DNA of 64,000 bases from Basidiobolus meristosporus CBS 931.73 (taxonomy: Eukaryota; Basidiobolomycota; Basidiobolomycetes; Basidiobolales; Basidiobolaceae): assembly GCA_002104905.1 (NCBI GenBank), contig MCFE01000061.1, forward strand, positions 124,001 to 188,000, written 5' to 3'. The translations under genes and the position numbers were made by a program. Below the pieces are notes generated by a model. It searched no databases and was not told the origin of the DNA. It was given only the letters and a program-made list of their open reading frames with translations. Below are positions 1 through 64,000 of the stretch, piece by piece; positions within the stretch are counted from its first letter, which is position 1, and each line of letters begins with the position of its first letter.

Positions 1-696
1 GATGAAATCAGGCTTTCGTGGGTTACTTGTGTCAAGTGGTAATGGCGAGTTGAGCTCCTCGCGCTCACAATCCCAGCGTGTAAGGCCAATTTGAGTTGAA
101 TGATGAGATTGGTGATGGTTTCAAGTGTGATACCTCCATGTCGACTCCCTATGGAGGTTGGGGGTGGAGTGTGTGTGAATCAGGGGGCTCCAATGTCTTG
201 TAATCCAAGCTAACCTGGGTATGGTTCTCATCTAGGCGATTGTTAGACTTGGAGCTAGGACTGTTGGAGTTTCCGGGGAATAGCCGCTGGCTTGGCGTGT
301 GATGGATGGTGCTGTGGACTAAAAGCAAGTCAAATCTTGGGTTGAATCCATTTTCTCACTTCAAGAAAACAAAATGGATATATTTGCATCCAAATCGAGC
401 CGGTTTGCCCAGGAGTGCAATGTACAGAGGGTCAAGTTTCACATTAATACTGTGCCTCTTTGCTTCACGACCTTCTAAGAGCATACGGCATATCAAGAAA
501 ACTGAGAATGCAGGGCCTTCGTGGTATTTGTAGTCACACCCCCTAGTCAGAAAGGAATCAAAGCGAGAACGTGCTGCCAAAATCGCGCTATAAATAAGTC
601 ACAGAGCTTCCCATGGGGAAGTAGCCCTTCACCCCACTTCCTTGCAGATATTCAAGTCGTCTTTCCCTCGCGTATCCTGAGATATTTGAAGACATT
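1..696. other. Left-edge non-coding stretch, 5' flank of the MscS gene
   Basis: No protein with recognisable motifs can be read here on either strand. The short open frames have no splice-linked continuation. The last part is presumably the promoter and leader of the channel gene starting at 697. Confidence 0.5.
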
Positions 697-1972
697 ATGC
701 AACCGTGGATAGGGCTAGTAGTCATAGTATCGGTTGGCATCTTAGCCATTCCATTGTATCTTTATATTCATCTGTTACTACGAAGAGTATCCAAGCGAAC
801 TGAACGACCAGTTGACATGGAGTTTGTCTCCTACTGGTAAGTTACCGCTTTAGTATAAACATTGTGTTAACCTCAGATGTAACCACCTCCTTGTAGTCTA
901 TACCCGTCATTGCTGGGGTGCTTATTGATTGCTATAAATATAGCCCTGCCTTTGCTAGATGAGCTGCCAGAGAATGTGTTCCGTATCATTAGACATGTGC
1001 TGGCGATACTCTTGATTGTTGATGTCACCTGGGTATTAATCAATGTGGCTCGAGCCAGTACAAGGATCATTGCTAGATACGGAGAGAAGAAAGAGAATGA
1101 CCAGAGCACGGAGAAAGGCAAACTTTATGCTACAATCTTGCGTCGCTTTTTGATAGCGTTTATTGTGTTCATTGCGATCGCCGCTATCCTGCTGACCTTT
1201 CCGGACGTACGGCAGATGGGCATTAGCATGCTGGTTGGTGTTGGAGTTCTGAGCCTAGTGGTAGGGATCGCGCTTCGGCCATTGATTGAAGACCTTCTGA
1301 CCAGCCTGCAAGTCACCATCACAGAGCCGATTTCGTTGTTTGATCAGGTTACAGTGGATGACTATCACGGAAAAGTTGGTAAGTTGCACACCTGCATGCT
1401 ATTTTTGCACCAGCACTCACTCCTAAACCAACATAGAGGAAATTCATATGTTTCATGCTGTATTGAAAGCGCCTGATGACAGCCGGTACATGGTTCCGTT
1501 GTCCAGGTTTACCAAAAAGCCATTTCAGAATTGGACAAAAGGGTGCAATCACAAGATTGGTGAGGTGAAATTGGTGGTGGATTACGGCATCCCTATAACG
1601 AATCTTCGCACTCAACTGCAAAAGATTGTTGCCTCATGTCCGTTTTGGGACAAGCGAAAGGCAATGTTGCAGGTAAGGCCTTTGGAGGCTTTCAAATTTG
1701 GCGACCACTGAAACGCTTATCCATTCCAGGTTACTGACTCCACAGAATTCTGTATGCAAGTGTCGTGCTATGTGAGTTCAGTCAATATCGACACGCAGCA
1801 CGAACTAACGTGCTACGTTCGCGAGAAGATGTTGGATTATATCATCACTAGTTTCCGGCCAAACGTTCCTCAAGATACCAGCCGAAGAGCAGGTCTCGAG
1901 CGGGCCTCAAGTAGTGAAAGTAGTGAGCCTGGACACCACTGGTACGAGCATATCAAGCGAACCACTCGATAA
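697..1972 (+). CDS. MscS-family mechanosensitive ion channel, small form
   Basis: Four exons join in frame: 697-836, 897-1378, 1437-1672 and 1730-1972, giving 366 residues. The N-terminal half is hydrophobic, with segments around VVIVSVGILAIPLYLYI, ILLIVDVTWVLI and FLIAFIVFIAIAAILL. The pore-helix-like stretch is rich in Gly/Val/Leu (MLVGVGVLSLVVGIAL). It leads into the MscS beta domain (SLFDQVTVDDYHGKVEEIH, then YMVPLS) and a C-terminal alpha/beta part. MscS channels open under membrane tension and release ions during osmotic downshock; fungal members often sit in the ER. No EF-hand is visible, unlike many fungal MscS proteins, so this is a short form. The start at 697 was chosen because it opens directly into the first membrane segment and is in phase with exon 2. 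Confidence 0.85.
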
Positions 1973-3683
1973 TGTGTTGCCAACAATCTGTGTCCCCGAG
2001 TTTGCCAAGTTGCTGTGCTGGTTGAATAATGGATGTTGATCATTTTCATGTGCTATGATGCTGCTGGTCCCTGGAGTTTGTTTCGGTTCATTTTACATTA
2101 TTGGTATGCGCCTTTTTGTATGCTCCTTTATTTTCTGAAGTTTGTTTTGCACACCCACTCCCACCTATAGAACTGGGTTTACTAGGACTAGCGTATCCCA
2201 TGAGTTGTTAGATTCTAGCTTGTCGTTGAGGAAGCACCAGGTGTGTGCGAGTTTCACAGAGATCTTTGCTGAATCTTCCTCCATAAGATTTGATCTGAGA
2301 ATTCCTTATTAAAAGGGCTGTCTTACATCGAAGGATTTTTTGATCAATGGTCGCTCAAGGACCTTCCTATTTTTGCTAGTATAGTCTCGTGTAGTAGAAC
2401 ATGCACCGAAACCCCATTGTGCATGGCCCAGAAACAATGGCATGTGCAACTTTTACTGTGTTGAACACTTCCCTCCCAGATAGACCTCCCAATCCTATTT
2501 TTACTAGTTGTTTGGAACGGAAGCATCTGATTTTGACAGATAGAGCCGATCTACAATCCCTGTAGTGTCTGTACCAACCTCCGCGCACACAATAGAGACA
2601 GCAGCTACGTGAGACACAGAACCACTTGTTCAATCGGATTATATAATCAAGCCCGTCCTAATCCATACATAGCTGTGGGTTAAACCGTGCGCACGGAGCC
2701 TGGTGGTGATTTGCCCGGAATGGCGACAATTATAGCCACTAGAGATCAGAGCATTTCTCGTTGCTGACGCGGTACCAAATTGCCTCTGTGGGGTTGGGGT
2801 ACAATGCAGAATTGAAATCGAGAGATCACGCTGACAATGTTTCAAATCTGTGTCTCTTGTCCCATCAACCTAGCCAAACGATTCACTGCTGGCGTGTATG
2901 GAGTAATCTAAAATTGCGATCTTGTCGTGTATACCAATGGTTCAATCCCTCTAACTTCCCGGTGTAAGTTGATCTGGATTGAAATTGGCGATTTCTATAT
3001 ATTCATTGAAGTATTATTAGTCGTTACCATGTCAATAGTTTATCTATAGATATTCTCCAGCTGCCTTTAGGAAACAGTCATTGGTCAAGGCCTTCCGCAC
3101 TTGGCAGTATTATTGGCACCAGATGCGCTGTGCTGATGTAACAAATCAATATCAGGACTGCTTGCGGGGTAGAGATGGGCTATACATGCTCCACGAGTAG
3201 CTGCTGCAGCTCCAACACCCAAGAATAAGCTTATGTGTATAGCCCACGCTAATTGTTAGGGGGGGGCACAGCTATATCATTGGTCTGTCTAGAAGCTTGG
3301 AGACTGTCGTGATTGAAAAAATATATGGATTATACCAGCCTCTCCTGTCAACCCAATGCACTTGCTCAGCCGAGTTGGCATCGATTATATCATTTGCTCT
3401 TTGCAACTTGGTGATCTAACTGCACACTGGTGGTTATTATTTTATCCAGCAAGCAGATTTTTATAGAGCCAACATCATCTACAGAGCCTGACAGTTACTG
3501 TACTGCTGTTGAGGGCCTGCCAAGCCCAATCAAATCCTTTGTGTAAATATAGCCTTCTGCAAGTGGTTTGGATGACCTCAAGCCCTTTCTAACGGCTGAA
3601 GTAGGTATATAACCAGTGATTCTGCTCAGACACTCCGTATACTTTGGTTGATCCTCTGAAAACTTTCCTTTATAATAGCCTGT
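1973..3683. other. Intergenic region between the channel and the Zn2Cys6 gene
   Basis: About 1.7 kb without a supportable gene on either strand. A short G-run preceded by TTA occurs near 3258, but without repeat context. The right end holds a TATA-like site for the next gene. Confidence 0.5.
3606..3612 (+). promoter_or_regulatory. TATA-like box of the Zn2Cys6 gene
   Basis: TATATAA lies 72 bases upstream of the ATG at 3684, in an otherwise mixed-composition leader. The spacing suits a transcription start about 30 bases downstream. This is a sequence match only. Confidence 0.45.
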
Positions 3684-4608
3684 ATGGATTCTCTACATTC
3701 TAGTGACGCTTCATCTTCAATGGGTTTGGCTGGCGTGGGTGGTTCATCCATGTTCATGAATAGTGTTCAGCTGGCTGAACTTACGCATAGCAATATGCAG
3801 CTGGATGGGAGTGACATGCATTCATTCATTGTTAGCAAGAAACCAAGATTTGCCGAGCCCACACCTATCTCCATGCTTCTTTCGTTGAACGCTTTGAAGG
3901 AAGGGAACCAGCACAATTCAACCGAACAGAGACCTTCGGAAAGCTCGTTAGCTTCCGATCTCCCATCTCCCTCAAGAAGACCTACGGTAAGCCACATACG
4001 CAATCCCAGGTGGGCACCACATCCAACTAAACTGGGCTCTTTAGCTTTCAAGCTCGCCCGAACCCGCACCATACCCATTCCATCCCATCCCTGATCATGA
4101 AAACCCTAGAAGGCCCACAACCAGAGTTGCTCGTAGATCGAAGAAATACTCATCCCATAGCCCACCACTGGATCCGGTTGCTCCAGTGGAAGCATCGTAT
4201 CCCATGTCCACATCTAGTTCAGGCAACATCAAAAAAGTGTATGTGCAGAAGGCATGTATTAACTGTAAATTTTCCCACGTCGCGTGCGACACCAACCGAC
4301 CATGCCTCCGCTGCATCCGTAACGGTAAAGCCGCTTCGTGCATTGATGCGGCGAGAAAAAAGCGAGGCCGGCCCAGTACTAAGCAAAGCTCCTCCACCGA
4401 AGACTCTGACACAAGTCTTGACAGTCCTACCAAGCTTAGTCCTATCCGCATCTTTGACTCCAACAATGAAGGGATCCCCAGTTACTCGCTAATCAATACC
4501 CCCGCCGGACCCAATGGTATAGGAACCATCTACAAGAAAACCTCACTTAGAGCTATTTTGCTTTTTCCGGCAGATTTAGACAGGGCAAGCCCATACCCTT
4601 CAGCTTGA
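3684..4608 (+). CDS. Zn2Cys6 transcription factor, ERT1/acuK-like
   Basis: Two exons, 3684-3986 and 4045-4608, join in phase to give 288 residues. A binuclear zinc cluster runs from about residue 166 to 194 with spacing C-x2-C-x6-C-x5-C-x2-C-x8-C (start ACINCKFSHVACD). A basic tail (RKKRGRP) with an AT-hook-like core follows. The residues around the cysteines resemble the ERT1/acuK/RDS2 group, which regulates gluconeogenesis and non-fermentable carbon use. The flanks are rich in Ser/Pro and low in complexity, and the C-terminus is short with no PAS domain visible, whereas ERT1-type proteins usually carry one. DNA binding is well supported by the cluster; the pathway is inferred from resemblance only. 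Confidence 0.82.
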
Positions 4609-5005
4609 TGCGATGCCGCTTCGTTCTTTCCAATTCCCATACGACTTGATGTCGAGGAATTCTTTTCAAACTTGTTTTGAGTTGGGTATTTTAGTAGTCT
4701 ACCCAATCGCTGGCGATAATTGCAGTTCCCCCGTATATTTTCTTCCCACCGCAGAATTCGTGATTTTGTTGCAACACACCAAGATGCCCAACTGGATGTG
4801 GGTCTTGGCACATCGCTCGATTAATAAACCACGTAATAATAAGCAAGTGAACACCTAAGTGCTGAATCAATCATATAGAATGAACGTGTATCGCTCACGG
4901 TTGATGTATGAATTTTATTTTGGAGGTGAAGTCACCACCGATGCTCATTGTATGAAACTGGCAAATCGTTGCTTGGCAGAAATGTATATGGATGAAGAGA
5001 TGTCT
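4609..5005. other. Intergenic, convergent 3' regions
   Basis: About 400 bases between the Zn2Cys6 gene on the plus strand and the GNAT gene on the minus strand. It contains only short open frames without family resemblance, so it is probably two 3' untranslated regions. Confidence 0.5.
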
Positions 5006-5707
5006 CTATAGATCAATGGGTGGAGGTTGATTCTGGTTCAAGGCCTCTTGTAATTGCTCATGGCTCAGCTGTACAAGACAGCATTCACCTTGCAAACCTT
5101 GGAAAGGTGCTGTTCCATTGTATTTGAATTCGGCGTATTTGCAACTAGCCTCGACGGTAGCCCCGAACTTCCTTAGCGTGCTGTAGGTGTATGGGCTTGA
5201 GCATTCGGCAATGAAGAATTTAAAGTTCTTTCTGCGAGCGACTTGAAAGGATAACAAGCAGAGGTTTTTGAATATCCCACGTCGAGAAAAATTCGGATGA
5301 ACGCCCACCATAACTCCGTGGAAATATTGGCCTTCATTTTGTCGATGTTGGAAGTAGACATTGTCTAGTTGCTCCAGAAACTGTAGTATAGGATCCTGGG
5401 CAGCCTCAAGATCGAACTGTTCCAGTATACAATTCCCGTTGAGAAAAACACCAACCACCTGCTCTGTATGCTTCTCGAAGGCGTAAACGGATATCTCATG
5501 GGGAATACTTGCCTCCGCTAGGTTGCTCACGTATTCAGAGATAAACTTATAAACTTGTTCTTTGGGGTAGATTTTCTGCAGCTCACACTCAAGGGAACCA
5601 TGGTTGAAGAAACTTTCGATAATCAGCGACTTGCATTGCTGAACGATGTTGCTTGCAGTGGTTGGCTTCAGCAACCCGAAGACTATTTCCTCCTTCAGTA
5701 TCGTCAT
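5006..5707 (-). CDS. GNAT-family N-acetyltransferase
   Basis: A single exon of 233 codons with a start at 5707. The acetyl-CoA binding motif A is visible as VMVGVHPNFSRRGIFKNLC: a V-x-V strand, the R/Q-x-x-G/R-type pyrophosphate loop RRGI, then a helix. A following strand reads FKFFIAECSS, and TYSTLRKFGA resembles motif B. The arrangement is closest to arylalkylamine/dopamine-type GNATs, with an N-terminal helix and a phrase like VVGVFLNG. The acceptor substrate cannot be told from sequence. It is transcribed divergently from UVSSA, with 351 bases between the start codons, so the two may share a promoter region. Confidence 0.8.
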   Translation of the reverse strand: MTILKEEIVFGLLKPTTASNIVQQCKSLIIESFFNHGSLECELQKIYPKEQVYKFISEYVSNLAEASIPHEISVYAFEKHTEQVVGVFLNGNCILEQFDLEAAQDPILQFLEQLDNVYFQHRQNEGQYFHGVMVGVHPNFSRRGIFKNLCLLSFQVARRKNFKFFIAECSSPYTYSTLRKFGATVEASCKYAEFKYNGTAPFQGLQGECCLVQLSHEQLQEALNQNQPPPIDL

Positions 5708-6058
5708 ATTCGCTTTGGTCTTTAGCTAGGAAGAGTCGGATACACTGGCAAAGCCGTTGCGTTGCATCTCGTCAGCTGCCACAGTAATATATAAGGCATG
5801 TTGGTAACACTTTAGAATCCTTCCACTTGTAGAATATTCTTCTGCAATGAGCCAATTATATATTTGGAGCGCTGGACAGTTGTGTTTTCAGGCAATCCAA
5901 TTTACAGTCCCAAATAGAATCGTGCATTTCATAGGTTTGATCTCCAGGCTGCGCCACCTAGAGAGATGAGCCAATTGAGAATAGTTTCATGTAGGATATA
6001 TCAGATGAGGTTGGACTTGGTTGCAACTTATTCTTTGTAATTTGTGGAGATTATCGGA
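5708..6058. promoter_or_regulatory. Divergent intergenic region between GNAT and UVSSA
   Basis: 351 bases separate two start codons on opposite strands. No clear TATA box or named operator was found. It is a likely shared promoter region, inferred from geometry only. Confidence 0.4.
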
Positions 6059-8453
6059 ATGGATTTAGAAGCGCGCAACGCCTTAAGCCATTTAATTAAC
6101 TCCATCACTACCACAGGGGAATTACGGATCAACGAAGTGAAATTAAAGGTACATTTTTCTATGATATCTCTTTGTAAGAACAGAGAGTATTGACACTTGC
6201 AATACTTCTTCAAACGCGAAATAAAGGAATTTAAAAAAATTTGCAAAAGATCAAATAGCAATGTCGAGAGTGCATATCAACTGTTGATGACTCAGCTCAA
6301 GAAAAGACACGCGCAGGTACTAAATCTCAGCTTGTTTGTGTTGTTGGCTAAACTTACTTACTCCGTTTGGTAAATAGATAAGATATAGTTGTGTGCAATT
6401 AATTGAAACTTTGTTTAGCCGCTCGCATCACTTCCGTCTACTGTTATCCGAAGAGTTTCCTATCTTTCTTCAGTACACAATTGGCATTCATGGGAAGGAT
6501 CTGCCACCACCCAAGGAGTCAGCGCATAAGCTACGCGAATTGACGCTTGATCACATCAAAAACTGGAATCTAAAATTTGGAGATACATACAAACAGGTAG
6601 GGTAATTTCCTTCTATACGTAAGTCATAAGCTTCCTCTTTTCCCAGGCACTAAACCTCCGGCACACTTTTAGCTTGCTTTAGGCTGTCAATACCTAAAAA
6701 ACCATTTGCAGATTGACTTTTCAGACCGTTCGACTTTCACACGTAACACACTAACCGATGAAAAACAAGAAAGAATTAAAGCTGCTAGGAGAAAGCGCTT
6801 TGATACGGTCAAAGAAGAGATGGACGAGCAACTAATCAATATATTAGAGAATCTTAAACAAATGGTAATTAGCACGTTACCTCTCGTCTGCGTATGCGAA
6901 TAATTGTACAGACCATGCTCTTTGTAGGACTCCTGCTTTGAGATATTGGTTCCCCTGTATGAGGGAAGTAACGAAGATGTACCAACAAGTCATACTCATG
7001 CTAATGAACCATCCATCAGAGAGGTAGAGAACGATTGTTTTGTTCACTAGCTATCTCTTAATTGATAATATTCATCCACTTCGAAGATCGTCCATATGCA
7101 CGGGCTAGGGTCGAATCGTTATAAAATTACAATTGACCTGAACAGGGCTAAGGAATCTCTTCATATCGATGAAAACCCGGAGAATTCAGCTATCTACGAA
7201 ACGCTTCGTGAATCGTACAAAGTCCTGGACCACAAGCACTTGAATCAAGTCAACACCTGGATTAGCCAGTTAATGAAATCTGAAAGCAATGTAAGCAATG
7301 CCCAATATTCTGCTATCGTGTTGCAGATGACTCTGACCACTCCCATCAGAATGAACAGGATCGAAACGACTTGTTGAAGAAAGCAATCAATGTAAGAAAC
7401 GCCTTGCAAACCGCAAAATCGAAAAGCCAAGACTTACAGATCGATAAAGCGAATCACGTTGTAGTGAACGATGACGATGACGACGAAAGCGAAGTTGAGT
7501 TTGAGGAAGTGCCGATCTTTACACAAGAAGGCCAACCATCTACATCCTCCACAACAGCAGAGCCAACTCCGACACCTATCGAAGAAAAGAAGCCAGATTC
7601 GAAGACAATCAACAAAGTGTCGAGATCCGTTTACCACGACACGATCTTTTCATTGAAGAATGAGGTGGGGTTAGAGGAGGATCCGACAATGAGCAGACCT
7701 AGGCTAGGCCCTATCATCACTGATCCACCGCGCAAAGAGCTGAACCCCGTAGGGGCTGCCTCCTCGGATTCCAAGGAAAATGAGAAAATCCAAGAGCTTC
7801 TGAAGCGAGCACCCGTCATAGAATATGATACAGACCTGGATTACTGGGAAGCCAAAGAGCTACCGTTTAACACAACTGGGTTGGAATACTCGCATAGGTT
7901 TTATGGTACCTCGACCGGTGAGAACTGTGTTTCTAAAGACACGCTGGATCGAATGAAGATGCGAGCCGTCTATTACAAGCCACAGCCTCGTGAAATCAAA
8001 GCTTGTCGCGCCCCCATGAAAAGCGGCAAGCTATGTACTAGACGAGATCTTGTGCGGTGTCCATTTCATGGGAAGGTCATTCCCAGAGACGAGTATGGGC
8101 GGCCTAGTGAAACCCAAGAAAGCCCATCAGTAGAGGAAGACAAGGCGGAAACGTGGGAGGATTTGGAAGAAGATATACAAAACACGTTGCATCTAGAACA
8201 CCACCAAAAGGGACGAAGAAAGAAGAAGCGAGAATCGGGACTCATCGATATTCGCACCAAGCCCGATACCAGCCGTAGTAGACTTCAAAAGAAGCTAGCC
8301 GATCCAAAAAAACGGAAAATCGCTGAAGAGGTAAGTGACACTTTACACAAGTATGCAGGTGTCCCTATCCCAACTGAGCATTTGAAATATCAGGTCATTG
8401 CTAATGAAGACCAGATGAAACTGAGAAATCGCAAAGCATTTGTCTGGAATTAG
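6059..8453 (+). CDS. UVSSA: UVSSA homologue, transcription-coupled repair factor
   Basis: Seven exons close in frame: 6059-6148, 6227-6316, 6378-6596, 6673-6864, 6928-7023, 7087-7290 and 7350-8453, about 664 residues. The N-terminal VHS-like domain matches the family: KLKEFKKICKRSN, SAYQLLMTQL, then RSHHFRLLLSEEFPIF and PPPKESAHKLR. A middle segment reads VHMHGLGSNRYKITIDL. The C-terminal DUF2043 region holds the zinc-binding stretch CRAPMKSGKLC...RCPFHGK, then IPRDEYGRP. UVSSA binds stalled RNA polymerase II with CSA/CSB and brings in TFIIH through an acidic segment; here DDDDDESEVEFEEVP, just before VPIF, fits that TFIIH p62-binding segment. S. cerevisiae lacks this gene, so its presence argues for a non-yeast lineage. 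Confidence 0.92.
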
Positions 8454-9206
8454 TCGTTCAGGGATTCCAGGAAAGGGACTGGAATGCTGGTTGGAGAGGT
8501 GGTGTCAATCTGTTCGATCTGGCACAATTTTTGTAAGGGGCTATGCAACCCAACCTACATTCGAACAAGCAACCAAATGATATGTCCAGCTATTACCACT
8601 CAGTGACACCATAATTACCCAAACGATTACCCAGCACGAAATAGGAGCAGCGGCCTTTGCCCATTACGTGGTCGGAGGCTTACCAACTTCGAGTTCTCAG
8701 AGAGCTACACAAACATGTACCGGATGCCGCGAATGATTGTGGAGTTTAAAATTAGGCTTCGGTGGCATCATTACATCTCAATAAATAGGAATTTAAAATA
8801 GAAGTGAGGATTTAACAGTAAATGTGGAAGTCTACTGAATTAAAGGGCATTTGAGATGTGAAGTGACTGATTATTTGTGAAACACACCAGACGCTTAGCA
8901 TTCCAGGAATCCCCTTTTCCGCCGCCCCCTTTTTCACCACCTCTAGGCAGCTAGCCCAAATAACATCCGTATTTAGGATATATTTAGGATTGGGAAGTGA
9001 CAAAAAATTGATTTCTATTTGATTTATGATCCGTCAAGAAAATTTGCCCTTTTTTTAGCAAAACAATCATCAATACATATTTGATTTTTAAATCAATTTA
9101 CCGTATATCGACTGATATACATAAACATGTTGTCGCCTATGAGAATCCTTATCAATCTCATATATCATCTTCGTTCTCTTTATCTCCACAAGCACTTTCA
9201 AGAACA
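8454..9206. other. Intergenic between UVSSA and NC2-beta
   Basis: About 750 bases, AT-rich near 9000-9110 just before the NC2-beta start. No gene or RNA could be supported. Confidence 0.5.
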
Positions 9207-10030
9207 ATGAGTGATCGCGAAGGAGGAAACGGTCTGGATGATGATTTGTCTCTACCTAAAGGTAACTTATCCGATCCCTCTACTTCATGCGGCGACTCGA
9301 TGTTGTTAAGCTGGCCATTTCTACTCGGCTCATTGTTGTATACCCTAAGACTCCTTTTGTGTTTCGTTCAAGCGACTAGTCCGCCTTTGTCTTGGCTAAC
9401 TACGTATCCCTTTTTTTGCTATAGCTACCGTTCAAAAACTGATAAACGAAATGATGCCAGATGACATCGTCTGCGCTAAAGATACACGAGATTTATTAAT
9501 CGATTGCTGCGTTGGTAAGTTTCCACGGGCTGGACAGAAGTACTACTTCGGATCAAGACGTTCAAGCCACCTTCTTGAACTCCACCGTTGTGTAGAATGG
9601 GTATTAACTTGGCCTTTTTAGAGTTCATCCATTTGATCGCTTCCGAGGCGAATGAGATCTGTGAAAAGGAAGCCAAGAAAACTATAGCAGCCGAACATGT
9701 GATTGTCGCATTGCAGGTAATTCTCGATTCTTTTGACTTGGTCTTCATGCTTTCGCAACTCACCCACTGATGACCCTCAGACCCTTGGTTTCGAAAACTA
9801 TCTGCCCGAAGTCCAGGAAGTATTCAAAGAGCACAAAAAGCAACAAAAGGTACGGGCCAGCCAGACTGATAATCTTTCCAGCTTGGATAGCTGAGCCTTT
9901 TTTTGGCTAGGATCGTGACCGTAAAAGTTCTCGTTTGGAAAATAGCGGGATGTCCGAAGAGGAGCTACTCCGCAACCAGGCGATGTTGTTTGCTCAGGCA
10001 CGAATGAAATACGAAGCTCAGCAGCAGTGA
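9207..10030 (+). CDS. NCB2/DR1: NC2-beta (Dr1), TBP-binding transcription repressor subunit
   Basis: Five exons join in phase: 9207-9261, 9425-9514, 9622-9716, 9781-9849 and 9911-10030, giving 142 residues. The histone fold is nearly textbook: LPKATVQKLINEM, then DIVCAKDTRDLLIDCCVEF, IHLIASEANEICEKEAKKT, and IAAEHVIVALQTLGFENY. A short C-terminal helix ends EAQQQ. With NC2-alpha it forms a histone-like dimer that clamps TBP on promoters and blocks TFIIA and TFIIB, mostly repressing TATA promoters. Length and domain order are those of fungal Ncb2. Its convergent neighbour is Maf1, a repressor of RNA polymerase III. Confidence 0.95.
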
Positions 10031-10766
10031 AGTATCCCGCTTCTGCCCGACTTCCCGGAATCCTTTTCTTACGGAAAGAGCAAGATTTCGATTGATAATG
10101 TGCCATTCTTTAACTTCCTCACCCGTTCTGAACAACTGAGCTTTCTAAAATCTGCACCTGTTATGATTCTTTGTAAATACAGCTTGAATCTCACCTCGCC
10201 ACCGACCACATTCTTTGTTGATTGATTTTAAACCAACCCCACCAACCCCCACTCAACAAACCAAGTACTTTGAGCTTTATTTACATCAATAATAGAGTTG
10301 TTGGTTGACGCATCCGGAGTTTGCCTTGGATCCTTATTCCATCCCTCTTGATACGAGCTTGTTCTCGTCACCTTTGTACCCGTATTTCATCAGTGAAATT
10401 TCTACCACTTTCTACCATGAGTCCCCATCTTTTAGTGTATTCTTTTCGTTTTCAACGTCCCACTGTTCTTGGATAATTTATAGATCTTTCGCCAGCTACG
10501 AAGTTGCTAATTAGAATTTCCAGTAAACCACATCCGACAGCATAACAAATGAACGGGTTCCAATTTATTTGATTTTCAGATTCGGATTCAGATCGGGACT
10601 AGCAAATTCACGCCGGATGGTTGCTGCTGAAAAGGATGCATCGCCAAATATTCTCTTGACAGTGATATGGAGTTGATTCTACTTCGGAGTGCATGGGATT
10701 CAACGACGGCGAATGGTGGCTTGTACTTGGACGGTACGGTGGAGGCACGCAAGTGACCGAGGCTCC
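10031..10766. other. Intergenic between convergent NC2-beta and Maf1
   Basis: About 740 bases between two convergent genes. Open frames here are short and unrelated to known families. One minus-strand frame (10588-10770) overlaps the Maf1 end and would be used only if the last intron were spliced differently. Confidence 0.5.
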
Positions 10767-11773
10767 TCACTCGTCCATATCCTGCATGATGTACTCTTCG
10801 TAGGCGTAACCTCTACAAAAGCCAATACATCAGCGTGGTTCATTGATCTATCAAACCATTACAGCATACTTTTGACTGTCTAAATCGCTGTCCGATTCCG
10901 ACATATCGTCGTCCTCTCGAATTGGCCCTTGGTAGCTGGAATGCAATGGGCGAGTTAGCCAGGTGGGATCGGCCCGGTTCCAACTGGCTAGCCTTACCTC
11001 AGGTTGCTGCAAGTGAAGAAGAGTATGCGCTTGAGTTTCCGGTTGAAGAAGAAGTAATTAAAAGACCAGCTAATAAAGGGGTTCAACCATGTTGTTAACG
11101 AGAGATGATCAAGGTGCGAGGATAGTGGCTTGCATACATTGAACCTTCGTCGGCATACGGATCCGAATCGTCGTCGGGTATATAAGAGTAGACATCGCAG
11201 TCGTTCAGGGAGATGACCTCGTCGAGAACATCCCATAAACGATGGGATTGAATCAGGTCGGCCCGACCAAGGCTGAATAGTGTAGTGTTGATTGAATTCA
11301 TGACCATGGACAGGGACTGCTGTTTGCTGAACTGCTCGGGCTTCAAGTCGCTAGAGATATCCTGGGTTAGGATGTGTGCTGCCTTGGTCAGAAACTGGGG
11401 AAGAAACCTGAATTCGTAGTCGGGAAAGGAGGCATTGAGAGTTGATATCAGGTAAAACAGAGTTTTCCGGGAGGAGAGCTGATCAAGTGGACCGAACGGC
11501 GAAATGATCAGGTGGAAATTCTGCTCTGGGGATAGACTGTACGCAGTTAATTCCTCCTGGTGACGGGATTCCAGTTGTTTGAATAACTTCTTATCGCCAC
11601 CAGCGCTTTTACCTGGGGAAAATGCAATTACCATACGGCCTCTAGAGAGTGGAGCTCAACGAAGCTTACGTACAAGAGAAGGCTTCGACCCTCCCGTATA
11701 TTTTGCTGTCAGCAGTCTCGAAGATCAAATATTTGTTGATGACATCAAGGCTCGGGAACTCGAGAAACTTCAT
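10767..11773 (-). CDS. MAF1: Maf1, repressor of RNA polymerase III
   Basis: Five exons on the minus strand close in frame: 11773-11670, 11605-11138, 11069-10998, 10935-10870 and 10812-10767, giving 251 residues, the usual short-form length. The start MKFLEFPSLDVINKYL matches the family. The A box is followed by FSCTAGGDKKLFKQLE, and the B/C boxes by SYIPDDDSDPYADEGS and WSFNYFFFNRKLKRILFF. The tail is acidic and ends QDMDE. Maf1 is dephosphorylated under stress or starvation and then binds Pol III to stop tRNA and 5S synthesis. Exon 1 was identified from the family N-terminus and needs an acceptor inside AAAAG|C. Confidence 0.95.
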
Positions 11774-12422
11774 TTGGCTCTTCACGATAACAAAGTGACT
11801 CGTACTAAACTTCGTCCTGCTAAATGCCCAGATATGATAAGCTAATCAAAACAAGAGTCTAACGTTGAGACGGTGGCGATCAAAACTCATATCAGTTAGG
11901 GCTCAGTTAAAAAGATTTGGTTGTAGTGGACCCAACAATACAAATGGAGCATCCGAGCAATGCAACGCACACGTGAACGCTGCTCCCGCAAATCATCTCT
12001 CTCAGGTGCATCACCCCGACTCTTCCTCCATGTAGAGTCAACAGCAACTCGACATATTGGCACTTGGCCAACCATTGCTGAGCACTGCAGAACCTATTTG
12101 TTGATGGCATGAGGTGTCAATTCCAGCACTGATGATTGGCGTGGCTGTTTCAAACAAGTAAAGTGGTGGCCCAAGACGCCAAGTGGTTTTCAAAAATTTA
12201 TGGCTCGTCATTCAAGTACAATTGAGGATGGAGGCCCTATCTATTCCGGTGTAAGTCGTCTCTTCCCGAGCAGCTGGCCTATTACAAGGTGGCCAGCAGT
12301 AATGCTATGCTGGAACCGAGTCCTACAATGGACCATGTAGCTTGGGGTAGAAACAAGTTGCATGGACACTCAAAGCGATTAACCTCAACTGCCTAATGGG
12401 TTGGTGTCTCAAACCCAATGCG
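11774..12422. other. Intergenic between Maf1 and condensin
   Basis: About 650 bases upstream of Maf1 and downstream of condensin. A minus-strand 67-codon frame at 11907-12110 has no family resemblance. No element was recognised. Confidence 0.45.
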
Positions 12423-15400
12423 TTATTGGCCCAAGCTAATTGGATCTTCCTGGTCAGCTTCATCATCCGTGTCCACCTCGTCACATGCCCCAGCTATCTC
12501 CTCCTCTGGATCGAACTGGCGAATTTCATTGAGTTTGAGCTCGAACTCGTCGATAATGGCTTTGTCACGTTGCCAGGGCTGTGATTTTGTTTTGTGAATG
12601 ATCTCCACCATGCACTGGAACAGGACATCATCATGAAGTTTGTCCTGGTAGCACTTGAAGCTTTCCACGAGTTTCTTGAAAGTTCTCTCCGACTTGTATG
12701 GTAGTATGCTCAAGCAATACCCAATATCCTGCCACTGACGCGGATCATCGGTATTTCGGAACCGCTGGCATAGTTTCTCCACAATGTTTTCGATTTGCCG
12801 CTCTTTCTCGTTGATAAATTCAAAGAGGAACTTCATGATACGCTTGAAGGTGTTCGAGTCAACCGCGCTCTCTCCGTTCGATAAACTGCTGATGATGTCG
12901 GGTAGGTTGTTGTAGACGGCATTGTCCTTGGAGGCAAGCTCCGTGAAGAATAGTCGGGCCAGATTGCTTATCCGAGCGTCAGGATTTTCCAAGCATTTGG
13001 CCATCTCCCCTAGTTGCCCTTTGACTTTCACCATGCCATTCAAGATCAAGTGGGTCAGAACCATAAGAGTATTTATCCGAACAGACGTATCAGAGTCTCT
13101 TAGACGCTTGTATAAATGAGCGATGTTCTCACCAACGAGCGTATTGAAGCAGACCGCAATATCCCCCAGAGCGATGGTGATATTGGTGCGAATAATTGGG
13201 TCGCTTGCCTTCTCGAGCATGGTGAATAGGAGCTGCAGGTGTTTCTCGCAGAATTGCTCACTCACACACATGAATTTTGATAAGGTTAAGGCTGAGTAGC
13301 ATTGAAGGACAGGGTCGGAATACACGGTATTGTTCGAGCAGATGTGCACGACAAGCGGTCCAAAAGTGGCCAGCAGTGATTTGGGACCGAACAGCAGCTC
13401 TCTTTCGCGAACATGCATAGCGACATCAGCGACATCATCCTCTGTAGAACCGACAACCTGCTCAAGGCCATCTTCAATGTCCTGTGGTCGCGCGGAGTCG
13501 TTCGCCTTACTGTTTCTTCGCTTCCACTCGTTTTCGATGATTTCTATGTGCACGATCTGTTTGATGGCAACATGACCAACTAGAAAAATCAATTGGCTTA
13601 GCAGTAAACTACGTGAGCATTCTCCGTCACTGCCTTCCTCATGTTGTTGATCTTCCTTGAGCGGTTCGCCATCAAATGTAGCTCTGGCCTTGTTTTTAAT
13701 GATCTTTCCTGATAAGGTATCCGGATGATCACACAATAAATAAATCGTGTTGATGGCTTGCTCGGCAAGTGTAAACCATTCGGAGGAGATTGAGTGCTCC
13801 TGAACGAACGCTTCTAACTTGCAGAATATTGGATGAGTTACCGGAAGTCGAAGATGGCCGGCCGAGGTGGACCCCTTCACATGCTTAAACTCGGTGAGAC
13901 GTTGCAAGGCCAAACATGTATATTTGGCCAAAGACAAGTCTGTTTTCCCATACTCTCCAAGGCCAATCTTCAACAGCAAATCTATACGCTCAGATATGAT
14001 TTCTTTTCTTGCTTTTCCTAACATTCCTAAAATCACGATCGCACCGCGACGTTGTGCAGCAGGAATTTCCTTTCGTGTGACCCCGTACACCCCCCAGAGC
14101 TTTGCGATAAGCTCTTCAGGGATTTGTTCTTCGCTAACCATAATTCTTAGGATCTCTTCCAATGAGGTTAATTCCGCAAGTGAAGGTGAAAATGTCAATC
14201 CAATCAAGTTGCGCGAGAAGCTGTTGATGTTTTCTTTGGAGCTCTTCGACGGATCAGGCGTAAGATAAAGTGTGCGAAATGCCTCGATCAGTCGGACCCG
14301 AATCCCTTTACCCTCATCGCTGCCTGTATCCTTGACCCAAACTAGATGCAGCATCTTTTTGATCCCATCCTGCGCCAGCATTACCTTGTAGCGATGTGCC
14401 GTAACAAAGAAATCTATTGCTTCCATAATCTCCGCTTTGCTTGTGGATCCTAGCAACTGACATAATATAGGGATTGCTTGATGGATTCGATCGATAAACT
14501 GCAAAGCGTCAGTATAGTATCTCTGCTTGAGTTGTAGCTGCACCATTTGAATAGCAGTGGACTGATCTAGAATGGGGTTGATGATATCTTGAATGTTCGA
14601 TCTATCTTCTTTCACATCATTATCCTCTGATTCCTCAGAAGACTGCGAGGTGTTACTGAAGCTTGCTGATGCCCTCTTTCTGATAGTCGAGTTTTCGGCT
14701 GACTCGCTGTATCCACTGAGACTAAGCTCATCCTTACACTCATCCTCATTCGGTTTGGATTTCATAGTGTCCGGAATGATGGACTTCGAGTGTGGTTAAC
14801 ATATGCGAACAAGAAATAAAACAGCCACCACTTACCCGAAGCATCTCTGTTACTGAGTCTAGTTTTTCTTGAAACACATCTGACTGGAGCTCACCGCCAT
14901 CCAAGTAGAAAGGATGTGTCTCTAAAAGCTTCGTCAGAGCCTTGATGGCATTCTTCCTGACATTGCTGCTCTTATCGCTCAAGCGACCAATAACCAAATC
15001 AACCAGCCTGGCTCTTCGTTTCGGGAATTTTGCTTTAGCTCTATATACGAGGTGGCCAGTCAGTTTAGCAGAACAAGTTGGACATTCATGATGTAAGACA
15101 CATACTCGCACAAGCTTATACAAACTTGCAAAATTTTGCACCGGCAAATAGAATTCACATCTCTAAAACGCTCCTCCAGTACATCGAAATAGTGTTCCAA
15201 CTGGGTATGCTGTACTTCATTCTGCTCCAGCGTGGCCAGGCTCAGTATGGAGGTTCCAATAATTTTGATGAGTGCACATCGCATCACATATGATTCACTG
15301 TCTAATTGGCGAATCAAGAGACCCATTTGTTTGAGGACAAGTTTTGGTGTGAGCTCGGAAAGCCTTACTAGGAAACGAGCGGTGGATTTTGGGCCTGTTC

Positions 15401-16691
15401 GATCAGATATCGTAAAAGTCCGGTTACTTATCTCTCTAAAGCCGCAAACACAATTAGAAAGGCACAAAATCTCTACCAAAACACCGACTACCTTAGGATG
15501 GCCTCAGCAAGTTGGGGGTGATCGAACTCTTCCACTAATCTGCCCAATAGCTCTGCCATAGGCTCGCTTAAGTGCTCGTAATATTGAAGATTCTGTAAAA
15601 TGGTGGTCTGCGCCACTATCGATCAAGAGGTAAGTCTAGGCCCATTATAAACTGAAGAAACACAAAGCTTGGTACCATGGGAGTGGCCATAATCTTTAAC
15701 ACATCTGCCGATGATGGAATACGCTTGGAACTTTAGGGGTCCTGACTTCAAATTCTCCGGATTCTCCAGGATTTGATATGCAGGTTTAGTAAAAAGGCTG
15801 TAAATACTCGTATTAGCAGCGGTTTGACTGGGCACAGGGAGTGAAGAATGGCATACCTGACACTAATGTCACGCATGTGGGAGGAAGGGCATATAGCGTT
15901 TAATCGGAGGCCCGCCGCACGGGAGACTAGCTCGAGGCATTTCATCTTATGGTTGGACCAATCCCACGCTTCCTGTTCGTCGGCACCATCTTCAGCGTTC
16001 TTACTGCGCTGTATAAATTGAGTGGTCTGTGAATTCCAGGACATCAAATTGTTTCTAAGGGTTGATCTTACCTTGCCTTTGCTTTGAGTAGATTTAGCTG
16101 AACTACTACCCTTCCCTTCAGCAGCGGATACAATCCACTGGAGCAAAAAGGCGTACATTTGAATTGCTCTTATGTGATCATCGTAGTTGCTAGCTTCGGA
16201 TGCTAGGGCCTCTTCTGTGTCATCAATAACGTTTTGAAAGCCTGTGGTGATATAATGGGATCAACGGAAACCCTGTAAGTGAGCAAGTTCATGTACTATA
16301 TGTGAGAAGCATCAAATTTACCTGACACAATAATATCTAATAGTTTGTTTCTGTGTTGGGGCGTCAGGAGCTTGAAATATCTGGTACCGTCAGCTCCGTC
16401 ATTTCAATCACTATCAAGCTCCATGAGATGAGACTTACTTTATAAAACTCCGAAGACAGTCGAAGACTTCCATTTCATTGACAACAAATGGGTCGTTTTG
16501 GATTTTTTCGATTGCATCTATAAACGGCCTCGCTTTAGTATCGACTGCAAAACGGAGGAGCAAGGCTTGACTGTCTAACCGTCAAGGTATTTGTTGATCG
16601 CAGCAGCACTCAAGTTGGCAACGTCCACCTCATTATCGATTGTGACTTTACTATCTTGTGTTTTGATTAATTCGTCCTGTATGTCGAACAT
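12423..16691 (-). CDS. CND1: Condensin complex subunit 1 (CAP-D2/Ycs4/Cnd1)
   Basis: Nine exons join in frame: 16691-16580, 16544-16439, 16380-16322, 16241-15857, 15797-15676, 15615-15492, 15435-15106, 15040-14836 and 14783-12423, giving 1267 residues, normal for the family. It is a HEAT-repeat protein. Diagnostic stretches are DSESYVMRCALIKIIG, VIGRLSDKSSNVRKNAIKAL, LTLSKFMCVSEQFCEKHL, RTNITIALGDIAVCFN and DTSVRINTLMVLTHLIL. The C-terminus is acidic (VDTDDEADQEDP). With SMC2/SMC4, the kleisin and CAP-G it compacts mitotic chromosomes; the D2 subunit helps load condensin on chromatin. The internal start at 14765 seen as a long frame is not the gene start, because upstream exons carry family sequence. 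Confidence 0.94.
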
Positions 16692-17256
16692 GACCAATAC
16701 TTTGCACAGTCGGACAGCTATTGCAGGGAAATTTCTTTGAGCGCCTAAAACTCTTCGGGAATACAGCAAGTAAACAAAGACTTCTGAGAAAGGAGGAACA
16801 CCAGAATGTATCAAGCGACAATATTATTTATAGCACAGTCATCCATGCTCAATACTCGCATTGATCAATACAGGCTGCTAACACGCTGACATAGCTTTCA
16901 ATTTTTCCATTGTTTACTCTCACTTCGAAAATACAATTGGACCAATTGAAGATGAGATCTTTGTAGATGCCGTAGCTCACCATGAGAACATGACTTGTTA
17001 CAACATTCAAGATCGAGCTTTGTTCGAGCGCGGTGAAATTATGAAAGACTCATTGGCTTCCCATGTCCTGTGGCCAACTACCCCTTGCTGCCTAGCACAC
17101 CGCAAGTACACACAAGGCCTGATTGAAAGAAAGAGTGCCGATTGTGTTTATTCCACGGTTTCCTAATCAAGTGATTCCACTAAGCAATATCCCAAAATAG
17201 ATCCTCTATCAATCCAACAGGAATGGTATACCTTGGATATAAAACTGCGGATCGTA
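16692..17256. other. Condensin 5' flank and Sec14-like 3' flank
   Basis: About 565 bases. Minus-strand frame 16575-16814 extends upstream of the chosen condensin start without family sequence, so I treat that part as leader. Nothing else was recognised. Confidence 0.45.
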
Positions 17257-18090
17257 TCAACACAATAGATCTAGTTCCTTCGTACGTTGATAATATTGAT
17301 CATGATCGTAATCGAAGGGAAGATTTCCACCATAGGTGGTCTCTAGTAGATCGGCCGGGATGATAGCGAAAGGGCTGCTCGAGTCGGCCATCTTCTTCTT
17401 GACAAATTTGATCTTCTCCTTGGTTACTTTGTCAAGGAAGGGCTGAACCATGTTGAAGAACATCGAAAATACCCAGGGCGCATTATACATAATGGACAAA
17501 CCGAGTCTCTCTGGATAATGATTGGCTAACGTGTCGATGGTACGCTTGGCGATATTCAGAGGGATACTTTTACTCTCGCTGTAGAGCGTGAAGTCCATGA
17601 TCACAACTAATTGATGAACAGTGGGAGGCATAACCTTTATCGCCCTCTCCAGACAAAATATCAGCAATTTGAATCCTTCCTCGGGATCTTTGTCCTGGTG
17701 TTTGTCCGCTACCTTCTTCAAATAAATTACTGGCCTGCCGTACATATCAAAACCGTTGACGTAGTTGCTCTTTTGTAGTGCTTGGTCTCGAACGGCTTCA
17801 AAAGTGATCTCGTTTGGACGAAACGTTTCCCGCCACTGCTTTGTTTTCTCCAAACGGTCAAAAGCATTCTGAACCGACCAGTTAGTTGCCTTCAGGTACC
17901 TATAAAGAGAGGAATCATCGAACAGGTTTTCTCGCAAATCCTTGGACGGATCCTTGAACTCCTTATCCACTTGTTGCCGCAAGCTGGAGTGCAATTTCTG
18001 CTGTTCAGCAGTGAGTTTCTCCAGAGGACTCTCGGGTGGTTGCCCTTCGAAAATTAAATAAGGTGAGGATGTACTATTGTTGGCGGCCAT
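17257..18090 (-). CDS. Sec14/CRAL-TRIO lipid-transfer protein
   Basis: An intronless gene of 277 codons. The N-terminal CRAL-TRIO-N helix bundle reads FDDSSLYRYLKATNWSVQNAFDRLEKTKQWRE when scanned from about residue 55 to 88. The lipid-binding domain follows with PVIYLKK, VVIMDFTLYS, RTIDTLANHYPERL, MYNAPWVFSMFFNMVQPFL and TKEKIKFV. The order and the YPERL...NAPWVF motif are those of Sec14 superfamily phosphatidylinositol-transfer proteins, nearer the Csr1/Sfh2-like branch than Sec14 itself (inference). Such proteins exchange phosphatidylinositol with another lipid and present it to lipid kinases. No membrane segment or GOLD domain is present. Confidence 0.9.
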   Translation of the reverse strand: MAANNSTSSPYLIFEGQPPESPLEKLTAEQQKLHSSLRQQVDKEFKDPSKDLRENLFDDSSLYRYLKATNWSVQNAFDRLEKTKQWRETFRPNEITFEAVRDQALQKSNYVNGFDMYGRPVIYLKKVADKHQDKDPEEGFKLLIFCLERAIKVMPPTVHQLVVIMDFTLYSESKSIPLNIAKRTIDTLANHYPERLGLSIMYNAPWVFSMFFNMVQPFLDKVTKEKIKFVKKKMADSSSPFAIIPADLLETTYGGNLPFDYDHDQYYQRTKELDLLC

Positions 18091-18420
18091 GCGAGGGCAC
18101 AGATCAAAAGGACAAATTCAGTTGGTTGGGATATGCTGGGTACTTATTCGATCGATGAACTATGGCACCGACACCACAAATACCCTTCGAGTAATGAAAT
18201 ATGATGCTGGTTCCAACAAATACCGTTTAAATGATTAATCAGAAATACGGAGTGCTAAGGAAGCGCTTATAATTTATTTACATTAGATTTTTGCCAGAAC
18301 AGGCTGAGCAATGAGTGGAATGATGCATTTCATTTAGACTGTAGTGCCTAAGTGCAATGCAACTAATGGTGAATATATGCAAAAAATAACCATGCGTTTG
18401 GCAAAGTCCTTCAAAATCCT
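18091..18420. other. Intergenic between Sec14-like and acidic orphan
   Basis: 330 bases upstream of the Sec14-like gene and downstream of the orphan. Nothing recognised. Confidence 0.45.
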
Positions 18421-18828
18421 TCAATCTTCAAGCGAAAAGTGCTCTCTAAAGGTGACATAGCGGCGTTTGCTTGGTCGGCCATATAAGGCCTCGAATTCGT
18501 CATGCTCTTCTATGATTGCGTTGGTAACTTCTTCTATCTGATTACAAACTTCATCGAAAACATCTATCTCGGTAATTCGAGGGCCTAACAAAAAGGATTC
18601 AAGCCATTCCTCATCGGCATCATCACTGTCGGAGACATCAGTGTACCACTCTTCCCACAATATGTCATAGTTGGTTTCGACAGGTTCAATATATCTGTGC
18701 TCAAGAGTGACCTCCTCGATGATGATGGCTTTGTCAAGCATCTCATCAACCGTTCTTTTAGAAGGGAGTGACGGAGACTCGGACTTGTCAGAAGAGTCGT
18801 ACACCTGCTTCGAAGTATGGTTTGTCAT
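18421..18828 (-). CDS. Small acidic protein of unknown function
   Basis: A 135-codon frame with ATG at 18828 that I do not recognise. It is rich in Glu and Asp, with an acidic patch WYTDVSDSDDADEEWLESFL and a basic end (GRPSKRRYVTF). The composition bias and full-length open frame favour a real gene. It contains no membrane segment or signal peptide. The middle part DVFDEVCNQIEEVTNAIIEEHDEF could form an amphipathic helix. A short acidic protein of this type could be a nuclear or chaperone-like factor, but nothing in the sequence fixes a role. Confidence 0.5.
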   Translation of the reverse strand: MTNHTSKQVYDSSDKSESPSLPSKRTVDEMLDKAIIIEEVTLEHRYIEPVETNYDILWEEWYTDVSDSDDADEEWLESFLLGPRITEIDVFDEVCNQIEEVTNAIIEEHDEFEALYGRPSKRRYVTFREHFSLED

Positions 18829-20765
18829 CTGTTTGAGAGTGATGCGAGAGTTGAGAGAGATAGAGTCGGGGAACTTGAGTCCTTACGTGTGAACGGGAAT
18901 GATTTAAAGGATGCAAAATAACAGGCCTAAAGATACTCGGTGTAACTCAAGACACAACGAATCGTTTGCATTTATATACATGGGATGACATGAAATAGGA
19001 AGATATGCATGCCCAATTGCAAGCTCAACCTGATTAGAAGCCCTAATGGCAGTGAATCAACGTCACCGCAATGGACAAATCGAGTTGATAACATCACTAG
19101 TTACCACTATCATTGGACAAATCAGGCTCATTGGACAAGAAGGCCCTTTTGAGTCAATAATAGAATAATCGCTATTTCCATATAAATCACGTTCGTAAAA
19201 TCATTGAAGCAAGTTGAAATTCAGGATACGCAAGAATACGAGGGCTATACATATATACGGGCTATGTTATTTCAGTGTGACATCAATGAGTTCACTGATA
19301 ACCAAATAAGTGAGACCAATGGAGTTTGATGCATGGTCAGGTAATTACGACGATTTACGGGAAAAGGGCAGCGAACTCTGCATAGATAATATCAACTTTT
19401 ACACCACCGTCTTGTAGAATGTTCGTCCCACATTACTTACTCCGCCCTTGGGTCCAGCGGTTGGTCTTCGATCATCAGCAAGGCTGCAGGTCACTCGACA
19501 ACCACCCTTTGTCTATCTTTGGCCTGAATGTGTAATTAATTGGAACGTTGTCCACTTTAGTGATCTGGAGCATTGGGCGAGCCTCTGTTGAGGTCGATAT
19601 TATATTATATTATATTGGCGTTTATCAATAGTATATTTATACTCTCCCATCGATAATCACTGACTATATGATGAATGGAAGGGTGATTAGTAAACTGGAT
19701 AACTAGAGTCTAATGCAGAATCCGAATAAAGTCGCCCCAATTTACACCAGGGAATAAGCAACAAATATATTGGGAACCGAATGGCCACATGTAGCCCATT
19801 GGTCGTATTCATGTCGATGAACTGACATAAAGAAAACATTCGCTTGGCATTGAGTTGAAGTGTAGACTCGAATTCACATGTGTACACCAATGATCATCTG
19901 TGGAGATCCATTGATTCGCTTAGCAGTCCGATCTACATACTCTTGGCGTCGCCTGCGGATTACTTGAAACAACGCTCTTGGTGAATGCAGTAATCATTAG
20001 CAATTGTAGCGAAGGGTTGGCTTAAGGAATTCGGTTGACTGACCTGTGCCTTGGTATCACCCCATTACAAGCCAAGATTTCCACCTAGCCTACTGAGGCC
20101 AACCCTTTCCCGCTTCCCGCTTCCCTGAACCCTAAACCTAAAATCTCATTCTTGGCACTGCTTGTACGAGGGTGGGTGGATAATCGGAAAATAGGCAACA
20201 GGCTCTAATCATACCGTGCTCACCTGATGTCCAATTACGGGGCCTCCTGCGGATTGGAAAACTGCTCAGATCAACGGTTATATTCAACCTCCCCAGACAA
20301 ACAAACAAACTTCATAAAGCTAATTGGATCAACTACTAACGGCAACATTGCACTAAATCGCATTGTATATTGTTAATTGGTAGGAGGGCGAATAATGCAA
20401 ATATTGAATCGCTTGTGCTACATGTCTGATTAATCCAGTACAAATACTCCTATTCTCTGGCCAAGTACTCATTAAACCATTAGATTCCAATCTCCACTCC
20501 TGGAAATACTTTTATACCGCCGCGAGCCTCTTAGTTCTTCGAACCTCCACTTCCGTAAATCCGCATTGAACGCGTCGTTTCATCCCTTTTCCTTCTTTGC
20601 AATCCCTTAATTTGCCTTCTATAAAGGTACTTCTTCTCGGCCACCCCACACTACATTCAGTGCATTAACTGGCGGCTCTCATCTTCTGGCATTATATATT
20701 TTGTTTTCTAAGAGATTGCCCTTCTGTTGCTGCCATAGCCTGCTGATTCTTTTTGCTCCAGCATC
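18829..20765. other. Long intergenic region
   Basis: About 1.9 kb without a supportable gene. It contains the (ATATT)4 microsatellite at 19597-19616. The right end is the promoter and leader of the next gene. Short frames, such as 19687-19890 on the minus strand, lack family resemblance. Confidence 0.5.
19597..19616. repeat. Microsatellite (ATATT)4
   Basis: Four perfect tandem copies of ATATT in intergenic DNA, seen directly. Confidence 0.9.
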
Positions 20766-21650
20766 ATGAAGCACGAGAAATCCGCCAAGAAAATCCTCAA
20801 TTCCGAGGTGGCCCGACTCCTGTATTCTGGAGTGTTTTTGGTGGTTGTTGCCTACTTTATGACAATATTCCAACAGCTGTCAGACAAGCGATGGCTAGAT
20901 AGCGATACCAAGAATCCTCTTAAAGATCTGGGATTCGAAGCCTTTCCCTATCTCTCTACCTTCTCAGTCGCGGATGCATTGGTGTTGTCATTGCTCGGGA
21001 TTACACTTGTTGGATTGACCATTGCCTCCTACAGGCTTCCAAAGATCATAATATTTTGGCGCCGACTCTTCTGGTTGACTGGAATACTCTATTTGTATCG
21101 CTCCTTCACCATTATCACCACCACACTGCCACCCACGAAGGAATGTACACCTATTGTGGCTAACTCATTTCGCGAGATGATGGTCGTCGGAACCAAAATG
21201 ATTGTCGGTGTAGACAAGGCCTGTACAGATAATATCTATTCGGGGCATACAATGATTCTTACATCTTGTGTAATCATGTGGAATGTATACACCAGGGTCA
21301 AATGGTTCAAGATATATGCCGTACTCCACGCACTTGCCGGCATCTACGCGATCATTGCCTCTCGCCTGCATTTCACCGTGGACGTTCTTCTTTCTTTGTT
21401 CATCACATACGGGGTGTACAGCATCTATTTCAGTCTAGTTCGATCCGCTACACTTGAGAGATACCAAGGGGCCATTGGGTTCGTGGAGAGTGAGCGTGAC
21501 GATCACTATCAAAGTATTGCTCATACACCGCACATTCTGAACCGCCATCTGGCATGTGTAGTTGGTTGGATGGATGGCCTTGACCTAAGATGTGAGAAGA
21601 GAGCTAACGAGATGACCTTGCCAACAACAACGGATATGCTACAGATTTGA
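20766..21650 (+). CDS. Sphingomyelin-synthase/PAP2_C-like membrane protein
   Basis: An intronless 294-codon gene. Several hydrophobic segments occur: LLYSGVFLVVVAYFMTIF, ALVLSLLGITLVGLTIA, IIFWRRLFWLTGILYLYRSF, a segment around MILTSCVIMWNVY, and FTVDVLLSLFITYGVYSIYF. The lipid-phosphatase-like catalytic triad is readable: His in SGHT, then H and D in HFTVDV. The RSFTIITTTLPP and CTDNIYSGHT stretches match the SMS family pattern (L-Y-R..T...T-LP, GD..FSGHT). SMS-type enzymes move a phospho-headgroup onto ceramide; fungal relatives may act as ceramide phosphoethanolamine or inositol-phosphoceramide-type synthases, so the headgroup is open. The loop before the triad is hydrophilic, as expected for the lumenal face. 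Confidence 0.85.
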   Translation: MKHEKSAKKILNSEVARLLYSGVFLVVVAYFMTIFQQLSDKRWLDSDTKNPLKDLGFEAFPYLSTFSVADALVLSLLGITLVGLTIASYRLPKIIIFWRRLFWLTGILYLYRSFTIITTTLPPTKECTPIVANSFREMMVVGTKMIVGVDKACTDNIYSGHTMILTSCVIMWNVYTRVKWFKIYAVLHALAGIYAIIASRLHFTVDVLLSLFITYGVYSIYFSLVRSATLERYQGAIGFVESERDDHYQSIAHTPHILNRHLACVVGWMDGLDLRCEKRANEMTLPTTTDMLQI

Positions 21651-22739
21651 AACACCCGGACACGCCTTCGTGTACTAATAGATGAAACCCCATCACCAAG
21701 CATCGATAGTTAATTACGTGTAGGATGCTGATGACTTGGTCATTTTTCCTGGTTTTCTAACAAATACCTCCAATAAATGCATCGTGGAATGCTCATTCCC
21801 TAATAACCTTTGTGCCCATAGGCGTGACCCTTTCATGACGGCGCCAAGTAGGCCACGATCACAATACTCGACCTGCGTTGGTTCAAATTGGTGTGACGTC
21901 GACCAGTCCGGGCCATTCCGTTGGTGTATACGCTAAATGCATCGATGTTTCCACCTGTAGGGAGGCTTTGGGCATTAGTTAGTGGACAGATTTACAGAAT
22001 ATCCTGTTTAACCGCGGAAAGGCCACTCATGAAGTTCTTTCAACTATTCGGAGAAGTTGGAGGATTTCACACATTTGGTGAATATACAAAACGAGACTCG
22101 TATTGTGGATTTGGGAGATTTACCAGATATAGATTGTGGTGCAAGGCCCGAAATTCCATGTACCTACTCACCAGTACGCAACTTGTTTATTATCAATAAA
22201 AAAGGTTTCAAAACCCCGTATCATGTGTTGATTCCATTCCATAAATATGTCATCGTTTACCATATGAACTGTCGGTCCTTTGAAACATTGTATACAGTCT
22301 CACATCCAATGTTTTCGTTCTTGGAGATGATACGTGTTAGTTACACTATCGTTGTCATACGTAGATAACGCCATACTCCCTGGTTTCGAATTTCGGTAGC
22401 GGTATGGGGTAAGAAAGGCTACACATGTACAAAATGCCGTCGTACAGAATGATATGCAGTAGCTTGGGGGTACCAGTAAGGGACAAAAAACCTTATTTCC
22501 TTGCGGAACCATCGCTCCGACTACTGTTGCAAGTAGCGAAGTGGACATCATTGTATACCATTTTATTCATTTATACGTATATGGACCATCTTCAAGGGAT
22601 CGGTACCGTGCTGAAAATGCACCAACAACCAGCAGACACCTTGAAGTTGGTTGTTCATCTACAATCCATGTGCCATTCTATATAAGTCTTTGCAGTTAAT
22701 TATATTCTTGGGCGACTTGTGGTTGGAGAGTAGGAAGAT
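21651..22739. other. Intergenic; possible unrecognised short exons
   Basis: About 1.1 kb between the SMS-like gene and the Pol kappa 3' end. A plus-strand frame from about 22057 (MEDFTHLVNIQNETRIVDLG) looks more protein-like than most shadow frames, but it has no family match and no clear continuation, so it is not called as a gene. Confidence 0.35.
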
Positions 22740-25447
22740 CTACTCTGGTGATTGTTTATTAAAAAATGTCATTAGATTAGGTGTCTTGGTCCCGCTGGCT
22801 ACATGGTGCTTTTTTTTTCGTTTGTTTGAGGTAGGGGATTTTGATTTGTCATTTTCGTACCCTTTGGTTGGGGTTGGGCTTGGGCTTGAAAATCCAACTA
22901 CAGTGGTGTGATCCTCGCCAAGTAATGGCGAATTCAAACAAAGATCGATATGCTGATTTAGTTCGTCATTCTGGGCCGCATCAAGGCTTTTCCCACACAC
23001 TGGACATTCTATACTCTCACTAGAGCTTGAGCTACTATTATCGGTTCGAGCGATTGGTGTTTGTTGTATCGGAAGCTCATTCAAATCATTGGCTGAATTC
23101 TGCTTGGGGCTCGGATGTCGATCGTGTAAAGCGGCGGAAGAAATCCCCTTGTTTGGGCTAATAAAATACTAAACGAACAGATCAGACCAAGCTTCAAAAA
23201 CCAAAAAATACGCAAATCATACAGAAGTTATTGATTTCGACGAACTCGTATTATGACGGTGGCGTAAATTGGACATTCGCAAGCCCATCAGTCGAAGGCT
23301 AACCGGAAATACCATTTCGAGGATCTGTTAGGGGCAACAAATATGGACGGCTGAGAGCATGATCTGTGCTTAATGCTTTAGCAATAAAATTTACTTTTAG
23401 GCCTTCTCTGTATAGATCTTCCTTTGAACAAATGTAGGTTGAAAGGGTTTTCGCACGAGTTACTACTTCAAAGTTTACGGTTTTGATCTTCAAAGTTACA
23501 GTCTTTCCCTATGGTGCCTAAGTTAGTTTCGTACTACCCGTGACTAAAAATTGTACTAACCATACCTCAATATTCTCGTCTTCCATATCTTGTGCTAGAT
23601 TAGTCGCTAGCTCATCGAGCTTACTTTGAAGTTTCGGGAGCGTATTAATTTCACGGAATGTTCTTTCAACGCTAATGCTCTTTCTTGTATGTTCTCTAGA
23701 ATTTGTGGTTAGTTCCAGGTACTGTCTGGGCATATATGATGTCGGATGCTTACGCTGAGACGTTCACCGATCCGATCCCTAAAGAGACACGGAGCAGAAA
23801 CTCGAACGATGTTGACGAAAAGAGCTTGAAAATTGTTGTTTGTTTCTCGTACTACCTTCCAAACGTCAATATAGCGATCGGGAAGTAAGAGAAAAAAATT
23901 CCATACAATATCTTTGCAAGTATGGATACCAAGAGCATTCAGCACTTTCTCGGTAACTTTGCCAATTCCTCCAACTTTCCGGATAGATAGATCTTTAACA
24001 AAATCCAGGCATGCCTCTTCGGTGTGCTCTATTACGAATTGTCCGTTTGGCTTATTAATGTCTGAGCATATCTTAGCTAACATTGTGTTTGGTGCAATGC
24101 CAGCCGAGGCAGTCAAAGAAGTGGTCCTAAATCATCCAGCAAATACCATTAACATCCAGCAGTTTACGGCTCCCATTAATTGTGTTGGCTTACTCGAAAA
24201 TTCTCTTTCGTATTTCTTCGACAATACAATATGCTGTTTGATCAGGATGTTGGTGCATATACTTGGTAATATTTAAGTAGGCCTCATCTAAACTCATAGG
24301 GCTACGTTCAAGACATTTAGGCGGAATAAATGTCAAAGTTCGAAGAATAGCTGATGAAGAGTAAGTTACCAGAAGTTGGGATCATACTCCTACACTAGAA
24401 ATTAAACATCAGCAGTCCCACAAAGTAGATGATTGAAGCTTACCGAAAAGATTTCTCGCACCTGAGCACTAACGGCTCTATACTTGTCGAAGTGTGTCGG
24501 AAGTATTATAAGGTCTGGGCAAAGTTTCTATAGGCTCGCGAATTAGTAACATGCACTGGGTAAGTGTGGTCTACTTCCGGATACCTTCGCAATATATCCT
24601 GGCATAGCAGATCGAACACCATATTTTCTTTTTCATTCTGGTTACCACAAACTCCCAAAAAAAAGCTATTGGTTCAAGTATACCTGGCCTCGTACGAAGC
24701 TGTACTAAGCATTTGATCGCCACCTATGGCTATTGGCTTACCCACCAAGTGAGGATTATCTAAAGGAAGTGTGATGAATATTAGGGGCTCTATAACGGTT
24801 TACGCGAGCATAAAAGCTGATAGTAACCTCGTAATTCTACTGCCGCATAGAAAGCTATTTGAAGTTCAGTTTACTGTTGTCATAGAGTAAGCTGAGAATA
24901 GAAGTTTGTACCATCCATATCAACGTGCACAATTGCCTGGGTCAAATCACGTCGAGTTTCAATTTCAGCAACCTTTTTCTTTACCAGAGCGATAACGTCT
25001 GGTTGGTTAATTTGGCCTTTTATCTGCTCATAACGTTTCAACAGTTCGTTGATTCGACTCTGGGTTTTCTCCTCTTTTCGCTCTTCATTCTGAAAGAACC
25101 TGGAATTCTTCGGGCGGATTGTAAAGTAAAACTTGTGAGTAGAAGTGATCTAAACCGTACAAAGGCTCAAAAGAGTCAACTTTAGATGTGTCGTATATGA
25201 TCTGGTTGATTTTCTCTTTGTCAACTCCGGATAAGCCTGCTTTATGTTCGTTTAAAGCAATTCTAGATATGATGGCTTCCGAGTAATTTTTCCCACTGCT
25301 AGTAGGTATGTTGGCAACTTCGACAGAAGAAGTCACACATTCATCCAAGGCAGAGAGCACCTCGTCATCATAAAAGTTATCTTCAACCTCGGAGTCGCTA
25401 ACAAAATTAGAAAAATCCATGTCTGTCCAGACTCTGCCTTTACTCAT
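22740..25447 (-). CDS. POLK: DNA polymerase kappa (DinB-type Y-family polymerase)
   Basis: A multi-exon gene on the minus strand. The N-terminal clasp has [20 protein letters not shown] and an exon with [16 protein letters not shown], spliced to FYAAVELR (catalytic Asp in VDMDAFY). Next come [31 protein letters not shown] and the active-site SLDEAYLN. The palm and thumb region has [25 protein letters not shown] and [19 protein letters not shown]. The little finger is seen as SISVERTF and VNFEVVTRA. The C-terminus has a UBZ4-type zinc finger ([10 protein letters not shown]...HIDLC) and ends in a PIP-box-like NLMTFF. It bypasses minor-groove adducts. Exon joins around 23700-23900 and 24280-24480 are not fully resolved. 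A start at 25420 is also possible. Confidence 0.9.
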
Positions 25448-26200
25448 TAAAACCCATATACCTTCTACTGTGCAATCAGCAAAAAGTAAATAAACATTTA
25501 TAGCGGAGAGTCTAAAACCAAATATTTGTATGATTGCTGCGGTAAGGAGCATCTTGGATTGAATGGGGATTCCTGTGGTTGATTTTCGGTATCTAAAGCC
25601 AACAACATGATTGCGGTACAATCCACAGCTGAGTTTAACACGCTATATGACTGATTTAATCATTCGGAAAAGTTTACACCCAAATTTTAATAAAGAAGTG
25701 AATAAAGTATTAAGGAATTCGTCCGTTTTAATATTGTAATGTTAGCACATAAGAGATGTAGAGGAGAAATGACTTGATGGAGTAGTTTCAAACATTGATA
25801 TTACGTTACTGCTCAATATCAAGCATTCTCCACGCGATTCCATCGAGCTAGGTTAAATTGGTGGTATTTGCAGAAAATAGAGTTGAACGCTTCGGATGTA
25901 AACAGTGTAAACAACAGATATCTCAAATACAAAATACACCTTCCAGTAGATTAGCTGGTTTGTGAGAAAATATAAGCACGAACATATCTACTCGTAAAAG
26001 GTAACGAAACTTAAATCGTACTTGTACACATATTTACAGGGACGTGAGAGGCGGAGAAAGGACTAAATCATAGATGGATGCCTCAGGAAAAGACATCTTG
26101 TTGGATCTTTGGAGTTGAATGATCGTCGCTGTGGGAATTAGAATCATCCCAGAAAGTATGGAATTTCCTCTCCAATACAAATAGCTAAGCGTCAACCAAG
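25448..26200. other. Intergenic, AT-rich
   Basis: About 750 AT-rich bases between Pol kappa and the PTC7-type phosphatase. No gene recognised. Confidence 0.5.
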
Positions 26201-27504
26201 CTACATCTCTTCCAAGGATTCCTCAACATCAACCACCAAGGCAACTAGTACGCTGATGTCATCGATTTTACCACCTTGGTAGTAAAAACCTTCTTGCATA
26301 GCTCTATCCTGGAATGGGCTAGGGAAGGTTGAATCTTCACTGACAATTTTGGCCTGTCTTGCAAGCGCATCGCTAACTTTTTGTGGGTTGATGTTCATGA
26401 GCGAACCTGAGGTACTGCGCAGCACGATATCCAGTATATCCTCATCTGAAAGATTATCATAGATCCCATCGCTTCCCAGTATCACAATATCTCCTTTTTC
26501 AACCTTAACTGTAAATGCTTGTGCATCGGATGGCTTATCCAAGGAGCCAGTTCCTAACTGATAAGGGTAATTGAAGCAGTGCTGCTGTTCCTCTGTACGA
26601 AAAACGAAATCTCCTTGACGAATTACGGAAACGCCGCAATCACCCAGGTTCGCAATTCGCAGTTCGTCGTCTCGAAGCACTACAATACATGCCGTACTAG
26701 AGCCAAGAATTCCCTGGATGATTATAATGGTTAGGTACGTGATCAACAACGAAGTACCACGAAAACACTACCAACCTCTTTGGCTACGTCCCTGTTTAGC
26801 AACTCGTAACTCCTTTCAAGTATCTTGGTTGGGCTAACGTCGTAGTAGTCGTAGAAAAGCCCATCCTCAATACCATCATATTTTTCAAGTTCTAAACATG
26901 CATAGTGCATCAATTTGCGAGAAAAAAGTGCTGGGTTTGCTCCTGATGGAGAAGACGCATATTAGTCGAATTCCACGTTGCAATAATCCGGAGAACTCTA
27001 ACCTTTTTTCCCTTTCCAACCTCCTACTCCGTCGGCAACACCCATGGCGTCATGTCTTCTGAAATATGAATCTTCTCCACATCCTATGCTGTAATAGGGC
27101 AGATCATCGGCTATAGAGACGGCGGGGTTTTTTGGGATTCCTGAAGCACCGTGGGTAAAAGTGTAAAGCTGTCTATTCACTGGAGCAGACTTATCGCAAA
27201 GACTATACAGAGCTTCTTTGCTATCCGCCCAAGGTTCGGTATGATCAAGAGGGAAGTTTCGAGAAATGGAATGTGGAGGTAAGCCACGATCTTCTGTTAT
27301 TTCATATGCCTGAGGATAGTGGCGCAAACGAGGAGCAATGGAGAAGACAGAGGCCCGGGACATGGTGGGAGGAATTCTTGGCAAAGGAGCGTGTGAAGAA
27401 TTTACCACTCGAGATATTCTGAGGGAAGCCCCATTGCTAGAAATGATCCCAAGGTTGCGGGCCTGATGTTTGACGATGCTGGTTAGTTTGACGGTGCTAG
27501 CCAT
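26201..27504 (-). CDS. PTC7: PTC7-type PP2C protein phosphatase, probably mitochondrial
   Basis: Three exons close in frame: 27504-27003, 26942-26776 and 26713-26201, giving 393 residues. The N-terminus (MASTVKLTSIVKHQARNLG) is basic and lacks acidic residues, as in mitochondrial presequences. PP2C motifs are visible: GCGEDSYF (metal ligand), GVADGVGGWKGK (the DG.GG signature), GSSTACIVVL, LRIANLGDCGVSVIR and IVILGSDGIYDNLSDEDI, plus a late D in GGKIDDISVLVALV. The PYQLGTG and FNYPYQL stretches are typical of Ptc7/PPTC7. In yeast Ptc7 acts in mitochondria and controls coenzyme Q synthesis through Coq7. All metal-binding aspartates appear present. Confidence 0.93.
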
Positions 27505-28937
27505 GGCCCAAGTGGGTTTTTCAAGGAAGTTCCAAGGACAAAAGGAAATAGTTTACGAAGACTGCTTCAAGCTCGTACTATAGTTCGCCGAAATATTATT
27601 TAGTCGCAGTTCCGATGGAAAATAGATTGTTCCAAGTGAGAAAAGATTAGAAAAGGTAGAGGTAAAAGAGTGATATCAGAAACCATAAGCGCCTAGTTTA
27701 TGTCCTCTGACAATTTATTAAACTAAAATAAAAGGAATGGAAAAAGGCATTGGATAAAAATGGCCATGACCAGCGTAAAGACGGATAAATACGGGTGATG
27801 GGCATCTTGAAGTCACTGGACTGTGAGTTCGCACATTGCGGATGAAACACAAAGATCAAGCTAATTCTAACGAATGCACTATATCGATATGCATGGTGGG
27901 TGTGCATTCTGTGGAAATCTGCTGAACGACAAATCGAGTGCAATATTCTCTCATTCACTTTCTTTTTTTATAAACCACTATGTCAGCTGAGACCCGTAGG
28001 AAGCATGATTGGACTTTAGCGTGCTCACTAGATTATCTCCAACTATATCTTAGCTGTATTGATTCCATCATATCAGCAACTAAAACCTGAAAATCAAGAT
28101 ACATCAAATCACTTGAAAGGTCAGCTGACCGGCCACTATTATCACAACTACCAGTCACCCACCATCCTTTGATCAGGTTGATTCATCTCAAGATAGATCT
28201 TTAATACTGAATTTAATTAGCGCCTGCTTGTTTCTGATCAAATGATAGGAAAGCCGAGTCATGTAGCTACCTGGATTTCTTGTTGAAATGATGGACTGAG
28301 CTACTCATTGTTACGGTACCCAAAACCCGAAAGAGATCTGGATTCCGTTAGTAACTGCTCAATTGTAGTCGTCGTATTGGTAATTAATCGAGTCGTGGAA
28401 CTCGCTCTTCACAAATCATTGCCTTTGTGGAATTCAAGAATTCGCACACTCCCTCATCGAATGAGTGATGTAGAAAGGTGTCAGTAGAATGATTCTTTTT
28501 GATCCACAAATAGAATGGCATGGCATAAGCGCAAGGCTTCTGAAGGGCTTTGGTGTTGAATTGTCGGTGCCCAAATTAGTCAAAGTGAGGTTCTGAAAAT
28601 GAGATCCAAGCATGCGCCTGGATATTAGCACTATGTATGGTACCCACTGTGGCTGGCGCTAAATGCTGGTTTCGGAGTATTATGGTGCCGCATGATGGTT
28701 GGTGGAAAAGACTGCTATCTTATTGCGTGCTATGACTACCCATGGTTTTATTATAAGCTGTGGGTTGAGATACCTATGCCACAGATGGCAAGATGAGCTA
28801 ACTTGGTTAGACTTTGTGAATTAGGTATCCTATAGAACATACTCTAGATGAAGCTAATCCTGAACATCATGGCTAGAGCATTAATTCTTGGTCAGCACGC
28901 TGGTGCAAGCCCTCGATCGGCCTACCGCCGGCCATAG
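27505..28937. other. Intergenic between PTC7 and trehalase
   Basis: About 1.4 kb. Frames such as 27698-27958 (minus) are not supported by any motif. No repeats were noticed. Confidence 0.45.
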
Positions 28938-31291
28938 CTAAGCGATCTGGGCACAGTTTGTGGGTGCCTCCAGCTCTTTGCCAAATTGATTCAGGGCCCA
29001 TAGAGCCACACCATTGGTCCAGCCAAAGCCGTCTTGGACAGTATACTCACCACCACCCCCAGGACGACCTGGTCTGGTTGCGTCGTACTTCTCAAACAAC
29101 TTCCCACTGTCTGTAGTGTTTGGGAGTTTTGCCAATACCCCTGGGATCTCTCCACCAGTAAGTCGCCAGCCGCAGTACGTAGAATTAATGAAAACCTGTG
29201 CAATCGCAACGGCTAGCTTGTGGAGTCTTTCGCGGATTTGCTTGAACGGGACTCGGTGCTCCACTTCGGTGATGGCCTTCATGGCCACAAACACTAGCGG
29301 CGGCTATTCACGCATTCAGTTAGACACTTGGCCAGTCATGTAGAAATGGGGAAGGTGTACCCAAGAGTTCGGAAAATCCCATTGTAAGGTACTGGCTGTC
29401 ATTGTGATCGGAATTCCTCCTGGATATTCTTCCGCATAATCCTCAACCGCATCAAATGACTTCATGATGTCCGCTGGTCTCTTGAAGAAATCGTCAGGGA
29501 ATATTCCTGACCTATATGGGCATATGTCTCAGTGCTGCATACAGAGAAGGACTAGAAAAAGTTTACCAGAATGGCCAGTAGTTGGCTGGGGTGAGGGTCT
29601 TCTCAATTGCATGGCTTGTGAGGTTGAAGTCGTAGAATACTCGATCCTTGTCATCCCAGAGAAGATCAACGATAGACCGACTACGTTTTTGGGCAGCTTC
29701 CTCGTAGAATGTATGCAATTTTGGCGTAGTAGTGTTTCTCTCCAGGATTCTATGAAAATCAGCCAAAATCTTTTCGTTCATGTGCATGATGGAGTTCAGG
29801 TCGACTGGTATGATCATTCGCGTGTTCAATGTACGAAGTATCTCCTCTGGTGTCTCGTCTCCTTTTGGTATGAGCGTCACAAAGCGCGTACTATAATCCC
29901 AACCTAAGAGTGGAGCTGTGGTGAGCATCGAGTACATGACTCCATTGGGTTGGATCGGGCCTACCGGTTTCAGCACCAGTAGCAATATCTGCATACAGCT
30001 CTTGCTGCTTGGACACATTGAATCCAGAATACTCTACAGTAATAATGTCCTCATGGTACGACTCTGGACGTGGATACCTATTGTTCACATTATACCTCAT
30101 CAGCTCGTGGAGTTTACCTTGGCGATCCTGTACTACCACAGTATGCCTTGCCCTCCAGTAATTATATTCCTTGTCCAAAGTAGGAAGAGCGCGTCTCAAA
30201 AGCTCGACATCCTTTGTTTTGTCCATGTAGATTTTGACCATTTGTGTTAAAAGAGGAGGCTGGGAACGATTCAAATAGTACACACGTGCTCCGTTTGCTA
30301 CGAAAACTGGGTCAGTAGGCGCTATTAGCCAAGTTCACTAAAAACCCTAGTTTACGCATAAATCCATATTCATCCACTATGTCCAGGAAGTTTAGAATCA
30401 TATCCTTTGAGATTGTATTCAGGTCGCCAAGTAGCAAACCCTCCAGCACAAAATATGTATCCTACACATGGAAGTCAATATCAATGCCTCTGCTGTGTGC
30501 GTTAACTTCGGTGGCTATGAATTACCCTATGCATTATCAATCAATCAGTTGGCCTCAATGCAACTATAGAGATTCAAGCATACCAATAGTAAATCTCCTT
30601 AAATCTTCCTCCTGGAATGATAAAAGGCCTAGGAACCCGGATCAAAGAGGTAGCACATCCCTCACAAGGGAGATCCTGAGCCATTCTACGAGTCAGAGTT
30701 TTCCAGAAGCCATGAATGAATGATGCAAACCCCTTGAGGTAGCGGTCCTTGATTTGTTGAAGGAACGGAGGATTAGGATTGAAGTCGGGAAGCTCGACCT
30801 TCAGTAAGTCATTCTCATTGTCTGTAAAGTAGTCAGCAACAAACTTCTTGAGGACTGATCGAGTGGCATTTCTTGGAAGCTTGAAAAATGCAGTCAGGAT
30901 TTCGTTAATTGGACGCTTGGTGCCCTATCAAGACGTTAAGATATGGTCAGGAGAAGATTCAATGACCAACTATTTTCGTAATCTCTACCCGATCAACAAA
31001 TGTCTTGGAATCTTCAAAAAGCTTTGCTCGCTGAATTCTATCAAGAAAAGGGCCAGGACAATAAATAGGCGAGTCGCAGCTTTTGACTTCCACATCGTCA
31101 TCCACATCGTCATCCGCATCGCCTCCCAATTGATCCTCAGATACCGATGCTACTTCCGAAGGCTCTCCCATCGTTCCCGCTGCCATGGCCAGTTCCAGGG
31201 ACTGTCTCCCCATCGCTTGGCCACGAGTAAAGATGTGTTTCCTACTCATTAAGGCCATACCCAGTATGAAAACGAATCGCTCTAGTCTCAT
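28938..31291 (-). CDS. Secreted alpha,alpha-trehalase, GH37 family
   Basis: A multi-exon gene on the minus strand starting at 31291. The N-terminus [15 protein letters not shown] is a likely signal peptide or anchor, followed by an acidic stretch ([11 protein letters not shown]). GH37 signatures read in order: [11 protein letters not shown] spliced to [52 protein letters not shown] spliced to PPLVFVAM; and the second signature [17 protein letters not shown]. The conserved CxxC-type stretch [15 protein letters not shown] is also present. Trehalase splits trehalose into two glucoses. No calcium-binding regulatory domain of neutral trehalases is visible, so the acid or extracellular form is favoured. 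The catalytic Asp/Glu regions are intact as far as read; exact exon ends were not all fixed. Confidence 0.9.
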
Positions 31292-34038
31292 TGTATCCTT
31301 CTATATCACCTTTCGATCTTGTGAGTTGTTGGCGGTGGATAATGAGAGAGAAGGCTCGTTTGGGAAGTAGCAAGTATCGAGTGATCTAGCAGCGACACTA
31401 CCTTCGCAAAAAAGCGGCCGATACCAACGTATATATTGACCAGCGTGCAGTTTTTTACCCGGATTTCTGAAATTCACCGAATCTTAGATATCCTATTCTA
31501 CGACGTTTCGGGTCCGTTATGTAGATCATATTTCGTGATTCAACGAGCTTCGACTGTTTTAGAAACTCAGGATCCTCTAGGCGAACACTTACCGCCCGCA
31601 TGAAACTTCAGCACCTACAGCGGCGGTTTCATTAGAGCTGGACTTGTGGGTGGTTTCTGATGAAAAGAGCTTGTAACAAACGGTTAAAATTCCCTACACC
31701 ATCAAACCAGCGACTACTCAAAACCATGAGTGTGTGGAGTGGTTTGTAAAAACATATCTGGCTGATCTCCATGATGACTGACGGTTGGATTGATCTTCGA
31801 TCGTAGTTGGAATTTCATGTTTCAGTTGGATACAATAGCAGTTTCAATCCACGAATGCTTAGATTCATTGGAGCAATTATCCGAGAGTCGGCCTATGTGG
31901 ACATTAGAGTTTATCACTCGCAGCAAACGTTGGTAGAATGATCTATTTCCAAGCGCACCGCACAAAAGGGGTTGTAGAGAAACGTGACTGTGGATGCTGG
32001 GTCGCTATTTTCCTAGTATAGCAAGGAGACATGTATTGCCTGTAGATCACGTTCTCAGTGGAATGACGATTTCCTTTTATTGAACCTTCTTCTACACAAG
32101 GTCATAGTGATTTCGTCATATGCTTCGATGGAGTAGAACGTAGTGTAGGCGTGGCCATCGGTTTCCCATGGTGGCAAGCTGCGCATAAACTGAAATGCAG
32201 CCGACAATTATGTAGAGGTGAAAACTGGATTAGTTGATATGATAAGATGAGGAGCGAGGATCTTTGGCTGGAGTATTGCCAAATCAGAAGTACCAATTGG
32301 CAGTATTTTTATGTGTCACGTAGCCTCCATTGAATAGAGTCCCTTAACAAGACTGGTTAACTATATGAAATATGCAGCACCATCATCTACAACTTGGCTT
32401 GACATGATCTAGACTTGGCGAGTCGACAACCTATCAACTCAGAGACCTTGTGTACATATTACACATACAAGCCAGCCAAAAAGTGGTGTTGAGGAACTCC
32501 AGAAGATGCCTGTTGGTTTGGAGTAACTCTAGGCAATCGCGAATGAATAGTTGGGTTCAACTCACAGTTTCACGATCCCTGGATAGAACTCCATAGCAAA
32601 TCAAGCAATCGTCTCCCAGACATTTTGAGAAGAGGCGTGTTGTCAGTCCAATTAGTGCTTTACTCTATCCAACTTAAATTTATGATTGACTAGAAAACTG
32701 GGTCTCATTACGTCACATCCGTTTGAGTACACACCTTTTTAGTTAGTTTAGATGCAATTCCCAGGCAATACTATATACAGATCAACCCAATGGGTTGCTA
32801 TCCTTGAATGGGAACCACGTTTCTAGTATGGAAGGCGAGAATATGTAGAATACCTGGCTGTTGCTACATATAGTTTGATGAATGTGGATTGCAACAACTG
32901 ACGTGCAGAATTTCCTATTTTTTCCAAAACCTGTCAGATCATAACTTCGGCCTATAGGGTGTGTGTAGCCAGGATCCCCCTGATGGATATCAACCAGACG
33001 TAACCATGCATGTTTGTTTGTTTTGGTTCTAACCCTTTACCGTATACCGTAAATATGTAGAGCACTTTAAATCAGCTAGTCGATAGCGGGGTACCGTTAA
33101 GCCGCTGGATACAAACCGGAGGCTGGAGATTGACTCCTACGTGAGTAGAACGCCCCAAAAGTAGCGTGAAATCTATTGTCGCTTGTAATTGGACGCTTTT
33201 GGAGGATCTAGAACAACTAGAACGGGGTGAGACGGCTAGATCACATTGCCTTGAAAAGCAGCAAAATAAGATTTCTTTTCTAGGTGAGATATTCCAAATG
33301 CTTCTAGCGGGTATGCTAGACATCGCCTGACGAAGGTTATGATTTTCCTTCATTCTTGGATCTCAAAAGCAAACTAGTCTGCAATATTGGCACCATGATG
33401 CGGCCCTGTTTGGTTTAGCATTCTATCTGGTTGACGGCGTGATTCAGCCAGTCTCTCGAACCATGTCTACATTGCCCTTAATTGGTACACGAGTTGAACA
33501 CCTGCATCATATAGAACCTTCAGGGCACTTACTACAGACTTGCCCGTATCCTGGTATCATCTAGACCAACTCCACAGCATTATATTCAGCGAGGTGATGC
33601 TGCAGCCACCACTAACCTTCGTGAGCTTATACTTCCGACCCTCGATAATATCAATAGAATACTTGGAGTATATGAATAGAGCATAAGAGGCAGAAGTCGA
33701 TGCCTAGTTGGTCGGATGAGTCAAGTGATACAAAAGGTCAGATCACAAACCCAAAACCTAATAGGAAAATGACTCCGTAGAAACCAAATATATCGACGTG
33801 TGGTTTAATGAGCACGAATCACCGAAGTCTAGCCAACCTCTGTTTATTGAGCCTTATGATTTGGCATTTATTAGTGTGGCAGTGATTTGATTTGGTACTA
33901 TCATCTAGTAAATCTACAACAGTGCTGGATCGGTTTCCTATCAAACCAAAGATATCCAATAAAGCCAATTGTATCACTATTATACTTCATTATCTCTCGC
34001 CTAATCTACAAATCAACCAGACTTCGGCATTAATATAA
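31292..34038. other. Longest intergenic region, trehalase to GPCR
   Basis: About 2.7 kb between two divergent genes (trehalase leftward, GPCR rightward), so both promoters lie here. No frame has family resemblance; 33072-33353 and 32102-32296 on the minus strand were considered and left out. A small unrecognised gene or ncRNA cannot be excluded. Confidence 0.45.
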
Positions 34039-34104
34039 ATGGCCACCGCTCGGCCTTCGAATCCGTATTCCAATATTCCTCCCTACATTACTTTGCCGTC
34101 TTGA
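34039..34104 (+). other. Upstream ORF, or frameshifted N-terminus, of the GPCR
   Basis: A 21-codon ATG-initiated frame (about MATARPSNPYSNIPPYITLPS, ending in TGA) finishes 8 bases before the GPCR ATG at 34113. Its Pro/Tyr-rich text looks like an extracellular N-terminus. The GPCR frame is open back to 34101, overlapping the end of this frame, so a single missing base would join them. It is either a regulatory uORF or a frameshift or assembly error. Confidence 0.45.
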
Positions 34105-34112
34105 TCAGGCAA

Positions 34113-35129
34113 ATGGTAGAAAAACTTGAACGACACCTGACGAGATATCTCACCGCCCTCTCTCTAGGATGCTCGTTAACCGTGGTGGTGGCTGTATTGA
34201 CGATATTTCGCTATCGTCGAAAGTACGCTGACCGCGTTTCATTTCGTCTTGCCTTTATGTTGATTTGTGTGGACGTTTTTTTAGCCCTATTTCATATATT
34301 AGACTATGTGCTATATATCCCAAGTCGAGTGTGCACCTTCAGCGCATGGGGTACTTTGACCTGCGAGCTAATGACCATTTTTCTGAACGTAACTATTGCA
34401 TACAATCTACAAGTGGTCTTTCTGCAAGAAAAATCCAACATCAAGCAATTCGAGAAGCTCTTCGTCGGCGGCTCATTGGCTTTGGCAGTAACATTGAGCA
34501 GCATTGTGGCCATAGGCGGAAAGCTAGGGTACGATCCAAATGACGGGGTTGCTTGTTGGTACATCAACGTAGGTACATCACCAACGATTATCTACGAGTG
34601 GACCTGCGAGCTCTCCTGGATAGTTTTGGAACTATGGTATCTTCTTATTGTTATTAGCCTGGTAGCACACAAGCTGATCAAACAGTCCGCCATGTTACGC
34701 GAACGAAGCCAAAACGAGTGCTTCGAGACCAAAAAACAGCAGCTCTATACCGCCAAGATGGTCAACTATGCTGTTAGACGGATTACCTTATATCCACTAG
34801 TCCCATTACTCGCCCATTCTTCCAAGATGATCACCCTGATCTTCTCGTACTCGGGGACTCCTATACCCTTCTGGCTGCGTATCATTACCTTCTCGTTAAT
34901 CGTGTCACAGGGGACTCTTGACAGCATAGTTTTTCTTTTCGATCCCACCCTGCATGCCATCTGGACCGAGTACAAGAGTTCCAGACAGCAGAAGATGAAA
35001 CAGCAGAGCATCTACACCCCCACCAAGAACGCGGTTCAGATCCCCATAGCTTCTACCGAGGAACTCACTTACCAGCCGTCCCACGGAAATATCAGCAGCA
35101 ATCCCATAGATTATATCAAATCATTGTAG
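34113..35129 (+). CDS. Seven-transmembrane GPCR, cAMP-receptor-like
   Basis: 338 codons from ATG 34113. Seven hydrophobic segments can be counted: CSLTVVVAVLTIF, FMLICVDVFLALFHILDYVL, LTCELMTIFLNVTIAYNLQVVF, GSLALAVTLSSIVAI, a fifth around WIVLELWYLLIVISLVA, VPLLAHSSKMITLIFSY, and IITFSLIVSQGTLDSIVFLF followed by DPTLH. Tryptophan and cysteines in the loop after helix 4 (GVACWYI) resemble the second extracellular loop of cAMP-receptor-like (Dicty_CAR-type) GPCRs found in early fungi. The tail carries STPT-like and Ser-rich sites typical of receptor phosphorylation. The ligand is unknown. The gene is intronless, with a short uORF-like frame directly upstream. Confidence 0.8.
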   Translation: MVEKLERHLTRYLTALSLGCSLTVVVAVLTIFRYRRKYADRVSFRLAFMLICVDVFLALFHILDYVLYIPSRVCTFSAWGTLTCELMTIFLNVTIAYNLQVVFLQEKSNIKQFEKLFVGGSLALAVTLSSIVAIGGKLGYDPNDGVACWYINVGTSPTIIYEWTCELSWIVLELWYLLIVISLVAHKLIKQSAMLRERSQNECFETKKQQLYTAKMVNYAVRRITLYPLVPLLAHSSKMITLIFSYSGTPIPFWLRIITFSLIVSQGTLDSIVFLFDPTLHAIWTEYKSSRQQKMKQQSIYTPTKNAVQIPIASTEELTYQPSHGNISSNPIDYIKSL

Positions 35130-36390
35130 CCAATTCGCGTACCAGTGCTTCGCACCAATTAACCTTTTCCCTCATTTAGAATATGGGATCACCATCCGTA
35201 TCCCATTGTGCACATGTAATTTGGTTGTAAATATCTAATATAAAGCAAATGCTATTATGAAACTTGCCGTTTCCTACTTAGATGCACACCGCCTGACTTT
35301 TCCTTGGTATCACGACCGATCGGGATCTAGTGAGCGATATGGAATAAATATAGCCCTGATCCAGCGATAACTTCCAAGCGCAACGCCATGTTGTTAGTCT
35401 AGACCTTATCAGGTGGATACTGGTCGTTTAGAGGCTTTCATTGGATGTCACCTGCACAGCCCTGATACACGAAGAGTTTGGGGTCCTAGCCTGCCTATCC
35501 TGCCTCATTATACACTGGTGATTCACAGTAGGGTGGCTGAATGGTCGTGTGCCAGCATGATTCACGTGCCTTCAACAGGCTAAATGTTGTTCCCTGCGCT
35601 TAATTGTATGCAGGATATGGCGAGCTAGTAGCCACGGCTTACAAGGGTAGGTTTCAAGCGATGGAAGAATGATTCCTTAACCACAAGAGAAGTTCTATCT
35701 CATCACCGAAATATTTGCGTTGGTCAGGGGGAGGCTGATGTGGTGTCTAGTAAGAAACAAAATCCAACGGGCGGTGGTGAAGCAATTTACCAAAGTGTGG
35801 GGCGAAAGATTCAGCCATATCTCTAAAATCCCAAACCTATAATCCTTTTTGCTGTTTGAGGTGAATCAACGAATGAAACAGCTGTTCAGCATTCTTCAAA
35901 TCAGACCTAAACTTGGTAAGTCTGAACTAATGTCTTGGACATCACATCCAATATTTAACCGATAGAACAATTTCATACATGTGAGCAGAAAGTGCACCGC
36001 TTCTGAAGACGTGATAGAGACCCGATCAGTCTCGCCTAACCCCATGAGTGATGTGTAATTGTTTTCACAGTATCCGTACCTTTCAATCGGGATGGTCTAG
36101 ATATTTACGCTGATCACGTCATCAAACTGAATCAACTTCCCACTCGAGACACTTCAAGAGGCCAAGTGAGGTAGTAATGAGGTAGTGGTGAGGTGGTGAT
36201 GAGGTAGTGGTAAGGTAGCAGGGTATAGCTTGGTGATGATGGCTGCCTGTTCAGATTCTCAACTTTATTGAAGTCACAAAATCATTGATATCTTCGACTT
36301 TCCGCTTGACCCCGGCCATGATTCTATTATCCAGGGTGGCCGCTTTCTTAAACGACTTAATGTGGAAATTGTCCATCGAAAAGGTCCAAA
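35130..36390. other. Intergenic between GPCR and Nudix gene
   Basis: About 1.26 kb containing an 11-base minisatellite at 36167-36221 in the upstream region of the Nudix gene. No gene recognised. Confidence 0.5.
36167..36221. repeat. Minisatellite, 5 copies of an 11-base unit
   Basis: Five tandem copies of a unit close to TGAGGTAGTGG, with single-base differences, about 170 bases before the start codon of the Nudix gene. Purine-rich on the plus strand. Confidence 0.85.
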
Positions 36391-37561
36391 ATGTCTGCTA
36401 ATAGTTATCTGGATATACTTCATAGTATAGATCCCGTAGCCAACGAAGATTTAAAGGCGTACGCCCCGTTTATCGTCGATGGTATAAAGGTGGGGTTACT
36501 GGAAGAAAAAGTATGCCAGAAAATCCTCGAGTATGGTCATCTTGTAGACAATCAGTTGCTGGTGACGTCAAATGAGGAGGGTCAAGCCTATGTCACTTTT
36601 TCAGCTTCAGTAACGGATTCCAACAATCGTACCAAGATTTTAAAAACATTGACGGTAATGTGGGCTCAAAAAGAAATGTTTTCCCCCGCCTTACTCAATT
36701 GTTAACAGGAGGCTTGGAGGGAAGCAGCGGAGTTCAATACATTGGCAGGTAAAGGATTGTTTACTCCTCTTTCTTATCCCTCGTTCTCATCAAAATTTGA
36801 GGCTGGAGAGGAGAACTATTTGCGATACACGGTGACCCAAATGACCCGAGAGGATTCTTCTTTGAGTTGGAACGCTCTGCCAGTCCAATTTTTGGAATTG
36901 GTACATACGGATCGCATTTGAACGGATTGGTTCGCACCGAAAACAAACTACCGAAAGTGTGGATTGGTCAACGTGCAGCGAGTAAACAAACGTGGCCCAA
37001 CTTCCTGGACAATACTGTAATTCCTCCCTGCCTCGCAACCCGCAATCTTCTTTCTAATATAAAAGCCTGTAGGTAGGTGGGGGGATCTCGTCTGGGTGCT
37101 CGCCGAAGGAAATTATTATCAAGGAATCCATGGAGGAGGCAGGGATACCCAGTGAACTGGCTACCAACGCAGTGCTAACAGGCACTGTAAGCTATATGAT
37201 TGCCGCTCTAGGCCTGGAGCAATCGACACTGTAAAGAGCAAATCCACTTAGATATATATCAGAATACGGTTGACCTGTATTCATCCCTTTTAGATTTGTG
37301 TATGATCTCTATCTACCAGATGATTTCCAACCAGTCCCCCAGGACGGAGAAGTTGGCGCCTATTACCTGTACAGTTTCGAAGAGATTGAGCAGCTGCTGT
37401 TGGATGGGAAGTTCATGCCCGATGCCGCGATAGTCATAATTGATCTTTTCATTAGATTCGGGTATCTTACACCAGAAACCAACCCACACTATCAGCTCTT
37501 AGTGTATGGGATACATCGCAGGCTAGAAGTGCCTCCTATGTCTTTAGCAAGGTCGTCTTGA
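36391..37561 (+). CDS. DUF4743/Nudix protein, thiamine-pyrophosphokinase-related (Tnr3-N/YJR142W-like)
   Basis: Multi-exon gene. Exon 1 starts MSANSYLDILHSIDPVANED. A DUF4743 part follows (TLTEAWREAAEFNTLAG, then GELFAIHGDPNDPRGFFFELERS and IFGIGTYGSHLNGLV). The Nudix part reads KVWIGQRAASKQTWPNFLDN spliced to VGGGISSG, then the motif core KESMEEAGI, and ends FVYDLYLPDDFQPVPQDGEV...SFEEIEQLLLDGKFMPDAAIVIIDLF. The Nudix box is degenerate before the core (no canonical Glu seven residues upstream of the Lys-Glu), as in relatives. Yeast YJR142W and Tnr3-N-type proteins act on oxidised or damaged thiamine diphosphates. Exons join in phase at each splice I read. Confidence 0.88.
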
Positions 37562-38190
37562 TATCAAATAGACCCGCATGTCATGTAGATTGATACCTGT
37601 TTTGCCTGATCACTGGGTGATATACGTGTGTATAGAGGGTGATCCGGGGTTTTGAGAATAAAGCGGGATCAAACGAAGTTTGTCACAGACCATACATCAG
37701 TTACTTTATAGGTTGCCGTAAATGACTCCGACTATCATGTTGATCATCCATCTAATATGAATGCCCCGAGCTCATCAACTAATAGGCCGTTTCAAAGGTA
37801 CCTGCAGGTGGTTTCCATTCAGGATTGGTTGGCATCAGCCACAGATGGATCCCAGCCCCCCACCTAATGGTGATTCCTGAGCATCCCCAGCCATCACACG
37901 ATGTGCGATCTTTCAAAGCGACAGAGACCATCGGGCAGAAACGATACTGAAAGGGTGCAGTTTAATAATTGTATCCCGAACACAAGGTCGTAGGCTTGTC
38001 AGAAATACAGAAGACTATTGCTCTTCAGACAGAAGCACAGATGCGAATGATTAAATCAGGAATTCGATCAGCATGATACTCGGTATCTAAAATTGGCTTG
38101 CATGCAAGTGGTACAATTCATCAAAAGATAATAATAAAAGATAAGCCGTTTGATATTATGGCGCTGGGAAGTCAGATGAGTGGAAGATGG
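37562..38190. other. Intergenic, convergent ends
   Basis: About 630 bases between the Nudix gene and the HExxH gene, which converge. Nothing recognised. Confidence 0.45.
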
Positions 38191-39505
38191 TTATTGACCC
38201 TTTAGAGGGTATCTCCTTTTGAGGATATCGACCCAAGACTCGGGCTTTGGGTTGATGCGGTACCCGAGTGTTCGCATCATTGTAGTCAGTCGAGGTCCAA
38301 TAGGGCCTGCCACGTATTGGCCTCCAATATCAACATCAGTCAGCAGATTCTCGCCAAACAGCTGGGTGAATCGCATCAGGAAGTCCGAGGTGTTTGAATA
38401 GGTGGTGTAGTCCAAATGGGTAATGCCCGAGCCTGGGATGAATGGGTTGAGGGAGGTCTCCAGGACGATGTCGTCGGCCTTGCTGGCCTTCTTGCCGACC
38501 CTAAACGTAATGGCATTCTTGGTGGTGGCTAGTTTATGGAAATGCGATGCAACGGTGGATTGGCGTGACTGGTTGAATGCCCTCATAAACTCGGTTTCGT
38601 TTTGGAAAACGGTTCCGGGTGGTACAAAGCTGTTCAACGCCTTCGTATAGTGCGAGATCGATCTGGAGGTATGGGCTTCAACCAAGTATCGGTCGAACGC
38701 TGCCTCGATAAATCCATGAAAGACCAGCTTTCCATCCTCCCTCTTTGAGAACCTGGGGAACGGGGTAAAGCCCTGAGAGTACGGGGTGAAGTACTGGATC
38801 CAGTTCGTGGTGACCCCCAGTCCATGGAATAGCTCGTGCGTAATTGCATACAAGAAGTCGTTCTGATCACGGTTTATGAAGTGACCGTCATCCATAAACC
38901 AGAAGTTGGCATCAGAGTTGAAAAAAGCGTTGATGTCCGAGGAGCTGTATTGGGGATGCTCTTTCAGTTTCATCTGCTTCAGTAACGCTTGAGGATACAT
39001 TCTCATCACACCATCTGAATCAACAAAGGGAATGGATCTTGCTGGATTAGCGGCCCCTAAAGGAGTATCAATCCAGATCAATATCAGTCCAACTCAAGAA
39101 TCACAGAACGACATTACCTGCAGCACCAAAGTCTCCACAGCCCACATTTAACTCCTTGCAGAACGAAATGAACGATACGTTAACGGCCACTGGCTCCTCC
39201 AAAGTAATCACATTCGTGATTAGGTCAAAGGCAGTCTCCAAGCTTCGGCGAACTTTACCGCATTGATCGTTTTGTACTGAGCACTTGAAGTCCAGCTCAA
39301 AGCGAGCGCTCTTCTTTCTCTTACCAGTAAGGCATCTCTTGGACAGTCCTTCATGGGGTCTCACGAGGTTGCAGTCTACCTCAACACCGTGGAAATCTCG
39401 TACCGGGTTTGGATAGTCAATGCAACTAGGTGGAGGCACATCTAGTGCCAGAGAGAGCCCGAAAGTGCACAGTAGCAGCAGAGCACCGAAGTTTCCTCGA
39501 ACCAT
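38191..39505 (-). CDS. Secreted HExxH metalloprotease-like protein
   Basis: Two exons, one from 39505 to near 39110 and one ending at 38191, joined through a roughly 65-base intron to give GDFGAAG-GAANPARSIPF. A clear signal peptide opens the protein (MVRGNFGALLLLCTFGLSLA). The mature part has several cysteines before the zinc motif. The zinc-binding helix reads AITHELFHGLGVTTNW, an HExxHxxG pattern as in metzincins, but the expected third His/Asp ligand is Thr. Similar secreted proteins are widespread in early fungi as uncharacterised orphans (from memory, not checked). It may be an active gluzincin-like or metzincin-like peptidase with a distant third ligand, or an inactive relative. Confidence 0.7.
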
Positions 39506-41135
39506 TTTCCAGTGATATTTACCTTTGGCCGAGTTACGTTGTCAGCGAATTGGGAGAAAGGGGCGATGGAGGCGGGGAGGGATTGGAAGAAACGAAAATG
39601 CTACAGAAAAATCACGATCAAGTGGAGTTTAAGTACATGCGCGAAGGAGATTTTTGGAACGGTCGCTCCATAGTAAATTAATGTAGTTGTACATAATAAT
39701 CATCAGTAATTGATCGGGGTTGGAATACGCCCTATGACCTCGAAGGGCGCATCAATTAGTGCCCTCCCACCTCTGACCCTAGCCAATTGCCCAAGCAACT
39801 GTGTGGGTAAGCCCGCCGTGATTACGAGCATATTGCCCACTTTTTGCAAATAACAGGTAGCCTGTCATCTCGAGGCCAATGGACTATGACCTAATATGGT
39901 GGCACAAGGAAGGATCTCTTGGAGTCATGTAGTTTGTGTATTTACTAATTTGAGAACGCTGATTATTATTGAACAGCGGGCACGGGGCAACCCGATTGGC
40001 CTCCGCGGCCAGGAGGCAATGGTGCTAGTGTCTTCAGTATTTTTATACACATCAGATCAGGCTTGGCATCTATTTTGAGCTCCTAAAAATAAGCACCAAA
40101 TGATTGTGGTGTAGTGGAGCAAGGCCCTGAGCTTGTAGAGACATCTGTTTTCAGCACAGCTGCTCCAAGTAGACGATGCCAATGGTATTTGTCGGGAATG
40201 AATTCGCTTACAGCTCGGGTGTGAATGCAGCCAATACATCATGAGATGGTGGTTTCTGACACCCGCTGCTGGCTGTAGAGGATTCATCGGCAAGCTGGCT
40301 TGATTAGGACGTGGTGTGTCGATATCCGTAACAGCAGCGTCTCCTTGAGCGAAGATCAAGTGGCACTTTTCTTTCCTTAAAATCCTCAGATCTTCATTCC
40401 ATTTGTAGGAATGTTGCCACAAGTATTACCGGCCCTGGAAATGGTCCGTTGAAGTGGTAACATTAAAAATCATCATCAATTTGCGTATACCGTTCGCAGT
40501 GTGGTACAACAGACACCCGGCTTTTCCTTCGAAGATCTGAATGCCACAAGGCTGCTCGTCGATGCACGGCATTACCACCGCATAATCCATCTGAAACACA
40601 TGGCAATCGAATCACTGTACTCTATTAGGTGCCATCGGACACAACCCAAACCAGCACGAGTCGTGCTTTCTGGAGTATTACCAGAGATGGCATCTGCCCA
40701 GAGAGAGGGTGCACAGCGGCTGATTTCACATTACCATTCTCTACAGCGTATGGTAAACACTAGATCGGGAGGAGCGGGGCAGGACGCACAGTCTGTGTGT
40801 GGCCCAGGGAAGCACCGAGGCTCGCTGGACACCACCTCGTTTGCCATGGAGTAATGTTGCCGTTGTGTTTCATGGCTCACATTTGTGTCGCGTTGAAATT
40901 GATTCCGCCCTTGGTAGATTGATTGAATCAGCCCTGATTAATGTGCTCCTACGTATCATCAATCAACACTGAGATTGCTTACCGAGTACATCGAGGCTCT
41001 GAGCTACATACGTCACTGGCCGATTTTACTGCAGCACGGTGCAGATCAAGCCAACACAGGTAATTAATCGGGGTGGCTTTCGATTCTGGGTTGGTAACTA
41101 TACTACAGTTTTTCCACCACTTCAGCAAGATCAGA
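39506..41135. other. Intergenic upstream of the CPSF-A gene
   Basis: About 1.6 kb. The open frame at 40501-40854 (plus) has mixed composition and no family match and was not called. Divergent promoters of the HExxH and CPSF-A genes should be here. Confidence 0.45.
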
Positions 41136-44100
41136 ATGGCAATACGCAATGAGGCGGCTGATATCAACCACACCTTTCGCCTATATGCCAAAAATGCACT
41201 CAATAGCTGTGTGGTGCGCCAAATAACGTGTTGCGCCCTTCGATCCAAGGAGCGAAGTGATGTTATATTTGCCAAGGTTCGCTTGAGAAGTCAACCAGTG
41301 GAAGTAAATCTTATTAAATTTGGCTCTGCACCCAACTTGTTAGGAAACTTGCTTACAGCTACTTAGAATCAATCTGGATGAGAGTTTGAGCTCGTTGCTA
41401 GAGCAGCACGTGTTCGGAATCGTGAAGGACATGAAGCTCTTACGATGCTCGTTTAGGCGAGGAAACGACAATTCCCCCGATGAGCAGACAATTCGCAGTA
41501 GTCACCCAAAACCAGCCCCCATGTCAGGAAAGATCGCTGGGGATGATGTGTTGGTGTTCCTATCTGATTCAGGTGTATTGTCCTTTATTTCATATGAAGA
41601 ATTGGACCAGGGAAGAGGAAAGTTCAGCATTGTCAAAGAGGTTCGCTCACCCCACAGCTCGTTCTATATCCTTTTGCGCTGACACCTACCCATACGTGCG
41701 ATAGTTGTATTTGGCTCCTCCAGGCCTTGGCCATAAATATTTAGGCCGTTCGCTCTGTGTAGACCCTTTGTGAGTATTTGTATTGCTGGAGAAATGGACA
41801 TCGTATTTACCGAAGCTCCCCACAGATCGCGCGCTCTGGCTGTAGCCGCGTGGCAGGATTTGGTCAAAGTATATATGCTGACGCAGCACCAAAGTCGGGA
41901 AAATTTCGAACCCATCAAAGAGGCATGTAGAAAGCCTGTTTCAAGGACATTTCACGCATCTAACGATCCGTAAATGCACAGGAAAGGCTGTTAGAGGTCA
42001 AAGGCATAATCTGGAACATGGCTTTTCTTTATCCCACCGCAAACGAGAAAGAGAGACTGCTGCTAGCATTGGTTGTGTTTGAGTATGATCGTTCGAGGCT
42101 CGCTTATAACTGCCAACAAATATTCACCAAGGTTGATTCAGTGATGTTGAGAAATCGGCCTCCATAATGCTCTATCAGTTTTGGTCGAATGAACCACTCC
42201 AGAAAGCCGAGCTATATGGCAAACTTCCATTAGGAAAAGGTAAGGCCCAGAACGCTTGCAAGGGCTGCACTTTCGCACAGTTTTAATGGCTTCTGGCTTT
42301 TAGACTTCCCTCTACCGCTCCATTTGGTTCCGCTGCCCCATCATCCAGAAACTTTTCTTCTTATCAATGTAAGCCAGACAAGGTCGTGGCTATCTAGCGG
42401 GTGATTCTAACGAACATTCTATAGGAGCGACAGATATCATTCTTACAAGCGGACGATATAACCTGTGGCAATGTCAATTATTATAAATTAAACCTGCCCC
42501 CCACCTATGGAACTGCTACCGAAGGTAAGCGAGGCCAATCATACCAAGTCTGGCCTGACTATTAATTGTCTGTTTACAGCTCCTTTGATCACATCGTATG
42601 CATTGCCCTCCGAGTTGCCACCTCTTTCATCTGGACTTTCTTCGGCTGTTGCGTCTACTCAATATCTGTATCTTGGTACAGATAAAGGCGACTTGTACAA
42701 AGTACTTGTAACTGGCGAGCCATATGTTGAGCTTCAGTTGCTGGGAAAGCTAAATCCCATTGGGGAGGCTATGCATGTCATAGCTACGAACGATCAGCAA
42801 GGAGACCTACTAGCAATCTCAGGTGAAATGGCCAATGGGTCTGTAGTAACGGTAGGATGGAGTAGGCAAGGGTCGCATCTCACCCCACAACTAATCGGTT
42901 TACTCTTGACTAGGTTGACCATTTCAACAACGTCAATATAAGAGCAGAGATTCTCAATTGGTCACCGGTGCTTGATTTTGTTTCATTAGATTATTACAAT
43001 GAACAGCATGATTCGTTGTATCTATGCTGTGGTGGAAGCTTGGGTGGCTCAATACGGGAGATCAGAAATGGCGTTGGTGTTACAACTATCGTTTCAACTG
43101 GAGCTGACTTTGGAAGGTACTCCTTCTAAGAAAATGCAACGGAGATTGCATACGAACGCGTATTCCCTAACGCACCCATTTCAAAATAGCGCCAATCGCT
43201 TGTGGAGTCTAAAGACGAATGCCTCTGATGTCAACGACTCGTTTCTTGTTATATCTTTCGTGCACGAAACGAGGCTAATGTACTCCGGAGGTTCGGTTTA
43301 TTTATTCTCAAGTAGGATGGTGCTCCGAGTATGTATTAACAGATAGTTGGTTAGCTGGGGAATTGGAGGATGTTAGTGATAGGAGTGGGTTTGACCTCGA
43401 GCAGTCCACCATCGGTACTGGTGTTCTCCACACCACCGGGTATCTCGTACAGATATGTCATAGAGCTGTAATTGTCACCCACCCAAACCTGAACGATGAT
43501 GAGCTAGGTAGTTGAAGGAGTTGTATAATTGTCTGCCGTTGATGTTTAACATTCCCCGTAACAAGCTTCGAGTTCTGCTAAGTGGACATCTCCGGATGGT
43601 GCCACGATTACTGTTGGATTCACCGTTGAAAACAACGTCATATTGGGGCTTTCATCTAATCAAACCCATTCGCTTGTTATGCTTGCTGTGAACATTGATC
43701 CCTCGACGTAAATTTACTATACATCACTGTATCGACTGAAAGCATCATTAACTCTTGTTTTGGCCCGTATAGAAATGACATCTCCTTTGCGTTGGTGACT
43801 AGTGTAGAGCTGGAGCATGAGCCCTGTTCGATTGATTGTATCTCTTCTGAGTAAGGGCGCCTGAAAGCATGTGAATCCTTCCTGATGCTCTAAATAACCT
43901 GCCACTTAGTATTGTCGCACCGTTCCCTATTTGCTTAATCGGAACATACAAGCCGTCGATCGAAATCTATGGGATAAACTCGACATTTGGATTTGAGCTC
44001 CTCCATTCGGAATCTCTAGGTCGGCAATCACTAGGACCATGATTCGTTTTCACGTATTAACCAGACGACAGCTAGTTATTCCTCGGAAGGAATCAACATT

Positions 44101-46452
44101 CCCCAGTCTACGGCGTTTGTAGGGACTGAGCAAATGCATTTCTTAGCAGGTATCTCTCCATTTACCAAACGGTGATTCGATCGTATTGTATAGCTTGGAT
44201 TTTAAGGTTTACGCGATGGGACAATCATTCAATATTCATGGAGCTGGTCAACAGGTAATGCACTTGGCCTTCGGGAATGCACCGAAACAGCCACTAACCT
44301 GGCCGCTCTGTTGCCTTGCAGATGTGGGGAAGCCTATCCTGACTTCGCCTTCAAGCCGTAAAATCGGGGTATTCCCGGTGCAAATCATATATCCACAAAA
44401 CCGAGTACACTCCAACTATGTATTGGTCTTTTCGGACCGTGCGTGGAAAATCATCTCTACCTCTAACGGGCTAGCCTTCGACAGTATCTCGTTTAATCAA
44501 CCAGAGCAGGTATGTGTACACAGCAATGACATATCAAGCAATGCTAATCCTGCATGGGGTATATGTCAGATTACTGCGGCCACGTCGTTTGCCGATGGGA
44601 GTGAATGTGATGGCTACTTGACTGTGACCAAGAACGTATTGAACTATGTCTATTTGGACAGCGAAAAGCGCAACAATGTCCGCTATATCGCCAAGGAAAA
44701 TGTATGTCAAAATAGATATTTGACCATCCAAATAGTGCTTACTCAACCGTTTCAACGTTACCCTGAATCACTGCAGACACCAAGACGAATTCTCTATGAT
44801 AAACTGACCGAGAAGTTTCTCATCGCTTGCAATGTGGAGTCCAGCTCACGACCAACAACTATGCTAAAGCTGATCGAACCACTAAGGTAGGAGATTATCC
44901 CAGCGGTCCGACTCTGTGCTATCCTAACAATGGCCTGTCTAGTGGCGAAGCTCTTGCAGAACAAAGAATGAGGGAGCAGGAGATTGTATATTCATTGTGT
45001 GGTATGATAATATCGCGACGATTTTCCTTATTCAACAGCTGACCAAGTACTTGAACAAGTCTGGAACATCCCTGGAAAAAGAAAATACAGGTACATATGT
45101 GTAGGAACCGGAATCCACGATGCGGGATCTATACCCCATCATGGCAGACTCCTCATCTACAACATCAAAAAAAACCCTCCTCGGAAGCAAGCCATTTCGG
45201 TAATTAGCAGGTTGCATTGGCTTGTTTCTGCTGAATGCTTATCTTGAAATCGTACTTTAGGAGGCTGCTACTTATGAACTCAAGCTCGTCTGGGAAAATG
45301 AGCGAGCTGGTGCCGTATACAGTGTTTGTCCATACGAGGATGGGTATGCAATTACCTTCCAACATTCTTAGCCCCTCGTTTTAATCGACTCGAGGTTTAG
45401 GTATCTATTGGTGGCCGCCGGAAAAACACTTTACATGTTTTATCTAGACTTGAATTTAAAAAAGTAAGTTGGCTCTTCTTCCTCAAATTGGTCAGTTTCG
45501 CCTTGACTAACCTATCTCTAGGCTGGTAGAGTGTTGCAAAATCAGTATTCGCTCGCCAGTGGTATCCATTAGCGTCCAAGGCTCTTGGATTAGTGTCGGT
45601 ACTCAGAAGGATTCGGTACTGTTCTACACATTTGATAAAGTGCAACAATCGTTGGAGTTCGTGAGAGGGTGAGTGCATCCGCACATTGAATTGTAAATGC
45701 CATTCTAACGTATCCTAACCATCATCCTTAGTGCGCGCCATTTAAGACTGGTCGCCAACTCCAAATTCATTAGTGAGAAACTGTCTGTGGGAACAGACAA
45801 GCTTGGAACTGTGTTTGGAATGACTTACGGTAAAGCCTAGTAAGGTCCTCGGCCACGTTTTTTATTCCCTAACCTCGCACCTACTTTTATAGATGAAGAA
45901 TCGGTCAGAAGACCCCTCAACGATTCCTTCGCCTTTAACCAAGGCGAAACCACGTTACGGTTGAACATAGGATCCATGGTTTATGAGTCTGCTGAGAACT
46001 GCGCCTACAAGCGCCTTGGTTGGTCAGAAACCACAGGAGAATCCGAGAAAAACAAGCCCTCCATTATTGGATGCTCTATTATCGGAAGCGTGGTCTTATA
46101 CCTGCGTCTAGATGAAAAAGTGTTCTCTACACTGGAGGAGCTTCAAACTATCCTTGCCAAGCACCCATGCACCAGACCGCTACTTGGCAACAATCATTAC
46201 CGATTTCGATCGTTGGTTGTCCCAGCCAAAAACGTTATTGATGGTGAAATGGTATCACAGTTCCTACTCTTGCCTTATCCAACCAAAATGGAAATCATCC
46301 AAGCATCTTGCTTTTTTGATCAAGTTGGGCAGGATCTGGCCGACAGGTCCACTCAGGAGATCCATCCAAATGATGCTGAGCGTACAAGGCATGAATTAGT
46401 TATCGCATGGATTTCACAAATATTACAGGAGCTCAATCAACATTGTAATTAA
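41136..46452 (+). CDS. CPSF-A/Mms1_N family protein (DDB1, Rse1 or CPSF160-like)
   Basis: A large, intron-rich plus-strand gene. The N-terminal Mms1_N region is recognisable: SCVVRQITCCALRSKERSDV, then LLRINLDESLSSLLEQHV, VFGIVKDMKLL and DVLVFLSDSGVLSFISYEE. The middle beta-propeller sequence includes QYLYLGTDKGDLYKVLVTG, and later YVLVFSDRAWKIIST and QRYPESLQTPRRILYDKL, a phrase typical of CPSF-A proteins. The C-terminus (EKVFSTLEELQTILAKHP...LVVPAKNVIDGEMV) is the CPSF_A domain end. These proteins are WD-propeller scaffolds for ubiquitin ligases (DDB1), splicing (SF3b130) or mRNA 3'-end cleavage (CPSF160); I cannot separate them here. The start at 41136 is a choice. About ten introns are implied; exact ends were not all fixed. 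It converges with TERT, 130 bases apart. Confidence 0.8.
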
Positions 46453-46582
46453 CGCGAGGATCTTTTCTCGGCAGGCATCAGTTCTATCAGGGTTTCTTAC
46501 TTTGTAATAAATACTTGGAATTTAGAGATGTACATTCATGACACTTCGGTATATTGCTAATCTGACATCTTCTACGGTTTAG

Positions 46583-49500
46583 TTAAAATAGCCCATTGTT
46601 GAAAGCGGGGGATCTTCTAGGCTCAACAATGGCTTGAAGCCTGCGCTTGACCGTTCGGAATTTTGGATCTTTTAGAGTGATCTTAAGCGATTTGAGTAGC
46701 TTTAAATATGTTGTCTGTCTTGCTGAAAGCGTAGTGTAGAAGGCAGACATTCCCAGCCTAACAAGATTGCCCGTTAGTTATAGAGATACCTTCTGAATCT
46801 ATGGAGACTATCCAACTCACCAAGTCACCTCAGCTTCCGTCACGCTCATCAACGCAGGCTTCGCTTCTTTCGGACTAGGTCGTGATCGGCTTTTCAATAA
46901 GACATATCCGAATTGTACTATGTCGTATATTATATCTTCACGAGAGTTGAGAAAGGAAATTGATGGGATGAAGGCATGAAGCTAGCCGAGGCGTACCTGT
47001 TAGATGCTGCTCTCGTTGCTGGTGGAATGTTCTCAAGCTCTGTGAGTATCTATGGAATTTCATGGCGCATAGCAGATAGCTCTGGTAGATGTTCAGTAAT
47101 ATGGTAGAGACTTGATTGAAGCCAGGGTTGATAAATATTGGATGAAAGCGAGGCTTCAGCACTCTAGTAGAACAAGATGAATTTCAGCTCCATAATTATC
47201 TTCAAATCTGATCAGTAATCCTTACTGCATCAATTTATGCCGAAAAGCGATCCCAGGTTTGTTGATAGTCTCAACTGTCAGAGTGTTATTGATATCTAGA
47301 AAAGGCCGGAAGGATTAGTTACTCTAGCTCATCCATTCCAGCATCGAGCTACTTACAAGTTCCTATATACCGATTGTAGTCGGTCTTGACATCAAGAGTT
47401 CGGGTGTTTATCAATAGGCCACACCAAGGAAATTCTAATAAAATGAATCAGATACACATCCAATTGTGTTACAAATAGCGTATGTACACAACCAAGGTTG
47501 TTCTTATTTTCAACTGCAATACGGCTGACAGATTCCCCATGAATTTTTACTTCGAAATTCGTCAAGGTTTTTTGGGGATTGATGAAGCACCCATAATCCG
47601 CATTTCCTAGGTGAGCATGTATTAACACTGAACCTAATAGCATGACAAGCTTTCGAATCTCCAAGCACATACCAGTATGCATCACTTCGAGGAACCGTAT
47701 CACTTTACTCTTGTCCAAACTGATGTAAAGAAAATCGTCCACTAGTCTCAACAAAAGCTACATATTGAATAGTGTTAGTAAATCATGGATGAAGCGGGGT
47801 TTTTGCTGTTTACTAACTCCGTCATTGGTTGCATTAATAAATGCCAGGTGTTCCTTTTCGAAGTGGCCGTAAAAAATGCTAAATACCAGGTTAGCAACTG
47901 TTTCATTACTACGTCTCATTAGTGGCGTACCTGCAGAGTAGGGTAGACACAATCGAGCCTTGAGGTATGCCACCAGTTTGCTTGTAAAACTTATTGTCTA
48001 TCTTAACCAGATTCTTGGATATATGCTCCTCTAATAAAGTTAAAACTGTGCGAATATCTTCAAATCCGTAGGCAACCTATGGACAATGCACCAATGAGTC
48101 ATGCAGCCTATAAAACGTCAAATTTTCGATAATACCTGATCTATGAAAACAACATGCTGCATATTGCTCGCCATATCTTGCGCCAGTTCCGGAAATTGCG
48201 TAAAATCATCTAATGATAACCCGCTTAGATAAGAAAATAATTTATGGCTCACATAGCATAGTTACCTCCAGCACGAGCTTTCCGAATAAATCTCTTCCTC
48301 AATCTTCCCGCTGATGGATAAATAGCGGTGTATTTCTGAAGCATATATTCTTCCTAGTGAATCGAGATCATATGAATGGGTCGCTCAAAGCAATCCTTCC
48401 TGCGAGGACATACTTCCTTGAAGATCGCCTTCAGAATGGATAGTAACTTAGCTTGATTAATAGAATCGAAAGCTCCTTTGATATCCACTTTGGCAAAATA
48501 AAATTTCGAGCTGCTATCCAGTAAGCACCTCTAAACCGCAATTAGATGGATTAACATGTATCTTACCTTGCGTTGTCGACAAATATTCTGGCTTTGAATT
48601 CTTTCAGTTTCCAGTATATGTCATTCATACCCAGAACAGAGCTTCCCATAATGTCCGGTTGACGCGCCTATACAATTGTTCATCGGGTAAACTTAGTGGC
48701 AAAGTTTCAGGTCAACTTGAAAGATACACGAAAACGACCTTTTCAAAAGTCAATATCTGAAATGCATTTTGCAATAGGGTATTGATGGAAAGCCCTAGCT
48801 CTTTCTTACGACTTTTTGTTTTGCTCTGGACAGTGCTGGATAGCTATAGAATGCTTAGTATAGAAAGATAGCAGATATACCACGTTGTTTCTTTACATTC
48901 TTGATGTATTTTCGGCGTAAATTTACGATTGGACGTACGCCATTCTCTTTTGGCAATAGTCGTAAATAAGAATAGCCGATATCGCGATTTAGTAGTATTG
49001 TCTGTGCCTCGTCCTAACATATAGATGCAGTGAAGAGTAAGTCAGTTGTACTAATGCAGACAAATATGCCACACGCACTATACTGATTCTTGTATATATA
49101 CTGGATATAAGCTTATTCAATGCAGGCTTTGAAATTGTCTGCCAGAAATCTTGTCTGAAGTAAAACACACGATTACGATGCTGTGAACTCTCAGTGATGT
49201 AAAAATTCGTCTGTTGGTAGTGTTAGATTGGTTATTCATCTCTAATCAAACCTGATTTACCCACTTTCAATAACGGTATCACTATCGAGTTAAAAAGGTA
49301 CGAAACAAATTCGTTGAATAGTTCTTTTCGTTTTTCCGTATCACTGGGGGCTTTGTGGCCTGTTTTGACGCGATCCGAATCAAGCCATTCACAGTCGCTG
49401 AGCTAGAGTGGGTTTAGTAAAGAAAGGAGCCAAGGAGTCAAAACAAATAACAAACCTTAACGTTCTGTACAATTTGATGAAGCGACATTGACTCATACCT

Positions 49501-51717
49501 ACGACCACGAATAAACTGACTGATTGCTGGGGGATGGTGTAAATGGGAGGCCTTGAGATTTTGCAACAATAATGCTCCTAACCTTGATATATAAACTGGC
49601 GATTTGGCTCAGATCCCCAAAGTTCATAAGGAATTATCCGGTTCAGAGCAGAATGCACAAAGCATGTTACCTACGTCCCAGCTATGGTAAACACAGGAGT
49701 AGTAAACTCACGAAACTCATGACGTACTTGATGATAAGAAGAGTAAGGCATTTTAGAAGCCGATCTGTCCTCATTATATGATGCAAGTGGGATCAAAGAG
49801 GAAATTGATACGTTGTCAACCTATGAAGTCAGCCATGAGTGAGCAGGTATCAAGGCGTTGGAGAATCATCTGATGGAAGCAATATAATACCGAGAGAGGA
49901 CAGCTCCTTATCAATAGTGCTCGATAGTTGCATTTCTTGTGTAACAGCGTAAGCTTTTTGATCAAAGCTGCCGCCTTTTTCAATCGCCAAGGAATCTTCA
50001 GACTCTTGTCATGCTAAAGCAAGGCTTCATGTTACAAAGAGGGGTCGTATCAAGTGACTCATATAAGCGTACACTTAATCTCTGGGACGGCGAGAATGGC
50101 CTTTGGTTAAACTGGCTAGGAAACACCATCAGCATGATCTCTTTAAGAGAGGCAACATTTAGGTGATCTACATAGTAGAACTGTAAACTCAACAACGTCA
50201 GTGTTTCGAATGATCAAGCCGATCAACTTACGAGTGTATGGCAGGCCGAAATATACAGGGATTTTGTGCTTTCGAATAGGGCGAGAGTAGAAGATTCTTG
50301 AACGTTCAAATACAATGGCAGTGGGTTTTCTAGCGGGGAGTTGTCAACAGTATAACAAGCAGTTAGATCCCAGCCCTGGGTATTGAAGAATGTGATATCC
50401 ACCCACTTTACGGATTTTGTGTGGCTGGTCTTGTTTGATGAGGCTAGCTTTTCTGAAAGGCTAGACTCAGTACGAGCATATTTCACAGGAAAAGGCTCAG
50501 TCACTTCAAGCTGAAATTTCCTTTTCAACCCAGCAGCACATACACTTGTGTTTGGAATGAAACCATTGTTTTCTGTGCCTAGACAGCCTGAAGCTGGAAT
50601 GCTCGATAAATCACCCTGCTTATCACTCACATTATGTGTATAACCATCGGGAGTCTGCTGGATGGATGAGTGGCTGATACCGCTTGCCGCTCCAGCTTCG
50701 TTTTTTGAGTAGGACGCTTGCACTTCCTCTGAGCACTGATTTTCGCCTTTCCTTCTTTTTCCCCGCCGGCGTCGCTTTCGCAAAGGCCTCAGCTCAGGTT
50801 CATCCTCACTTTGGCTCGGTTTGAAACGAGGTATATTTGTGTTGGCATTGACCGCTTTCGAATTGAAAACTGCTTCAATAGACTTTCGAAACAATTTGGG
50901 TGGAACATACATAGACTTTTGCAGTCTAGTGCTAGACACAACGATATCAGATATGGGTGTTCCTTGAATGCGCTCTTTACGTAAGTACTATTGTTTTAGT
51001 TATAGTCCGCAGAATTTTGAGCTTACCTGTTGCTTGATAAAAGCAGTCATTGGGTAGAGGAAGAAACAGCAAGGTATCCAATAACAAATGATACATCATT
51101 TTCTCTCCAATTCTATAGAGGCATTAATTTTATATAACAACGTCCTAAATGTTACTTGAGATACCTTGATAGGAGCGTTTCCCAATGTTTAGACTTAAGA
51201 CTATTGACAATAGTGTTTGGAAAGTAGTTTTCAACGCTGACCAAGCCAGGTACTCCATACGTATTATGGTTACGGATCTAAAGCGTGATTGTTTAACTTT
51301 GGGAATTTATGATTTTTTCTGATTTTTTAGGAAAGCTCACTCGTCGATAACCAAGAGTCATTATATTGCTAGGATTTCCCCTTGCGTATTGGAAAATGGT
51401 CTGAATGACCCGATTCACTATCTAAAGGCAAACTAAGTCAAGGATCTTCGGCAGGAATCACGCGATGGAAAACTATGTACCTCCCCTTGTGTAGATAGGA
51501 CATCGCTTTGAAATGAAGCTATTTCAATAGGCTTCGTTTCAACTACAAGGGTTCTTGCCAGAAATTCTTGATATTCAATACTATCACTTTCTAGTAAAAC
51601 ACGACGCTGCTTTGTGTCCTTTTTCAGGAAATATTCCAGCAAAGAGGTTATGTTTTTAAACAAGTTGGCCAAGGTAAGCGAACGAATAGGAGGAGTGGCA
51701 GACTCTTTGTTCGACAT
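46583..51717 (-). CDS. TERT: Telomerase reverse transcriptase (TERT)
   Basis: A minus-strand gene with many short introns and all main TERT motifs. The N-terminus (51717 down) includes [16 protein letters not shown] and the GQ-like [22 protein letters not shown]...YQATG and a [11 protein letters not shown] basic linker follow, with CP/QFP-type parts around 50900-50000. The T motif reads [17 protein letters not shown]. Motifs 1/2 are [19 protein letters not shown]. Motif A is [12 protein letters not shown] (catalytic Asp) and B' is [14 protein letters not shown] spliced to [13 protein letters not shown] is [10 protein letters not shown] (two Asp), D is [12 protein letters not shown], and E is [17 protein letters not shown]. 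The C-terminal extension ([16 protein letters not shown]...[11 protein letters not shown]) ends at TAA 46583-46585. It extends telomeres from its RNA template. All three catalytic aspartates are present, so it looks functional. Confidence 0.93.
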
Positions 51718-52989
51718 ACGAGGACGAGTGAATATAGCAACGCTAAGTCACGAAATGGTGGAAAGAGAAAAGCCCAAGTTAATTTAGCATCGGGACTGTA
51801 TTTCGATCGGGCAACGAGGTGGATAAAAAACAATACTTGTTGACAACTCGATTTGTTTGAGGGTTGCTAGATTACTGATTATGCCTACGCATGAGATTTG
51901 TCAGATCCTACCAAGGGGAAAGACCGAGATTTCGAGGTTTAGGATCCGCTTAACATTAGAAAATGGATAACCAGCAGTCACCAAAGCACTGAGTTTTGTC
52001 AGAGCGGTTAGTGTTCCCAACCACTGCACACTTTCCAAGACTTTATCTTCACGTATAGCAGTGAGGTTGGGACACTCCTCAGGGCACATGACCTTTGAGC
52101 GACGTGGTGGCTGTTATTCAAGGAATACGCCATATACATGTAGTGCTGAATAAATGCATATGCATTCATTCACTCGATAGTCTTGCTCAAATCTGGTTGT
52201 GAAGTGTTGTTCCCAAGCCCATTCTGGATTGGCTGGTGGGCACATAAAACCCATGAATTAACTATTAAGGAGTGACAATTTAATTCACCATACACAGCTA
52301 CGCTTCCCTCGCCATTTACGGGATCATCAATATAACATAAAGTTGGTGGATTAGCCAGTATGTACTAATGTGTTGGCGACTGATCACCATTGGCTATTGA
52401 CAGAAGCGTGTATAAAGCTTCTTGTTCATCACTCCGCGGCGAATCATGCTGGAATTCTCTGAGTAGAATCATTTCTACGGCTAATTGAGCAATTCAAAAT
52501 GACACCACAGAGTAATTTCAAGTCAGTATTTGTACTATAAAACCCTCATACCTGGGCTCAAACTGGTTACTTGTCTAAAACGGAATGGATTAATATCATT
52601 GCAAACCAGTGTGTTACTGCAATGTTGTCCAGTGTGAGCACATTGGTATTCAACTCAAAAGACTAATTTGCAGAAACTGTGTGACGGTAGTTTCAATTAG
52701 AAATGACAACGAGATTAGATTGCATATATGACGAAAATACAGCCTAATGGGCAGATCACCATGAATGGAAGCAAATCAGAGTGCGTGAATTAGTGTTACT
52801 TTGCAACGTTGATGATATCTCGTATTCACTCATTTATATCTGTTGGCCTTGTCAACTGAGATCACTGCTTCCTTCTATTTCAGAACCGCTGAATAGACCA
52901 TTAACCTTGGACGTCCTTGAACTCTGCCCCTTCCTCTAACTCTCTCTAAGCTACTGTATTTAATCCTAATCGGCCAACGAGTCAAAGCT
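51718..52989. other. Intergenic between TERT and the WWGY orphan
   Basis: About 1.27 kb between two divergent start codons, holding both promoters. Minus frames 51648-51833 and 51901-52089 are not supported by any motif. Confidence 0.45.
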
Positions 52990-53709
52990 ATGAGGCTTTT
53001 CAGACAAGAGCGCGTGTCTAAACAAAGAACCTTCATCCCAAAGAGCAAGCACGAGCTATTAGCACATGAGGCTCGAGATATCATGACTGGTAAACGAAAA
53101 CAATTCGACTCGGGACGGACTATAAAGGCACTTCAAAATCCAGACACAATGAATAAAGTGCTTCCAATTCTTCGGAAGCTACCCGAGGCTGACACTCCCC
53201 ATGCAATCGATCTTCTGTTCACCCAGGAGCCACCACAACCTACCTCAACTGTCCATTTTGCCATCAAGGAGGTTCGGCAAAGAATTGAACTTGTAAATTT
53301 CTCTCCCTTAGATGCTATAGCCACCAATCAGGGCCCTCTACTTAGTAATCGCAGTGGACCTCCACCTAGAGATGTGGTATCAGTATACACCTATTGGTGG
53401 GGTTATGAGATATATTTGCCGGATCAGCTAGTCAAAGAGCTTATAAAGGATGGAAATACAGCGGTCGCTGCTGCTGGACTGATCGCCGCACTGTCAGCGG
53501 CAGTTCCTGCGTTGGCTCCCTTTGTAAGAGTAATATCTGCCTTTATAACACTACAAATTGCTGTAATCCAGAGAAAAGATCACAACTCCGGGATTATCTT
53601 AACCTCCTCCTGGTAAGCAGCATGCACTTTTCAATCCGCGCTACTTGTTAACTAACTGCTTGAGATTAGGATTCTTCCTGCACTTCTGGTCCCACGCCAA
53701 TGGAAATAA
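52990..53709 (+). CDS. Small orphan protein with WWGYEIYLP motif and hydrophobic tail
   Basis: Two exons, 52990-53612 and 53670-53709, join as a split TGG codon to give 220 residues. The first half is hydrophilic and basic near the start (MRLFRQERVSKQRTFIPKSK). A central block reads VYTYWWGYEIYLPDQLVKEL. It is followed by a glycine/alanine-rich hydrophobic hairpin (AVAAAGLIAALSAAVPAL) and a second hydrophobic segment, then a short end ILPALLVPRQWK. I recall bacterial and some fungal small proteins with a WWGY...L block followed by an Ala/Gly-rich hydrophobic helix and a terminal VPRPQ-like end, but this is not checked. No known function. No signal peptide at the N-terminus; it may be membrane-active or a foreign gene. 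Confidence 0.6.
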
Positions 53710-54965
53710 TAATACTAAATAAGTTTGTAAATAAATCGATCTAATCATTGGCGTAGATTTGTAAGCATTTGATACCCAAGCTATGCTTTATGCGCATGTG
53801 CTTGAACCATCCAACCATTGTGTAGAGCAGATGTGGCACCAGCAGATCCGACGGGGGCCTTGTCGCAATTGGTACATATTGCAATGAGATTGTGCTCCAA
53901 ATATTACATTTGATAAGGATATCATACAAATGAGTATCTGGCCATGACAAATATATCACTTCCCAGTATTCTCTTCAATTACTACTCGGAGGTAATGGCA
54001 ATGAGGGACAGGCGTTTGGATGGGTTTAAAATTCTAAGCACTTGGTTAATTTGGAATCTACTCGTCTATATTTCGATCACATGAGCGTAGTAACAGCTAC
54101 CAAGCTTCTGCACCTTAGCCCTTAAATTATGCTTACAGTCGTCGATGCCTACTCAGCTCTGGTATCCTTACATCACCCGCCCACCCACTAGTCCGCACTG
54201 CTGCTGAATTGCATCATATGAATGAATGTGACATATTTGGCTCACTTATTGGGGCTAATGCTCGTCCAATTCGGTATCGAAGATTGTTGGTTTGTATATC
54301 AACGGATTGAAAAAGGAAACCATCCAAAATTATTGAATGCTTGGTATTATACACAGGTAAGGTTTGCTTGTCCCTTCCGCAGCTGCCCCAATAAGGCTGC
54401 AAACTTGAATATCTCGGCAGGATTTCCGCTGAGGACTACCACGTTCATACAGTGTCTTGATGGTATTCCACCTTGTTTCTCGCCAGAAATCATCTGTATG
54501 CTTGAGCTTCAGATTGTAACACTATGAGTTATACTTTAAACTGGCCAATGACTCCGGATTCTACAGAGCTGTATGCTTCATTGAGGTGGGATCATTTATT
54601 CTCTCCAGAGTTTCCAAGATCCTAATGAATTTGTAAATCTTGTACGACTATCAGACTTGGAATATTTGCTTGCATCCGATCTCTTCACTTCAAGCCTATG
54701 ATTTGATTTCTCTTTGTTTATGACCAACTATTTTGTACTCCTTGCAATTTATGAGACTATTGGTGAATGTCCTATATTTGGATATTCTTGAATACACATA
54801 TAATAATCACTAATCCTAGAATGCTCCCAGTAAATGTGGTTTTCTTGTTGGCTGACTTTTACTGGTATTTCCAATCATGTGAATTAAGGGTTTCATTGTA
54901 AGAGAAACTGTTTCAATGTTGCAAATATATAGAGTAGGCAGCACTTGCTACATGCATCTTAGAAG
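53710..54965. other. Intergenic, becoming AT-rich toward the retroelements
   Basis: About 1.25 kb. Frame 54222-54527 (plus) has no supporting motif. AT content rises from about 54700 towards the LTRs. Confidence 0.45.
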
Positions 54966-55328
54966 TGTTGTAATGGATATTGTTGAAAGAGTTTTTGAGA
55001 TATTGGAAGTGATTGAGAGCACAAGTAGATTATGTGGTTTTCACTAAATGATTTATTGAATGTAAGAGTGGAATTTATACTTTTACATGGTCTTGGAAAA
55101 TATGCTTGTAGAATATGCTTAGGAAGGTGCCAAGAGCATTTGTGCAAAGCATGGGACTGCTTGGACAACTTTGGGAAATTTCATGCTCTGGGTACCTGAT
55201 GCTTTGGTGAAAATGTTGTATGTAAATCCCAACACGGAATTTGGTGAAAATTCTCCAAGATTTGTAGATCATGATCTAAATGACTAAGTAAGGTGGATAC
55301 TTGGGTGCAATTACAAATCTTTACAACA
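54966..55328 (-). mobile_element. Solo LTR, inverted, of the copia element's family
   Basis: 363 bases, bounded by TGTTGTAA at 54966 and TTACAACA at 55328. Read on the minus strand it matches the two plus-strand LTRs at 55785 and 58822 along its length: a stretch with CTTTTACATTCAATAA-like bases, then CCACATAATCTACTT and CCAATATCTC...AAGACTCTT. It has no internal region, so it is a solo LTR left by recombination or a fragment. No clear target-site duplication flanks it. Confidence 0.85.
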
Positions 55329-55784
55329 GATACAAGCACCATATGATATGTATGGTATTCTTGTAATAATTGAGTGCTGGAAATTCAATATTGATGTTGA
55401 ATACTCCACAAAGTTGGCCATGCAACTACCTGTAGAGCTCATAAGCCTAAATGCAAATAATCATACTACGCATATATTACCTTCAATATTATTCCTCTGA
55501 TATATACTATAATCTTCAAGATTAGGTAAACTTTGTAATATTGTTTGGATTTGTGCAGCAGATGATTTCTAAATCTTATAGTGAGTCCATAAGCCAGATC
55601 TTGGCCAGTATTATAGGATATAATGCAGTAGAATTATCTGAGCCATATTACTAAGCATCTGCACATGGGAATCCATAAAGTTCTAGATATGACCCTCATC
55701 AATACACATGTGCTATGAGGAGCTTCAAGAGCTCAATCCCTTTGAGAAATAATCTGATCCTGTGGGTGGATCTAAACTTGATTG
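55329..55784. other. Spacer between inverted LTRs
   Basis: 456 AT-rich bases between the inverted and the direct LTR. No coding motif found. Confidence 0.5.
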
Positions 55785-56116
55785 TGTTGTAAAAATTTGG
55801 AATTCCACCTAAATATTCACCTAACTTAGTCACTTAGATCATTACCTTCAAGTCCTAAAGAATACTGACTAAATTCCTTGTTGGGATTTATTTAGAATAT
55901 TTACCCAGAACATAAAAATTAGATAAATTGTCCAAACAGCCCTAAACTTTGCACACATGTTCTTGGGGCCTTCCTTAGCCTATTCTACGTGTTTGTTATG
56001 CCAAGACAAGGTAAAAGTATAAATACTACTTTTACATTCAATAAGACATTAAGTGAATACCACATAATCTACTTATCCTCCCAATCACTTCCAATATCTC
56101 TAAGACTCTTACAATA
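55785..56116 (+). repeat. 5' LTR of the copia element
   Basis: 332 bases opening with TGTTGTAA and ending near TTACAATA, one base away from the TTACAACA end of the sister LTRs. A TATA-like stretch and an AATAAG/AATAAA-like signal lie in its second half. The Gag ATG at 56119 follows immediately, so little room is left for a standard primer-binding site. Confidence 0.85.
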
Positions 56117-56118
56117 GG

Positions 56119-56893
56119 CTATGGGTCCCAAGCTATCACTCTCTGCAATGTCAACTACTGCTATTACTGAAATTTTTCCCTCTGCTGTAAAGTTGGATGG
56201 ATCTAACTACCAAGTGTGGAAGGTCAAGATGAAGATGCTCAACAAGAAATAGGCCTTTGGGATATTGTCATGGGAGAAGATTGCCCTCCTAAAAATGTGG
56301 GAGAGGAAGCCTTGAAGTACCAGAAGAAAGAACAAAGAGCCTTCAACTGCATTTGCCTCAATGTTATAGACAAATTGCTAATTCAATGCTCAAGAGCAAA
56401 AATGGCAAAGAATGCCTGGAAGGCATTAGAAGACACCTACCAGTCATGTTCAGCTGCTAAGAAAATGTATCTGAGACAAAAATTCTTTACTACAAAGATG
56501 CAGCTGGTAGAAGAAATGAAAAATCTAACTAGCAGAATTACCCTGCCGGTAGATGAGATGGAATCTGTGGGCATACCAACTACTGATGAGGATGTGATAG
56601 TAACTATCCTGAATAGCCTGACAGACAAGTTTCAGGGCCTTGTATCAGCCCTAGAGTCCAGAACTGAAGATTTGACCTTAAATTACGTATATGGAAGGCT
56701 CCTGGATGAAGAATTAAGAAAATCAAGTGTCAATAAGAAGGAAGAAGAAAATGATTTAATAAGCAATGATAACCAACAAAGAAGGTACATAAGACCTTAC
56801 AAAGGCAATAGCAACCTGTTTTTCAACCTCTGCAAAAGGAAAGAACACACATCAGACCATTGTGTTTTGAATAGACACAAGGCAGGAGAGTAG
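56119..56893 (+). pseudogene. gag: copia Gag remnant (DUF4219/UBN2-like), frameshifted
   Basis: ATG 56119 opens MGPKLSLSAMSTTAIT and reads SNYQVWKVKMKMLNKK before a stop. The Gag text then continues in another frame from about 56216 (EIGLWDIVMGEDCPPKN, then KNAWKALEDTYQSC, LTSRITLPVDEME, GRLLDEELRK), so one frameshift lies near 56240-56250. The CCHC zinc knuckle near the end reads FFNLCKRKEHTSDHC, with the first cysteine lost or moved. Not functional as it stands. Confidence 0.85.
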
Positions 56894-57368
56894 GGCTAGG
56901 TAAGGCAGGACCAGGAAAGGACTTAGGTGTGGATCAACAAGGCAAGGCTGTTTATTCAAGACCTGTGTTTATCAGACTGAGGAATACATAAGGGGGGATA
57001 GGACTATATATACTTTTTGGCAATATGGATGCTGAGAGATATTGGCTAATACTGATGGGGTTCTGGGGTGAGGCACAGTAAGTGTGCCAAGATAGAATAT
57101 ACTAAAGAACAGACTGGAATATCACATGGAGATATGTCAGGGGTCAGCTGATCATGTAACTAGGTCATGTGATATGTAGTTAGCATATATGGCATGGGAC
57201 TACATAAACTCTAATGGGAAGCTTCCATAGAATGCTCCATTGTGTAACATTGACTTGGAGCTTTCAAGAAGTTGTTAGAATGTAGTAGAACTTTCTAGAA
57301 GGAACTGGGATTTCTTCACTGACTTGATTTGGCTAGATAATTGGAGACCAGGGATGTCATGTGATCAT
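56879..57368. mobile_element. About 490-base insertion between gag and protease
   Basis: A non-coding block interrupts the element between the Gag end and the protease. GACAC occurs just before (56874-56878) and just after it (57369-57373), a possible 5-base target duplication. On the minus strand it holds a TATA-like run (AGTATATATAG) and an AATAAA, an LTR-like layout. It starts there near a palindrome (CATGATCACATG). It may be a solo LTR of a second family. The edges are uncertain. Confidence 0.5.
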
Positions 57369-58281
57369 GACACAGTGTCTCAAAAAGAGAGATAATCAGC
57401 AAAAGAAGCCTGAAACTGGGAATACTACAACAACTGAAGATGGACTATTCATATCTGCACTAAATAGGACCACAAACAAGGACTCTCAGACGTGGTATAT
57501 TAGCTCTGGAGCATCTCAGCACTTTACACACCAAAAAGAACTATTTACCCAATATCAAGAAATTCCAATCAAGAAGGTTTTCATGGGTGACAATAGAACA
57601 CTTGATGCAGTGGGAGAAGGAACTATCCAAGTAAACCTCAGAAGCAGTGAAGGAAGCCATACATGAACCTTTAAAGAAGTACTTGATGTATCATAAATAG
57701 CCAAGAACCTACTATCTGTAAGCAAGGCCACAGCAGAAGGACTCAGTCTTGGCTTTGACTATTCAGGATGCAGGATCACTGATCAAAATGGTGCCCATAT
57801 TGCTTTGGGCATCAGAGATCAGAATCTATACAAGCTGACTTATATTCCATCATATTTGGAAGCCAATATAAGTAACTTAAATGAGGAAACACCAATGCTT
57901 TGGCACAGAAGATTTAGGCACATCAATTTTGATTATTTACACAAAATGATCAAATATCAGCTAATTTCTGGAGTAAAAATTGATCCCCCAGCTAATTTGG
58001 AGCACTGTGAAGCCTGCATATATGGGAAACAAGCCAGATAACTGTTCAAGAGCTCTAGGGTTATCAAAACTAAGAAAAAATTAGATCTAATTCACTCAGA
58101 TCTGTGTGGACCTACGCAAAATTTATCCTTAGGTGGGATGAAGTATTTAATCACTTTTATTGATGATTATATAAGATATACATGGGTCTACATCATGGAG
58201 AGAAACAAAGAAGCTCTGTCTAAGTTCAGGGAGTTTAAAGCCATGGTGGAGAGAGAAACTGGTGAAAAAGTTAAGATTACC
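57361..58281 (+). pseudogene. pol: copia protease, GAG-pre-integrase and integrase start, broken
   Basis: The protease region reads QTWYISSGASQHFTHQKELF, where copia proteases have the catalytic triad D-S/T-G; the Asp is replaced by Ser here. After stops near 57664 and 57695 comes NLLSVSKATAEGLSLGFDY, then the GAG-pre-integrase domain (MLWHRRFRHINFDYLHKM, CEACIYGKQAR). After another stop at 58039 comes the integrase core (LIHSDLCGPTQNLSLGG, FIDDYIRYTWVYIM). The catalytic triad's first Asp (HSD) and second Asp (DD) are there, but the frame ends before the DDE glutamate. Not functional. Confidence 0.88.
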
Positions 58282-58821
58282 TGATATCAAGGTCAAGTAT
58301 TCCAGATAACCTCTTAAAATAATGTCTGAGAACATATTCTATAATCCTCTGAAAATGATCAGAGTTAGTAAGCTGGTGGAATATACAGGTTAGTAAGGTA
58401 TATTCCAGGTTTCTCCAATCCTACAGCTCCCAATATCTCAGGTAATAGCTTTTTGGCCAATAAGCACTACATTTTCCAGGTGGAGATTAGGTCCACTAAT
58501 TTTCATACCAAATCTGGCAGTCACCTGCTTACTGCTTGCACCAGAAATTGTAACTAATACCTTCCTGGAAAGTACATCATCAGAAGTGCCCCAAGTTTGA
58601 GATTTTCACAAGGTTAGGTGTTAAGTACAAAGTTAAAAACAAACCTTTAGAGATAGCTCACTACTGGGAATGCATTAAACATGTCAGTATCTTGAAAAAT
58701 CCTGTTGCTAGTTTATTGAGATACTTGGCTTCATAACCAGTCAGTATTATTCACTTCATTTGAACTTAACCAAGTAGTATAACTTACTGCTTACTCACCA
58801 ACATTCAAAGATAGCAGAATC
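58282..58821. other. Remnant internal sequence of the copia element
   Basis: About 540 non-coding bases where reverse transcriptase and RNase H should be. Neither was detected in any frame. Confidence 0.6.
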
Positions 58822-59166
58822 TGTTGCAAATACAATAATTGCACCTAAATATTCATCTTACTTGACCACCTAGGCCATTACCTACAAGTGTCTAAGAATT
58901 CTGACACAATTCCTTGTCAAGATTGGCTTAGATTATGTTTAGGAAGATCCCAAGAACCTGTGTACAAAGCTTGGGGCTGCTTGAATAACCTTTAGAGATG
59001 TCTTGTTGTGGGTACCTGATGATTTGCAGATAATATTCTATGTATTTGTTTTGCCAAGACCATGCAAAAGAAAAAATCCATCTTTTACAACCCTAACCCT
59101 AAGTGAGAACCACATAATCTACTTGTTCAGCCAATCACATCCAATATCTCCAAGACTCTTACAACA
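58822..59166 (+). repeat. 3' LTR of the copia element, carrying a telomere-like patch
   Basis: 345 bases from TGTTGCAA to TTACAACA, aligning with the 5' LTR and the inverted solo LTR. At 59090-59102 it has ACCCTAACCCTAA where both sister LTRs have TTCAATAA-type sequence. See the findings. Confidence 0.85.
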
Positions 59167-60437
59167 AGATTTCTAGCATAGAAATGAGCAGGTTGAGTAA
59201 CAAGTTATCCAATAGCCACCTAAGATTATAACACATTTGATTGGCATTTGTCAGCTTGTTTCTGTATACAGATCTAGCAAACTCCACAACCGCAGTAATA
59301 TAAAAATTCAGCTTCTCAATCCACAAGCAAGAAAAACCTCTCAGCTGACCACAAACAGATTACTTTCAATCCCCTAGGGGCATGGGCATGCCAATGGCTC
59401 GCATAATTCATTCAAAGTGTAAGCGCTGAATCAAACAAACAATTGAATCACCAGTGGTTACATTTGTCAATTGGGTCATCAGCTCAAGGAATCTCACATT
59501 ATTGATCAAATGTTGTTTCAATGATCGAGTCAACTACAAAGTAGTCTACACATGCTATACATATATCTAAGTAATGGATATATGAGGTACCTTTTGGTCA
59601 CAATTGTCCGACCTATAAGATGAAATGATAGATATACATAAGCTCATCTGTTTGACAGCCAAGTCTTCCTCGCTGGAAGTCACCCAGTCCGGTTTGTGTC
59701 TCTTGATATCTACATCTGCGAAGGCATCCATGGTGCCACGGTACACAGTGTTGTAAAATTAAACCAAATGCCGCCTCATATTAAACCCTACTCGGTCCTT
59801 TTTGTAAGGAAGATATATATACAAGGGCCTGTCAAAGAATGTTCCGATGAGTGAAGGGAGTGAGCGCCAAAGTAGCAAGAGATGAGATAAATGGCAGTCT
59901 GGCCATGGTATTGGGTGGGGTACCACCAGAAATCGGAAATGTCCTCTGTAGACCAAACAACAAAGGTGCCATGGAATATTTTGGTGACACTACGAGTCAA
60001 TTCCTTTTATGGAATATTTACTCAACCATCGATCATCGATGATACCGAAAATCTTCTAATGTTTACCTAATATTTCATTCATATCTAGATAGCATCAACC
60101 CATTTTGGCTGGCCAAAAGCCTTTGCAGTGTGATCTCAATTGTTAGTTGATTGACGGCTCCGTAGCTAATTGAATGAAAACACATACGCACTCTCAAAGC
60201 TAAGATCCGAATTCCATACCAGGGGAAACTGGGATATGTCTCGCAGTTTGGTGCCCCTTCATGGAGGATAGATGAAGTAGCATTCGCCAACTCACTGATC
60301 ATAACTATACAATGGACGATGTAACAAAAGATTTGATTTCAGCAAAAGCCAACATACAACACACATGGGTCAACACAGTGGGAAAATTGGTAGCGAGGTA
60401 GCGAATGCGCATCAAATGCGAGTGACCATGGTGGGGG
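59167..60437. other. Intergenic between the copia element and the glycosyltransferase-like gene
   Basis: About 1.27 kb. Frames at 59759-60000 (minus) and 59851-60042 (plus) have no family resemblance. Nothing else recognised. Confidence 0.45.
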
Positions 60438-61700
60438 CTATTCATTGGTCCAAGCCTCCCAGTCTAGACTATGGATAGTGTCTTGCGATTGGGTCCGAAG
60501 TAGTGATACCAACCGGGCAATGTTCGAGCTGTAGCAACATATGAACTCCTCAGCTGTAGCTGCTAGTGTAATATCTGTGATAAGCTCAGCTGTTTGCTGG
60601 AACTGATGTTTCTCGCTAGTCACCTGGAAGTCAGCTGGCTTATAGCCTTGATGCTGCTCCAGTGGTGACCAACTGGTGGTACTTCTAGGGAGGTGAGTAA
60701 ATGCATCCGACAACCCGAATACCTCGATATTGTGATGGTGCGCCAAAAGGCTCCGCAACTCCAGCAGAGCATCATCATCATCACCGAGTACAAACAGGGC
60801 GATTTCTCTGTTGGGATACTTTGTACTGGATAATTCCTGGAGTTTCTCCACAAATACAGAAGTTTCTACTTTCTTTATCTCCCTCCGCAGCTTGTCTTTC
60901 CGATGAATATGCATCGAGATCAGAATCCGGTTGGAATCTTCCACATAATGTTTCCGAATGCTGTTCACCACATCCATGATGACTGGCTTCGGTTCCCACA
61001 ATGCCTGTGCGACGACCTTTTTTCTTGCATACACTGGCTGCTTGATTGTCGCGATTTGGTGGTAAAAATCATCAAAGTTCTCCCCTGAATGAACTACAAA
61101 CACATGGCCATTGAATCCTGGTTCTTGAATATCCTTTGGGGTACCTGATGCTTCGTGCCAGCGCTCTGCACCGGGAGAATAGGTGTCAAGAACAATTGGT
61201 GCGTGTGTGTCTTGCGAATAATCGTAGAAGAATGTAGACCACGATACATGGCACCACTCACGCGATTGTATGTGAAATGCAACATTATTATCGAGAGCGA
61301 AGAGGAACGCGCTGAACGCGTCGTTAATGTAGCTGCCGAAACCGGCGGTACACTTTGTCAGCATGAATGTAATGGAGGGCGTCTCTAGGGTGTAGTTGTG
61401 GGGTGGATAGGACTCTCTCAATACCTGAACATCGGATGAGTTATATAGAGGTCTGATCCAGGTTTCCTGCGGAATCTGCAGTCTGACTAAGAAGAACAAT
61501 ACCAGCATACAGCACAAGAAAAACATCAGGCTGCAAAGAAATCTAAGATATCTACGAGATGGTCTATAGCTATTTACTGGCGGTTCATTGCCTTCTTCGA
61601 AGCGAAGCAAACTCCATTTGTTTGTTTTCATTACATCGGCAGCTTTCCTTCTCCAGTAGCCCAAGGTGAGCTTGGGTGAATCAAACCAAAATTGATACAT
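60438..61700 (-). CDS. Type II membrane glycosyltransferase, fucosyltransferase-like
   Basis: A minus-strand gene of about 420 codons from ATG 61700. The frame is open to 61853, but a TATA box at 61741-61746 argues for the shorter form. A cytosolic N-terminus of about 50 residues is followed by one membrane segment (YLRFLCSLMFFLCCMLVLFF, about residues 51-73), then a lumenal domain. The lumenal part has TKCTAGFGSYINDAFSAFLFA, VFVVHSGENFDDF, ISMHIHRKDKLRREI and IALFVLGDDDDALLELRSLL, ending in a SWSPLEQH region and TAAEEFICCYSSNIARLV. The H-I-H/R-R-x-D-K phrase and the late SSNIARL phrase resemble the nucleotide-sugar part of alpha-1,6- and O-fucosyltransferases (GT23/GT65-like). Donor and acceptor are inferred. 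A Golgi location is likely. Confidence 0.7.
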   Translation of the reverse strand: MYQFWFDSPKLTLGYWRRKAADVMKTNKWSLLRFEEGNEPPVNSYRPSRRYLRFLCSLMFFLCCMLVLFFLVRLQIPQETWIRPLYNSSDVQVLRESYPPHNYTLETPSITFMLTKCTAGFGSYINDAFSAFLFALDNNVAFHIQSREWCHVSWSTFFYDYSQDTHAPIVLDTYSPGAERWHEASGTPKDIQEPGFNGHVFVVHSGENFDDFYHQIATIKQPVYARKKVVAQALWEPKPVIMDVVNSIRKHYVEDSNRILISMHIHRKDKLRREIKKVETSVFVEKLQELSSTKYPNREIALFVLGDDDDALLELRSLLAHHHNIEVFGLSDAFTHLPRSTTSWSPLEQHQGYKPADFQVTSEKHQFQQTAELITDITLAATAEEFICCYSSNIARLVSLLRTQSQDTIHSLDWEAWTNE

Positions 61701-62481
61701 AATTATTAAAAATGAGGAAAAAAACCCTGACGCTTGCGTATTTATAAGGGCCGAAGATATGCCAAGTTTGGCACAATCGCTACCCCTGCACCTGAAGTTG
61801 AATCTAGTGATTTCCTTACTGAATCTGGTCACACTTATTACCAAAGACAGCAAGTAGTCGGCATAACACCATCAGAAGAAGCCATTGTCACTTGCCCTCA
61901 TGCACTATCCAACCTACCCAAGAGTCCTCATATGCGGACCATGAACCCTTGTTCTCAGATACTGCGTTCTAGGGCCAAGTGAACAGTTGGTTCCATGTAT
62001 GATTAGTTCCGTGATGCCTTGATGGTCAATGCAAGTTATTCCTGGGCAAGCATCGGTCACCAAGTCTTATATATGTGATCTGTGATATTGCACAAGTGAG
62101 CGATGTAGGAATGCTCTAATCACAACATATTCCACAGTGTATAGAAGTGATGAGAACTGGCTCACATCTTCTATTGAGATGACGCCGGGGTAAGCGGAAA
62201 CTTGGAGCTGATTTGGGTATTTAGGCGCCACTGTGCAGTTGATAAATCAGCTAATGGTGATCTATTTCATCTAATTGGTAGGCCCCCAAACTACAGGATC
62301 GTGTTGAGAGTTGGCAACCGTAAAGACTCTTGCCATGCCATAACTGGAAATTAACATTACAAGATATTGTGGTATTCACCACAGTGCGAAATCCAAGATA
62401 AGTATGGTAAAATACTTGAGTTATACTTACCCCCAAAGTACTTGATCCCAGGACCCTGATTTCATACAACAATGAATATTA
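61701..62481. other. 5' flank and spacer before the retroposon array
   Basis: About 780 bases, including the TATA region. Frame 61734-61982 (plus) is a shadow. Nothing else recognised. The array begins at about 62482. Confidence 0.45.
61741..61746 (-). promoter_or_regulatory. TATA box of the fucosyltransferase-like gene
   Basis: TATAAA on the minus strand, 41 bases upstream of ATG 61700 and inside the longer open frame that starts at 61853. It favours the shorter start. The implied 5' leader is very short. Confidence 0.45.
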
Positions 62482-62649
62482 GGGGGGATGAAAGTCACCA
62501 GGTGTTGAAATTTGTACGGTTGCTGATATGTGGCCAGAATGGCCAGTAGACTGGGGGCCCTGAGAGGAGTTTCTTGGCAACTACCGGCCAAGTTTACTAG
62601 GCAAATATGACCAATTAGTATTTCAGGGATTTCAGCCAATATAGCTTCA
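62482..62649 (-). mobile_element. 5'-truncated SINE-like copy (array unit 5)
   Basis: On the minus strand: a body with GGCTGAAATCC, CCAATTAGTATT-type sequence and GGCCATTCTGGCCA, matching 63181-63300 in unit 2. It ends with TTCAACACCTGGTGACTT and a C-run. The stem is imperfect here. Its 3' end joins ordinary DNA at about 62481. Confidence 0.75.
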
Positions 62650-62730
62650 GGGGGGAGACAGTCACCTGCAGGTGATATCTTTATTTCAGTTGAAACAAAG
62701 AAGCCAGTATTACTGTTGTAACTTTTATTT
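62650..62730 (-). mobile_element. 5'-truncated LINE 3' end (array unit 4)
   Basis: About 80 bases on the minus strand that keep the last codons of the LINE frame (AAG TTA CAA CAG TAA, K-L-Q-Q-stop, as at the end of unit 1). The tail follows: ACTGGCTTCTTTG, AATAAAGATATCACC, GGTGACTGTC and a C-run. It is a very short 5'-truncated copy, as LINE target-primed reverse transcription often produces. Confidence 0.78.
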
Positions 62731-62916
62731 AGGGGGGAGGAAAGTCACCAAGTGGTGAAATCTTTATTTACTTATGACAAGTATCTAAAGAAGCCAAGTT
62801 AATCTGAGGTAATTCCTAGAAAGCTAGGTCTGAGAGATATCTTCCTGGTAAGCCAGGTCTGAGAGTTGAGAAGCTGAGTGGTACTATATTTCCTAGTTAG
62901 CTAGGTCTGAGAGAGG
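62731..62916 (-). mobile_element. 5'-truncated SINE-like copy (array unit 3)
   Basis: About 185 bases, almost identical to 62935-63119 in unit 2. It carries three hairpin repeats and the terminal TCACC-AAGT-GGTGA stem-loop (as read on the plus strand), then a G-run at 62731-62737. It is separated from unit 2 by the TTAGGG tract. Confidence 0.82.
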
Positions 62917-63134
62917 TTAGGGTTAGGGTTAGGGGGGGAGGAAAGTCACCAAGTGGTGAAATTTTTATTTACTTATGACAAGTATCTAAAGAAGCCAAGT
63001 TAATCTGAAGTAATTCCTAGAAAGCTAGGTCTGAGAGATATCTTCCTGGTAAGCCAGGTCTGAGAGTTGAGAAGCTGAGTGGTACTATATTTCCTAGTTA
63101 GCTAGGTCTGAGAGAGGTTTCCTGGAAAGCCAGG
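62815..63134. repeat. Seven covarying 14-base hairpins followed by TCTGAGAG-like tag
   Basis: Stem-loops with a 5-bp stem and 4-base loop at 62815-62828, 62844-62857, 62892-62905, 63016-63029, 63045-63058, 63093-63106 and 63121-63134. The stems are CCTAG/CTAGG or CCTGG/CCAGG, with loops AAAG, TAAG or TTAG. Six are followed by TCTGAGAG and the last by CCTGAGAA. Positions were read directly. Confidence 0.85.
62917..62934. repeat. Interstitial telomere-like repeat (TTAGGG)3
   Basis: Three perfect TTAGGG units, plus strand, followed by more G and then the terminal motif of unit 2. They sit exactly between array units 3 and 2. Confidence 0.95.
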
Positions 63135-63450
63135 CCTGAGAAGTGAGAATCTGAATATATCTGAACTAAGTTATACTGGTTTGCGGTAGCTGAATTGTGG
63201 CCGGAATGGCCAGTAGACTGGGGGAACTGAGAGGAATTTCTGGGCAATCACTGGCCATATTTACTAGGCAAATCTGGCCAATTAGCATTTCAAGGATTTC
63301 AGCCAATCAGAGCCTTTACTTTGCCCGATGGTTGATCAAGCCATCTCCCAATGAGCACACATCAATTTATTAATCAAATTTTGCTGGATCCAGGATTTGA
63401 ACCCACAACCATGGGTATGGAAGGGTTAGGGATAACCACAAGGCTAAGTA
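62935..63450 (-). mobile_element. tRNA-headed SINE-like element (array unit 2, longest copy)
   Basis: About 516 bases, minus strand. From its 5' side: the tRNA-related head at 63393-63450 with box A and box B, a body with GGCCATTCCGGCCA-type short palindromes, the covarying hairpins, and a 3' tail. The tail has GGCTTCTTT, AATAAAAATTTCACC and GGTGACTTTC, then a C-run that passes into TTAGGG repeats. The tail shares GGCTTCTTT, an AATAAA signal and the terminal stem-loop with the LINE tail (units 1 and 4). It has no coding frame. Confidence 0.75.
63393..63450 (-). repeat. tRNA-derived head with Pol III-like A and B boxes
   Basis: On the minus strand a box-A-like TTAGCCTTGTGG (63436-63447) precedes a box-B-like GGTTCAAATCC (63393-63403) by about 32 bases. 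The start TACTTAGCC looks like a tRNA 5' end. The anticodon arm and acceptor pairing do not fold as a good tRNA, so I treat it as a tRNA-derived SINE promoter, not a tRNA gene. Confidence 0.7.
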
Positions 63451-64000
63451 GGGGGGGGAGACAGTCACCAACAGGTGAAATCTTTATTTCAATTGAAACA
63501 AAGAAGCCAGCGCTACTGTTGTAGCTTTGATACAAGAGTGTGTAGCTGAGGGGAATTTGTAGGTAAGTTAATAAGAAGTGATGATAGTTCTTCAGTGCTC
63601 AAGACACTGTTCAGTGGGAAGGGGGGTAGCAAGAGAGGTAAGAATGACTTGTGAACAACATTAATGAGGGGAATATGATAAGGATTGATATTCATCATAA
63701 AGGGAGTGTGCTGCTGCAGATATTGCTGCCAAAGGTCTGTTAAGTACTTCAGGTAGGCCAGCTTGGGTTTTTCTGACTGCAGAATAAATTCAGCAAACTT
63801 CTTGACTTCAGGATCTCCTAGTATAGTTCTCCAGCAGGAGCCAGGTGTTGTGTGGTGTATTCTCTTCCAGGCCTTAATCAGTGGGTTGTTGCAGTTGTGA
63901 AGTCTGAGGTATAATCTGGTTCTAAGGTAGAGAAGTCTGATCTTATAGGGCATAAACCCAAAGGCACCAAGAATAGCATGTCTGTAGGGGCATTCAGGCA
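63451..64000 (-). mobile_element. Non-LTR retrotransposon (LINE) 3' end, runs off the window (array unit 1)
   Basis: Minus strand. An ORF open from the window edge down to 63513 is followed by a 3' tail (CAATTGAAATAAAGATTTC, then TCACC-TGTT-GGTGA) and a C-run at 63451-63458. The remainder of the element should lie beyond 64000. Confidence 0.7.
63513..64000 (-). CDS. LINE reverse transcriptase C-terminus, partial
   Basis: Open to the window edge, so the listed ATG at 63953 is internal. The text PECPYRHAILGAFGFMPYKI followed by RLLYLRTRLYLRLHN is typical of the segment just after the reverse transcriptase palm in R1/TRAS-type non-LTR elements (LG.LP...R.L.YL.RL). The rest (WRTILGDPEVKKFAEFI, LTDLWQQYLQQH) is less conserved. 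The ORF ends K-L-Q-Q-stop. The catalytic motifs are outside the window, so activity cannot be judged. Family placement is inferred. Confidence 0.6.
   Translation of the reverse strand, partial: PECPYRHAILGAFGFMPYKIRLLYLRTRLYLRLHNCNNPLIKAWKRIHHTTPGSCWRTILGDPEVKKFAEFILQSEKPKLAYLKYLTDLWQQYLQQHTPFMMNINPYHIPLINVVHKSFLPLLLPPFPLNSVLSTEELSSLLINLPTNSPQLHTLVSKLQQ

Follow-up and report, generated by a model that had tools for sequence, protein, structure and literature searches.

The array at the end of the stretch of Basidiobolus meristosporus DNA analysed here (64,000 nucleotides, hereafter the window) probably arose through the activity of telomere-directed non-LTR retrotransposons of this soil fungus. 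In such a system the enzyme would come from LINE families A and C, both autonomous, and would be borrowed via a shared 3′ end by two families without a reverse transcriptase (RT), B and D, and by a SINE. The initial annotation had described five minus-strand LINE and SINE units in one orientation, which direct reading and mapping confirmed. Its interpretation as a telomere-associated LINE/SINE pair is supported as regards the association but not as regards two members only, since the tail is common to five or more families. The array is subtelomeric, its contig (C880) ending on the right in (TTAGGG)29, 5.2 kb past the window (L051:5055-5232).

Unit 1 (63459..64000, minus strand) is the 3′ part of a family A LINE which runs past the window to approximately C880:189693 (L051:1693), where it is 5′-truncated and followed by telomeric GGGTTAGGG; including the part past the window 2233 of the 4397 bp of LINE A were matched at 98.5 % identity. 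Within the window it contains the C-terminal 161 amino acids and stop codon of ORF2 (63513..63998, minus) and the hairpin tail TCACC-TGTT-GGTGACT (63463..63478, minus), with its G-run at 63451-63458 on the plus strand. Unit 2 (62944..63449, minus) had been called a full-length SINE; its identity as a SINE stands but it matches 506 of the 514 positions of the full-length copy (97.6 %) and thus lacks the first 8 nt. Its head contains an A-box-like TAGCCTTGTGGT (63435..63446, minus) and the B box GGTTCAAATCC (63393..63403, minus), and its hairpin tail lies at 62944..62959 (minus). The remaining minus-strand units are a SINE fragment (unit 3, 62743..62918; 176 of 514 positions, 99.4 %), a LINE family A stub (unit 4, 62660..62728; 69 positions, 88 %) and a second SINE fragment (unit 5, 86 %), which of the five lies farthest from the contig end and has diverged most. 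Unit 5 consists of a body at 62517..62640 (C880:186517-186640) and a tail of imperfect hairpin and C-run at 62482..62508, with the SINE sequence between the two absent and the DNA proximal to the tail lying outside the units.

Join 1/2 reads TAGGG followed by the G-run, join 2/3 contains an interstitial (TTAGGG)3 between the truncated 5′ end of unit 3 and the G-run of unit 2 (62917..62934, plus), join 3/4 a single TTAGGG with G-run, and join 4/5 is without TTA. Two of the four matches to TTAGGGTTAGGG at ≤ 1 mismatch within the window (0.25 expected) fall at 62917-62934. The C-run ascribed to each 3′ end is present but is partly telomeric rather than purely the element's own, as the joins show CCCTAA fused to the element's own Cs; AATAAA, also ascribed to each 3′ end, is found in units 1-4 but not in unit 5. 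Exact copies of TCACC-N4-GGTGACT number only four in the window, all on the minus strand and within units (62660, 62743, 62944 and 63463), the hairpin of unit 5 (62493), originally described as imperfect, having one mismatch. At ≤ 2 mismatches the pattern was matched 23 times in the window versus 3.8 ± 2.1 in 100 shuffles.

The hairpin noticed in both LINE and SINE tails belongs to a tail common to LINEs A and C, the ORF1-only elements B and D and the SINE, which comprises TGGCTTCTTT, AAATAAAGATTT, TCACC-loop-GGTGA and the C-run. Genome-wide this pattern gave 1022 matches (953 reverse, 69 forward) and the reversed-pattern control none. Both hairpin arms are exact in 149 of 156 tails and the loops differ. 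The stability of the hairpin relative to shuffles is modest (z -0.8 to -2.8) and the optimal fold of B has a pairing other than the hairpin, both of which count against our preferred explanation.

LINE A is organised as ORF1, an in-frame UGA-CUA and ORF2 with an AP-type endonuclease and RT, its length and 5′ end being taken from a single copy (C853). A query from the ORF2 C-terminus identified at least 150 genome matches (150 scored of 1378 candidates), all covering the whole query at 98-100 % identity. LINE C, 45 % identical to A at the ORF2 C-terminus, is a second autonomous-type family with the same UGA-CUA between ORF1 and ORF2 and likewise an AP-type endonuclease and RT in ORF2. TGA CTA occurs in all of the 100 family A matches listed (of 150) and at the equivalent place in both family C copies read, one of which (L099) has a frame-broken ORF1. 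Programmed readthrough would be predicted to leave such an arrangement, in which two conserved frames are separated by an in-frame stop with conserved surroundings; among the papers listed in a search on LINE readthrough none was obviously relevant.

ORF2 matched RVT_1 (PF00078, E 7.7e-25) and Exo_endo_phos (best E 3.7e-6 among three members), family A alone scoring 0.0022 for Exo_endo_phos and 4.3e-5 for Exo_endo_phos_2, both short of the curated cut-offs. Together with the AP-type endonuclease motifs the RVT_1 match identifies these as APE-type LINEs. An initial endonuclease alignment included 30 of 56 relatives picked for the E-motif, GDxN and SDH, so that its conservation figures are partly built in; a second included 44 of the 56, picked by GDxN alone. 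A, C and P0001 retain the N, Y, GDxN, D and SDH positions, and all three have Asp in place of the Glu found in 43 of the 44 relatives (one gap). A dead endonuclease had been suspected from a degenerate QETH-like motif, and this claim was dropped because in the realignment with 44 relatives Glu is replaced by Asp and the other positions are kept. The endonuclease-region profile had no convincing match among solved structures (best E 0.7), and regular expressions for the CCHC and R/KPD..D/E motifs of restriction-like endonucleases matched none of six ORF2 proteins from families other than C.

B and D are ORF1-only, RT-less elements sharing the tail; the ORF1 of B is homologous to LINE ORF1, and D is homologous to B. 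Within-family dN/dS of B and D ORF1 was 0.18-0.25 in five of six pairs (pairs share sequences and frames were taken stop-to-stop), which suggests purifying selection on these HeT-A-like elements. The sixth pair, from D, has a dN/dS of 0.82 based on 23 changes and counts against the preferred explanation. The SINE, as a candidate LINE-dependent element, shares its 3′ tail with its putative partner LINE. Its boxes were scored in the full-length copy, which has the same letters, giving two mismatches to TRGYNNARNNGG for the A box and none to GGTTCRANTCC for the B box; an equally good pair was obtained in 2 of 5000 shuffles. The boxes speak for the tRNA head originally proposed, ARAGORN found no tRNA and Rfam none at E ≤ 10, and a tRNA origin is plausible but not proved. 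The suggestion that the system is undescribed rests on searches of published papers, whose listings showed no telomere-directed SINE and no Basidiobolus telomeric elements.

Internal copies of the LINE are the exception: of 59 copies, 57 are found no more than 15 kb from the contig end towards which their 5′ end points, where a uniform distribution would give 7.0. The sample comprised 70 of the 150 LINE matches, deliberately including all nine plus-strand matches, 59 of the 70 being on contigs ≥ 50 kb of known size; a copy at C405:136266, 4.7 kb from a contig end, is not among the 59 and would count as terminal. Genome-match counts are lower bounds, with 40 of 713, 150 of 1378, 144 of 543 and 51 of 1279 candidates scored. 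Several contigs end in TTAGGG, and units lie beneath it, including a LINE (L003) and a full-length SINE (L016), while a further contig end (L012) has a hairpin-only stub with TTAGGG on either side. Telomeric repeats directly adjoin units on either side, in agreement with the initial proposal of addition at, or extension from, a C/G-rich end. Genome-wide, TTAGGG-pattern matches (6978 forward, 73 reverse) lie predominantly at right contig ends, which is taken as a matter of how the contigs of this assembly are oriented, and no biology is read into it. Two arrangements count against the preferred explanation, an array approximately 97 kb inside its contig (C558) and an inverted LINE-SINE (C726).

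At the 3′ junctions of 156 tails the G-run is preceded by TTA in 125, TA in 20, A in 10 and none of these in one; the 60 units retrieved without a SINE query gave 47 TTA, 9 TA and 4 A. The 40-nt view in which the 156 tails were read clips some telomeric runs (e.g. L007). The insertion register after GGG is uniform. Some tails join G-ending non-telomeric DNA, and the absence of a full TTA in 31 of the 156 counts against our explanation. Among 76 truncated 5′ ends, 49 pass at once into at least five in-phase telomeric bases, with microhomology of 1-3 nt in 33, none in 14 and 4-5 nt in two (mean 1.57 versus 0.76 in random joins), while the 27 without five telomeric bases next again count against it. 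Of the 156 tails 154 could be assigned, and 103 of the assigned junctions are followed by a further tail. Seven of these have linkers > 60 nt, some with other sequence, which is a further adverse observation; they were left out of the junction counts. In the other 96 the inter-unit telomeric tracts extend to at most approximately five repeats, versus 19-39 perfect repeats in terminal tracts at four contig ends. Loci L002-L030 are a biased sample, as the query that retrieved them ran across the join of SINE and LINE. Of 26 junctions from full-length SINE to LINE, the junction covered by that query, 19 have exactly one TTA with G-run; this may mean that one junction was spread by recombination or read-through RNA, another point against the preferred explanation.

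The genome carries a candidate TERT-like gene, suggested by Telomerase_RBD matches at 49109-49423 of the window (E 1.6e-8 and 9.7e-7), the second of which contains a TAG in a frame read without introns. A condensin ORF inside the window is 100 % identical to K493DRAFT_387433.

We propose that element RNA would be bound at the hairpin, as its sharing among families suggests, and that the C-rich 3′ end of the RNA would be placed on the GGG of the telomeric G-strand 3′ end, a register seen in the anatomy of the 3′ junctions. The primer could be a natural or eroded end or an end nicked by the endonuclease; nearly all catalytic positions are retained, which makes end-priming without nicking no more than a candidate route. 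cDNA synthesis toward the RNA 5′ end would then produce the new distal sequence, often 5′-truncated as is observed. The fresh terminus would be capped with TTAGGG by telomerase, frequently where there are 1-3 nt of microhomology; the junctions themselves are observed and we infer the part of telomerase in capping. Repeated addition and exchange between ends may generate arrays with their 5′ ends distal.

It is possible, if somewhat doubtful, that the ORF2 endonuclease instead nicks the G-strand after GGG inside a telomeric tract, as in TRAS/SART or MoTeR, with short tracts reflecting insertion near the telomere base or later loss. The AP-type domain retained in A, C and P0001 (with Glu to Asp) and the uniform register after GGG are what this would predict, but inter-unit tracts far shorter than those at the four contig ends, joins to G-ending non-telomeric DNA and 5′ microhomology above that of random joins are not. 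We consider it unlikely that the arrays owe their growth and spread mostly to recombination (break-induced replication or unequal exchange between ends) and only in small part to new retrotransposition. Units are truncated at many different points, their order and the proximal flanks vary, many copies have intact frames with dN/dS < 1 and hairpin-only stubs are flanked by telomeric repeats, even though the same SINE-LINE junction recurs at many loci (19 of 26), the C476 copies are evenly spaced and the L035 truncation point recurs. There is precedent for recombination in MoTeR arrays (PMC7367193).

An ordinary dispersed LINE/SINE family, appearing terminal where repeats break the assembly, is very improbable. 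The assembly is in 1311 contigs and some of these (L005, L021, L026, L041 and L049) end within an element without TTAGGG, but this candidate, and with it an assembly artefact, was rejected on the consistent 5′-outward orientation, the TTAGGG on both sides of units and the terminal telomeres beyond them. Least credible of all is a single tandem duplication of the five units: Tandem Repeats Finder reports units 2 and 3 as a 201-bp repeat (× 1.9), yet these two have unlike 5′ ends with telomeric repeats in between, and across the array LINE and SINE alternate, truncation points differ and the units differ in divergence (86-99 %).

Beyond telomere-directed retrotransposition itself we tentatively suggest, at somewhat less than an even chance, a five-family telomere-end community coexisting with telomerase, in which UGA-readthrough LINEs (A and C), HeT-A-like elements (B and D) and a tRNA-like SINE would be reverse-transcribed at short chromosome ends, straight onto the 3′ G-strand, via one hairpin and C-tail, telomerase capping each addition. 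If true, this SINE would be the first known to be directed to telomeres, and an early-diverging fungus would have arrived at a HeT-A/TART-like system by convergence. In the papers covered, fungal telomeric LINEs (MoTeR and FoTeR) have restriction-type endonucleases; the Basidiobolus elements are an AP-type lineage in that niche, with dependants (ORF1-only elements and SINE) forming a hierarchy on one tail signal. With this system one could test directly what makes a LINE enzyme take a chromosome end as its primer, how a single end is shared between retroelements and telomerase, and why RT-less elements retain ORF1 (the HeT-A question) despite a TERT-like gene.

In its mode of action the system resembles MoTeR/FoTeR or HeT-A/TART, yet it belongs to neither group. 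MoTeR1 and MoTeR2 of Magnaporthe (Pyricularia) oryzae and the FoTeRs of Fusarium oxysporum are likewise fungal, with TTAGGG telomeres, truncated copies and telomeric tracts at junctions, and the MoTeRs further share the telomeric position with 5′ ends distal, the arrays, relics in internal DNA and the presence of another, related element (MoTeR2). Published papers relate them to CRE/SLACS with a restriction-like endonuclease. The Basidiobolus elements instead have an N-terminal AP-type domain, with restriction-like motifs in none of the six ORF2 proteins, and differ further in having ORF1-only members, a SINE and a common 3′ hairpin. HeT-A, TART and TAHRE of Drosophila lie head-to-tail with 3′ ends proximal and 5′ ends distal and include an RT-less Gag-only member beside RT-encoding ones, an arrangement resembled here, B and D being RT-less with a conserved ORF1. 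No SINE is known from the Drosophila system. TRAS1 and SART1 of Bombyx mori reside in long telomeric arrays, unlike the short inter-unit tracts here. They resemble our elements as LINEs directed to telomeric repeats with endonuclease and RT in ORF2 (PMC4700185). Drosophila is without telomerase (PMC5537684), and its replacement of telomerase is not found in Basidiobolus given the Telomerase_RBD matches and TTAGGG telomeres, the latter also lying between units. Endonuclease-deficient Penelope-like elements (Athena and relatives) are linked with telomeres and short telomeric stretches (PMC2861651). The elements described here by contrast combine an RT of the LINE type with an endonuclease domain of the AP type. 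Penelope-like elements belong to a different RT class. UnaSINE, a tRNA-derived SINE sharing the 3′ tail of its partner LINE UnaL2 (stringent type), is alike in its Pol III boxes and LINE-like tail with a stem-loop and unlike in that the target here is the telomere. HAL1 (half-L1) of mammals, an ORF1-only derivative thought to use a LINE RT, parallels B and D but is not telomeric.

Reading the minus strand directly from 64000 to 62482 bore out the five LINE/SINE units in one orientation described by the initial annotation. The most distal (63459-64000) holds the 3′ UTR of a LINE and the final 161 codons of its ORF2. Next inwards come a SINE (62944-63449) and a fragment of one (62743-62918), separated by (TTAGGG)3, then a stub of LINE sequence (62660-62728) and, innermost, a second, diverged SINE fragment (62482-62640). 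The shared hairpin, already noted as imperfect in the fifth unit, was also recovered, a pattern search of the window finding TCACC-N4-GGTGACT exact in four of the five units and with one mismatch in the fifth; no exact match occurs outside the array units in the whole 64 kb. The three distal units are 97.6-99.4% identical to reference copies and the two most proximal show the lowest identity (SINE 86%, LINE stub 88%), the gradient that outward growth would produce, seen here in a single example.

The assembly comprises 89 Mb in 1311 contigs, and the contig carrying the window, C880, is 193,232 bp long, the window being its bases 124001-188000. A condensin ORF in the window has 100% identity to a protein of Basidiobolus meristosporus CBS 931.73. 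Its 5.2 kb beyond the window holds more such units, a tandem 86-bp repeat and 29 perfect terminal TTAGGG repeats, so the window stops inside a subtelomeric array. The 86-bp repeat and approximately 600 bp ending in AATAAAGCACTAGAA directly at CCCTAA adjoin the terminal telomere in two contigs (L051:4185-5054, from C880 beyond the window, and L054, the end of C853) and may belong to an additional telomere-associated element that lacks the hairpin. Across the assembly, (TTAGGG)5 matches 6978 times in the forward and 73 times in the reverse direction, overlaps counted, with 21-36 per end in three contigs listed in full. These counts suggest that well over 100 contig ends are telomeric, implying very many chromosomes or else separate haplotypes. 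Approximately 13 kb proximal to the array lies a TERT-like gene: a genome search for Telomerase_RBD (PF12009), with three candidates scored, gave two matches, both at 49109-49423 on the minus strand. One contains a TAG, and introns presumably account for the interrupted frames around it. Between this gene and the array are pieces of a Copia-type LTR retrotransposon (56207-58041, plus strand; Retrotran_gag_2, 8.7e-36; gag_pre-integrs, 2.1e-16) and a 477-codon open frame (60438-61871, minus strand), the longest just proximal to the array, which had no Pfam match at 0.001.

Rather than being mainly internal and variously oriented, as would be expected of ordinary dispersed copies, 57 of 59 LINE copies (on 49 contigs of known size ≥ 50 kb) are no more than 15 kb from the contig end faced by the LINE 5′ end, against 7.0 expected if uniform. 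A 541-base query spanning a SINE and the adjoining LINE tail gave at least 96 genome matches from 40 of 713 candidates scored, all in one orientation, which flips with that of the query. The LINE C-terminus gave at least 150 matches of 98-100% over the entire query (150 of 1378 candidates scored), split 141 to 9 between the strands. Genome-wide, the tail pattern has 953 occurrences in one direction and 69 in the opposite one, and the reversed control pattern has none. The positional exceptions are a degenerate array of LINE, SINE, B and D pieces 97 kb inside C558 (L076, C558:95000-98500) and an inverted LINE-SINE in C726 (L077, C726:58500-59300). Both may be relics left by end fusion or internalisation, or else misassemblies, and they are similar to internal relics described for MoTeRs (PMC7367193).

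The common LINE/SINE tail proposed initially extends to five families, namely the LINEs A and C, the ORF1-only elements B and D, and the SINE. TGGCTTCTTT, AAATAAAGATTTCACC and TGGTGA are common to one copy of each. Of 156 tails, 149 match both hairpin arms exactly; the loops vary (chiefly TGTT, ACTT, TACCTT, AACTT, CTTT and CTGT) and stability relative to shuffles is modest.

Family A, of which one complete copy was read, is approximately 4.4 kb long and has an ORF1 of 502 codons and an ORF2 of 922 codons with an in-frame TGA-CTA between them; the first methionine of ORF2 (residue 142) falls past the GDLN motif at 125. The stop was TGA in all 100 listed of 150 flank matches, allowing up to two mismatches. 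In family C, ORF2 has 949 codons with its first methionine at residue 59. Of the two copies read, one keeps ORF1 open over 428 codons, as far as the edge of the locus, and the other has it frame-broken; both carry a TCTGCC-TGA-CTAC junction identical to that of A. UGA CUA is a strong readthrough context. Since it is kept between two families only 45% identical at the ORF2 C-terminus, with synonymous changes saturated over 252 codons, it is best read as a putative programmed readthrough signal. ORF2 matches RVT_1 (7.7e-25). Its N-terminal AP-type endonuclease is divergent, with Asp in A, C and a further aligned protein, P0001, where 43 of 44 relatives have Glu, and a Gly pair is also lost in the first alignment; the N, Y, GDxN, D and SDH positions are kept in all three. 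Restriction-like endonuclease patterns matched none of six ORF2 proteins. Five proteins (sources ena and lgn) fall in one clade with A (FastTree support 1.0), beyond which scores drop from 1281 to 148 bits at approximately 30% identity, some of these relatives being named jockey or X-element like.

B and D each encode one ORF1-like protein (242 and 266 aa, respectively) followed by the tail, that of B being 35% identical to LINE-A ORF1 (2e-22) and 44% to D ORF1 (2e-74). Searching the genome with D recovered at least 145 matches, about half D (≥ 67%) and half B-like (46-49%); 122 of the 145 have no internal stop by our own count. Five of six within-family pairs gave dN/dS of 0.18-0.25, and the sixth, with 23 changes, gave 0.82. 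Intact frames and low dN/dS indicate that these RT-less elements keep their own ORF1, much as HeT-A keeps Gag. The 5′ parts of B and D (L007, L036) hold tandem repeats, in D with telomere-like CCCTAACCC motifs. In the SINE head the B box is exact and the A box has two mismatches, a result equalled in 2 of 5000 shuffles; neither Rfam nor ARAGORN recognised a tRNA in it.

A check suggested by the initial annotation, for units directly beside TTAGGG, found telomeric repeats abutting units on both sides. Among 156 tails in the loci read, TTA precedes the G-run in 125, TA in 20 and A in 10, one tail having none of the three, and the same register holds without loci obtained by the SINE-LINE query (TTA 47, TA 9, A 4; n = 60). 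The annotated C-run is thus present at the tails but only partly element-derived, running from telomeric CCC into Cs that belong to the element. Of the readable 5′ truncation points (n = 76), 49 lead directly into at least five in-phase telomeric bases. Microhomology at these junctions averages 1.57 nt versus 0.76 in a random-join simulation; of the 49 telomeric junctions, 25 have ≥ 2 nt and 14 none. Units are separated by short tracts, with ≤ 9 nt of in-phase repeat ahead of the G-run in 140 of 156 tails (maximum 25 nt inside a 40-nt view) and a longest stretch there of 32 nt in 96 junctions with linkers ≤ 60 nt; longer linkers occur in 7 of 103. Four contig ends read to the terminus carry 19, 29, 34 and 39 perfect TTAGGG repeats. 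The proposed cycle of addition and capping is plainly illustrated at three contig ends: in L003 a truncated LINE bears 39 repeats, in L016 a full-length SINE bears 34, and in L012 TTAGGG flanks either side of a hairpin-only stub of approximately 30 bases.

Alongside the observed orientation, terminal position, junction register, truncation, common tail, intact frames and Telomerase_RBD matches, we propose that the LINE enzyme would recognise the hairpin, prime at GGG of the G-strand and leave a new end to be capped by telomerase. The short tracts between units and the joins to G-ending non-telomeric DNA favour a natural or eroded chromosome end as the primer, while the retained AP-type endonuclease favours a nick made by that enzyme. 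Exchange between chromosome ends probably also happens, since 19 of 26 full-length-SINE-to-LINE junctions, a set chosen by a query spanning that junction, have the same form.

HeT-A and TART, with their 5′ ends distal and an RT-less member, have both features in common with the B. meristosporus system. They stand in for telomerase (PMC5537684), whereas B. meristosporus has a TERT-like gene. SART and TRAS are described in PMC4700185 as recognising and cutting TTAGG repeats. MoTeR (PMC7367193) and FoTeR (PMC12857005) are very alike in location but are members of the restriction-endonuclease CRE group. The term 'sine' does not occur in the MoTeR paper (at word start), nor in the FoTeR paper or the review PMC8381367 (as a whole word only). 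We classify the B. meristosporus array as a telomeric LINE system of AP type, partnered by ORF1-only elements and a SINE, for which a Repbase entry may already exist.
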